41,155 nt of DNA from Candidatus Heimdallarchaeota archaeon. Lineage in GTDB: Archaea; Asgardarchaeota; Heimdallarchaeia; Heimdallarchaeales; Kariarchaeaceae. The position numbers and the translations under genes were made by a program. Positions 1 through 41,155 of this stretch are shown one piece after another. Below the pieces are notes generated by a model that was not told the origin of the DNA, searched no databases, and saw only the letters and a list, made by a program, of their open reading frames with translations. Position 1 is the stretch's first letter, and every line of letters starts with the position of its first letter. The stretch spans positions 1 to 41,155 of the forward strand of contig WAMJ01000147.1 in the NCBI GenBank assembly GCA_015522385.1, read 5' to 3'.

Positions 1-1
1 G

Positions 2-739
2 ACCATCGTTGTTGGACCAAAGAATCTCCAAGCATGGAGGTATGCACTATACGGTGCTGTTCTCAGCGGCTGGTTGAGTGTATTCTTCCTCTTGTCCAGC
101 CTTTCTGTATTACGGTTTGTGTTCTATATTGCTTTCCCGTATTTCACCATTGTAACCCTGAATATTTCACTGCCTGCATGGTTCTGTAAATTCAATAAAC
201 AGAGCTACCTGTGTAACTGTGACTATTATACCTACAGAGACTTCGAGATAGTCCTCCTCCTAGGGACGGTGACTGGAATACTTATGATTATATTTCCACA
301 ATATCAACTCATCCCAGTCATCTCTACTTTCCTCCTTGTACTGATATACTTCTTCATCCCAACGAAGGAAGTGGATATTCTCGACTATCCTCGTGAACTT
401 CAGATTGAGAATGAAGAGCAGCTGCAACTCTTTCTGATGTCACAGTCCGACAAGAGGAAGGTTATCCTACTCATCCACAGTGGATGTGATTTCTGCGAGC
501 TCCAGATCAATGAGCTAAATGAACTGAGTGATGATCTCTATGAGAATGTTAGGATACTAGACTTTACCAACGGGTCAATGTTAAACGACTTCTTCCTTGA
601 CTATCTCAACATAGAGAGGAATTATGAGTCCATGCAGTTTCCTGCAACATTAATTATAGACAACGGTATGAGTTTCGATAGACGGATGGGAATACTTTCA
701 GCCACGGAGATGACAATGATCTTGGAGGATTTCACCTAG
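2..739 (+). CDS. Membrane protein with C-terminal thioredoxin-like domain (5' end outside window)
   Basis: The reading frame is open from the window edge, so the N-terminus is missing; about 245 residues are visible. The first ~120 are hydrophobic, with about three to four membrane helices and a cysteine cluster (C62, C71, C73 of the visible part) in a polar segment between helices. After residue ~125 a soluble domain follows, with the strand-loop motif HSGCDFCEL (C162-x2-C165), which is the position of the redox CxxC in thioredoxin folds, and a later PATLIID segment resembling the thioredoxin cis-Pro region. This suggests a membrane-bound thiol-disulfide oxidoreductase. The membrane half resembles VKOR or MauE-like redox proteins only loosely, and I see no second CxxC in it, so the family is not assigned. 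It converges on the next gene, and the two stop codons share the palindrome CTAG. Confidence 0.6.
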   Translation, partial: TIVVGPKNLQAWRYALYGAVLSGWLSVFFLLSSLSVLRFVFYIAFPYFTIVTLNISLPAWFCKFNKQSYLCNCDYYTYRDFEIVLLLGTVTGILMIIFPQYQLIPVISTFLLVLIYFFIPTKEVDILDYPRELQIENEEQLQLFLMSQSDKRKVILLIHSGCDFCELQINELNELSDDLYENVRILDFTNGSMLNDFFLDYLNIERNYESMQFPATLIIDNGMSFDRRMGILSATEMTMILEDFT

Positions 740-1257
740 CTTGACCCGAGATGAATAGAGAGGAAAACAAGTAGAATTATGGTTAGAGTCCACTGTTTGT
801 GTGACGTCCTGACAAGTGTGCGTGCCTCTTTGTTTGCCCATATCACTCTAACCTTTCTCCAAATAAGAAAACCTGAGATTGAAGACAACACCATAGCAAT
901 TGCCGCGATTATGCCGGTTATCTGGACAAACTGCAACTCATTGAGAAGAAATAGTCCGTGCACAATAGCAAAGATGGTACTGGCTATCAATGCCCAAGCG
1001 TGAATAGTATAGAGATATGGTCTGATCCTGAAGAAGATTTCCTTAGCTTTCTTCTGCATATCTTCTTCTAGTAAGTCATAGGTCTTTATTGCCGTATATA
1101 ACCTCCTGACGATTACGTAAATTGCACCAATCCAGAGTAATCCGATCGATACTGATCCTAACCCTTGTCCGAATTCTTCCACCCCCCCTTCATCATCTGC
1201 AGCGACGGGAAGAATCATAAGCGATAATATAATAAGAGCAACTGCAATACGCTTCAT
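736..1257 (-). CDS. Small four-helix membrane protein, candidate di-haem cytochrome b
   Basis: 173 residues with a signal-like N-terminus (1-20, cleavage near VAA-DD) and hydrophobic helices at about 34-51, 82-105, 110-133 and 152-170. Two helices each carry a histidine pair: H86 and H100 (H-x13-H), and H153 and H168 (H-x14-H). This spacing matches the bis-histidine haem ligation of cytochrome b/b6, where two helices each give one ligand to each of two haems. No overall similarity to a named family was recognised, so the haem role is an inference from the spacing. A TATA-like box lies about 26 nt upstream of the ATG, within the 3' end of the neighbouring M20 gene. The convergent neighbour is a thiol-redox membrane protein, so both may act in membrane electron transfer. 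Alternative: a four-TM protein of unrelated function with chance histidines. Confidence 0.65.
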   Translation of the reverse strand: MKRIAVALIILSLMILPVAADDEGGVEEFGQGLGSVSIGLLWIGAIYVIVRRLYTAIKTYDLLEEDMQKKAKEIFFRIRPYLYTIHAWALIASTIFAIVHGLFLLNELQFVQITGIIAAIAMVLSSISGFLIWRKVRVIWANKEARTLVRTSHKQWTLTIILLVFLSIHLGSS

Positions 1258-1278
1258 ACAGATACAATCAATTTACTT

Positions 1279-2454
1279 CTATTTTAATTTATCAATCATG
1301 TTCTCTAGTATTAAGTAATTTCGTCGGATAACATTCAAACTACTCTCACCTGCATCGATGTACTCATCGAGGGAGTGAGCTCTACCTGCTTTGTGAACGC
1401 TTGCTACGCTGATTGCTGGTATCGATTTACTCATCGGTATGTTTGCATCTGTTGAGCTGGCCAGGAACTTTGTTCGAAATCCAAGCGCTTTATTGGCTTC
1501 TACCACAGACTGAACAATATCAGAGTGCTCTGAAGTATCACCTGGAGGTCTATCACCGATGATATCAATAGAGTACTGTACCTCTTTGTTCCGTGATCGG
1601 TTTTCCTCCTCCGTCACTTCAAGGAGGAGGTTCTCTATCTCTTGCTGCATCTTGTCTAGTTGCTCAGATACCTCCGATCTTGTATCCAATAGTATGTAGG
1701 CACTGTCAGGGATGGCGTTAACCGATCTACCTCCGCGGATCTCACCGATAGAGTATGTCGTCCTAGGATTTTTAGGTACATCCCATTTTGATATTTTATA
1801 GACGAGTGCTCCTAGAGGATACACTGGGTTAACAAGACCGAATGCTCCATATGAATGTCCTCCAGGACCACTTATTCCAATTTTATATCTCCTGCTTCCG
1901 ATTCCTCTGTTCACAACAGACTGTATACCTACTCCATCCAAAGTAACAAATGCTCTAGTTCGACGGATAAGATCTGCATGCTCCTCATTCTCGAATAAAT
2001 ACCTTACACCCCTTAGGTTTCCGATACCCTCTTCTCCAAGTGTGGCCACAAACACCAACCCCACAGGTTCAGAGTTTAGACCCATCTTTGCCAGTTCTGC
2101 GAGGTAGAGCATGACGGCCAATCCCCTGCTGTCATCGCAGACACCTGGAGCATACAGAACATCTCCCTCCCTTCTTACACTTACGTCTGTTCCCTCTGGA
2201 AAAACAGTATCAAGGTGAGCCGAAATGATGACTATGTCTTCTTTATTGATTGAGTCCATATGAGCAATGACGTTTCCAAGCGAGTCGATTCTACTCGTGT
2301 ATTCCATCTCCATGAACTTTTTATGTATAAATTCTGCTCTTCTGTCCTCATTGAATGGCGGAGCTGGTATCTCAGTTATCTTTGTCGTGAGTTCAATGAG
2401 GTATTCCTTGGACTCGGCAATCCTTTGGAATACACTCTCCGTTCTTTCATTCAC
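1279..2454 (-). CDS. M20-family metallopeptidase (peptidase T / DapE-like)
   Basis: 391 residues. Zinc ligands of the di-zinc M20 family are visible in order: HLDTVF (first His-Asp), GVCDDSRG (bridging Asp), LGEEG (catalytic Glu-Glu), a DGVG segment and a C-terminal AHSLDEYID with the last His ligand. The middle section containing GPGGHSYGAFG and RGGRSVNAIP is the dimerisation or lid domain typical of peptidase T, carboxypeptidase G2 and DapE. It should hydrolyse peptides or N-acylated amino acids in the cytoplasm; the exact substrate cannot be told. No signal peptide. A TATA-like stretch (CTAAAACTA on the minus strand, near 2478) lies about 25 nt before the ATG, so it is probably leaderless. 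It stands alone, followed closely by the candidate cytochrome gene in the same direction. Confidence 0.88.
   Translation of the reverse strand: MNERTESVFQRIAESKEYLIELTTKITEIPAPPFNEDRRAEFIHKKFMEMEYTSRIDSLGNVIAHMDSINKEDIVIISAHLDTVFPEGTDVSVRREGDVLYAPGVCDDSRGLAVMLYLAELAKMGLNSEPVGLVFVATLGEEGIGNLRGVRYLFENEEHADLIRRTRAFVTLDGVGIQSVVNRGIGSRRYKIGISGPGGHSYGAFGLVNPVYPLGALVYKISKWDVPKNPRTTYSIGEIRGGRSVNAIPDSAYILLDTRSEVSEQLDKMQQEIENLLLEVTEEENRSRNKEVQYSIDIIGDRPPGDTSEHSDIVQSVVEANKALGFRTKFLASSTDANIPMSKSIPAISVASVHKAGRAHSLDEYIDAGESSLNVIRRNYLILENMIDKLK
1281..1288 (-). promoter_or_regulatory. TATA-like box for the four-histidine membrane protein gene
   Basis: Reads ATTAAAAT on the minus strand, centred about 27 nt upstream of the ATG at 1257. 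It overlaps the 3' end of the M20 peptidase reading frame (stop at 1279), so the downstream gene would be transcribed from inside the end of the upstream one, probably as a nearly leaderless mRNA. Confidence 0.45.
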
Positions 2455-3331
2455 ATTTTGGTATTTTCAATGTAGTTTTAGCTATTCACTATTCACCTAG
2501 CTACTTTTCCACAAGAAATTGAGGTTAGGTGGACACCCCGCCCCTTTTCTGCTTTTGGAAGTATGGAGTACAGTGCGCGTCGCGCTATGTTACGAAATTC
2601 GTATTCGACGCGAAAGTAAACTATTGTCATAGACAATATTATTAATTATTGAATCTACGCTGAAACAGTTAAGGGTGGATTGGCATCCTACGGCTGAATT
2701 AAGACGTTAGGATAAACATTCATGACTTTAAGATCTTTTTGTAATTATCAAGACTGTTCTTCATAGGAATGAATAGGGGTGGGTGTTTGTCTTAGCTATA
2801 CACGAGATACACACTCATGCATAACCAGTTTTTATGAGATACTGATGCTGATTCAGTAGAATAATGATGAGGTTATGAAAGTTTTCGCGCATTGGTAAAA
2901 TTTAATCATGCACTTTCCGTTGAACGATTCTTCTGATTCTTAGAGTGACAGTCAGTTGTATGCGCGCTCACCTACGATAGCTTCTAGATTCATGCAATTA
3001 GAGTGCGACAACATTGTATTATAGCTAGATTAGGGTAATAACTAATTAAAATCAATTTGTTGAAATGACAAAAGTTGGTGCTAGATAATCGAATATTGAT
3101 CCTCAACGACTAATTTTTACAAATTCATATAGTAAACTCACTGTCTAGTGATAATCATTATGGTCTATTTTTACCATCGGCAGATTATTGATTGGCGATT
3201 TCACATTAGATTTGGGCATAATATCTAGTTGGAGAATCATCCGTGTTACTAACATATAGGGGTATTACGAATTTTACTAGATTTTTGTTTAATTGATATG
3301 ATGTGTAAGGATGGGTTTATTTCGAGTGGAT
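2455..3331. other. Long AT-rich intergenic region without a recognisable gene
   Basis: About 870 bases without a convincing coding frame; stops are frequent in all frames. The part next to the M20 gene has its promoter and a hairpin-forming element (2505-2529, listed separately). Two small perfect inverted repeats are visible: ACGAA-A-TTCGT at 2592-2602 and ATTGTC-ATA-GACAAT at 2623-2637. The rest is AT-rich and shows no tRNA, rRNA or CRISPR structure. An unannotated small RNA or remnants of lost genes are possible. Confidence 0.5.
2505..2529. repeat. Dispersed hairpin element, copy A
   Basis: A TTTTCCACAAGAAATTGAGG core followed by TTAGG. It closely resembles the element at 5984-6010 (TTTCTCCACAGGAAATTGTG, then GGGTTAT) and more loosely one at 5864-5882. 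All have a CC-rich left arm, an A-rich GGAAAT-like loop and a GG-rich right arm that can pair. This copy lies just upstream of the M20 gene promoter. Confidence 0.4.
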
Positions 3332-5029
3332 CTACTCATTATTCTCCTCAGTAAGTTTTCTTCTCAGGACCTTTCCAATCATGGACTTGGGAAGTTCGTC
3401 CCTAAAGACAACCTGCTTTGGTGCCTTGTAAGGGGCAAGTCGTTCCTTGCAGAACTTGATGATCTCCTCCTCAGTGGCTTCCTTACCTTCCTTGAGAACT
3501 ACCCATGCGGAGATAATCTCACCCTTGACTGGGTGCGTCATTCCCGCTACTGCGGCTTCAAGGATGGATGGATGCTCGAACAGCACTTCTTCAACCTCCC
3601 TCGGATAGACGTTGTACCCGGAGACGATCACCATGTCCTTCTTCCTGTCTACGATGTATGTGAATCCCTTCTCGTCCATGTAAGCCACATCACCTGTGAG
3701 GAACCATCCGTCTATTATTGTTCGCTTATTCACTTGTGGCTTATTGTAATAGCCAGCCATGACCTGTGGTCCCTTTACCGCGATTTCCCCTACCTCTCCA
3801 AGAGGCATGTTCTTCGAGGCGTCCTCGGTGTCAACAATCTTGACGAAGGTATCCGGTGCAGGGAGACCGATCGAGCCGATCTGTGGTGGTACCTCGGGGA
3901 CACCGATGGGATTGATGCAGACCAGTGGTGACGTCTCAGACAGACCGTATCCCTCAACGAGGTCTCCACCGGTGATCTCCTTGAACTGCTTTGCAACCTC
4001 AACTGGGAGGGGTGCTCCTCCTGAAATCACTGCGATAAGTGAGGAGAGGTCTCTCTTTGTTGCGTCCTCGTGATTGAGCAGGGCGATCATCATCGTAGGT
4101 ACTCCTGGGAAGAAAGTGATCTTGTGCTTCTCGATGAGTGACAGGGCATCTGCGGCAGCAAATTTTGGTACAAGAACCATTGGTACTCCCAGTTGGAAAG
4201 ACAGACCGAGGCAAGCAGTCAGTCCAAAGCTGTGGAAAAGTGGAAGGACCGTGAGGATACTCCCCTCGCGTTCTGGAACCATGTGGATGCACTCTCTGGC
4301 CTGCTGGGCATTGTAGCTGATGTTCTTAGGTGAGAGCATAGCTCCCTTTGAGAGGCCTGTTGTCCCTCCTGTGTACTGCAATAGAACTAGTCCTGTCTCG
4401 AAGTCGACCTCGTCCTCTTGGAATCTGCTTGGATCTACAGATTTCATGAGGGTCATAAAGTCGTGGTTCTTCGGGAGGGGTTTCATCTTCGGGTGGTCCT
4501 TGAGCTTGCCAAGAACTGTACCTAGAAAGGCGGTAATTGGTTTCAGGAAGTCCTTTATGTTACCGAATATTGCCCACTCCAGTGGGTTCTCAGGGTTGTT
4601 AAGAACGTCATTAATCTTGTCTTGGAACATAGTGATCGACACGATTCCCTTCGCACCCGAGTCAGTAATGATATGGGTTAGCTCCCTGTGGGTATACAGG
4701 GGATTGGTCTGAACCACTGTTCCCCCGATTGCCATGATTGCGTAGTGACAGATTACATAGTGTGGGGTATTGGGTAACATCAGAGCGATCTTGTCGCCCT
4801 TGTTGATCCCCATATTCTTGAAAACTACGGCCATCCTCTTAATCATGTCAAGCAGCTGGGCATAGGTGATAGATTTACCCTTTGGGAAAATCATGCTGAT
4901 GTCATTCGGATAATTCTCCGCTCTCATCTTTACGAATTGGAACGTAGAGATGTCCTTGTACTCCAGGCTCGTTTTCCTCACCGGTTTCAGGGTCTCAAGC
5001 CATGGTTTTGGAATATCTTCTGTACTCAT
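3332..5029 (-). CDS. Long-chain acyl-CoA synthetase (AMP-forming)
   Basis: 565 residues, the normal length for FadD-type ligases. The ANL-superfamily motifs are present in order: the P-loop-like YTGGTTGLSKG (about 219-229), the adenine-binding GYGLSETSP, the GWFLTGDVAYMDEKGF hinge segment, DRKKDMVIVSGYNVYP, and near the C-terminus PKSMIGKVLRR with the lysine that catalyses adenylation. The enzyme activates a fatty or aryl acid with ATP and CoA. No beta-oxidation genes adjoin it, so the substrate is not fixed by context; aryl acids from the AOR/indolepyruvate enzymes further along are one option, which is inference only. Predicted cytoplasmic. A TATA-like GGTTAAAATC (minus strand, near 5058) lies about 29 nt before the ATG. 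It is divergent from the arginine decarboxylase gene. Confidence 0.93.
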   Translation of the reverse strand: MSTEDIPKPWLETLKPVRKTSLEYKDISTFQFVKMRAENYPNDISMIFPKGKSITYAQLLDMIKRMAVVFKNMGINKGDKIALMLPNTPHYVICHYAIMAIGGTVVQTNPLYTHRELTHIITDSGAKGIVSITMFQDKINDVLNNPENPLEWAIFGNIKDFLKPITAFLGTVLGKLKDHPKMKPLPKNHDFMTLMKSVDPSRFQEDEVDFETGLVLLQYTGGTTGLSKGAMLSPKNISYNAQQARECIHMVPEREGSILTVLPLFHSFGLTACLGLSFQLGVPMVLVPKFAAADALSLIEKHKITFFPGVPTMMIALLNHEDATKRDLSSLIAVISGGAPLPVEVAKQFKEITGGDLVEGYGLSETSPLVCINPIGVPEVPPQIGSIGLPAPDTFVKIVDTEDASKNMPLGEVGEIAVKGPQVMAGYYNKPQVNKRTIIDGWFLTGDVAYMDEKGFTYIVDRKKDMVIVSGYNVYPREVEEVLFEHPSILEAAVAGMTHPVKGEIISAWVVLKEGKEATEEEIIKFCKERLAPYKAPKQVVFRDELPKSMIGKVLRRKLTEENNE

Positions 5030-5193
5030 CCTAAATCTGATAGAATCATCCTTGATTTTAACCTTTCGAGCAAAATATACATAAGCGTCGAATTAATTCG
5101 TAGAATGTCTAAAGTTTCGGTGCGGGTAGGAACTGGCTTCTTGCTTCACCGCTCATTTGTGAAAAGGTCCTGCTGTTTGAACTGAATCAATTT

Positions 5194-5201
5194 GTATTTT
5201 A
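5194..5201 (+). promoter_or_regulatory. TATA-like box of the arginine decarboxylase gene
   Basis: GTATTTTA centred about 27 nt upstream of the GTG start at 5224. This supports that start and a nearly leaderless transcript. Confidence 0.4.
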
Positions 5202-5223
5202 GGCCATGTGGAATAGCTAGAAT

Positions 5224-5760
5224 GTGAATATAATCCGTGATCCTAGTCAGTACTTTTCCGACTGGACTTCGAAACCAGATGTCAGTTGCCACAAGCTACC
5301 CGGTAGATTTTGGATTAGAAAGGGGGAGGGATACAGCGATATCTCCCAGCTCAATGCCTTCGACCACGCGCTCCTCTCCAGTGGTATTGCAGGGCTTAAT
5401 CTTGTACCTTACTCTTCTGTTATCCCATTCTCTTCCTCATTAACCAATTCCCCTCTAACCGTGGAGCCCGGTAGCCAGACAGGTGTGATCATCGCTGTCT
5501 CTAACGGGAGGAGAGGTGACACGATATCCAGTGGAATTGCCGTTGCCAAGGGTCCGGATTACCACGTGGTCTTTGAGCATCACGGAATCTTACAGCGTGA
5601 GGAACTAGAGGCTCATCTCGTGTCCCAGATCAAGGAGGCTGTAAAGTTGCGCGGAGGTGAACTTGATGAGATCTATTTGGAGTCAGTGGAGAGTACTGTG
5701 AGCGCAAGTTTCGGGTGTAATTTAGTGGTGATCGTCTTCGATCCAGTTAGCTACCACTGA
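5224..5760 (+). CDS. pdaD: Pyruvoyl-dependent arginine decarboxylase
   Basis: 178 residues, close to the ~160-170 of archaeal PvlArgDC. The self-cleavage segment is LVPYSSVIP, where the proenzyme would be cut between Ser64 and Ser65, turning Ser65 into the pyruvoyl group at the N-terminus of the alpha chain. Other family features are NAFDHALLSSGIAGLNL ahead of the site, and the later RRGDTISSGIAVAKG and FEHHG segments. It converts arginine to agmatine, the first step of archaeal polyamine (and agmatidine) synthesis, in the cytoplasm as an (alpha-beta)3 trimer. The start is GTG at 5224; an ATG two bases earlier is followed at once by TGA and cannot be used. Monocistronic; a repeat-rich intergenic region follows. 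Confidence 0.92.
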   Translation: MNIIRDPSQYFSDWTSKPDVSCHKLPGRFWIRKGEGYSDISQLNAFDHALLSSGIAGLNLVPYSSVIPFSSSLTNSPLTVEPGSQTGVIIAVSNGRRGDTISSGIAVAKGPDYHVVFEHHGILQREELEAHLVSQIKEAVKLRGGELDEIYLESVESTVSASFGCNLVVIVFDPVSYH

Positions 5761-5847
5761 GAATCACATTGTTTCTTGTGAAATACCTTGAGAATCTTTC
5801 TATACTTGGACAATTCTTTGTCTCTGATTTGTGAAACATAGATTCAG

Positions 5848-5864
5848 TAATCACAAAGAATCAC
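5848..5864 (+). repeat. 17-bp inverted repeat, left arm
   Basis: TAATCACAAAGAATCAC. It is the exact reverse complement of 6022-6038 (GTGATTCTTTGTGATTA). The arms bound a 191-bp segment that contains no gene, similar in size to a miniature element, but I could not find a clear target-site duplication. Confidence 0.6.
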
Positions 5865-5882
5865 TCCACTGGAAATGGAGGG
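5864..5882. repeat. Dispersed hairpin element, copy C
   Basis: CTCCACTGGAAATGGAGGGG can fold as CTCCA/TGGAG around a CTGGAAA loop. It resembles copies at 5984-6010 and 2505-2529. Confidence 0.4.
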
Positions 5883-5983
5883 GTCTTGATTATTGGAAAG
5901 GTGCTATTTCCGGTCAACCTCTCTGGATAATATTGATATTGGTAGTAAACTGCTTGTAATTTCAATTTATGAGAAATAATCAG

Positions 5984-6010
5984 TTTCTCCACAGGAAATT
6001 GTGGGGTTAT
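5984..6010. repeat. Dispersed hairpin element, copy B
   Basis: TTTCTCCACAGGAAATTGTG followed by GGGTTAT; the arms CCACA and TGTGG pair around GGAAAT. It is the best match to copy A at 2505-2529. Confidence 0.4.
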
Positions 6011-6011
6011 C

Positions 6012-6046
6012 TGTGATTGGTGTGATTCTTTGTGATTAATGTGAAT
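6012..6046 (+). repeat. Helically phased TGTGATT direct repeats
   Basis: TGTGATT occurs at 6012, 6021 and 6031, with TGTGAAT at 6040: steps of 9, 10 and 9 nt, about one DNA turn each. Two more TGTGATT copies follow downstream (6060 and 6086 areas), and reverse copies (AATCACA) lie at 5762 and 5849. The array includes the right arm of the 17-bp inverted repeat. It lies about 170-200 nt upstream of ksgA and could be a cooperative protein-binding array. Confidence 0.5.
6022..6038 (-). repeat. 17-bp inverted repeat, right arm
   Basis: GTGATTCTTTGTGATTA, the exact reverse complement of 5848-5864. Confidence 0.6.
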
Positions 6047-6214
6047 ATATCGGTTACTCTGTGATTGTATCGCCGATTCCTTCATATGTGATTCAGGATT
6101 TCACCCTTGATTGCGGATGGAGCTCCTGGGGAATAGTCGACACAATACTTCCATCCGAAACATTGGAAGCTCTGAGAAGACCTATCGATATGACCTTAAA
6201 CGTGAGGTCCAACC

Positions 6215-7063
6215 ATGAATCACGTGGTAAACTGGAGCCAATTTACGAGAAACAGCATCAAAGAGATGCAGATGAGATACAGCTCTATGCGTGGGTCAAG
6301 AGGACAGCACTTTCTTGTCAACTTCCAAACGGTGCAGAATATAGTGCTGAAATCAGGTGTAAAGGAAGGAGACCATGTGCTGGAGATAGGTGGTGGTCTC
6401 GGAATCCTCACAGCTGCGCTCCTTGATAAGGGTGTGGACATCACCGTAATCGAGCGGGATCCTGAATTGGCCAGACACCTAGAGAAGACCTTCGGTGAGA
6501 GCATCAACCTCGTGAATGGCGATGCCCTCACGGTTCCTTGGCCCGAGAATGTGAAGATTGTCGCCAACCTTCCATACTCAGTGGGGACGAAACTTGTTAC
6601 AAGGGCAGTTCACCACCCGATACAATCCATGACGGTGATGCTCCAAGAAGAAGTCGTAAACAGGATCGTGGCAAAACCAGGTTCAGGAGAATATGGACGT
6701 CTTTCATTTTTATTTACACTACATGGGGATGTAACGAAGCTCTTCAATGTCCCGCCGAAATTCTTCGTCCCACCACCAAGAGTGAATTCTAGTGTCTTCA
6801 GTTTCGTCCCTCGTGACACACCAGCGAATCATGAGGAGCTTGAGCTCCTTGTTCGGAACCTCTTTTTCAGGAGGAACCGGACCGTCCGCAAGGTGCTCAA
6901 GGGATACCTGAAGAAACGGATTGAGCTCAGCAAACTCGATTTGATCCCCCACTCATCACTGCGGGTGAATCTCCTCGATGTCGAAAAGATCCGTGAGATC
7001 CATACCCACCTTGTGGAGGAGGGGATGTGGCCACTGGCAGGGGTCACAGACAATGGAATTTGA
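6215..7063 (+). CDS. ksgA: 16S rRNA dimethyladenosine transferase (KsgA/Dim1)
   Basis: SAM-dependent enzyme that dimethylates two adjacent adenosines in the helix 45 loop of 16S rRNA late in small-subunit assembly. Visible features: the N-terminal family signature RGSRGQHFLVN, SAM-binding motif I LEIGGGLGILT, motif II VIERD, the motif NLPYSVGTKL (catalytic NLPY), and the FVPPPRVNSSVF segment that leads into the helical C-terminal domain. Start choice is uncertain: ATG 6215 gives 282 residues, but in-frame ATGs at 6266, 6272 and 6287 lie closer to where homologues begin, and a CTTAAA TATA-like box at 6195-6200 would put a leaderless start near GTG 6224. The gene overlaps the next one by 11 bp, so it heads a ksgA-hemK-trmJ operon. 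Confidence 0.93.
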   Translation: MNHVVNWSQFTRNSIKEMQMRYSSMRGSRGQHFLVNFQTVQNIVLKSGVKEGDHVLEIGGGLGILTAALLDKGVDITVIERDPELARHLEKTFGESINLVNGDALTVPWPENVKIVANLPYSVGTKLVTRAVHHPIQSMTVMLQEEVVNRIVAKPGSGEYGRLSFLFTLHGDVTKLFNVPPKFFVPPPRVNSSVFSFVPRDTPANHEELELLVRNLFFRRNRTVRKVLKGYLKKRIELSKLDLIPHSSLRVNLLDVEKIREIHTHLVEEGMWPLAGVTDNGI

Positions 7064-7634
7064 ACATACCGAGGGTGTGTACGCACCCAGAGAAGACAGC
7101 TTCCTCACAGTTGAAGGGGTTGAGAAAAACATCGACGTTGTGAGCAAAGATGGGATGGTAGAGGTAGGTGTAGGCTCGGGATACGTGATTATTAACATAC
7201 GGAAGTACTGTGATTCTGGGATATTCGTCGGAACGGACATCAATTTCAACGCTGCGCGGCAGGCGAGGACTAACGCAATCAAGCATGGAGCAGATGTCCA
7301 TGTGATCTGTTGCTCATTTACCCAACCATTCAGGAGGAACGGACTACCGCGCATCTATGTTTTCAACCCACCGTATCTCCCCTCCGACCCAGAAGTCGAT
7401 GTCAATCTGACTGACGATGAGCTCACTGCTCTTATCGGAGGAGAGAAGGGAACAGAGGTCATGGAGGACTTTCTCAAGGAACTTCCATCTCCATCTGTTG
7501 CGTTTTGTATAGTCTCCTCATTGGCCACCACCTTGGAAGATTTAGAAAGATCATTAAAGCGGTGGTCGATAACAGTAGTAGCGGAGAGATCATTCTCCTT
7601 CGAGAGGTTATGGTTGGTGAAATTCAGTGATTGA
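7053..7634 (+). CDS. HemK2/Mtq2-type protein N5-glutamine methyltransferase
   Basis: 193 residues from ATG 7053, inside the end of ksgA; longer upstream extension would only read ksgA in another frame. Class I methyltransferase with the N-terminal YAPREDSF segment (PREDS-like, 12-16), SAM motif EVGVGSGYV (37-45), acidic residue in GTDIN (60-64) and the glutamine-binding NPPY motif (105-108) followed by LPSDPE. The archaeal/eukaryotic subgroup methylates the GGQ glutamine of the release factor aRF1. This fits its place between rRNA and tRNA methylation genes. Translation is probably coupled with both neighbours: 11 bp overlap upstream and 8 bp downstream. Confidence 0.87.
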   Translation: MEFEHTEGVYAPREDSFLTVEGVEKNIDVVSKDGMVEVGVGSGYVIINIRKYCDSGIFVGTDINFNAARQARTNAIKHGADVHVICCSFTQPFRRNGLPRIYVFNPPYLPSDPEVDVNLTDDELTALIGGEKGTEVMEDFLKELPSPSVAFCIVSSLATTLEDLERSLKRWSITVVAERSFSFERLWLVKFSD

Positions 7635-8355
7635 GATTAAAGTAGTGGTATCCGGTATCAAAGACTCGGGGAATCTTGGAGCTCTCGCACGGTTGTGCGA
7701 CAACTTCGGTGTAGAAGAGCTGATCCTTGTTTCACCTCAATGCGAGATTGATGACATCGCCTACCAGAGAGCGACGAGATCAAGGAGATATCTCGATTCA
7801 GCCCGGATAGTCTCCTCCATTGAGGAATCTCTTGAGCACGTTGATTACCTCCTTGCTTTTACGGGTAAGCCAGGAGCAAAGAGGAAGATCGCAATGAAAC
7901 CTGTACCCTTGTCCAAGGTCTCACACTACATCAGTGACTATGCACAAGGAACGATCGGGTTACTCTTCGGTAACGAGAGTACTGGGTTGACGATGGAAGA
8001 GATATCAAAGTGCGACCTCTCCTGCATCATCCCCACCTACGGGGAAAATCCCATACTCAATATCACCCACTCCGCAGCTGTCGGACTCTACGTGATCAGG
8101 CAGATCTTTGAGGAGGAGGTACAGGACTGGACAGGTTTAAGGTTCCTAAGCTCTGAGGAGAAGCGCACGTTTTTCGAATTCATCGACCGGATGATCGACG
8201 CATCGAGTATACAGGATCATAACAAGAAGTCGACTAAAGTGATCTTCAAGAATGTTTTCAAGAGGGCGAGTGCCTCTCCTAAAGAGATAAAGGGGCTGAT
8301 CGCCATGGCTAGGCAGCTGGCAGAGTCACTCGAAAAGTCCGTGATCAGCGACTGA
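7627..8355 (+). CDS. SPOUT tRNA/rRNA methyltransferase, TrmJ-like
   Basis: 242 residues beginning with GTG at 7627 inside the hemK stop region. Family motifs of the SpoU/TrmH-TrmJ trefoil-knot class: N-terminal SGIKDSGNLGALAR (motif 1), LLFGNESTGL (motif 2) and IIPTYGENPILNITHSAAV (motif 3, forming the knot and SAM site). Archaeal TrmJ makes 2'-O-methylcytidine at tRNA position 32, the best guess here. The C-terminal ~70 residues are a charged helical extension similar in place to the TrmJ tail. It is the last gene of the ksgA operon and overlaps the convergent pus10 gene by 30 bp at the 3' ends. Confidence 0.85.
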   Translation: MIEIKVVVSGIKDSGNLGALARLCDNFGVEELILVSPQCEIDDIAYQRATRSRRYLDSARIVSSIEESLEHVDYLLAFTGKPGAKRKIAMKPVPLSKVSHYISDYAQGTIGLLFGNESTGLTMEEISKCDLSCIIPTYGENPILNITHSAAVGLYVIRQIFEEEVQDWTGLRFLSSEEKRTFFEFIDRMIDASSIQDHNKKSTKVIFKNVFKRASASPKEIKGLIAMARQLAESLEKSVISD

Positions 8356-9546
8356 GAGAACATCTAATTCAGTGCAGACAATTGCCTTCCCTATGACAGA
8401 AGAGATAGAGGGGATGGTACGTCCTGAGTCACCTGAGATGAATTCCTTGATGTACGCACCACCTTGGGCTGTGATCCTCAGCTCTATGCTGTCCCTACTA
8501 TGGGACATGATCTCAACCATGTGAATGGTCTTGTCCCTCACCATGTCCGACCTCCTATGAGCAACCCTCTCAGGAGTACGCTGTTTAAGGGCTATGGGGT
8601 AGGTCATTGAACGTAAGGTATCGATATCCATCTCCGAGACATCAGAAGTGGAGCACAATGCACGGTACACCTTCCTGTCTGAGGAAGATGCAGTCTTGAT
8701 GAGCTTGATCGTCTTTCTGTCACAGAATCTCAGTCCCTCGACCTCTACCTTGCCCGAGGCGTTGATTTCATCCTCTGCTTTTATCAGGTCAAGTGCCCTC
8801 TTCCTGGGGTTCTTGAGCTCCAACACAAATGGTCTTCCAGTACCGAGCATGAGGGCGTCAATGTCCTCACGGCCCGCACCGTGGAAGCTCTCATCTCGTG
8901 CTTTACTCTGCAATAGGAGGGGGGCAGCTACCACACTCTCCACGGATTCCCTGTACTGCAAACCACTGAACTCGCAGGATTCGCATCCCCTTCCCCTGCA
9001 CTTTCCACAGGGCCACTTCGTCTGTGGTATTCCCCTGATCAACTTCCTGTACTTACCTAGAACAAACAGTGGTGTGGGTTCAATGGTATAACGGATCTTC
9101 CCCGATGCCCTACACTCGATGGTGATTCTCAGATCTGGATTGTTGAACTCAACTTCCTTGTTCAATGCCTCGCCGATTCTGAGCCCCAATTCCCGCGATA
9201 CCTCAAACTTAAGGTTCAGTGGTTTAATACCACGGTCGGTGAAGACCGAATCTGCTGTACTGTACTGCTTAGCTATCTTCACACCCACGAGAAATGTATT
9301 GAACTCGTATCCAATCAAGGTGTCTTTTATGGAGTCTACGATATCTATGGTGTTGTTCACAACTCCGTTGCAGAGATCACAGGATTCGGAAGCTCTTGCT
9401 AGCAGTTCCTTTGGAAGTGTCTGAGCATCCCTAAGCGTGATGTCGACACCTGATGACTTCTTCCTACCAAATGCTCTTCCCATGCACCTTGTACACATTG
9501 CATATTCTTCAAGCAGATCTTCCAGTACATTTTCGATCACTGTCAC
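8326..9546 (-). CDS. pus10: tRNA pseudouridine synthase Pus10
   Basis: 406 residues. The N-terminal THUMP-containing part has two zinc-binding CxxC pairs (CTRCMG near 18-21 and CDLC near 56-59) and a further cysteine cluster at CGKCRGRGCESC. The catalytic domain carries FHGAGREDIDALMLGTGRPFVLEL, with the conserved catalytic Asp of the GREDxD motif, followed by KQRTPERVAHRRSD and AQGGAYIKEFISGD near the C-terminus. Archaeal Pus10 makes pseudouridine 55 and 54 in the tRNA T-loop. Start GTG at 9546, only 12 nt after the trmY stop, so it lies in an srp54-trmY-pus10 operon next to the enzyme that methylates its product. Confidence 0.93.
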   Translation of the reverse strand: MTVIENVLEDLLEEYAMCTRCMGRAFGRKKSSGVDITLRDAQTLPKELLARASESCDLCNGVVNNTIDIVDSIKDTLIGYEFNTFLVGVKIAKQYSTADSVFTDRGIKPLNLKFEVSRELGLRIGEALNKEVEFNNPDLRITIECRASGKIRYTIEPTPLFVLGKYRKLIRGIPQTKWPCGKCRGRGCESCEFSGLQYRESVESVVAAPLLLQSKARDESFHGAGREDIDALMLGTGRPFVLELKNPRKRALDLIKAEDEINASGKVEVEGLRFCDRKTIKLIKTASSSDRKVYRALCSTSDVSEMDIDTLRSMTYPIALKQRTPERVAHRRSDMVRDKTIHMVEIMSHSRDSIELRITAQGGAYIKEFISGDSGRTIPSISSVIGKAIVCTELDVLSVADHGLFE

Positions 9547-9558
9547 GATAGACCAGTC

Positions 9559-10080
9559 CTAGTATTCTAGATTAAGCTGCCAAGTTATAAACTGGTTGAT
9601 ATGCTCGAAGGTAGAGGGGAGAGTCTTCGTCACATTCTGCACGATGAATTTAGGGTCGAAAAGCAATACCATTCCATCTGCACAGTCCCCGTCTTCCCTT
9701 GATCCCAGCTTTATCCTCTGCATCTCCCTAATCGATTGCGTGTACTCCCCAAGGTCCCTAAACGACCTAGCTGTGACTCCGGGGGTGCTCTCCTTCCATG
9801 TTTCTGAACTAAGGTTTGATGCTTTGCTCAGCAGAGATGCCGCTGACCTCAGTTGGGGTGAGAGGTAGCGAAGAGATGAACCGTTGAAGCGGAGAACCTT
9901 CACGCTACTCTGGACTATTACAACATCAAGGTTGTTCTCAGATCTGAATCCGTTGCTGATACAGAACCAATTTGTGACAGCTTCGTAGATCTCACTCCAT
10001 CCATCCCTGTCGGAAAGATTCGGGCTGCTCCATTGGGATTTTGTCGGCGGTAAAGTATCAGTGACTATGACGAGGTCCAT
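9559..10080 (-). CDS. trmY: tRNA pseudouridine-54 N1-methyltransferase (TrmY family, divergent C-terminus)
   Basis: 173 residues from ATG 10080, which lies 4 nt after the srp54 stop; a longer frame exists but runs into srp54. The N-terminal two thirds match the TrmY (COG1901) family: start-proximal TDTLPPTK, AVTNWFCISNGFRSENN, VLRFNGSSLRYLSPQLRSAASLL and STPGV. TrmY converts pseudouridine 54 to N1-methylpseudouridine in tRNA. The C-terminal third is hard to align: the usual LGDH-type SAM-binding segment of the trefoil knot is not recognisable, and the protein is about 20-25 residues shorter than typical members. Either this knot is highly divergent or catalysis is altered. The pus10 neighbour makes the substrate, which supports the assignment. 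Confidence 0.78.
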   Translation of the reverse strand: MDLVIVTDTLPPTKSQWSSPNLSDRDGWSEIYEAVTNWFCISNGFRSENNLDVVIVQSSVKVLRFNGSSLRYLSPQLRSAASLLSKASNLSSETWKESTPGVTARSFRDLGEYTQSIREMQRIKLGSREDGDCADGMVLLFDPKFIVQNVTKTLPSTFEHINQFITWQLNLEY

Positions 10081-10084
10081 CGTC

Positions 10085-11440
10085 TCACCCGAAGGGTAGA
10101 CCGAATGGTAGCCCTCCACCGCTCCCACCTCTTCCTCGTCTTTTCGGTTTGTTCATCTGTTTGACCATCTTCTCGGCCATCTTCTTCTGATTAACCAGTT
10201 CCTTGACGTCCTCGACGGTGACACCGCTCCCCCTCGCTATTCGCTCGATTCTCGTCCGATTGAGCTTGACCTCTGCCTCTCTCTCTTTCTTCGTCATCGA
10301 GGAGATAACCACCTTGAATTTCTCCATGTTTTCCTTGCTCATATTGAGCATGTTGTCATCGACCTGATGGGTCATACCCCCTGGAAGCATATCGAGGATC
10401 TTCCTGAAGCCCCCCATCTTGTTCATGGATTCGAACATCATCAGGATGTCGTTGTAGTTCATGTGGCCTTTCATCATTTCCTCGGTCCTGTCTTCTGAGA
10501 GGGCGAGGTTGGCCTTCTTCACCTCTTCGATCAGGGTGTCAAGATCACCCATGCCGAGGATTCGGCCCACGAACTTCTTCGGATTGAACTCCTCGAGGGC
10601 GGTGATGTCCTCCCCTGTACCGATGTACTTTATGGGCACCCCTGCAGCTGCGGAGGCTGATATGGCACCACCTCCCTTGGCCGTACCGTCAAGCTTGGTG
10701 ACGATGATTGATCCGATCTCTGACACTCGCGCGTACTTCTGCGCGCTCTCGAAGACCTGCTTCCCATTGGTCCCGTCCACGACGAAGATCACCTCGTCTG
10801 GCTTGATTTTCTTGGTCAAGTTCTTCATCTCCTTGATGAGTGCATCATCTCCCTTGTGCCTCCCTGCAGTGTCCACTATAATGAGGTTCTTCTGCTGGTT
10901 CCTAAAATGCTTTATACCCTCTTGGGCGATTTTCACAGCGTTCTTCTGCTTGGGGTTGCCAAAGACTTCGACCTCCGCACGTTCACCGAGCTGTACAAGT
11001 TGATCGTAGGCACCAGGTCGCCATGTGTCTGCAGCCACCAAACCTACCCTCCATCCCTCTTTCTTCAGCTTGTAGGCCAACTTTCCTACAGTGGTTGTCT
11101 TACCTGAACCTTGGGAACCGAGCATCATGATGATATTGGTCTTTTTCTTATTCACATTCAGAGGACGGGCTTCTCCTCCCATGATTCTCGTCAGCTCTTC
11201 ATATACGATGTTGATGACCGCTTTCTTACGGTCTATCCCAGGTGGAAGCTCCTCAGTTAGTGACCTCTGCTCAAGATTGTTGACAACGACGGAGGCGACT
11301 GCTATGTCGATATCCGCATCAAGGAGTGCCCTGAAAATGTCGTTCTTGAGCTCAAGAACTAGCTCCTTATCAAGGGGTCCTCTTCTGACGAATTTCTCGA
11401 TAGCTGAATGGATAGACTTACCCAGACGTCTTAGTACCAC
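10085..11440 (-). CDS. srp54: Signal recognition particle 54 kDa protein
   Basis: 451 residues with the NG-M layout. N domain about 1-90; G domain with G1 LGSQGSGKTTT (108-117), DTAGRHKGD (G3), TKLDGTAKGGG (G4 area) and a GTGEDI closing segment; then the methionine-rich M domain containing FRKILDMLPGGM and the helix-turn-helix that binds SRP RNA (RTRIERIARGSGVTVEDV). The tail ends in a Gly-rich RGRGGSGGG stretch. It recognises signal sequences on ribosomes and docks with FtsY. The start is GTG 11440; a TATA-like CTTTTTATTA (minus strand, 11459-11470) is about 25 nt upstream. First gene of an srp54-trmY-pus10 operon. A palindrome overlaps the start codon. Confidence 0.96.
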   Translation of the reverse strand: MVLRRLGKSIHSAIEKFVRRGPLDKELVLELKNDIFRALLDADIDIAVASVVVNNLEQRSLTEELPPGIDRKKAVINIVYEELTRIMGGEARPLNVNKKKTNIIMMLGSQGSGKTTTVGKLAYKLKKEGWRVGLVAADTWRPGAYDQLVQLGERAEVEVFGNPKQKNAVKIAQEGIKHFRNQQKNLIIVDTAGRHKGDDALIKEMKNLTKKIKPDEVIFVVDGTNGKQVFESAQKYARVSEIGSIIVTKLDGTAKGGGAISASAAAGVPIKYIGTGEDITALEEFNPKKFVGRILGMGDLDTLIEEVKKANLALSEDRTEEMMKGHMNYNDILMMFESMNKMGGFRKILDMLPGGMTHQVDDNMLNMSKENMEKFKVVISSMTKKEREAEVKLNRTRIERIARGSGVTVEDVKELVNQKKMAEKMVKQMNKPKRRGRGGSGGGLPFGLPFG

Positions 11441-11453
11441 AGAATACTGTGGT
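11436..11453. promoter_or_regulatory. Palindrome over the srp54 start codon
   Basis: ACCACAG-AATA-CTGTGGT, a perfect 7-bp inverted repeat that contains the GTG start (11438-11440) and lies just downstream of the TATA box. It could be an operator that blocks transcription initiation or an RNA hairpin at the 5' end of the message. Confidence 0.4.
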
Positions 11454-11486
11454 CAACTCGTAATAAAAAGTCTATTCATGATTTCC

Positions 11487-12659
11487 TCAGATTACTTGCA
11501 GTGATTTTCCGACCTTCTCGAACTTCTGCAGTGCAAAGTCCAGATCTTCGGTTGAGTGTGCAGCAGAGAGCATAACCCTGATCCTTGCCATACCTTTTGG
11601 TACAGTTGGGAATCCTATTGACATGGCGAAAATGTCCTCCTTGAACAACTCCTTTGAGAAATCCTTTGAAAGCTTCGCCTCACCCAGCATCACGGGTGTA
11701 ATAGGTGTCTGTGTCTTGCCGGTATCGAATCCAAGGTCTCTCATTCCCTGCTGGAAGTAATCCGCATTCTTCCACAGCTTCCTGACAAGGGAGTCGTCCT
11801 CCATGAGAATACGGACAGATGCAATCGCTGCCGCAACATCAGGGATAGTTGTTGCCGAAGAGAAGAGGAAGGGTCTAGCTTTCTGAGCCAAGTACTCTGT
11901 GAGAAGCTTGGTCCCAGCGACGTATCCTCCTACCACTCCCATAGCCTTCGAGAGAGTACCCACGTCGATGTCAACGTCGTGGTGAGAGAGCTTGAAGTGG
12001 TTGACTATTCCCCTACCGTGATCTCCAAGAACTCCCTCACCATGTGCATCATCGACCATTAAGATGGCGTCATGCTCCTTGGCTATCTTTGCTATCTCGT
12101 CAAGTGGTGCGATGTCACCGTCCATGCTGAAAACACCGTCAGTGATGATGAGCTTACGTCCAAACTCTTTCCCCTCTTCCAGTTTAGAATTGAGGTCGTT
12201 GACGTCATTATGCTCGTAGATGAACCGCTTGCTCTTGGTCAGGCGTACACCGTCGATGATAGAAGCGTGGTTCAAAGAATCAGTGAAGATGGCGTCAGCC
12301 CCTATCTGTGGGATCACTGCTTGGTTCGTCACAAATCCTGACTGCAGACCTATGGTTGCCTCTACCTGCTTGAACTCGGCGAGAGTATCTTCGAGGATCT
12401 TGTGCAGCTCCATGGTTCCTGCGATTGTCCTCACCGCTCCTGGTCCAACTCCGTACTTGTCTATCGCTTCCTTTGCTGCTTGAGCGATCCGCTTATCATC
12501 GGCCAGTCCGAGGTAGTTGTTCGAGCACATGTTGAGAACCCTCTTCCCCTCTATCTTCAACCAAGCGTCCTGTGGGGACTCGATAGTTCTGATGTTGTTA
12601 TACAGGCCGACATCCTCAAGACGATTCAGCTCCTCTTGCATAAATGTAAGTTTGCTCAT
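11487..12659 (-). CDS. kbl: 2-amino-3-ketobutyrate CoA ligase (glycine C-acetyltransferase)
   Basis: 390 residues from ATG 12659; this start has a TATA-like CATAAATT centred 26 nt upstream, whereas the longer frame does not. PLP enzyme of the alpha-oxoamine synthase family: [12 protein letters not shown] near the N-terminus, SFNH-equivalent [35 protein letters not shown] (Asp binding the PLP nitrogen), [10 protein letters not shown] with the Schiff-base lysine and GYVAGTK. It catalyses CoA-dependent cleavage of 2-amino-3-ketobutyrate to glycine and acetyl-CoA in threonine breakdown. 8-Amino-7-oxononanoate synthase (biotin) is the close alternative, but no biotin gene is nearby. Overall pattern [23 protein letters not shown] N-terminus is typical of KBL. 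Confidence 0.85.
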
Positions 12660-12713
12660 TGGTCGTTCAGTTGCTATGACGAATTTATGGCTTACCACGT
12701 GTCCTCGTCTTAT

Positions 12714-13943
12714 TTATCTGTCTCTGTTGACTGTCTCACCAGCGGGTATCATTGTTCCTGTACTTAGCTTGAGTCCGGGTAGTAAGCTGACATTGATCCC
12801 TGTCTTCACCCCATCGCCCATGATTACACCTAGTTTTCTACGGCCGCTGCTGATCCGTTTTCCCTTGACGGTGACCTTAATGTCCGCTCCATCGTGTCTA
12901 AGATTCGCGGTTTTAGTTCCCGCCCCTAGATTACACTTAGTACCGAGGATTGAGTCACCAACGTAAGAAAGGTGACCTGCGTGAGTTCCGTGGTAAAAAA
13001 TGCTGTTCTTCACCTCGCAGGCATTTCCTACCCTTGTGTCTCGTCCAAGGTAGGTACCAGAGCGGATGTAGCAATTCGGTCCCACATCCGCACCTGAATC
13101 TATGTACACTGGACCCTCGATGTATACACCCGACCGTACCCTCGCGCCACTTGCCACATGCACACTGCCTCGCAGCACTGCCCCTTTTTCAACCTCCCCT
13201 ATGATCTCAAATCCTCCTGACTCCCTCTTCATATAGTACGTATTTGCTTCAAGCAGGTGCCATGGATAACCTATGTCAAACCACCTCTCCTCCATCCTGA
13301 CAACCTCGATCTTTGCCCCCTTCTTTAGGAGCTCGTTTAGTACCCAGACAATTTCGTACTCACCCTTTGGTGATCGCTCTATTTCGAAGAACTTGTCTTT
13401 TGTCTTCTTTGAGAAGAAGTACATTCCTGCGTTGATCAATGGGTTGCTCTTCTCCTCTAGAAAATTTGGCTTCTCTAGGAGTTCTTTGAGGTACTCTCCC
13501 TCTTGGATGAGCACGCCGTAGAGGCACGGATCCTCTACCTCCGCTCCCACCATCACCGCCGCGGTGTCTTTCCCGCGGTTCCTAAACCTCAGTGATGCCT
13601 TCTCCATGACCTCCTGTGTGATCATCACGTCAGCGTTTAGGACAACGAAGTCGTCGTTGATTGACTCCAATGCCATTCTAGCCGCGTGTCCAGTACCGAG
13701 TGGTTCCTTCTGATCAATGAATTCAATCTCGAGATCGAGGTTCATATCGGCAACTGCTTGCATGACCAAGTCCTTCATGGAGTGGACGACAATCTTTGCT
13801 GCAGATATTCCTATCTCTGTAAGCGTGCTGAGTGTACGCTGTAGTATAGATTGTCCAGCAACCTCTAGTAGCGGTTTTGGACGGTTGTCGGTCAGGGGAC
13901 TCAATCGCGTTCCCAGACCAGCTGCAAGTATTACGGCCTCCAC
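12714..13943 (-). CDS. Bifunctional sugar-1-phosphate nucleotidylyltransferase/acetyltransferase (GlmU-like)
   Basis: 409 residues. The N-terminal domain (about 1-230) starts with AVILAAGLGTRLSPLTDNRPKPLL, the nucleotidyl-transferase signature, and has LNADVMI for the metal site and an EKPNFLEEKSN sugar-binding segment. From about 245 to the end there is a left-handed beta-helix of hexapeptide repeats (for example GSVHVASGARVRSGVYIEGP and later GNACEVKNS), ending in the GAGTKTANLRHD type motif seen in acetyltransferases. Archaeal members make UDP-GlcNAc or dTDP-Glc from hexose or amino-sugar phosphates, feeding glycan and glycolipid synthesis. The start is GTG 13943, with TATA-like AATTATAC 24 nt upstream. 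kbl lies downstream but has its own TATA box. Confidence 0.88.
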   Translation of the reverse strand: MEAVILAAGLGTRLSPLTDNRPKPLLEVAGQSILQRTLSTLTEIGISAAKIVVHSMKDLVMQAVADMNLDLEIEFIDQKEPLGTGHAARMALESINDDFVVLNADVMITQEVMEKASLRFRNRGKDTAAVMVGAEVEDPCLYGVLIQEGEYLKELLEKPNFLEEKSNPLINAGMYFFSKKTKDKFFEIERSPKGEYEIVWVLNELLKKGAKIEVVRMEERWFDIGYPWHLLEANTYYMKRESGGFEIIGEVEKGAVLRGSVHVASGARVRSGVYIEGPVYIDSGADVGPNCYIRSGTYLGRDTRVGNACEVKNSIFYHGTHAGHLSYVGDSILGTKCNLGAGTKTANLRHDGADIKVTVKGKRISSGRRKLGVIMGDGVKTGINVSLLPGLKLSTGTMIPAGETVNRDR

Positions 13944-14090
13944 ATGCTGTCTCCACGGAGGTGGTATAATTGGCTTCCTGAACGATCGGATTTATCGATT
14001 CATTTTTAACTCCCGGGTTGTGAAAAAGTTTAGAGCTGTCTGGCTTGATCCTGACAAAGATCAATCTGGAAGTTTCGGAAGTGAATAGAA
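13944..14090. promoter_or_regulatory. Divergent promoter region between the nucleotidyltransferase and S15 genes
   Basis: 147 bases. The minus-strand TATA (GTATAAT as read on the plus strand, 13964-13970) serves the nucleotidyltransferase. For S15 a TTTATCG/TTTTTAAC stretch near 13991-14010 is the only TATA-like element, implying an 80-nt leader, unlike most genes here. Confidence 0.35.
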
Positions 14091-14546
14091 ATGGCACGAA
14101 TGCACTCAAGAAAAAGGGGCAAGTCCAAGAGCCACAAGCCCTTTGTCACAGAACCTCCCGCATGGATCGAGATGACACCGAAGGAGGTCGAGGATATGGT
14201 CACTACCCTCTACAGGAAGGGTACCCCCATGGCACAGATCGGAGCTGTCCTCAGGGATCAGCACGGAGTTCCCTCCGTCAAGCTTATCTGTGGTAAGAAG
14301 GTCTCAACTATCCTCAAGGAGAACGATCTTCTCCCTGAGTACCCCGAGGATCTCATTAATCTTATCAGGAGGGCAATGAACCTCCGCAACCACCTTGCTG
14401 AAAACAAGAAGGACCTCTCCTCCACACATGGACTTAAACGGATCGAGTCCAAGATCTACAGGCTGTCTGCACACTACCGCAAGGTCGGCAGAATCCCATC
14501 TAACTGGAAGTACAGTCCTAAGACCGCGGGTGTCCTTGTTAGGTAA
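14091..14546 (+). CDS. rps15: Archaeal 30S ribosomal protein S15
   Basis: 151 residues, the archaeal/eukaryotic length (bacterial S15 is ~89). N-terminal extension MARMHSRKRGKSKSHKP, then PPAWIEMTPKEVEDMV and the S15 core with the helices carrying GLKRIESKIYRLSAHYRKVGR and a YSPKTA end. It binds 16S rRNA helices 20-22 in the platform. In many archaea the gene is followed by a RecJ-like gene, as here. Confidence 0.97.
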   Translation: MARMHSRKRGKSKSHKPFVTEPPAWIEMTPKEVEDMVTTLYRKGTPMAQIGAVLRDQHGVPSVKLICGKKVSTILKENDLLPEYPEDLINLIRRAMNLRNHLAENKKDLSSTHGLKRIESKIYRLSAHYRKVGRIPSNWKYSPKTAGVLVR

Positions 14547-14601
14547 TTCTCCGTAAGTTTAAAGGAAGGTTGTTATTCTCGGTATTTTCTGATACCATTG
14601 G

Positions 14602-15852
14602 TTGAACGTCAAACGAGTCATAGATTACCTCACCCAGAATCAGGGTCCCCTTTACATCCTGTACGAGGACAGGGTAGACGCCTTCCTCTCTGCAGTGACG
14701 CTCGCAAAGATGTGCTCAATCCGGTCTCTCCCCTGCATCTGCCGGGAGCTAGATGACGGAGAGGACAGCTCTGGTATCTACATAACAGAACACGTGACGG
14801 GAGAATTGGACAGTGGATCAATTTACCTGTGTCTCTCAGCAAGAACCACAGACGAGGAGCTTGTAGTAGTAGCCGAGAAGGGTCTTCCCACTCTCGCATA
14901 CCAAGTCGCTTCCGCCTTCCTCGGTGAAGGTCATTCTCTGATTGCCTACCCGCTGATCTCCTCGTACATTTCGGACACCGGAGTAGCTGGTCACAGCGAG
15001 GATTCATCTGTAAAGTCCATCCAGGAAAAGGGGATCGACAACATGGACATCGTGGTTGACCAGCAGTTCATCTTCCCATCTCAGATGGTTCTCACACTAG
15101 GTGAAATACTGGAGTACTCCGTTGAGCCACCTGTGATTCCTCTCCTCGGGAATAGGGAGGAGATTGACAAGTTGATGTACAAACTGGGGATAGAACCTTC
15201 GTCGCGCATCGACGAACTCGATTCGTCCACAAGGAAGGGGATCAACAGCCAGCTAGCCATCATCTCGGCCTCAGACAATAAGAAGTATGACATGCCAGCT
15301 CAGTACATGGCCAATGTCCCCATGCTGTCACGGGAAGAATCATCAGTGAAGTACCTCCCGAGTTTTGCCTCCCTCGTTACTGAGTTCTACCGGTCGGATC
15401 ACAGGAGTGCACTATTCAGCGTCCTTCTTGGCGAACGTGGTCACACTCTCCACCGCTTACTCGAACAGTACCGGGAGAATGTAGTCCGCCCATTAAGGGA
15501 ATACTCCTCAATTGGTGGAATACCCGATGTGTCCAGTCTGTGCCACACGGAGATTGACGGGCTGATCCCCCCTGTTGCCTCCCGACTCCTCGTGATCCTT
15601 AAAGTCAAAGGGAAGATCAGTCCAACCGCCCTTGGGGTAGTCTCTTCGACCGACGAGGAGGGTGAGCGTTTTGTCACATTCATCGAGGGCGAGAACTCCG
15701 TGGTCAGTATGAACCTTATAACCGAGTCCATCCTCCGAGAAAAGGGTCTCATCCCGTTGTATGGAATCTGGGGTACGGTTACCGTATACACCGATACCGT
15801 AGACAATCTCCTCTCATCAATCCGCGAATTCGTGGAACTAAACTTCTCCTGA
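14602..15852 (+). CDS. RecJ/Cdc45-like DHH-family protein lacking catalytic motifs
   Basis: 416 residues from a TTG start 55 nt after S15. It sits where archaea often carry a RecJ-like (GAN/RecJ2) gene. The N-terminus YILYEDRVDAFLSAVTLAKMC (21-41) has the shape of DHH motif I (usually a DxDGxxSAA core) but with the metal-binding residues changed. No DHH/DHN motif is seen in the middle, and the C-terminal DHHA1 signature (GGGH) is replaced. Thus it is probably an inactive paralogue with a structural role, as Cdc45 has in the CMG replication helicase, or as archaeal RecJ1/GAN-type proteins bound to GINS. This rests on position and weak N-terminal resemblance, so confidence in the family is moderate. 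Confidence 0.55.
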   Translation: MNVKRVIDYLTQNQGPLYILYEDRVDAFLSAVTLAKMCSIRSLPCICRELDDGEDSSGIYITEHVTGELDSGSIYLCLSARTTDEELVVVAEKGLPTLAYQVASAFLGEGHSLIAYPLISSYISDTGVAGHSEDSSVKSIQEKGIDNMDIVVDQQFIFPSQMVLTLGEILEYSVEPPVIPLLGNREEIDKLMYKLGIEPSSRIDELDSSTRKGINSQLAIISASDNKKYDMPAQYMANVPMLSREESSVKYLPSFASLVTEFYRSDHRSALFSVLLGERGHTLHRLLEQYRENVVRPLREYSSIGGIPDVSSLCHTEIDGLIPPVASRLLVILKVKGKISPTALGVVSSTDEEGERFVTFIEGENSVVSMNLITESILREKGLIPLYGIWGTVTVYTDTVDNLLSSIREFVELNFS

Positions 15853-15855
15853 TTG

Positions 15856-16275
15856 TTAAAACTTGCTGACGAATTGCTCTGCAACTCTCTCGTAATCTCC
15901 CTCCGATGTGATGACATTATCACCGCTAATCCCGAATCCGTCAAGTATCTTCGATGCGTTGTCAAGGGCGACAATCGGAGATCCCGCGGAGTGGAGGTCG
16001 GAGAGGATGGTCTTCAGGGCCTCGTTTCTACTGAGGTCATCTATTGAGCCCCCACCTATCAACACAGCCCCTGCGAACTCCGATTCGTGAGCCAAAACGG
16101 TCTTGAAATCGAGCGTCATGATGCTACTGCCCTCATCGTCCGACTTGACCGCGCCTGCGACAGATGTTGCAGTGACTACCTCAATGGAATTCTCCTTGAG
16201 AATGACGTCAAAGGTGATGTGGGCCAAGCCCGAGTACCCGCTCGCGGGAACAACCAACAGAACATATTTTTCCAT
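15856..16275 (-). CDS. DJ-1/PfpI-superfamily protein without the usual nucleophile cysteine
   Basis: 139 residues from ATG 16275, supported by a TATA-like GAAATATAGG about 28 nt upstream; the longer frame runs toward argF without support. The fold pattern of DJ-1/PfpI is clear: YVLLVVPASGYSG, VVTATSVAGAVKSDD, EFAGAVLIGGGSIDDL and SPIVALDNASKILDGFGISG, followed by DNVITSEG. In active members the nucleophile elbow reads A-I-C-H/A-G/A-P; here it is A-L-D105-N-A-S, so cysteine is replaced by aspartate. It is likely not a protease, glyoxalase III or deglycase by the normal mechanism. It converges on the RecJ-like gene with a 3-nt gap. Confidence 0.75.
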   Translation of the reverse strand: MEKYVLLVVPASGYSGLAHITFDVILKENSIEVVTATSVAGAVKSDDEGSSIMTLDFKTVLAHESEFAGAVLIGGGSIDDLSRNEALKTILSDLHSAGSPIVALDNASKILDGFGISGDNVITSEGDYERVAEQFVSKF

Positions 16276-16354
16276 ATTGATTCTGCTCGATGCTATCCTA
16301 TATTTCTCTATTCCCGCGCGGGATGGCACTACGCGATAAGTTTGGATGAATTTT

Positions 16355-17290
16355 CTACGAATTATCCAGACCCAGCAGGGCAAGTGCCACTGCCATCACT
16401 GTGTACATCCTGTTCTCAGCCTCGTCGAAAACTATCGAGCGGTCAGAATAGAAGACCTCGTCGTCGACCTCATTCTGTTTGCGGGGCAAGCAGTGCATAA
16501 AAATCCAGTTGTCTGAGGCCTCCTCAGCCAGATCCATGGTCACTTGGTAACCTGCGAAGTCCCTCAGCCTCCTCTCCTTCTCATCGTCCTGTCCCATCGA
16601 GACCCACGTGTCTGTGACGATGATGTTTGCCCCCCTGACTGCCTCCTTAGGGTCAGTCGTAAGAACCAACTGTGTCCCGTGCTTTTCTGCGTCATCTTTG
16701 CACCTGTCTGTGACATCCTGCATCGGCTCATATCCTGTTGGTGTTGCGATCCTGAGATTCATCCCCATCTTGGGAGCAGCTGCCATGATGGAATGGAGGA
16801 CGTTGTTCCCGTCACCTACCCATGCGATGGTGAGACCTCCGAGCCTGCCGAAGTGCTCCTTTATGGCCATGAAATCGGCCAAGATCTGCAACGGGTGGAA
16901 CTTGTCGGAGAGGGCGTTGATGACCGGAGAGGAAGAGTGTTCGGCCAGTTCCTCGATATCCGAGTGGTCGAAGACCCGAGCCAAGATGAGGTCGTTGAAT
17001 CGGGAGAGTACGAGGGCCGTGTCCTTGAGCGTCTCGTTCTTTCCCAGCTGAATGTCGTCCTTACCAAGGAAGAGGGCATGACCTCCGAGGTAGGAGATCC
17101 CCGTTTCGGTGCTTACCCTCGTCCTCGTGGATCTCTTCTGGAAGATCATAGCCATGGAGTATCCGTCCATCGGTCTATACTTCTCCTTGGCCTTCATCCT
17201 CTTCTTCAGCTCGATCGACAGGTCGAGTAGGTGCGTGATCTCCTCAGTGCTGTAGTCCTGAAGTGTCTTGAAGTGTCTACCTTTAAGCAT
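16355..17290 (-). CDS. argF: Ornithine carbamoyltransferase
   Basis: 311 residues from ATG 17290, the normal OTC length; the longer frame adds 27 unlikely residues. Carbamoyl-phosphate site FQKRSTRTRVS (STRTR, 54-58), HPLQILADF, the DTWVSMGQDDEKE loop typical of OTC rather than aspartate transcarbamylase, and the ornithine-binding MHCLPR with the catalytic cysteine. It joins ornithine and carbamoyl phosphate to give citrulline for arginine synthesis (or runs in reverse in the deiminase route). No other arg genes adjoin it. The DJ-1-like gene lies 79 nt downstream with its own promoter. Confidence 0.95.
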   Translation of the reverse strand: MLKGRHFKTLQDYSTEEITHLLDLSIELKKRMKAKEKYRPMDGYSMAMIFQKRSTRTRVSTETGISYLGGHALFLGKDDIQLGKNETLKDTALVLSRFNDLILARVFDHSDIEELAEHSSSPVINALSDKFHPLQILADFMAIKEHFGRLGGLTIAWVGDGNNVLHSIMAAAPKMGMNLRIATPTGYEPMQDVTDRCKDDAEKHGTQLVLTTDPKEAVRGANIIVTDTWVSMGQDDEKERRLRDFAGYQVTMDLAEEASDNWIFMHCLPRKQNEVDDEVFYSDRSIVFDEAENRMYTVMAVALALLGLDNS

Positions 17291-17492
17291 TGATTCGTCA
17301 GGAGTATGGAATGTTATCAATTTATTGATGGTGTAAGGATGTAATACATTTTTCAACCTAAAACACCTCACCTCAAAGGATACTATTAGTACAAGTCCTA
17401 TTCTGGTTTGTTATAAGAGGGCTTGAGCAGGTTTGACTGAATCTAACCAGTACCGGTCATCTCCTCCTATAGAAAAATATCTTCTCACTCCC

Positions 17493-17499
17493 TTAAATA
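17493..17499 (+). promoter_or_regulatory. TATA-like box of the secreted protein gene
   Basis: TTAAATA centred 26 nt upstream of ATG 17522, a textbook distance for a leaderless archaeal transcript. Confidence 0.55.
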
Positions 17500-17521
17500 C
17501 AACACAGCCAGTTAATTACAT

Positions 17522-18193
17522 ATGAGAAAAATGATTACTGTGCTCTTACTCTTCATCCTTCTCATACCTGTTGCAGGAGAGAATCTTGCTTGGAGCGATG
17601 ATGTGAAGAAGGGAGAGGTCTTCTTGTGGAAAGCCACAAAGGCAGAACTGAGGGACAGGTACGACTTCCCAGATCAGTACAGATTCGGACTTGGGGCTAT
17701 CAATGTACCGTCTGGTATAAGTGAGATTAGCTTTATTGAGGAACCACCTACCTCGCTTGGGTCGATTGAAGAATGGAAAAGTGTCATTACCGACTCCATA
17801 CTGATCGTGGTAGAGGGTGATATGGTTATCCCAGTTGAATCGGACTACTTTTTGGTGATTGTCCCCTTGAGTATTGGAGACAAACCATTCCTCAGTAAGC
17901 TGTTTCAGAATACCACGCTGGTCTATGAATTAACAGGTCTGTCAAATCATACATTGGAGATGGGTGAGACCACAGTTCTTAGGGGTGATTTTAATGGTAG
18001 CCACGTGGTAGAGTACATATGGGATAGCGATGGTTTACTCATGAGTAAGAATGTCACCGCAAGTAGCGGGAAGCAGCTCCTCGTAGAGAGAATCGAACTA
18101 AATTCAACAATGGAGGAAAATACTCCTCTGATCCTCTGGCCTGTACTCTTTGCAATTCCTGTCCTCACTCGATTACGTCGAGAGTACATGTGA
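17522..18193 (+). CDS. Secreted, membrane-anchored protein of unknown function
   Basis: 223 residues. An N-terminal signal peptide (1-19, ending PVAGE) is followed by an extracellular region that opens with DDVKKGEVFLWKATKAEL, a pattern seen in many archaeal surface proteins of unknown role, and closes with one membrane helix (about 200-216, PLILWPVLFAIPVLT) and a short basic tail (RLRREYM). Several N-x-S/T sites in the outer part could be glycosylated. So it is a surface protein with type I topology. No catalytic motif was seen. Its 3' end overlaps the convergent tryptophanase gene by 29 bp. TATA box 26 nt upstream. Confidence 0.75.
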   Translation: MRKMITVLLLFILLIPVAGENLAWSDDVKKGEVFLWKATKAELRDRYDFPDQYRFGLGAINVPSGISEISFIEEPPTSLGSIEEWKSVITDSILIVVEGDMVIPVESDYFLVIVPLSIGDKPFLSKLFQNTTLVYELTGLSNHTLEMGETTVLRGDFNGSHVVEYIWDSDGLLMSKNVTASSGKQLLVERIELNSTMEENTPLILWPVLFAIPVLTRLRREYM

Positions 18194-19523
18194 AGTGCCT
18201 GAGCAGCTCTGGTTCCTTCACTATCCTCATGCCCCTAATCTCATCCTTCTTCTCCAGCAACCGCTTCATAATAGCCACGACGTAGTCAAAGTGTCCTTGC
18301 TCATATACCCTACGGGGAATCGCCAACCTCACAAGCTCCATATTTGCGGGGACGAACTTCCCGTTCTCCTCCCTACCAAACATCAATGATCCGATCTCTA
18401 CGCTCCTGATACCCCCCTCGATGTAAAGTTGGCAGGCGAGCGCCTGCCCTGGGAACTCTTCTGGAGGTATGTGCGGGAGCATGCTCTTTGCATCGATGAA
18501 GATGGCATGACCACCCGGGGGGTTCACCAGTGGGACTCCGATTTCTGAGAGCTTGGAATGTAGGTACTCTACCTGCTTGATCCGGTGCTCCACGATCCTC
18601 TCGTCAGAGATGACCTGCTCCAGCCCAGTCGCTATGGCTTCTAGGTCCCTGCCCGCCAGCCCTCCATACGATGGGAATCCCTCGAATAGAACCAATCTCT
18701 CCCTCATTCTGTCCGCGTCTTCCTTGTCCTTGAGTGCGATAAACCCACCGATGTTGACATAGGCGTCCTTCTTTGCGCTCATCCACACACCGTCTGCAAG
18801 CTGGCAGGTTCTCCTTACAATGTCCCGAATAGACATCTCTGGGAGTTCTCTCTGCTGTATGAAATAACTGTTTTCCACGATCCTTGCGATGTCGAGGAAG
18901 AATGGTATTCCATATTCTTTTGTAATTTCCGAAACTCTCTGAATGTTCTCGATTGAGACTGGCTGACCCCCACCCGCGTTGTTGGTGAGCACAAGGGTCA
19001 CAAGTGCGACATTTTCCCCTTCAAGCGCTCCCTTGAGCTTCTCGAGGTTCATATTTCCCTTGAAGGGATAGTCTGTCGATGGGTCGAGTCCCTCGTCGAT
19101 CACGATGTCCATGGGTTCCTTCCCGTTAAAGAGAATGTGACCCACGGTCGTGTCGAATGACTGGTTAGAGACGACGTACTTTCCCTCACCGAGGACGGAA
19201 GGTAGGAGGATGTTTTCCGCGGCCCTACCTTGGTGGGTTGGGATCACCTCTGGCAATCCTGTGAACTCCCTGACGGCACTTTCGAATCTTTGGAAAGACC
19301 TTGCATTGGCGTAGCTCTCGTCGCCTGTCATCATCGCGGCCCACTGTTCTTGAGTCATCGCACCGGTCCCTGAATCTGTGAGAAAATCAAGGTAAATGTC
19401 CTGTGCGTTAAGGTTGAAAAGGTTCCAGTGAGCCTCTTTCATCCTGCTCAATCTGCTCTGTGCATCGAGCAACCGGATGGGCTCTACCATCTTGATTCGA
19501 TATGGCGGTGCGGGATATTCCAT
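18165..19523 (-). CDS. tnaA: Tryptophanase (beta-eliminating PLP lyase)
   Basis: 452 residues from ATG 19523, chosen because a TATA-like CTTAAAAATC is centred 26 nt upstream. Family motifs: THQGRAAENIL, VSNQSFDTTVGHI, TNNAGGGQPVS, PFFLDIARIVENSYFI and the PLP lysine in SAKKDAYVNIGG (K251/K252). Tryptophanase and tyrosine phenol-lyase are close relatives. At the position where TPL has the phenol-binding Arg in an MERGI motif this protein has VEIGS, as tryptophanases do, so indole + pyruvate + ammonia from tryptophan is the better call; other parts (NIGG, IPRRVY) look TPL-like. It lies beside AOR and indolepyruvate:ferredoxin oxidoreductase genes, which suits aromatic amino acid use. Confidence 0.85.
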   Translation of the reverse strand: MEYPAPPYRIKMVEPIRLLDAQSRLSRMKEAHWNLFNLNAQDIYLDFLTDSGTGAMTQEQWAAMMTGDESYANARSFQRFESAVREFTGLPEVIPTHQGRAAENILLPSVLGEGKYVVSNQSFDTTVGHILFNGKEPMDIVIDEGLDPSTDYPFKGNMNLEKLKGALEGENVALVTLVLTNNAGGGQPVSIENIQRVSEITKEYGIPFFLDIARIVENSYFIQQRELPEMSIRDIVRRTCQLADGVWMSAKKDAYVNIGGFIALKDKEDADRMRERLVLFEGFPSYGGLAGRDLEAIATGLEQVISDERIVEHRIKQVEYLHSKLSEIGVPLVNPPGGHAIFIDAKSMLPHIPPEEFPGQALACQLYIEGGIRSVEIGSLMFGREENGKFVPANMELVRLAIPRRVYEQGHFDYVVAIMKRLLEKKDEIRGMRIVKEPELLRHFTCTLDVIE

Positions 19524-19835
19524 AAGCGTCGATGGCAAATCTGATTTTTAAGTGTGGGGAGAGGGGCAAGGAGAGGATATAAATTATTATACAAATTATA
19601 TCTGATTGGTAGAACCGGTGATCACCTTCATCCTTTTTCGTCGTATGCTGTATATCGGAGTAGTGTAACATTTCTAGTTTCTTCTCGTCTGATTCGTCCA
19701 GATTAAGAACCCTTATTCCAGTCTACATTTAGTATTAATCGATATAAAGAAGTATACAATTCACAACCCTAATATCAATATACAATCGCTTTCTGGTGAC
19801 AGCACCTTTTTAACTTCTTAGTGGAACGGTACCTA
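19524..19835. promoter_or_regulatory. Divergent promoter region between tnaA and the Ni/Co transporter
   Basis: About 310 AT-rich bases. It holds the tnaA TATA box (near 19545-19552, minus strand), an inverted repeat GATATAA-N13-TTATATC at 19576-19602, several further TATA-like runs (19742-19750 and 19780 area) and, at 19807-19813, TTTTTAA 26 nt before ATG 19836. The 7-bp inverted repeat lies behind the tnaA promoter and may bind a regulator. No gene seen. Confidence 0.4.
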
Positions 19836-20564
19836 ATGACTGGTAATGTTGAGACAAGCGAGGTCGCAACGCTGAACGTGAAGAACGATCACAAGCTGAT
19901 CTCCGGTATAGGAGTGGTCCACGGACTGGCCTCCAACGACGAATTACTGTTGCTACTGACCATCACACTTGGACTGTCAAGCTTCTTGACCGTCTTCATT
20001 GGACTGACGATCTTCACCATTGGGGTGGTTTTCGGAATGGTGGCTTACGGGCTCATCATCAAAATCCCCATAACGAAGCTCAACCAGGAGAAGGTGATTA
20101 AGACGATCAATATCTCAATCGCGGTTGTCACACTGGTCTACGCCTTCTACGTGCTCTTCGGAGGAGAGACGATCAATCTGCTCCCATTCGTGAACGAAGG
20201 ACTCACAGGGGCGTTGCTTATCATTGCTTTTGTCCTCGGGATCAAGCACTCACTGGATGCAGACCACGTCGTGGCCATCACGGGTATCCTTGTCAGGTCA
20301 CCTTCGACCAAGAGGACGATAACACTGGCTATGGCTTGGGCACTGGGTCATATGTTCACCGCCACAATCATCAGCGGGATCATCTTCGTCTTCAAGGAGG
20401 CATTCCTGACCGCATTTTTGGACAACTTCGAGATCATTGTTGCGTACATGCTGATCCTGATTGCCGTTCTCACCATCCTGTGGGAGCTGGATATCATTAA
20501 ATTTGGGAAGAGCCACCATCACCATCCGGGTATGGAAGAGGTGGAGCACGACCATACCCACTAA
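19836..20564 (+). CDS. Nickel/cobalt transporter (NiCoT/HoxN-like)
   Basis: 242 residues from ATG 19836 (TATA 26 nt upstream). Six or more hydrophobic helices. The second half has the NiCoT signature H-x4-D-H in IKHSLDADHVVAI (H138, D143, H144), and WALGHMFTAT with a further His. The N-terminal half has VVHGLASNDELL, a related helix. The C-terminus is histidine-rich (SHHHHPGMEEVEHDHTH), which may sense or hold metal. It imports or exports Ni2+ or Co2+ across the cytoplasmic membrane. No nickel enzyme is encoded in the window, so the user of the metal is unknown. The next gene has its own promoter. Confidence 0.8.
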   Translation: MTGNVETSEVATLNVKNDHKLISGIGVVHGLASNDELLLLLTITLGLSSFLTVFIGLTIFTIGVVFGMVAYGLIIKIPITKLNQEKVIKTINISIAVVTLVYAFYVLFGGETINLLPFVNEGLTGALLIIAFVLGIKHSLDADHVVAITGILVRSPSTKRTITLAMAWALGHMFTATIISGIIFVFKEAFLTAFLDNFEIIVAYMLILIAVLTILWELDIIKFGKSHHHHPGMEEVEHDHTH

Positions 20565-20743
20565 ATCCAATAATTCTATCATTGAACTTTGGTGGATACA
20601 ATAGGTCATCTATGAGCTGATCTGTCTAGTTATTAGTTTGGAAGTCATTGCTTACCTAATTCTCCTATGCAGTGGAATATAGATTTCGAATACTTGTCAA
20701 CAAGTTTGATCGAGGTCATAGAACGAGAGAGGGTGATAATCCC

Positions 20744-20750
20744 TAAATAT
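20744..20750 (+). promoter_or_regulatory. TATA box of the AOR gene
   Basis: TAAATAT centred 26 nt upstream of ATG 20773; it fixes the start and makes the short frame that overlaps this region (20667-20858) unlikely to be real. Confidence 0.55.
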
Positions 20751-20772
20751 CCTGGGTTCCTCAGTACGGCAG

Positions 20773-22554
20773 ATGACGTGGACTGGAAAGCTCTGCAGGA
20801 TAGATCTGAGCAGCAAGACCGTGCTCACCGAGGACATTCCCCAGCAGGTGCTCATTGACTACATAGGTGGCAAGGGACTCGGCGTGTATCTGCTTCGGAA
20901 GGAGATGGATCCTACGACTGATCCACTCGCGGAAGAGAGTGCCTTTGTCATTGCTACGGGTCCAGCACAGGGTGTGCTGCCCATAGCCGGACGATACTGT
21001 ATCGTGGCCAAGTCGCCGCACACCGGCATATTCATCGACAGTCACGTCGGCGGATTCCTCGGGCCCGAGCTGAAGTTCGCGGGTTTCGACGCTGTGATCG
21101 TCACGGGCAGGGCGGATAAGCCTGTCTCCATCGGTATAATGGACGGCGATGTCAAGATCGAGGACGCCTCCAACCTCTGGGGTAAGACCACACTGGACAC
21201 CGAGGACGAGCTCAAGGCGCGACTGGGTGACAGGACCCGTGTCCTGACCATAGGTCCCGCTGCTGAGAATGGAGTGAGTTACGCCTCTACAACGAGCGAC
21301 TACTACAGGACAGCAGCGCGAGGAGGGATTGGCTTGATCCTTGCCTCTAAGCGGATCAAGGCGATTTGTGTCCGGGGGACGGGTGTCCCCAAGATCCCAG
21401 TTGCAGTGAAGGAACTGCGGCGCGAGATCACAGAGAGGGCGAAGGAATCAAAGCTCAGCGGTCATCTCCTCCCTGTGCAAGGCACCTCTTGGCTGGTGGA
21501 ATTGGCCTCTGCCCGCGACCAACTGCCCACTGAGAACTACAGCAAGGGAGAGTGGGGGAGGGCCTCCAAAATTGGCGGTGACGCTATCGAGAACCAGTAC
21601 CGCGGCAAGATCCATCCAAAGCCCTGCTACAGGTGCCCCCTTGCCTGCTCCTTTGTTATCGAGACGGAATGGGAGGAGAGGAGGGTTCAGCATCCTGAGT
21701 ACGAGAGTCTGGCCCTGCTCGGGTCCAACCTCGGGATCAGCGATCTCGACGAGTTGCTCAGGCTGAACCACATGTGCAATGAGCTGGGATTGGACACAAT
21801 CTCCACAGGCTCTACGATCTCGTGGTTCATGGAGTGCGGAAGGAGGGGCACGATCCCCGAGGAGTTCAGAGGTGAGAAGGTAGACTTTGGGGATGCCGCA
21901 GGTGTCCGTGAACTTATCGAGAAGATAGCCCGTTCTGAGGGTGTGGGCAGGGTGCTGGCTGGAGGAGTGCAAAGAGCGGCAGAGGTCTTCGGTGGAGGAA
22001 GTGAGCGCTGGGCAGTCCACGTCCGAGGGCTTGAACTCCCGGCGTGGGATCCCCGTGGTAAGCTCGGGCTCGGACTCTCGTACATCACCTCGAACGTCGG
22101 AGGGAGTCACCTGAGGGGGTGGCCGAGCACCAGTGACTTCCCCGACAGATCTGCCCTCGACGTGGTGGACAGCCTGATTGAGCAGCAGGACCTGAAGATT
22201 CTCAAGGACTCACTGATCATGTGCCACTTCACGCACTCTATCAGACCGCCGCTGAATATAGAGGACACCGCCCGGATCTTCGAGGCCCTGACAGGTATCC
22301 CCACGACGGCCACCGATATGCGCGAACGGGCACAACGCATCTGGACTGCCTGCCGGCAGTTCAACGTCGATATCTGGGGAGAGACTCCCCCGAGGGAAGA
22401 TGACACATTGCCCCACAGACTTCTGCGTGAGCCTCTTCCAAGTGGGAAGGCCAAGGGCCTGACCTCCTTCGTCTCCAATGCGGATCTGGAGGCGTGTCTC
22501 GACGTCTTCTACAAAAAGCGAGGGTGCGACCCCGAGGGCCGTCCTCTGCTGTAG
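20773..22554 (+). CDS. aor: Tungsten-dependent aldehyde:ferredoxin oxidoreductase
   Basis: 593 residues (Pyrococcus AOR 605). It oxidises aldehydes to acids, reducing ferredoxin. Visible: N-terminal GKLCRIDLSSKTVLTEDIP, GGKGLGVYLL, the pterin-binding stretch around GPAAENGVSYAS and YYRTAARGG-GLG-like segment, the [4Fe-4S] ligands C285-x2-C288-x3-C292 (CYRCPLAC) and the distal fourth ligand C484 (LIMCHFTH), plus GLELPAWDPRG, typical for the family. It needs a tungsten bis-pterin cofactor; no pterin or tungsten genes are in the window. It precedes the indolepyruvate oxidoreductase gene in the same direction with an 82-nt gap. Substrates may be aryl aldehydes from decarboxylated aryl pyruvates. 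The gene is clearly GC-richer than those around 17-20 kb. Confidence 0.93.
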   Translation: MTWTGKLCRIDLSSKTVLTEDIPQQVLIDYIGGKGLGVYLLRKEMDPTTDPLAEESAFVIATGPAQGVLPIAGRYCIVAKSPHTGIFIDSHVGGFLGPELKFAGFDAVIVTGRADKPVSIGIMDGDVKIEDASNLWGKTTLDTEDELKARLGDRTRVLTIGPAAENGVSYASTTSDYYRTAARGGIGLILASKRIKAICVRGTGVPKIPVAVKELRREITERAKESKLSGHLLPVQGTSWLVELASARDQLPTENYSKGEWGRASKIGGDAIENQYRGKIHPKPCYRCPLACSFVIETEWEERRVQHPEYESLALLGSNLGISDLDELLRLNHMCNELGLDTISTGSTISWFMECGRRGTIPEEFRGEKVDFGDAAGVRELIEKIARSEGVGRVLAGGVQRAAEVFGGGSERWAVHVRGLELPAWDPRGKLGLGLSYITSNVGGSHLRGWPSTSDFPDRSALDVVDSLIEQQDLKILKDSLIMCHFTHSIRPPLNIEDTARIFEALTGIPTTATDMRERAQRIWTACRQFNVDIWGETPPREDDTLPHRLLREPLPSGKAKGLTSFVSNADLEACLDVFYKKRGCDPEGRPLL

Positions 22555-22602
22555 AAAAAACACAGTACTTTTCCGTCACGTCAGTTATCTTGTAAGCAAC
22601 AG

Positions 22603-22610
22603 TATTAAAA
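22603..22610 (+). promoter_or_regulatory. TATA-like box of the indolepyruvate oxidoreductase gene
   Basis: TATTAAAA about 30 nt upstream of ATG 22637, inside the AOR-IOR gap. It suggests separate transcription from the AOR gene even though the two are adjacent. Confidence 0.4.
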
Positions 22611-22636
22611 CTCAGGCGAGGAGATACGGTAACTTC

Positions 22637-25600
22637 ATGAGCACAGATGTACGGCAAAAATACGGGTTGAGGGAATTCTCCCTCGACGACAAGTACCTGA
22701 AGGAGGAGGGGACGGTCATCCTGTCGGGCATACAGGCACTTGTGAGACTCCCCATCGACCAGATGCGAGCGGATCGCAGGGCAGGTCTGGACACCGCCAC
22801 CCTGATCTCGGGGTACAGGGGATCGCCACTCGGAGGGTACGACACCCTGCTGAAGAGGAACTCCAAGCTACTGGAAGAACACCAGATCACACTGCTCACC
22901 GCTGTGAACGAGGATCTGGGAGCGACGGCAGTCTACGGTAGCCAGATCGCGAACGTTCTCCCCGATCCCAAGCACGACGGTGTCGTGGGCATCTGGTACG
23001 GCAAGGCCCCCGGGCTTGACAGGTCGGGAGACGCCCTCAAGCACGCTAACCTCGTGGGGACAAACCCGCGAGGAGGAGTCCTTGCCATCGTGGGCGACGA
23101 CCCCTACGCCAAGTCCTCCACACTGCCCTCGCACTCCGAGCCTGCATTTTACGACGCCTTCATCCCCGTGCTCTACCCCGGAAACATCTCCGAGGTCCTA
23201 AGCTTCGGCAGGTACGGTATCGAGATGTCACGGTTCAGCGGGCTGTGGGTTGGGATGAAGGTGGTGACAGACGTTGCCGACGGATTCGGCACCGCAGAGG
23301 TGAGTCCTTTCGAGGTCATCCGACCCGACATTGGACAGTGGGTGCACGAACAGAACCCCACGCTGTTGCCTCACATCTCGCTGGGACTGGAGAAGGAGAT
23401 GCACGAGAAGCGGTTCAGGGCAGCCATGCTCTTCGCCCGTGCCAACTCGCTGAACCGCATCACCCTGAGCTCAAAGGAAGACCGGATAGGCATCGTCAGC
23501 GGCGGCAAGACGTACTACGACGTGACCGAGGCGCTCGATCTGGTGGGGATCAACGACGTGAGGCTCCTCAAGCTGGGTATGATCTACCCCATCGACGGAG
23601 AGATCGTCGCGGAGTTCGCAGATGGGCTGGATCTGATCCTCGTCATCGAGGAGAAGCGGGGGTTCATCGAGATGCAGCTGAAGGAGGTACTCTACGGACA
23701 GGAGCACCGCCCCGTGGTCATCGGGAAGCTCGACGAGAGCGGGAGGCCACTGGTCAGGGCCTACTCCGAGCTCCTCGTGGACGACGTCATAGAGGTCCTC
23801 GAACGGACGATAGGCGGCGAGAAGTTCAACAAATACAGGCAGAGGATCTCAAAGCCCGTGACCTCCATCGACCTCGGAATGGCGGGACCACCCCGTACGC
23901 CGTACTTCTGCTCAGGATGCCCGCACAACACCTCGACCGCCGTCCCCGAGGGATCGCTCGCAGGTGCAGGTATCGGATGCCACGGTCTCACCCTGCTCAT
24001 GGAGCGCAACACCATCGGACTCCTGCACATGGGTGCCGAGGGAGTGCCGTGGGTCGGTGCAGAGAGATTCAGCAGGATTCCCCACATGTTCCAGAACATG
24101 GGAGACGGCACACTGGCTCACTCGGGATACCTCGCAATCAGGCAGGCGGTCGCCGCCGGTACGAACATCACCTACAAGATCCTGTACAACTCGGTCGTGG
24201 CGATGACCGGGGGACAGCACGCAGACGGAGTTCTCCCCATCCCGCAGCTCGTGAAGGCTCTCAAGGCAGAGGGCGTGAGCAGGGTGGTTGTCCTGACCGA
24301 CGACCCCAAACGCCACAGGGGCGCAGTGCACCGCGACAGGCTGATGGAGGTCCAGATGGAACTTCGGGAGGTCAAGGGAGTCACCGTCATCATCTACGAC
24401 CAACCGTGCGCCGCCGACCTCCGGCGGAAGAGGAAAAGGGGCAGAGCCCCGACGCCGCAGAAGCAAGTGTTCATTAACCAGATGGTCTGCGAGGGCTGCG
24501 GAGACTGCGGTGTACAGTCCAACTGCCTGTCCGTGCACCCCGTGGAGACCGAGTACGGGCGGAAGACGACAATCCACCAGTCCAGCTGCAACAGGGACTA
24601 CACCTGCCTCAAGGGCGACTGCCCCGCATTCGTCGAGGTAGAAGGAGGCTCAGCCGTCCCCCGTCCACAGCTAGATACCCACGAGCTCCTCGACATCCCC
24701 GAGCCCGAGGTCAGGGTGGAGGAGGATGCCCGCATCTACATGGTCGGCATAGGAGGGACGGGAGTGGTGACGATCAACCAGATCCTCGCCACCGCGGCCT
24801 ACCTCGACGGAAAGCACAGCAGCAACCTAGACCAGACGGGTCTCAGCCAGAAGGGAGGAAGCGTGATCTCCCACATCAAGCTGTCCAGCAGACCACCCCA
24901 GTTCTCCAATAGGGTGACAAAGGCAGGTGCATCCACCATGATCCTCTTCGACGTCCTCGCAGGAGTCAGCGATGCCAACCTCGCCATGGCACACCCCGAC
25001 CGCACCGTCTGTGTCGTCTCCACCAGCAGGGTGCCCACCGGAAGCATGGTCAGGTCCAAGGACGTGGCGTACCCCGAGGAGTCCCACCTGCTCAGGAGGC
25101 TGGAGGGAAACGTGAAGCAGCGACACTGCGTCGACGCAGTCGAGATCGCCGAGGAACTCTTCGGCAGCCACCTGCAGAGCAACATGATCCTGCTGGGAGC
25201 CGCGTACCAATGCGGCGGAATCCCCGTGTCCCAGGACGCAATCTTCAGGGCCATAGAGATCAACGGCGTGGCCGTGGAGCAGAACAAGCAGGCGTTCCTC
25301 GTCGGCAGGATGGAGATCAGCAACCCCGAGAGGCTGGCCGCACTGAGGGCAGAGGAACCCGAGGAGGTTCCCAGTCACCCACTGCTCGACGGAATACCCG
25401 AGCAACTGCACCACGTCGTCGCCCCGAGGATCTCACAACTCATCGGATTCCAAGGGGAGAAGCTCGCAAGGGAGTACGTGGAGTTTGTTCAGCAGGTGGT
25501 GGAAAGGGACCGTGATGACCTCGTGCTTAGCACCGAAGTCGCCCGCTACCTGTACAAACTCATGGCGTACAAGGACGAGTACGAGGTGGCCAGACTGTAC

Positions 25601-26011
25601 ACCGACCCCGGGTTCAAGCAGTCGGTGGAGAAGACCTTCGGTAAGGGTGCAAGAATCACCTACAGGCTACACCCACCGATCCTCAGGGCAATGGGCAAGA
25701 AGAGCAAGAGCAGCTTCGGCCCGTGGTTCAGGACAGCGTTCCGAGTCCTCGCCGCCATGAAGTTCCTCAGGGGAACACCACTCGATATCTTCGGGTACAC
25801 CAAGGTACGCAGACTGGAAAGGAGACTTCCCCGGGAATACATGCAGACCATACTGGAGGTAATCGAGCTCCTCGACGGGGAGAACTACAGCACGGCGGTC
25901 GAGATAGCACAGCTCCCGGACGTCATCAGGGGGTACGAGGAGATCAAGCTGAGAAATCACAAGGTATACGAGAAGAGGTTACAGGAGCTCATGGAATCCA
26001 TCCGCGGTTGA
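22637..26011 (+). CDS. Fused indolepyruvate:ferredoxin oxidoreductase
   Basis: 1124 residues from ATG 22637. One chain holds what separate IorA and IorB subunits do elsewhere. Order: pyrimidine-binding half (about 1-400; GYRGSPLGGYDT, ATAVYGSQ), TPP-binding half with CSGCPHNTS and GAGIGCHGL (about 425-460) and MTGGQHADG, an Fe-S region from about residue 618 (CEGCGDCGVQSNC, then CNRDYTCLKGDC), and from about 699 a gamma domain starting MVGIGGTGVVTINQ, followed by an ~200-residue C-terminal extension. It oxidatively decarboxylates indolepyruvate and other aryl pyruvates to acyl-CoA, making reduced ferredoxin. Similar single-chain forms occur in aerobic bacteria and some archaea. High GC, like AOR. 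A cytoplasmic enzyme, downstream of AOR. Confidence 0.92.
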   Translation: MSTDVRQKYGLREFSLDDKYLKEEGTVILSGIQALVRLPIDQMRADRRAGLDTATLISGYRGSPLGGYDTLLKRNSKLLEEHQITLLTAVNEDLGATAVYGSQIANVLPDPKHDGVVGIWYGKAPGLDRSGDALKHANLVGTNPRGGVLAIVGDDPYAKSSTLPSHSEPAFYDAFIPVLYPGNISEVLSFGRYGIEMSRFSGLWVGMKVVTDVADGFGTAEVSPFEVIRPDIGQWVHEQNPTLLPHISLGLEKEMHEKRFRAAMLFARANSLNRITLSSKEDRIGIVSGGKTYYDVTEALDLVGINDVRLLKLGMIYPIDGEIVAEFADGLDLILVIEEKRGFIEMQLKEVLYGQEHRPVVIGKLDESGRPLVRAYSELLVDDVIEVLERTIGGEKFNKYRQRISKPVTSIDLGMAGPPRTPYFCSGCPHNTSTAVPEGSLAGAGIGCHGLTLLMERNTIGLLHMGAEGVPWVGAERFSRIPHMFQNMGDGTLAHSGYLAIRQAVAAGTNITYKILYNSVVAMTGGQHADGVLPIPQLVKALKAEGVSRVVVLTDDPKRHRGAVHRDRLMEVQMELREVKGVTVIIYDQPCAADLRRKRKRGRAPTPQKQVFINQMVCEGCGDCGVQSNCLSVHPVETEYGRKTTIHQSSCNRDYTCLKGDCPAFVEVEGGSAVPRPQLDTHELLDIPEPEVRVEEDARIYMVGIGGTGVVTINQILATAAYLDGKHSSNLDQTGLSQKGGSVISHIKLSSRPPQFSNRVTKAGASTMILFDVLAGVSDANLAMAHPDRTVCVVSTSRVPTGSMVRSKDVAYPEESHLLRRLEGNVKQRHCVDAVEIAEELFGSHLQSNMILLGAAYQCGGIPVSQDAIFRAIEINGVAVEQNKQAFLVGRMEISNPERLAALRAEEPEEVPSHPLLDGIPEQLHHVVAPRISQLIGFQGEKLAREYVEFVQQVVERDRDDLVLSTEVARYLYKLMAYKDEYEVARLYTDPGFKQSVEKTFGKGARITYRLHPPILRAMGKKSKSSFGPWFRTAFRVLAAMKFLRGTPLDIFGYTKVRRLERRLPREYMQTILEVIELLDGENYSTAVEIAQLPDVIRGYEEIKLRNHKVYEKRLQELMESIRG

Positions 26012-26142
26012 GACCACGATCTAAGCACCACACGAAAATACACCGTCCGTGGGCTCACGATCCGGATCTACCACATATTTCCCCATCATCCAGAACGCTT
26101 CACTCTGCACATTCTCTCGGTATCTGTTGGCTATGATTACAG

Positions 26143-26207
26143 CTCAGCTCAATCCTGTGAAATTATCTCGGCTCTACTCAGCTCGATTCTGTAGTAGATC
26201 TTCTCGG
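26143..26207 (+). repeat. Pair of degenerate 34-nt direct repeats
   Basis: CTCAGCTCAATCCTGTGAAA followed by TTATCTCGG at 26143-26171, and CTCAGCTCGATTCTGTAGTA followed by GATCTTCTCGG at 26177-26207. A third, weaker copy (TCCTGTATAGATC) occurs near 26238-26250. The 26012-26319 gap between IOR and the next gene holds no coding frame that I trust; these repeats are its main structure. Confidence 0.4.
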
Positions 26208-26319
26208 AGAGCTCGTTCTCTATTCAGCACTATCCAGTCCTGTATAGATCCATTGCTCTCCCCAGCTCTACGCTCCTATCGATGTTGACAATACAGGTCA
26301 TCTCTTCACTGTATCCCTG

Positions 26320-26901
26320 CTACCTGAAGTCGCCCGCTGTGAATCTGTCGAATAGTTCCTTGGCCTTGTCGAGAGCTTGGTGCATTAGTCCTTTAGTGTT
26401 GAATCCTGCAATCTTGAGCTCGTGAAGTAGCCCGTTGAGGTGCTGGTCGTCCGCCTTTAGAAGCACCTCCGTCGTCCCGTCGTTCCTCTCGATGAGAAGT
26501 CTGGTAGCAATCTCTATCGTTGACGCCTGGGGCTCCTTTGTGTGACGCTCCCTGATCTCGATGTTCTTTCTGACAGATCTGATGTCCGCTCTCTTCCACC
26601 TCTTCTTGAATCTGATGAAGCCGAGCCTGTCCTCCTTGATCAGGTAGTCATCGGTGCTATAGAACGTCTGTGAACCGTACGTCCTGAGCAGTGCAGGATA
26701 GTAGAATATTATCACGTAGCCGATGATGAACAAAGGAATGAATATGTTTAGAACAACCATGAACACGACGTCGTAAGGCGTGTAGATATTCCCAAAGAGG
26801 AGAAGGAGAATCGGTGCGCCAAGTGCTAAAGTCATCATCAAGAGCTGCAGATTTGCCATCTTGTCCCTGTACAGGGGTGGGACTTGATACAGCATTCTCA
26901 T
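26320..26901 (-). CDS. Two-helix membrane protein with a PH-like cytoplasmic domain
   Basis: 193 residues. Two hydrophobic helices at about 17-36 and 43-68 are followed by a soluble part with alternating strands: YSTDDYLIKEDRLGFIRFKKRWKRADIRSVRKNIEIR, then a loop and ASTIEIATRLLIERNDGTTEVLL and a C-terminal helix. The strand order and the 'RxxIRSV' pattern resemble bacterial PH-domain (bPH2/YdbT-like) membrane proteins, but I did not recognise a specific family. TATA-like TTAATATAG (minus strand) is 26 nt upstream of the ATG at 26901. Stands alone. Function unknown. Confidence 0.65.
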   Translation of the reverse strand: MRMLYQVPPLYRDKMANLQLLMMTLALGAPILLLLFGNIYTPYDVVFMVVLNIFIPLFIIGYVIIFYYPALLRTYGSQTFYSTDDYLIKEDRLGFIRFKKRWKRADIRSVRKNIEIRERHTKEPQASTIEIATRLLIERNDGTTEVLLKADDQHLNGLLHELKIAGFNTKGLMHQALDKAKELFDRFTAGDFR

Positions 26902-27059
26902 AAGGTAGTGAAATTCGTGGATCTATATTAACTGTGTGAGCGATACATGGACATTGTGTCAGCGACGAACACATTGCTACTCCTGCATATCAATCTGGAG
27001 CTGTAGGGGGCAGAAAATGATAATCCTGCTTGTGCATTGAGATGCTGGGTCTACCTCGA

Positions 27060-27207
27060 GACCCCTCTACTAAGTGACATAAGCACCCAGCCACAGAGCT
27101 GGATCTTCTCTCGACCCTGAACGGTGATTTCCATTAGACCCTACCACCAAGCGATGTGCACTAAGCGTTGCAACCTCTAAGACCCTACCACAGAATGATA
27201 GATAGAC
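27060..27207. repeat. Three degenerate copies of a GACCC(Y)WCYAC repeat in a non-coding region
   Basis: GACCCCTCTACTAAGTGACA (27060), GACCCTACCACCAAGCGATG (27137) and GACCCTACCACAGAATGATA (27181), spaced 77 and 44 nt. They lie in the gap 26902-27567, which has no confident gene. A 75-residue plus-strand frame at 27168-27395 overlaps the last copies but has low-complexity Gln/Pro-rich content and no promoter. Also the 10-mer CCACCAGCAG occurs twice (27292 and 27359 areas). Confidence 0.35.
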
Positions 27208-27567
27208 CTCTGCCAGAGAGGCCTAACCTACAAATGTCAAGGAGAATAAATCCACAACAGAATGACGCAGAAGCAATCTGCCCAGAAGTACTCCACCAGC
27301 AGGAAATACAGAAGGCATCTCCCACGGACAAGATGACAGCATCCCACCCGGAAGAAATCCACCAGCAGACTGCACGATGGATTGAGCACGCTTAAGAGCT
27401 AAAGGATATGGCCGAGGACAAGCAGAATCCATGGAGAAATTACCACAGGCAGGAACATCCAAAAGATAGTAAGTACATGACGAAAACAGTCTGAAAAAAA
27501 TATGAAAAAGTAATGGTCTGACCGAAGGAATAATCGATTACAATGTCGTGAAAATTAAAAATATGGA

Positions 27568-27673
27568 TGGTGGAGACGGGATTCGAACCCGCGCGTGCGG
27601 AGCACACTGGTTGTCTAGGTTCTGAAAAAAACTTTCAAGACCAGCACCTTGGACCAGGCTTGGTTACTCCACC
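27568..27673 (-). tRNA. tRNA-Ser(UGA) with a 21-nt intron
   Basis: Minus strand. The acceptor stem GGTGGAG pairs with CTCCACC, discriminator A. D-arm ACC...GGT with AAGCCTGGTCCAA loop; anticodon stem CTGGT/ACCAG; long variable arm GTGC-TCC-GCAC, a class II feature; T-arm with GGGTTCGAATCCC (B box). The anticodon stem encloses 28 nt; removing 21 nt (27613-27633) between positions 37 and 38 leaves the loop CTTGAAA with anticodon TGA. The intron fits a bulge-helix-bulge: bulges ACA and AAA flank a central CUUG/CUAG helix (one U-U mismatch) with inner helix GUUU/GAAC. Mature length 85 nt. The A73 discriminator and D-arm look leucine-like, but no leucine anticodon can be spliced. Confidence 0.88.
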
Positions 27674-27982
27674 TGAATTTTTGCCCCTTTCCAAGACGAA
27701 TCTTGGTAGGCATATCGTTCCCTTGTTCTGTTATTTAAAAATTGAATTGTAGGTGCATCGGTGCTGTGTCCTCGATTCGGAGTTTGATTTTCTCGCGGGT
27801 GTTCTGTATGGTTCCTCATGATGTTGCTGGAGCTCCTTTCCCTGTCCTACCCCTTGAGTCCCCGTACTGCTGGATATTCTGCACGTATTCCCGACCGTCC
27901 AGTTCTCTGATTGTACTGTCGTGCTGCGGGTTCTTTGGTGTGTTGCCTTGAGCTAGCTGCCTGAGTTCCTCTGGTGGTGAGG
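27674..27982. other. Intergenic region with a perfect hairpin next to the tRNA gene
   Basis: About 309 bases. At 27691-27706 lies CCAAGA-CGAA-TCTTGG, a perfect 6-bp hairpin with a 4-nt loop, 18 nt upstream of the tRNA 5' end and downstream of the thioredoxin-like gene stop on the same strand, so it may be a terminator or operator. The remainder is T/C-rich on the plus strand without a confident gene. Confidence 0.4.
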
Positions 27983-28576
27983 TTAGACGTATTGCTTTAG
28001 ATCTTCCAGTTTCATGGTAGCGAGAATCACGGCGGTAGTTTTCTGGAGTGCTTTGATGATCTCTTTCTGGTTCTCTTCGAACATCTTGTTTGAGTTCTCT
28101 TTGAGGAGTGCTCTGAGGATATCTGTGTATTCATTTGAGTTGTTCTGTATTGCCTCTGCTTTTGCTCTGTATCGTATCTCGTAGGCGAGGGTGCTTCTCT
28201 CCACCCATCTCGTGATCTCGTTGAATTCTTTGTCCATGAATAGCGTCATGGGGACCTTCTTAGCTCCTGCTGTTAGGTAGTTTTCGAGCATCTCGATGTT
28301 GGAGTCCCTGTCGATGATGTGCAGTTTGATTGCGTGGTTTTTCTCTGCGATCTTGATAAGTATTGGGACCCCGTTCTGGCAGTCTCCGCACCAGTCTGCT
28401 GAGATCACGACGATGTTTATGGTTGGTAGTTTTCTGCTGAGGAACTCTTGTTGTTGTTCTGTGAATTTCACCTTGTCGAGTTTCTTCTGCCATCTCTCCT
28501 TGTACTTCTGGTCGACTTTGTTGAGGTACAGTTCTGCGTTCATTCCCTGCTGTTTGACAAATTCCTCTGTTATCAC
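27983..28576 (-). CDS. Thioredoxin-family protein (Thioredoxin_9-like)
   Basis: 197 residues from GTG 28576 (TATA-like AATAAAAA about 26 nt upstream). After an N-terminal helical ~45 residues comes NIVVISADWCGDCQNGVPILI, with the redox pair in W-C-G-D-C, and later GAKKVPMTLFMD, with the cis-proline of the thioredoxin fold. The C-terminal part is helical and charged. Members of this group are cytoplasmic disulfide reductases or related proteins of poorly known function. No signal peptide. It may pair with thiol systems elsewhere; no reductase adjoins it. Confidence 0.82.
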   Translation of the reverse strand: MITEEFVKQQGMNAELYLNKVDQKYKERWQKKLDKVKFTEQQQEFLSRKLPTINIVVISADWCGDCQNGVPILIKIAEKNHAIKLHIIDRDSNIEMLENYLTAGAKKVPMTLFMDKEFNEITRWVERSTLAYEIRYRAKAEAIQNNSNEYTDILRALLKENSNKMFEENQKEIIKALQKTTAVILATMKLEDLKQYV

Positions 28577-28894
28577 GAGTGATAGTGAGTTTGGTTCTTT
28601 TTATTGATTGAGAAAGGAGTAGTTGGTTGGTCACAATTGTCTTGTGGTGGTGTGGAATTGTCCGAGGCGGGTGCAAACGCAGTGTGAATTTATGATTTTG
28701 TGGCAGGCAATTGGTACGTGTGTATGCTATTGTGTCTCTGTAGTGGTTCTTGTGCTTCTAGGTGAGATCGTTTGGATATTTCGGGATTTCGAGGGATGAT
28801 TCGGACGAGTGGTTGTGGTGTGTTCATGTAGGTAATCGCTTTTAGCACTGGTGACGTGTAGTGGTGGGGTTGGAGGGACTTTTAGATTCGGGGA
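28577..28894. other. Intergenic region, G/T-rich
   Basis: About 318 bases upstream of the thioredoxin-like gene and downstream of the GDT1-like gene. The thioredoxin-like gene's promoter is at its left end. Otherwise the plus strand is strikingly G/T-rich (GTGGTGGTGTGG-like runs) without a coding frame or repeat that I can support. Confidence 0.35.
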
Positions 28895-29518
28895 TTAGGC
28901 CACCAGTTGAATCATGATGATGAGGCCTATTGTGATGAAGATCACGGATGATATTCTCGACAGCAGGGTGGTCGGGATCTTTGCGAGGAATCTGTGACCT
29001 GCATAGGCCGATGAGTACAGGACCGCTGCCATTCCCACTATTGCCCCCAGCATCACTGCGAGGGGATCGTTTACGAGCACCTGTCCGACGACGAAGAGCT
29101 GTGACTTGTCTCCTACCTCTGCGAGTGCCACGAGTCCTGCTGTCGTGATGAAGAGGTGGGTGTGGTTCTCGGGGGTGTCGGTCTCCTCCTCGGAGTTCCG
29201 CAGTCCCTGCATCCCTATCCCGATGAACAACAGGGCTGCGATGACTTGGAGGTACTGCACGGGAATAACCTGTTCGAGGAGGAGGCCTGCGATGACCCCT
29301 GCGATCGTCATTGATCCTATGCCCACGAGGGCGGCTGAGCCGACTGTGAATGGCTTGGATGTCTTGGAGGCAATGGACATAGTAAGCAGGCTGGTCTTGT
29401 CTGCGAGCTCGGCGAGGATCATCACGGCTGCTGTGACCGCGGCTGTTTCAAGAAACACAGGTGTACGGGGTGTCCTGCCCTTAATGAAGGAGGTGATATC
29501 GTCCGGGAGGGTGTACAT
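28895..29518 (-). CDS. GDT1/TMEM165-family cation transporter (UPF0016)
   Basis: 207 residues, about six membrane helices in two inverted halves. Each half carries the family signature E-x-G-D-K-S/T: ELADKTSLL in the first and EVGDKSQLF in the second. A hydrophilic loop with acidic and His residues (SEEETDTPENHTH) separates the halves. Family members exchange Mn2+ or Ca2+ for H+ across membranes; in prokaryotes they mainly export Mn2+. The ATG start 29518 has no strong TATA at 26 nt. Stands alone; the next upstream gene on the strand ends at 29663. Confidence 0.88.
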   Translation of the reverse strand: MYTLPDDITSFIKGRTPRTPVFLETAAVTAAVMILAELADKTSLLTMSIASKTSKPFTVGSAALVGIGSMTIAGVIAGLLLEQVIPVQYLQVIAALLFIGIGMQGLRNSEEETDTPENHTHLFITTAGLVALAEVGDKSQLFVVGQVLVNDPLAVMLGAIVGMAAVLYSSAYAGHRFLAKIPTTLLSRISSVIFITIGLIIMIQLVA

Positions 29519-29662
29519 CTTGTGGTATGTGGAGAACCGGTCATATCAGCAAGTGTGGGTTACCTTATGTCGCGTGCCGAGAGCTGGCTGGATCTTCTCT
29601 TCTACCACGTGTGGGTGGATCTCAAGGAGTACGGGGTCCGGATGTGGTGAGAATACATTTTC

Positions 29663-29815
29663 TTACAGGGGGAGATAGTACAGTACAGCGGTCATGGCTA
29701 CTCCCAGAAAAAGTGATTGGAGGATGATCTTCCATGCCTTTCGAAGATCACTTTTGCGGTACTCCCTGTCCTGTACCTTGAACTGCGTGTTGAATATGGG
29801 GATCTTTCTGCTCAT
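29663..29815 (-). CDS. 50-residue membrane peptide translationally coupled to the longin-TM gene
   Basis: The peptide begins MSRKIPIFNTQFKVQDREY, has a basic middle (KSDLRKAWK) and ends with one hydrophobic helix (about 30-50, ending ...VLYYLPL). Its ATG overlaps the stop of the upstream gene in the form ATGA (29812-29815), a strong sign of a real, coupled reading frame despite its length. Topology would be N-terminus in the cytoplasm with a tail anchor at the C-terminus. No family recognised; likely a partner of the upstream longin-TM protein. Confidence 0.65.
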   Translation of the reverse strand: MSRKIPIFNTQFKVQDREYRKSDLRKAWKIILQSLFLGVAMTAVLYYLPL

Positions 29816-30516
29816 TTCATATCCACCTGACCGTCAAGTGCGTTCACTACGCAGAACCGGTTCTTTGCCTGCAAGAAGGCGAAGGCCGCGAAGGTATTCG
29901 GGACGATTGTGAGGAGTCTGTAGATGGGTGAGAGATCGAGGATTGCGATAATCAGCACTGTAGCAAGCGACACTATCAGGGCAAGTGCTCCCTTGAGATA
30001 TCTGCTGTACACCCCCTCCTTTCCGATATTGCACGATCCTGGTCTGTACCCCACTGAGTCAAAGATGAATCTGTTGACCCTGTCTCTGAAAGAGGAGAAG
30101 TCCATTTCCTCCTCCTCGGGCACGATATTGATCTCGTGGAAGAGTGCGTTGAACTGGTCAAATACCTCCACACTTCGCTCCTCGAGGATGTATGTCCTTC
30201 TCCAACGGTCCTCATTGGAGCTGATGTAGGAGTCGAGCCTTGTGCAGGCTTCTTCGATCAGTCTTTCGTACGGATTGAGGCTCTCCAGATCGTCTGATGC
30301 AAAGGTCAGGATATAGTTATCCGTTGACTTGACGAGATAGCTCTTTCCGCTGAAGATAATCTTGCGGATCTCTCCATTTCCGAGTTCATTCCCGAAGCTG
30401 TTCAGTGCAGTGAAGAAACTCGCTTCGAGGAGTGAGGAGTCATTGAACGTCTCTCCCTTGGTATAGTGATAAACTGGAATCCCGTCGGGCCTAATTATCT
30501 GAACCTCATCAATCAC
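29812..30516 (-). CDS. Longin/roadblock-like domain protein with two C-terminal membrane helices
   Basis: 234 residues from GTG 30516, supported by TATA-like TTAAAATA 26 nt upstream. The first ~85 residues have the layout of a longin or roadblock-type domain: a beta hairpin (VQIIRPDGIPVYHYTKG), a helix (LLEASFFTALNSFGNEL), then strands (IRKIIFSGKSYLVKSTDNYILTFASDD). A helical charged middle region follows (about 85-165), then two hydrophobic helices (about 172-195 and 197-215). Longin-like proteins of this shape are frequent in Asgard archaea, where they are discussed in connection with small GTPases and trafficking; the family call here is by pattern only. It is coupled to a 50-residue membrane peptide gene and is divergent from the tetrad-repeat protein gene. 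Confidence 0.6.
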   Translation of the reverse strand: MIDEVQIIRPDGIPVYHYTKGETFNDSSLLEASFFTALNSFGNELGNGEIRKIIFSGKSYLVKSTDNYILTFASDDLESLNPYERLIEEACTRLDSYISSNEDRWRRTYILEERSVEVFDQFNALFHEINIVPEEEEMDFSSFRDRVNRFIFDSVGYRPGSCNIGKEGVYSRYLKGALALIVSLATVLIIAILDLSPIYRLLTIVPNTFAAFAFLQAKNRFCVVNALDGQVDMK

Positions 30517-30690
30517 TAAGTTTCTGGCTGTTCTTATCTATTTTAAGGGTGAGTTAGTTCTAAAGTACTACCACAATGAGGGTGTTCAACAGAATCCGCC
30601 TTTTGGAACACGAAGGTAACTTGAAGTGACTGTCGAAGTCTCAGGGGCGATTTATTCGACTGTATTCGGCATTTTGCCTGTGGGAAATAA

Positions 30691-30698
30691 TTTTATAC
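30691..30698 (+). promoter_or_regulatory. TATA box of the tetrad-repeat protein gene
   Basis: TTTTATAC centred about 28 nt upstream of ATG 30723; the divergent longin-TM gene has its own TATA at 30539-30546, so about 150 bp separate the two promoters. Confidence 0.5.
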
Positions 30699-30722
30699 AG
30701 GCTGTCAATTTGATAACTGAAG

Positions 30723-32633
30723 ATGAGTACAATTCCCAACCTAGGTGCGGTCGAAAACATGGCCGCGGAGATCAATTCGGAGTATGATCTGGGGCCCAAA
30801 CTAGACCGGTACTCCTCCCTTAGTCCCGAGTTACTGGATCTGGCTTCGGACCACGGACTGGAGGGCATGGACGCTGCGAGGGCCCTCTTCGTTTCTGACT
30901 ACATAGTGACCACCTCGGAGGTACCCCCGGGGGTCTCGGACGAGGACAGGAGGATATCGATCATCAAGGCATTTGTGAGTGGCAAGGGGAGAAACGAGGA
31001 CACTGACCGTTTGATGAGGGTCTTCTACCTCGCCCAGAAGGTCAAGCAGGGATTCAGGAGAACTGACTACTTCCTTGCTGGCAGGGGGCTGGGCAGGGAG
31101 CAGACTCTTGTCATCCTGAAGGATATTTTCATAACCCCCTACCTTGAGGTCTGCCGGCAGATGCTCGGGGACGGTGATCAGCTGTGGGAGAGTGCGGTGC
31201 TGTACTCAGCGATCAAGCACACCCTCCCTGACAAGGAGCTCTTGGAGGTGAAGGACGGGCTGGCATACATGTGGGAGCAACTTGTGGAGTACTCGAAGAT
31301 CCTCGTGGTCGAGCAGAACGACACGCTCACCATCCCGAATATCACGGACACGCAGGCGATTCTCCTCATGGGAGGGGAGGCCGTTCCCTGTATCTCGATC
31401 TCGAATATCCAGAGAGGGGCGACCAAGGAGGAGGTCGACTCCATCAGGGGCTTCCTTGACTACCTTGACTCCACGGACAGGGACCGGTCGCTCGTCTACG
31501 TCAACAGCACGATCGTTGGGACCGATGAGAACATCATCCTTGTCAGGAACCCCGGTGCCGAGGGTAAGCCCGTCCTCTTCATCAGGACGAAGGCCGACGA
31601 GCTCAACGTCTCACAGGTGATGAGCATCCTCGACCTCAGGGGCTGCGAGGACTGGTCCCACCTTGGTGGGGGCAGGAGGGAGGTGACATGGATCGAGACG
31701 GTAGAGGAGGAGGAGGAGGTCGAGGTCGAGAAGGAGGTCGTCGAGATCGTGGAGAAGGAGGTCACCGAGACCGTGAACAAGGAGGTCGTCGAGATTGTGG
31801 AGAAGGAGGTCACCGAGAAGGTCACCGAGGAGGTTGAGGTCACCAAGAGGGGATTGCTAGGAAGGCTTCTCGGGCGTGAGCCCAAGAAGGTGAAGAAGAC
31901 CGTCGTCAGGAAGGTCAAGAAGAAGGTTCCCGTCGAGGTCCGGAAGACGGTACCCACGAAGGTGACTAAGATGGTCCCCACTGAGGTCAAGAAGAGGGTA
32001 AAGACCAAGGAGAAGCGGGTGAAGACTCACGAGGAGCAGAGGTCTGCGGTGATTGCCGAGAACATTCCGTCCTTCGTTGCAGATGCTGTCACTGCCTTGG
32101 CCCTTGGGGATCTTGATCTGTTCGAGATCTGGGACACCGTGCGTGACTCTGAGTACGTGGTGGTGGGTGCGGTCGAGTCGGACTTCAACGACGACAAGAC
32201 CATCCTGCACATCGTCGATGACGTGGGTTCTCCCGAGGATCTGGCCGCGACATTGGATGGACTCGACGAGGTGGTGGAGGCCATGATCAAGTCGTTCTTT
32301 GGACTGGACGTGGACATCCTGCCCAATGACATCCTCTTTGTCAGGAGCGACGGAGAGCATGACAATAACTACTACATCTCCTTTGACGGGAACGAGGACC
32401 GGCTTATGGGTACCATCGCGGTGACGTACCAGAAGAAGTCCATAGGATTCGCCAAGGAGGAAGGTGAGGACGACGTTGTCAATCGCCGTACGATGAAGAT
32501 GAGGACCCGTCAGTTGCTGTCTTCACGCGAGCACACCCCGTTCGATACCTCGGTCGAGCGTATCCTCGGTGATACCATCAGTGAGAAGGCCGAGACCATC
32601 GAGCTGGAGAAGGCAATCCTTACCCTCCACTAG
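30723..32633 (+). CDS. Protein with charge-segregated valine tetrad repeats
   Basis: 636 residues, no signal peptide or membrane helix, no family recognised. The N-terminal ~320 residues look globular, helical at first and then mixed. Residues ~325-374 are acidic, with valine exactly every fourth residue from V335 to V371 (ten valines; units such as EKEV, VEIV, TETV). A short linker (about 375-386, GLLGRLLGREP) follows, then a basic block with valine every fourth residue from V390 to V426 (again ten; KKTV, VRKV, PTKV, TKMV). Prolines in the basic block at 403, 411 and 419 argue against one long helix. The C-terminal ~190 residues (from ~441) form another globular domain rich in Asp/Glu. The two blocks could pair as an electrostatic hairpin or drive self-assembly. 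Convergent with msrA, sharing CTAG at the stops. Confidence 0.8.
   Translation: MSTIPNLGAVENMAAEINSEYDLGPKLDRYSSLSPELLDLASDHGLEGMDAARALFVSDYIVTTSEVPPGVSDEDRRISIIKAFVSGKGRNEDTDRLMRVFYLAQKVKQGFRRTDYFLAGRGLGREQTLVILKDIFITPYLEVCRQMLGDGDQLWESAVLYSAIKHTLPDKELLEVKDGLAYMWEQLVEYSKILVVEQNDTLTIPNITDTQAILLMGGEAVPCISISNIQRGATKEEVDSIRGFLDYLDSTDRDRSLVYVNSTIVGTDENIILVRNPGAEGKPVLFIRTKADELNVSQVMSILDLRGCEDWSHLGGGRREVTWIETVEEEEEVEVEKEVVEIVEKEVTETVNKEVVEIVEKEVTEKVTEEVEVTKRGLLGRLLGREPKKVKKTVVRKVKKKVPVEVRKTVPTKVTKMVPTEVKKRVKTKEKRVKTHEEQRSAVIAENIPSFVADAVTALALGDLDLFEIWDTVRDSEYVVVGAVESDFNDDKTILHIVDDVGSPEDLAATLDGLDEVVEAMIKSFFGLDVDILPNDILFVRSDGEHDNNYYISFDGNEDRLMGTIAVTYQKKSIGFAKEEGEDDVVNRRTMKMRTRQLLSSREHTPFDTSVERILGDTISEKAETIELEKAILTLH
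31731..31826 (+). repeat. 48-bp tandem duplication inside the acidic tetrad block
   Basis: The 16-residue unit beginning KEVVEIVEKEVTE is encoded twice in succession (31731-31778 and 31779-31826), nearly identical at the DNA level apart from a few codon changes (for example ATC/ATT). The block seems to have grown by in-frame duplication. Confidence 0.75.
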
Positions 32634-33058
32634 TTCTTGAGATAGTACTTCTGGTCCTTCTCTGGAGCTCTTCTGTAGTCCCTGAAACTCTCGACTGAGG
32701 TATAGTATCCCGGATTCTGTGCGAGCTCCTCTCTTGCAATATTCTCTTCCACCGAGTCAAGGCAGAAAAGCACCGATCTCTCTGCATTGGATCTCTTGGA
32801 ATTTGTGGGATTCAGTGGGTTGTGGGTCGTCCAGAAAATTTTGATCAGTTCCCTGTAGCTGATCCTGTCAGGGTCATATGTCACCTTCACGACCTCTACG
32901 TCAGCAGTTCTTGATAGGGTGGTTTTGTCGACAGGGGTGCAGAAACCGACCTCTGTGTCGATAACTCCGTCTGTTGTGTGGAAGATTCTCTCCGCGTTCC
33001 AGAAGCACCCTCCGCCAAAGTACGATACCTTCACAGGATTGTTGATGACGCCCCGCAT
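32630..33058 (-). CDS. msrA: Peptide methionine sulfoxide reductase A
   Basis: 142 residues, short for MsrA (usually 155-210). The catalytic motif is YFGGGCFWNAERIF, with the nucleophile Cys of GCFW. Further family segments: VEVVKVTYDPDRISYREL and FWTTHNPLNPT (H-x-P region), and a C-terminal AQNPGYYTSVESFRDYRRAPEKDQKYYL. It reduces the S-sulfoxide of methionine with thioredoxin. One C-terminal Cys (in LFCLDS) could resolve. It is 28 nt after the trmB-type regulator gene and reads as the last gene of the ABC-transporter operon. It points to oxidative stress. Confidence 0.92.
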   Translation of the reverse strand: MRGVINNPVKVSYFGGGCFWNAERIFHTTDGVIDTEVGFCTPVDKTTLSRTADVEVVKVTYDPDRISYRELIKIFWTTHNPLNPTNSKRSNAERSVLFCLDSVEENIAREELAQNPGYYTSVESFRDYRRAPEKDQKYYLKN

Positions 33059-33086
33059 TTAACCCTTCGCGAGGGAACTTGTGACC

Positions 33087-33848
33087 TCACATTCTCCTTA
33101 GCTCGACCATTGGAGTCATCTCAGCTATCGACAGGAGCAACTTTACCTGGTAGTTCGGGGCGAATGAGTTACGGAATATGACCATGAACTTCTCGTTCCC
33201 GTCAGTCGTGGGGGTGAAGATGCTGCTCTCCCTACAGGTCTTTCTCTCGAAGTCCACATCGGTGAAGAGCACCGATGGCTGGATATCCAGGAGATGGATG
33301 AGGTTGGCCCCTGATGCTTCGAAATATTCTATGGCTAATTTCGACGCATAGAGCTGGTAAAATTCTACGTAGTTGTACTTGTCCCTCATCATCTCAAAGA
33401 AGCTATTGTACTCCTTGGAGCTGACGTACAGGATATTTCTCTCAGCCTTAGCGATGAGGTCCTCTATCCTTCTCTGTACCTTATCAAATCCCGAAATAAA
33501 GTCCACCAGAGGCTGGGTGCTCTTATGATCGGTGACTATATTCTCATTCAGGAACTTCTCCGCCTGCTCGGCCTTTGAGACCAAAGTGGTCCTTAGATCA
33601 GCCATCACTACAGATGGCGAGATTGCCTCATAGACCTTAACTCGTGTGGGTGTCTCCAGCTCGGAGACATACCCGACAGAGACGAGATTGCGGAGGTACT
33701 CGTAGACCTTTGGCTGTGGCACTCCTGCTTTCTTGGACAGCGGGGTGGCTGACTCTGGTCCCCTGATCACAAGGGCGACATAGACCTTGGCCTCCCCGGT
33801 TCCCATACCGAGGTTCACAAGGGCATCGATAACCTCTTTCTCGTTCAT
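33087..33848 (-). CDS. TrmB-family transcriptional regulator
   Basis: 253 residues. The N-terminal winged helix-turn-helix (about 1-75) has the TrmB pattern: ALVNLGMGTGEAKVYVALVIRGP, ATPLSKKAGVPQPKVYEYLRNLVSVGYV. A coiled segment with RTTLVSKAEQAEKFL follows, then the effector domain with a phospholipase D-like layout (KAERNILYVSSKEYNSFF) seen in this family. TrmB proteins respond to sugars or other ligands and act as repressors or activators. It lies 9 nt after the ABC-2 permease gene and 28 nt before msrA, so it probably regulates its own operon through the palindrome at 35732-35756. Confidence 0.88.
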   Translation of the reverse strand: MNEKEVIDALVNLGMGTGEAKVYVALVIRGPESATPLSKKAGVPQPKVYEYLRNLVSVGYVSELETPTRVKVYEAISPSVVMADLRTTLVSKAEQAEKFLNENIVTDHKSTQPLVDFISGFDKVQRRIEDLIAKAERNILYVSSKEYNSFFEMMRDKYNYVEFYQLYASKLAIEYFEASGANLIHLLDIQPSVLFTDVDFERKTCRESSIFTPTTDGNEKFMVIFRNSFAPNYQVKLLLSIAEMTPMVELRRM

Positions 33849-33857
33849 TCTCCTACC

Positions 33858-34991
33858 TCAGTCCGAGCTGATGTCGCTTGATGACAGGAGTGCAAGGACG
33901 AAGAAGACGACAGTCAGGACCGAGATCACGGTGAACTCGAACCAGAGCTCGGCAAGTCCCCAGCCCCTGAGCATGATCCCCTCAAATGTCCTGATACCGT
34001 ACGTAAGAGGGACGAATGCGGCTACCCACTTCAGGTATTCGGGGAAGGTGAATATAGGAATTAACATCCCCGATAGTGCCAATGACGGTATGGCAATAAG
34101 AATTGCCATCTGCACACTCTGTAGTTCATTCTTTGCGAAGTTGGAGAGGAGAAACGCGAGGAAGATGTGGGATATCCCGTAGAGGAGACCTGCACCGAAG
34201 AGCAGGTAGATGTTGCCGTGGACCGTGGCCCCGAAAACATATATTGCTATAGCAATGACGATTGTGGTCTCTACCATAGCGAATAGTGACAGGGCGATCA
34301 CGTATCCAAGGATTCGCTCGACGGGGGTGATGGGTGTGGTATACAACCTCGTCTTGGTGTGGTTTACATCCTCTCGAATTGCTGTCAGTACCGAGAGAAG
34401 TAGGATGAGGAACGTCAGTATGTACCCCATAACTGCGGGTATCCCGACATCGAAACCAGAGAGCTCTCCTGCCCCGAAGGCTTGGATTTCCTCGAATTCA
34501 ATCCCTCCTTTTGAGAGATCCTTGAATGCTTCTGCGAGAGCGGTGAATACAGAGGCCCTCAACTGAGGTTTTGTCCCGTCGTAGTAAACCTTGATTGTCG
34601 CATTTCCCGTTGACGTGAGATCCTGTGTGAAATTCTCAGGAATCAGTACTGCTGCTTCAATCTCAGCGGCCTCAACCATGTCGATGGATTCGGAGTAGGA
34701 TGCCAGTTCTACGTCCACTCTGTCGTTCTCCACAAGAGAGTCAAGGATGTCTTCTCCTATATTCACTTTCTCGTTGGTGAAGGGGTTTGTCACTCCCGTG
34801 TCCGCTACCTCTACCCTGATGGGAACATGCTTGACCTCACCTGATAGCACGACACCAAAGACTAGCATGAACATGATCGGGAAGACGATGATCATGCCCA
34901 GTGTCCTCCTGTCCCTTGTGAACTGCTTGAGTACCCGGGTGCTCAGGGCGAATACCCGTGATGCAGAGAACCTCTTGTAACGTCTACTCAT
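33858..34991 (-). CDS. ABC-2 type permease
   Basis: 377 residues from ATG 34991, which overlaps the ATPase gene by 8 bp; the longer frame reads into the ATPase gene. Layout of the ABC2_membrane_3/DrrB class: an N-terminal membrane helix (near 30-50, GMIIVFPIMFMLVFGVVL), a large extracytoplasmic loop (about 55-165), then five helices including the conserved TAIREDVNHTKTRLYTTPI and LALSGMLIPIFTFPEYL segments. It forms an exporter with the ATPase, for lipids, drugs, or other compounds; substrate unknown. Confidence 0.9.
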   Translation of the reverse strand: MSRRYKRFSASRVFALSTRVLKQFTRDRRTLGMIIVFPIMFMLVFGVVLSGEVKHVPIRVEVADTGVTNPFTNEKVNIGEDILDSLVENDRVDVELASYSESIDMVEAAEIEAAVLIPENFTQDLTSTGNATIKVYYDGTKPQLRASVFTALAEAFKDLSKGGIEFEEIQAFGAGELSGFDVGIPAVMGYILTFLILLLSVLTAIREDVNHTKTRLYTTPITPVERILGYVIALSLFAMVETTIVIAIAIYVFGATVHGNIYLLFGAGLLYGISHIFLAFLLSNFAKNELQSVQMAILIAIPSLALSGMLIPIFTFPEYLKWVAAFVPLTYGIRTFEGIMLRGWGLAELWFEFTVISVLTVVFFVLALLSSSDISSD

Positions 34992-35730
34992 TAATATTCT
35001 CATCTCCACTAAGCAGGAGGAAAAGTTCCTCGACATTCCTCACATTGTACTTGCTAAGTAACTCAGAGGGGCTTCCTTCTTCGATCAGCTTTCCATGTCT
35101 CATGAGACCAATCCGGTCTGCCTTCTCTGCCTCGTCCATGACGTGACTCGTGACCAGGATTGTCTTCCCGTCATCCCTAAGGCTCTTGAAGAAGTCCCAG
35201 AAATATGCTCTGAGGATTGGGTCCACACCTACCGTCGCCTCGTCGAAAAGTATGAGCTCGGGCTGGTGGATCAGGGCAATAGCGATGCTCAACCTTCTCT
35301 TCATTCCGCCAGACAGGAACTCCGCCACGACATCTCTTTTCTCCCCAAGCTTGAGGATGTTGATCAGCTTCTCACCCTGCTCCCTGATTTCCTTCCTTGA
35401 CAACCCATATAACCTGCCAAAGAAGGAGATGTTCTCCCACACTGTCAGATCGAGGTAGACGGCGTACTCTTGTGGGGCTATTCCGATGCGGTTCGACAGT
35501 CTCCTCCTGTCTTTTGGGAGTTTGAGACCGAGCACGGATATCTCCCCTGATGTAGGTCTCAGGGTTCCTGATATCATGTCTATTGTCGTGGATTTACCGC
35601 TCCCATTCGCGCCGATGAAGGCGTATATCTCCCCCTTACGCACACGCAAATCGATCCCATTCACCGCCTTTACGGCTCCTTTGTTGTAGTGCTTCACGAG
35701 ACCTCTTGTCTCGATTACGTACTTGTTCAT
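34984..35730 (-). CDS. ABC transporter ATP-binding protein
   Basis: 248 residues from ATG 35730, with a TATA-like GATTTATTA centred 26 nt upstream; the long frame upstream would run past the promoter. Walker A GANGSGKST, Q-loop near IAPQEYA, signature LSGGMKRRLS, Walker B ELILFDEAT (with catalytic Glu), H-loop LVTSHVMDEAEKADRIGLM. DrrA-type export ATPase partner of the following permease. First gene of an ATPase-permease-trmB-msrA operon. Confidence 0.95.
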   Translation of the reverse strand: MNKYVIETRGLVKHYNKGAVKAVNGIDLRVRKGEIYAFIGANGSGKSTTIDMISGTLRPTSGEISVLGLKLPKDRRRLSNRIGIAPQEYAVYLDLTVWENISFFGRLYGLSRKEIREQGEKLINILKLGEKRDVVAEFLSGGMKRRLSIAIALIHQPELILFDEATVGVDPILRAYFWDFFKSLRDDGKTILVTSHVMDEAEKADRIGLMRHGKLIEEGSPSELLSKYNVRNVEELFLLLSGDENINE

Positions 35731-35731
35731 G

Positions 35732-35756
35732 TTACTACTATCGTGGAGAGTAGTAA
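35732..35756. promoter_or_regulatory. Palindromic operator of the ABC-trmB-msrA operon
   Basis: TTACTACT-N9-AGTAGTAA, a perfect 8-bp inverted repeat that spans from just upstream of the start codon (35730) to the TATA box (35753-35760). Within it is TACT-N8-GAGTA, which fits the TACT-N7/8-GAGTA type of site that I recall for Halobacterium TrmB. A TrmB-family protein is encoded two genes downstream, so autoregulation by occlusion of the TATA box is likely. Confidence 0.65.
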
Positions 35757-35760
35757 TAAA
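35753..35760 (-). promoter_or_regulatory. TATA box of the ABC operon
   Basis: Minus strand TTTATTA, centred 26 nt upstream of the ATPase ATG at 35730; overlaps the palindromic operator. Confidence 0.5.
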
Positions 35761-35767
35761 TCTGTTC

Positions 35768-36088
35768 TCATCTATCAGATTCTTTGAACTTTTTCGTACT
35801 GAATATGAGGAGCGGAAGGATAATTGTAACAAATGGGAGGGGTACAGTCTTTGACACAGTTGATGATGCATCATCTGCTCGGAATGAGACCTCTTCCCAT
35901 GGCAAATCTGCTACCATAAGGAGGGTGGGGTCAAGACCCCTGAGCTTCTCCGAGAATCCAAAGATCTCGGTAGGGTGGTAGAGGGGTATGACTGGGAGGT
36001 CGTCGTGGATGGTCTTTTGGAGGGCCGAAGCATACTCCGCTTTCTTTGAGGTGTCCAACTCCTCGACGTATCCGCGATGTTGGAACCT
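35768..36088 (-). pseudogene. 5'-truncated remnant of a peptide ABC-transporter substrate-binding protein
   Basis: The open frame runs from a stop at 36089-36091 down to 35768. The deduced sequence contains GYVEELDTSKKAEYASAL, then TIHDDLPVIPLYHPTEIFGF, which is the C-terminal end of SBP_bac_5 (oligopeptide/nickel) binding proteins, where a ...DLPxIPLYxPxE... motif precedes a final membrane anchor. The end here, VTIILPLLIFSTKKFKESDR, is such an anchor. Only ~107 of the usual 500+ residues remain, and no start codon with promoter serves it. The rest of the gene is gone; upstream DNA is AT-rich and non-coding. Confidence 0.75.
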
Positions 36089-36489
36089 TCACAACAAATA
36101 ATAGTTTTTATCTAATACTGTCAAACCCTCGTCGAAGACAGAATGTTTTGATATGGCTGTAGGGGTGTTCTATTGCTGAGAGGGGCAACTATCGAAATAG
36201 AGGGTATTTTCTTTTCTACCTTACCATAAATGCCAATCACTATGTTGAAGAAGTTGCTTTTGTAGAAAGATCATCGAGGTATGAAAAACGACTCTTTCGT
36301 AAATATTACAGAAACGGTTTTCACGTTCAAGTCTGCCGCTCGTATTCGATAATGTTCTGAGAGTCAAGGACAATGGTTCTTTTCCGATCTAGGCTCAAGT
36401 TCGTCGTATCGCGCACATAATATAACAATGTTAGATTAACGATATTTTTTCTAACAAATGCTTATATTTCAAAATATGGTTTATTGGTT
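36089..36489. promoter_or_regulatory. Intergenic region with inverted repeat and promoter of the membrane protein gene
   Basis: About 400 AT-rich bases, left over from the lost transporter gene. At 36429-36456 lies TGTTAGA-N14-TCTAACA, a perfect 7-bp inverted repeat directly upstream of the TATA box TTATATTT (36462-36469), which is centred 25 nt before ATG 36490. A regulator binding here would act next to the TATA box. Confidence 0.45.
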
Positions 36490-37383
36490 ATGGCACATGA
36501 AAATGTGGTACGAACAAATGATGATTTTGTACAAAAATATGGTGCGAAATCTATGCTGATCGCGGCTATTGTTTTCCTAATTGGAACATTCACTGCCATG
36601 ATCATGTATGACAACTACGGATTCCTCAATCAGTTCTTCAGTGATCTAGGGAATAGGGGTGATACATTCAATCCAGAAATTCCCTCCGACATCCGACCAA
36701 AATCTACCTATCCTGAGATCTTTAATGTGACCCTGTGGGTGTCTGCAGTGTTTATTATCCCGTTTTTCCCATATGCTGGAAGAAAGATGCAGATTGGTGG
36801 AGAACCGACACGGGGGAGGAGGTTCTTGACAGCCTACATCTCAGTAGTGACGACCCTCTTCATCGTCTTCAGGGTAAATGAGTGGTTCCAAGTCCCTGAT
36901 ATCGTTACCTCTGTCATCGGCTTCCTCCTTCTTGGTGGGTTTATTCTGATCGCAGTTTTCGGGTTCATGAACAGGGAGGAGATGGTGAATGGATTGTTCT
37001 CTGCCATTGGTATAATTGGATTGCAGGTCGGTCCTTGGCTCGCTATGGTTGGGGTGCTGGATCTGAAAACATCATGGTATGGGCATGTATACGTGGCTAT
37101 CAATCTCTACTTTGTCATCGCCTTTCTCTCTCTGTACTGGCTGATTGCAGTGAGTTCTGCCCCCTCTGATCACCCGTACAAAAGATCTCTCTTCTGGCTT
37201 CTTGACGTACTTTTTGTTATCGTCATCATTACTTGTGTCTACATCAATGTTATTGGAGAACTCGCCCTTGCCGAGTTACCGGTCTTCAACCTGTTAAAGA
37301 TGCCTGCATACCAGAAAATCATGGCATACTCCTTCATTTCCTACTTTGGATTTGTTGTCTCAAGACGTCTGAAGGCCATTTGA
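36490..37383 (+). CDS. Polytopic membrane protein, DUF998-like
   Basis: 297 residues from ATG 36490 (TATA 25 nt upstream). About seven to eight membrane helices. The first loop holds NQFFSDLGNRGDTFNPE and a following FNVTLWVSAVF segment, a pattern like DUF998 proteins, in which a conserved SxLG-type loop follows helix 1. Function unknown. Stands alone, followed by a convergent gene after a GC-rich hairpin. Confidence 0.65.
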   Translation: MAHENVVRTNDDFVQKYGAKSMLIAAIVFLIGTFTAMIMYDNYGFLNQFFSDLGNRGDTFNPEIPSDIRPKSTYPEIFNVTLWVSAVFIIPFFPYAGRKMQIGGEPTRGRRFLTAYISVVTTLFIVFRVNEWFQVPDIVTSVIGFLLLGGFILIAVFGFMNREEMVNGLFSAIGIIGLQVGPWLAMVGVLDLKTSWYGHVYVAINLYFVIAFLSLYWLIAVSSAPSDHPYKRSLFWLLDVLFVIVIITCVYINVIGELALAELPVFNLLKMPAYQKIMAYSFISYFGFVVSRRLKAI

Positions 37384-37463
37384 GTTCTGGAATTTAGTGA
37401 TCTCTCCTGTTCCAACATCTATTCCTTACTGATTTGGTGCTTAATGTGCACTGCATTCGTTTT

Positions 37464-37484
37464 CCCCCCTAACGCGGTGGGGGG
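37464..37484. terminator. GC-rich hairpin between convergent genes
   Basis: CCCCCC-N9-GGGGGG lies between the stops of two convergent genes (37383 and 37513), preceded by TTTT on the plus strand. A structural transcription stop or insulating element is likely, though archaeal termination relies mostly on T-tracts. Confidence 0.4.
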
Positions 37485-37512
37485 AGTACAGAGACTTCTG
37501 CCTCTATTCGGA

Positions 37513-38019
37513 TCAGAGGAGGTTCACCAACACTCTACCTATCAAGAGGAGGAAACCTATGACCAACAGCACAAACTTTAGGGTGGCAAACAGACTAATC
37601 GCATAGGTGAGATACAGTGGTCCTCCTAGGAGTACCATAAATGTGAAGACATTCTCCATGTAGTCAAAGATCGAGGCCAATGCAAAGACTAAGACATGTT
37701 GGATATCTAGTCTCTTTCGTCCGTCATTTATGAGTAGCACCAGTCCACTCAAGGTCATGAAGTATAGCATGGGGTATATCATGTCAATGGCCATGAAGAG
37801 GAAGACCTCCCCCATAATCTGTCTCCACGAAGTAATGATGGCAGCCATCCTTTCTGTGCTCCAAGCTAGCTGAAAGTCCAAGATCGAGTACCCGGACTGT
37901 CTCATCCTTGACTCCAAGGGTACGAAAACGATCATGGATAATATCGATCCCACAATACCGATAAGGAAGAATTTCATCCTTCCGAACGCAGTGACATTTT
38001 CCTCAAGAGAATCCCACAT
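37513..38019 (-). CDS. Four-helix membrane protein of unknown function
   Basis: 168 residues with hydrophobic helices at about 16-34, 68-96 (two close together), 108-130 and 137-165. Polar segment ESRMRQSGYSILDFQLAWS between helices 1 and 2, and FDYMENVFTFMVLL in the third. No known motif. TATA-like stretch (TTTATA as read on the plus strand, 38041-38046) is about 25 nt upstream of ATG 38019. It lies 44 nt downstream of the DUF411 gene with its own promoter. Confidence 0.65.
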   Translation of the reverse strand: MWDSLEENVTAFGRMKFFLIGIVGSILSMIVFVPLESRMRQSGYSILDFQLAWSTERMAAIITSWRQIMGEVFLFMAIDMIYPMLYFMTLSGLVLLINDGRKRLDIQHVLVFALASIFDYMENVFTFMVLLGGPLYLTYAISLFATLKFVLLVIGFLLLIGRVLVNLL

Positions 38020-38063
38020 AGGCTTTGTTAGACGTCTTAATTTATATTCTAGCTGTGTTGGAA

Positions 38064-38744
38064 TCAGTATTTTACATAGACAGAGACGGTGCTCCCTGAG
38101 ACGGCCAGAACTTCGACCTCATTCAGCTTGTCTCCCCCCATTCCTGCAACACCTGCAGGCATGCCGGGAGTGGTGATACCGTCTATAGCTGGTCTCTCGG
38201 CGAGCAGTTGCGAGATTGCGAACCCGGGGATATGGCCCTCGACAAAGTATCCTTCAACTGTGGTTGTGTGGCAGGCATACAGATCCGGTGTTAGGCCAAA
38301 GGACGCCTTCCTAGCGTCAAGGTCTGCCTGCTCCTCGATGTTGTCATTCACCGTGGCTCCTAGGTCTCTCATGTAGTTAATGAACTCGTGGCAACATCCA
38401 CAGGTAGCTGTCCTATAGACATTGAGCGTAATGTCCGTGAGATCCACCCCCTGATCGTAGACGGGAACTCCTTGGTTGGCATCGTTTCCAGATTCCGATC
38501 CCGAATTGTCTGTGGTGTCTGTCACGAAGCTGGTGTTGTGGCCCGAGAACAACCCTGTGACGAGTCCGATTATCACAATCACCGCGAACACTGTAATCCA
38601 TGGAATAATCCCGAATCCACCCGATTTCTTCTCAACAACCTTTGCCGCCTTGACCTTTCTCCGGGTGTTGTATCGGTCAATGATTTCATCTGCCGAAATA
38701 TTACTATTTATTCTATTCTTATTTGATTTTATTTTCTTCGCCAT
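38064..38744 (-). CDS. Membrane-anchored DUF411 copper-binding protein
   Basis: 226 residues. A basic cytoplasmic N-terminus (1-43), one membrane helix (about 45-65) and a linker rich in Ser/Asp/Asn precede a DUF411 domain (about 105-226): VYRTATCGCCHEFINYMRDLG with C115, C117, C118 and H119, then YACHTTTVEGYFVEGHIP (C158, H159, H171), ERPAIDGITTPGMPAG and GMGG. DUF411 proteins are linked to copper resistance and metal delivery; here the domain would face outside. TATA-like TATAAATAT at 38768-38776 (plus-strand reading) is 28 nt upstream of ATG 38744. It follows the CuA-polyferredoxin genes by 41 nt and may hand copper to them. Confidence 0.85.
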   Translation of the reverse strand: MAKKIKSNKNRINSNISADEIIDRYNTRRKVKAAKVVEKKSGGFGIIPWITVFAVIVIIGLVTGLFSGHNTSFVTDTTDNSGSESGNDANQGVPVYDQGVDLTDITLNVYRTATCGCCHEFINYMRDLGATVNDNIEEQADLDARKASFGLTPDLYACHTTTVEGYFVEGHIPGFAISQLLAERPAIDGITTPGMPAGVAGMGGDKLNEVEVLAVSGSTVSVYVKY

Positions 38745-38785
38745 CAGTGAAAATCTGACATGTCTGCTATAAATATGTTGTCGTC

Positions 38786-39148
38786 CTATAGTGCCTCGAT
38801 GATCCCTTTCATGTCCAAATGAAGCGGGGAGCAGGGGATGTGACAGAAGAACGAGTAAAGGCCTTGGGGCATCGGAGGGAGCTCCACGAACATTACCTCT
38901 CCAGGAACGAGCTCGACGGATATTTCGAAATCTGGGATCTCTATTGAATGAACGACATCTGTTGATGTTATTCTGAGAATGATACCTTCTGTTTCCGCTT
39001 GGATCATAATACGCTCAATCGACCAGTTTCCATTCTCGGGAGTTCGAGCCTCCATGACGATGTAGTCACTCGTACTTGCCATGTAGGTCATTGTTGCAGG
39101 AGCAATGACGACGAGAGTGATGAAGACAAATGTGAATACTCGCTTCAT
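38786..39148 (-). CDS. Small CuA-type cupredoxin
   Basis: 120 residues: signal peptide or N-terminal anchor (1-24), then a COX2-like cupredoxin domain. The ligand set of a binuclear CuA site is complete: H67 (DVVHSIEIP), and C102-x3-C106-x3-H110-x2-M113 in FFCHIPCSPLHLDM, matching the C-x3-C-x3-H-x2-M loop of cytochrome c oxidase subunit II and nitrous oxide reductase. The domain would lie on the outer face. No oxidase subunit I is nearby. The ATG overlaps the polyferredoxin stop as ATGA, so the two are coupled. It should act as an electron-transfer partner of the adjacent membrane protein. Confidence 0.88.
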   Translation of the reverse strand: MKRVFTFVFITLVVIAPATMTYMASTSDYIVMEARTPENGNWSIERIMIQAETEGIILRITSTDVVHSIEIPDFEISVELVPGEVMFVELPPMPQGLYSFFCHIPCSPLHLDMKGIIEAL

Positions 39149-40521
39149 AGCGTCCCACCTCCGTATAGGGTTGTGAGCATGAATAGGGCCATCCCGAATA
39201 GGAGCAAGTAGTTAGTCACCCTGAAGACAAGGGACGTGTCTGGTTTGTCGAAGAAGTACTGTCGGGAAATTCTGTCAACGATCCTTGTTGACCAGTAAAT
39301 CCCCGCGATGATAAGCAGTGAGCTGAGTACAATAAATAGCTGTGGGAGAAGGGGTGAATACTTCAGTGGTGTGATCCCAATGAGTCTCCACCCTACTCCG
39401 AAGGGGTCGTTCAGTGTGTTGACAATATAACTTATGTTCCTGCTCATAATTAAGAGGGTGAAGCCGACCAGATTAGTCAGTCCAATGGGGAGGGTGTACA
39501 TAGGCACGGTTGCTAGTAGGTTTTTAACATTTTCATCCTTCTTCCTAAGAAGATAGTTTGGAAGCAGGAAGTAGATAGATACAACACTCAGAGTAATCGC
39601 AACGACCAGTGAGAACCCGATGAGACCCTGTAGGCTGTTGAAGTTCGAAAGCATTGTCAGGGAGTTCCACGTCCCCAGAAAGACCACGGGGTACATCACT
39701 GAGATGACCAAGAGCAGCATGACTCGTACTGCCTCCTCGGGCTTCGGGACCTCCTTCAGAAGATCGTCATCTAGTAGTCTGAGATTGAGCGATATGTTGT
39801 CGAGGTTGCATGCTCTCACACATTCCATGCACAGCCCACAGTTCTGATTCGATTGTAGAGTTCCAGGGTAAACCATCCAGGGACATCCGAAGCTCTCTTC
39901 ATTTCCGAAGACGCAATCCTTGCTCTTATGACCTTTGCATATTTCGGTACTCTTGACTCTTAGCTCTATGGGATTCGTCAAGGAGTATACTCCGATTGAT
40001 CCTCCAATCGGGCAGATGTGCCGACAGAAGCTCCTTTCCCTAAACTTTACAGCAGTGATCACACTGGTGAGGAGCAGGACTATAAGGGTGAGTGCAGTAA
40101 GTCTGGGATCAGTCGTCAGCTTCCCTGCAAATACTGCAAAGAGGAAAAACAAGGAGTTAGATATCCACATCCCCTGAAATTGACTGGGAAAGAATTTTGG
40201 TGAGAGCTTTATCCTTTGTCCGAATGAACCTCCGAAGAATGACCTTCGCTGGATGTACTCCCCAGCTACGGGAATCGGGCACACTGCGCACCATAGCCTC
40301 CCGAAGAACGGAAGGAAAAGGATGACGAAGACTCCCCACCACACGAGCCATACCCAAATTGTAGAGAAGTTCGCGCTACCAACTGGTGATCCGAATAGAC
40401 CGGTGAAGATAGCAAGACTGTATCCTAAGGATGTGAGCAGGAGAAGGATCAACTGGGCAAACCGGGAGTGCACGAGGGTTTGCACTACTTTCTGCTCAAG
40501 CAGATTGTATGTATATCCCAT
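39145..40521 (-). CDS. NosR/NapH-like polyferredoxin membrane protein
   Basis: 458 residues with about ten to eleven membrane helices. Near the N-terminus is FGRLWCAVCPIP (C78, C81), then SFCRHICPIGG (C166, C170), both characteristic of the NapH/NosR/CcoG membrane proteins. A soluble loop with C195, C203 and C213 leads into CGLCMECVRACNLDNI (C228-x2-C231-x2-C234-x3-C238), a [4Fe-4S] cluster; the first three cysteines could take part in a second one. It is likely to pass electrons through the membrane between a quinol or ferredoxin and outside acceptors. Its stop and start overlap the genes for two CuA cupredoxins, which are its probable partners. Confidence 0.9.
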   Translation of the reverse strand: MGYTYNLLEQKVVQTLVHSRFAQLILLLLTSLGYSLAIFTGLFGSPVGSANFSTIWVWLVWWGVFVILFLPFFGRLWCAVCPIPVAGEYIQRRSFFGGSFGQRIKLSPKFFPSQFQGMWISNSLFFLFAVFAGKLTTDPRLTALTLIVLLLTSVITAVKFRERSFCRHICPIGGSIGVYSLTNPIELRVKSTEICKGHKSKDCVFGNEESFGCPWMVYPGTLQSNQNCGLCMECVRACNLDNISLNLRLLDDDLLKEVPKPEEAVRVMLLLVISVMYPVVFLGTWNSLTMLSNFNSLQGLIGFSLVVAITLSVVSIYFLLPNYLLRKKDENVKNLLATVPMYTLPIGLTNLVGFTLLIMSRNISYIVNTLNDPFGVGWRLIGITPLKYSPLLPQLFIVLSSLLIIAGIYWSTRIVDRISRQYFFDKPDTSLVFRVTNYLLLFGMALFMLTTLYGGGTL

Positions 40522-41024
40522 TATTCTTCCTCCACGAGGTTAAAGGGCTGAATTTCTCCTCTCCTCTCCCACTCCTGCTCTGCTCTTAGGATCAGCCAAG
40601 AGGTCAAGATGACCAACAGGTAGGTAGATAATATGTGCTGTACGTTTGGTGAGACATAGAGTTTTCCATTCATATACGGATGATAGTTCCCACAGGGCAC
40701 GTTGCACAGGAAGGCAAAAGTCCCCGTTTGGTTTATAATCACCGTTACTTCCGAAGGAGCTTGCACATTGACCTGTTGATCAATATCGAGTTCTTGGATG
40801 TAGAAGCCGTGGCGTGAATCATTACTCTGAAGAATAAACGTTACAGTATCTCCCACTTTCACCTCGACTCTACTCGGGTTGAACTCAAACTGTCGAGCTT
40901 CTATGATGATAGATCGCTTTACAGATCCTGAACTCATCGCACCAATAGTAAGTGATATGGGGTAGACCATGAGGAGTACGGCGACTAGAACCACTGCCGC
41001 TCGTGCCTTCTGGACACTTCTCAT
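40521..41024 (-). CDS. CuA-type cupredoxin with N- and C-terminal membrane anchors
   Basis: 167 residues. An N-terminal membrane helix or signal (8-28), a cupredoxin domain with H72 (RHGFYI) and the loop C107-x3-C111-x3-H115-x2-M118 (FLCNVPCGNYHPYMNG), a full CuA ligand set as in COX2, then a C-terminal helix (about 130-147) and a charged tail. This is the second CuA protein of the operon. The start ATG 41024 has TATA-like TATAAATA (plus-strand reading, 41047-41054) 26 nt upstream, so this is the first gene of the CuA-polyferredoxin-CuA operon. The stop overlaps the next start by one base (TAATG). Confidence 0.88.
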   Translation of the reverse strand: MRSVQKARAAVVLVAVLLMVYPISLTIGAMSSGSVKRSIIIEARQFEFNPSRVEVKVGDTVTFILQSNDSRHGFYIQELDIDQQVNVQAPSEVTVIINQTGTFAFLCNVPCGNYHPYMNGKLYVSPNVQHILSTYLLVILTSWLILRAEQEWERRGEIQPFNLVEEE

Positions 41025-41046
41025 TATGACCTGTCAATGCCCGATG

Positions 41047-41054
41047 TATAAATA
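41047..41054 (-). promoter_or_regulatory. TATA box of the CuA-polyferredoxin operon
   Basis: Minus strand TATTTATA centred 26 nt upstream of the ATG at 41024, giving a leaderless operon transcript. The remaining bases to the window end are AT-rich, with a CCCC-AGCTCTAT-GGGG hairpin at about 41111-41126. Confidence 0.5.
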
Positions 41055-41155
41055 GTTTACATTAAAGTATCATTAATATAGTAATATTTTCTCCTGTGCT
41101 GTGCATTCCCCAGCTCTATGGGGGTTGTTTGAATCTCACTCATGTAGTGTAATAC

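Follow-up and report, generated by a model that had tools for sequence, protein, structure and literature searches.

CuA centres are familiar from cytochrome oxidase and N2O reductase, of which they form part. NosR, a membrane polyferredoxin, is linked to a CuA protein outside the membrane and has a periplasmic FMN-binding domain. NapH is described, in the portion of PMC3475470 drawn on here, as a protein with 4 transmembrane (TM) helices, a pair of Cx3CP motifs and enough cysteines to bind two [4Fe-4S] clusters, and the cluster cysteines are placed there in a periplasmic domain. CcoG (also RdxA or FixG), which sits in the membrane, holds two [4Fe-4S] clusters and has a link to copper, carries a C-terminal Ig-like domain, and CopG is described with a DUF411 domain and a CxCC motif (both from the relevant portion of PMC7558416). 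A further feature of CopG is a tetranuclear copper cluster. The locus compared here with these systems lies in an archaeal stretch of 41,155 nucleotides, referred to as the window, and its features are listed in Table 1.

Table 1. Genes and promoter-like elements of the CuA/FeS locus (positions in the window).
Feature	Position	Strand	Description
CupA gene	40521-41024	minus	signal/anchor, CuA cupredoxin domain, C-terminal TM helix
FeS membrane protein gene	39145-40521	minus	458 aa, NapH/NosR/CcoG-like, 9 predicted TM helices
CupB gene	38786-39148	minus	second cupredoxin of CuA type, with a signal or anchor at the N-terminus and without haem c motif
DUF411 (CopG-like) gene	38064-38744	minus	N-terminal TM anchor, CGCC motif
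TATA-box-like TTTATA	41047-41052	minus	begins at -28 from the CupA start codon
TATA-box-like hexamer	38768-38773	minus	begins at -29 from the DUF411 start codon

The coordinates of the four genes and the overlaps, of 1 base between CupA and FeS and 4 bases between FeS and CupB, were correct on recheck. As a TATA-box-like element precedes CupA and no archaeal TATA box was found upstream of the FeS or CupB genes, transcription most likely starts at CupA; the chance of a TATA-like hexamer in a given 7-base range is about 0.4%. The DUF411 gene has a TATA box of its own and is probably a separate transcription unit. The first-pass annotation was right that this gene follows the CuA operon, but a shared transcript is improbable. 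The DUF411 protein itself reached 69.9 bits with PF04214 (cut-off 27) and, like CopG, combines the DUF411 domain with a CxCC motif, here in the form CGCC.

CupA and CupB were compared with the known list of CuA ligands, a complete set being taken as the five side-chain ligands only. All five are present in CupA (H72, C107, C111, H115 and M118; motif RHGFYI...CNVPCGNYHPYM) and in CupB (motif VVHSIEI...CHIPCSPLHLDM), which confirms that two small proteins, each with a full CuA ligand set, flank the FeS membrane protein. The five ligands were invariant across 15 aligned sequences, CupA and CupB counted in, so their conservation in close homologues, proposed earlier as a check that could overturn the assignment, was borne out. 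A search with a CupA profile gave 3922 matches, with the motif in 120 of the 120 matches listed, some of which carry database names such as oxidase subunit 2 or nitrous-oxide reductase. In phmmer searches, the solved structures nearest to both proteins were cytochrome oxidase CuA subunits (E 6e-9 and 1.1e-6), and the five ligands are common to subunit II, the CuA domain of NosZ and both Cup proteins; the fold is also common to P0026, a fused relative described below. However, CupA and CupB scored only 26.2 and 38.2 bits with the CoxB model TIGR02866 (cut-off 147.7) and, over the CuA part only, 36.8 and 29.2 bits with the NosZ model TIGR04246 (cut-off 625), and their unit lacks subunit I and the NosZ catalytic domain. 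In a tree of CuA domains, all the upstream domains with CupA separated from all the downstream domains with CupB with a support of 100/100, with long branches flagged. Other placings of the CupA and CupB domains were not rejected by AU tests (p 0.34, 0.32 and 0.078); the last value is that of a recent local duplication in the archaeon, which is disfavoured but not rejected.

The FeS protein contains the motifs C78xxC81P, C166xxxC170P, C195xxH198xxxxC203, C213P and C228xxC231xxC234xxxC238, with a His at one cluster position, and matched Fer4_5 (E 2.9e-8). Seven of its 11 motif cysteines were kept in all 87 database matches (the window's own record included) and the other four in 85 of the 87, the two misses being gaps. 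Its AlphaFold model had a pLDDT of 90.7; no convincing structural homologue was found by sequence profile, Foldseek or VIA. In the predicted topology, to judge by the charge of the loops, the putative FeS clusters and CuA lie on opposite sides of the membrane.

Like NapH, the FeS protein is a membrane protein in which a CxxxCP motif occurs together with cluster cysteines, and the NapH model TIGR02163 was matched by 49 of 50 FeS relatives at E<=1e-3. Nevertheless, the window protein reached 24.4 bits against an NCBIfam cut-off of 213 and has 9 predicted TM helices compared to the 4 given for NapH in the source cited above. Of the two Cx3CP motifs given for NapH, it has one CxxxCP, its first motif being a CxxCP, and its cysteines are conserved, with a His at one cluster position. 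Moreover, it has a CuA partner, and none of the ORFs scanned is a nap gene. As in NosR, a membrane polyferredoxin is linked to an outside CuA protein, but a CuA domain takes the place of the FMN domain, which was detected neither in the window protein nor in its relatives, 50 of which gave matches to 7 families, and the unit has no nos genes. CcoG shares the membrane location, the two [4Fe-4S] clusters (putative in the window protein) and the connection with copper, whereas here a CuA partner or an N-terminal CuA fusion is found in place of the Ig-like domain.

The first-pass annotation knew of no described system with exactly this set of genes; the set of CuA, FeS and CuA genes is not confined to this window, as the same order occurs in Chloroflexota genomes. 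In 11 of 11 close-class genomes of this phylum, a CuA domain adjoins or is fused to the FeS homologue (one copy considered per genome). A second CuA protein, there fused to haem c, lies downstream in 9 of the 11; of the remaining two, G001 has a contig that ends just past the FeS gene, and G244 has an NAD(P)H/FAD/Fer4_20 protein in that place. A CuA domain with all ligands, a TM helix and the FeS protein form one chain in P0026, P0051 and P0069 and in a 665-aa ORF of locus L021, and the pairing of Fe-S with CuA is well supported by these fusions. The recurrence of the order looks like the sign of a real electron route across the membrane. Of eight cupredoxin-fused FeS proteins, four are without most or all of the copper ligands and one keeps four of the five. 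The fusions with lost ligands are several more distant relatives. In a sister FeS group, a GltD-like flavoprotein adjoins the FeS gene in 11 of 11 loci (L025-L035), which suggests a cytosolic donor.

As had been noted before, no oxidase subunit I or NosZ lies next to the CuA genes: none was found among the 39 window ORFs scanned. In the Chloroflexota, G163 was the one close-class genome out of 11 with a PF00115 match within 10 kb (at a distance of about 7 kb), two of the 11 being on contigs of about 6 kb, too short to judge this neighbourhood, and NosZ was found in none of the 11. The search was backed by a positive control. An operon that always runs on into oxidase or nos genes, the outcome named by the first-pass annotation as contrary to its reading, is ruled out by these neighbourhoods. 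Its proposal of a free-standing route from Fe-S through the membrane to outside CuA is supported, as the same order stands in Chloroflexota without oxidase or NosZ in the unit.

The neighbours of the Chloroflexota genes pointed to copper. A PCYCGC-family protein precedes the FeS/CuA set at 13 of 14 close-class places, and a P-type ATPase lies within 10 kb at 8 of the 12 testable places, compared to about 0.04 expected per place; the copper-type CPC motif was present in six of the eight ATPases examined. HMA domains were found in 9 of 124 neighbour ORFs, and a multicopper oxidase is also among the neighbours of the FeS/CuA relatives.

Taken with the gene order, these data lead us to propose an outward electron-transfer module made up of CupA, the FeS protein and CupB, most likely for the redox handling of copper, a proposal to which we give about an even chance. 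We infer its metal content, direction of flow, transmembrane path and end use as follows. A cytosolic donor (NAD(P)H via a flavoprotein, or ferredoxin) or menaquinol would reduce two [4Fe-4S] clusters on the cytosolic face, from which electrons would cross the membrane part, perhaps via the four-cysteine pair CxxCP/CxxxCP, to the CuA of CupA, anchored beside the FeS protein as the fused relatives suggest. The next acceptor would be a second CuA carrier, that is, CupB or, in Chloroflexota, the CuA-haem c protein. The most likely use would be redox chemistry of copper outside the cytoplasm, which may keep copper itself, cuproproteins or a copper/thiol protein like DUF411/CopG or PCYCGC in the right state. 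The cytosolic placing of the clusters is weakened by the periplasmic placing given for NapH in the cited portion of PMC3475470, and the module itself by the ligand losses in half of the cupredoxin fusions and by the other placings that the AU tests allow for the window CuA domains. The copper-handling use is weakened because the copper genes nearby may only serve to fill the CuA sites, because the archaeal operon has no copper transporter among its genes and DUF411 has its own promoter, and because no DUF411 homologue was found at the Chloroflexota loci examined (best E 0.47), where some of the P-type ATPases lack CPC.

Alternatively, electrons from quinol or NAD(P)H could pass through the FeS protein and then both CuA carriers, ending at an oxidase or reductase whose gene lies elsewhere, the module therefore replacing a bc1-type or NosR-type donor; we regard this as rather unlikely. 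Electron transfer is the known chemistry of CuA sites, and the haem c fusion of the second CuA in Chloroflexota would suit such a branch. An oxidase subunit I match occurs somewhere in 10 of the 11 close-class genomes, but also in 8 of 14 genomes without an FeS match, while the draft genome G187 contains the module without a PF00115 match, and G163 remains the one case of a nearby oxidase gene. Similarly, one of the more distant FeS homologues is present in 8 of 19 NosZ genomes, but in these eight the two are never on one contig, and the 11 close-class genomes lack NosZ. Menaquinol oxidation is reported for NapH (in the portion of PMC3475470 used), and a reconstruction of Asgard respiration takes cupredoxins as carriers (PMC10307638, in the section cited), both in favour of a respiratory role.

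Unlikelier still would be a copper reductase or copper-site assembly factor resembling CcoG, in which Cu(II) is reduced by the FeS protein, with the CuA-like domains in the role of metallochaperones or copper sensors, not of carriers. Copper tolerance rises when CcoG, a cupric reductase, is over-produced (according to the cited portion of PMC7558416), and the copper-type ATPase, HMA, PCYCGC and multicopper oxidase neighbours would fit; yet the CcoG model TIGR02745 was matched at E<=1e-3 by a single protein of the 50 relatives (E 4e-4), not the window protein, and the presence of all CuA ligands in each of two different domains speaks for electron transfer. The genes alone do not fix the direction, and an outside donor, copper or other, might be oxidised with electrons fed inwards, but we hold this to be highly improbable, since, at the potentials usual for [4Fe-4S] clusters and CuA, electrons would rather flow outwards.

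The CuA centres here belong to a different unit than cytochrome oxidase or N2O reductase. If the outward module that we prefer is true, electrons are pushed across the membrane without haem in the membrane part, the module is a test case for conduction by NapH/NosR/CcoG proteins, and annotations from which respiration or N2O reduction is deduced for archaea and Chloroflexota would be corrected. No description of the CuA-FeS-CuA unit was found in the open-access literature searched. More tentatively, and with somewhat less than even confidence, we suggest a class of transmembrane oxidoreductases undescribed in that literature: its [4Fe-4S] clusters would lie on one face, His and Cys being interchangeable as a ligand of one of them, a four-cysteine cluster would lie in the membrane, and the head outside could be exchanged (CuA here, a YtkA-like one in sister forms), with the CuA-FeS-CuA order common to the archaeon and Chloroflexota, and CuA would serve as a general electron exit port independent of oxidases and N2O reductase.

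Viral contigs gave no confirmed relatives of the FeS protein. Those on plasmids are distant (22 to 30% identity), and the CuA motif was absent from the four plasmid regions examined of seven with FeS relatives. The database matches of the FeS protein include proteins of Heimdall-, Thor- and Thaumarchaeota.

The overlapping genes of the CupA-FeS-CupB unit and the neighbouring DUF411 gene had been placed correctly by the first-pass annotation. TATA-like hexamers, which occur by chance at 0.4% of places in a given 7-base range, start 28 bases ahead of the CupA start codon and 29 bases ahead of that of DUF411; the 70-base stretches in front of the FeS and CupB genes have none. As only CupA and DUF411 are preceded by such hexamers, the transcription unit most likely begins at CupA, and DUF411 would probably be transcribed separately. 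The CupA transcript is perhaps leaderless; leaderless transcripts occur in many archaea. Over the 131 bases that separate CupA from the window edge, stops close all three minus-strand frames, and some gene may end there.

Coordinates of the features discussed
Feature	Sequence	Coordinates	Strand	Remarks
CupA	window	41024-40521	minus	167 aa; signal/anchor, cupredoxin domain, C-terminal TM helix
FeS protein	window	40521-39145	minus	458 aa
FeS residue 198	window	39928-39930	minus	
CupB	window	39148-38786	minus	120 aa
DUF411 gene	window	38064-38744		
tRNA	window	27568-27673	minus	Rfam detects, ARAGORN misses
Aldehyde ferredoxin oxidoreductase ORF / POR/DUF6537 ORF	window	20773-26011		77-base overlap
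YtkA-like protein and FeS subfamily	L050	2150-4232		
YtkA-like protein and FeS subfamily	L054	4024-6176		

Judged by its gene content, the window is archaeal, since it carries Pus10 with an archaeal THUMP domain, ribosomal protein S15 with an S13_N domain and SRP54. Its Asgard origin is likely rather than firm, because the named relatives of the FeS protein include bacteria as well as Heimdallarchaeota and Thorarchaeota. One relative (P0002, 75% identical), labelled Gammaproteobacteria and lying on a 1.5-kb contig, is perhaps a misbinned archaeal sequence. Elsewhere in the window, the tRNA has 23 bases at a point in the anticodon arm where the model has 2, as well as a long variable arm, and probably contains an intron; the POR/DUF6537 ORF may start further in.

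CupA and CupB both match Cupredoxin_1 and COX2 (Pfam), and among solved structures they come closest to the CuA domains of oxidase subunit II. The CuA ligand set proposed for them was confirmed for the five side-chain ligands, which are invariant in an alignment of 15 sequences including both. No haem was found in CupB or its three relatives listed. A tree of 27 CuA domains separated 15 upstream or N-terminal domains, with CupA, from 12 downstream ones, with CupB (split support 100/100); the program warned of long branches, including that of CupA, and constrained trees were not rejected (p 0.34 and 0.32), placing CupA with the CupB group giving p 0.078. Some CupA-group proteins are named 'Nitrous-oxide reductase' or 'heme/copper-type cytochrome/quinol oxidase subunit 2' in the databases, possibly through misannotation.

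The FeS protein was compared with its database matches (87, including the window's own protein, P0001). Cysteines 195, 203, 213, 228, 231, 234 and 238 are kept in all 87, and cysteines 78, 81, 166 and 170 in 85, the remaining two having gaps there. At residue 198, 44 of the other 86 have His and 39 have Cys (Asp in 2, Glu in 1), a pattern that fits a putative eighth cluster ligand at which His and Cys are interchangeable. Eleven of the matches exceed 600 aa, eight of them carrying an N-terminal cupredoxin-like domain with all five CuA ligands (P0026, P0051, P0069), four of five (P0070), or the ligands mostly or entirely lost (P0034, P0068, P0073, P0074); P0075, P0077 and P0081 carry a different N-terminal domain, read from sequence as YtkA-like. 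As some fused copies have lost ligands, the comparison shows that the domain can persist without CuA. The predicted model of P0026 (pLDDT 86.2) has the Thermus CuA domain as its top match (2cua, E 1.4e-6, 112 columns), and a 665-aa ORF in locus L021 is a further full-ligand CuA-FeS fusion.

No solved structure matches the FeS protein convincingly; its predicted model (pLDDT 90.7, pTM 0.90) has nine TM helices. The CuA-TM-FeS fusions suggest that the N-terminus is inside, and, taken so, K+R number 1, 6, 12, 3 and 1 in the inner loops and 0, 0, 0, 2 and 0 in the outer ones. Family means follow the same trend except in the last inner loop (0.4), that for the first inner loop being inflated by N-terminal extensions. 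From this orientation and loop charge, the clusters are predicted to be cytosolic and the conserved DPFGxGW loop outside, contrary to a passage on NapH that describes its clusters in a periplasmic domain (PMC3475470).

The same gene order was found to recur in a sample of 301 genomes belonging to the same phylum as G001 (a Chloroflexi record). An FeS homologue is present at E<=1e-30 in 55 genomes, and at E<=1e-137 (the close class) in 11 genomes and 14 places; two of these places, both in G115, score the same, lie close to opposite ends of a single contig and are probably one copy. A full CuA motif lies directly upstream of the FeS gene, or is fused to it, in 11/11 close-class genomes (one FeS copy checked in each). 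A second CuA protein that also has haem c follows at 12 of the 14 places, completing the CuA-FeS-CuA order in 9 of the 11 genomes; the single copy tested matches PF00116 and PF00034. In G001 the contig stops about 70 bases past the FeS ORF, and in G244 a GltD-like FAD/Fer4_20 protein is directly downstream. A PCYCGC-like protein precedes at 13/14 places, and such proteins also occur near FeS homologues of another group (L040-L042).

The 11 close-class genomes hold 89 P-type ATPase (PF00122) matches, which gives an expectation of about 0.04 in any 20 kb. At 8 of the 12 testable places (7/11 counting G115 once) the FeS gene has such a match within 10 kb; the other two of the 14 places are on contigs that are too short for a verdict. 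A CPC motif is present in 7/9 P-type ATPase ORFs read in fetched neighbourhoods (6/8 at close-class places). Among 124 neighbour ORFs of 12 loci, some antisense and with L053 omitted as a near-duplicate of L055, there were 10 PCYCGC, 9 HMA, 8 HATPase_c and 3 Cu-oxidase_2 matches. The unit does not always continue into oxidase or nos genes: oxidase subunit I (PF00115) is present in 10/11 close-class genomes, 8/10 others with an FeS homologue and 8/14 without, and of the close-class genomes G163 alone has it within 10 kb of the FeS gene, two others having contigs of only about 6 kb; NosZ (TIGR04246) is in 0/11. NosZ occurs in 19 of the 301 genomes. Eight of these 19 carry a more distantly related FeS homologue (E 1e-34 to 1e-67), in no case on the contig that bears NosZ.

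The Fe-S-to-CuA pairing is thus supported by fusion and adjacency, the predicted sidedness by model and charge, and the CuA identity by sequence and the fold of a relative. Electrons would cross the membrane via the FeS protein and flow outward, the second CuA would accept them, and copper redox handling would be the purpose. An outward FeS-CuA wire as such is considered probable; the reading that also includes the second CuA as acceptor and the copper purpose has about an even chance. The unit would work like NosR and NapH, with CuA replacing the FMN of NosR and the partner NapG of NapH, and has a copper setting similar to that of CcoG. Of the three, none has a model whose cut-off the window protein reaches. 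No description of a CuA-FeS-CuA unit was found in the open-access literature searched.

Two donors can be considered. A GltD-like FAD/Fer4_20 gene adjoins the FeS gene in 11/11 sister-group loci (L025-L035), where no CuA motif was found in ORFs within about 1.5 kb, and in G244 the GltD-like gene occurs together with CuA, which points to a cytosolic flavoprotein in some lineages. A quinol is a possible donor for the window protein, because NapH is reported to oxidise menaquinol (PMC3475470).

The CuA-haem c gene is closely followed by a gene read as DUF1573-like. In 10 of 14 loci examined, from seven genomes (L046-L050 and L052-L056), this gene has an in-frame UGA (EGC-UGA-PP) at the identical codon, and the invariant hairpin ACCATCGGTTCGATGG comes after it. 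The gene putatively encodes a selenoprotein; the Sec place may differ, because reviews give DUF1573 selenoproteins a UGC motif. tRNA-Sec scored above cut-off in all seven genomes, yet also in 18 others of 32. Another FeS subfamily sits after a YtkA-like protein (PF13115, tested in L050 only) in L050, L054, L061, L062 and L063, and in L050 and L054 this pair shares one cluster with the CuA module.
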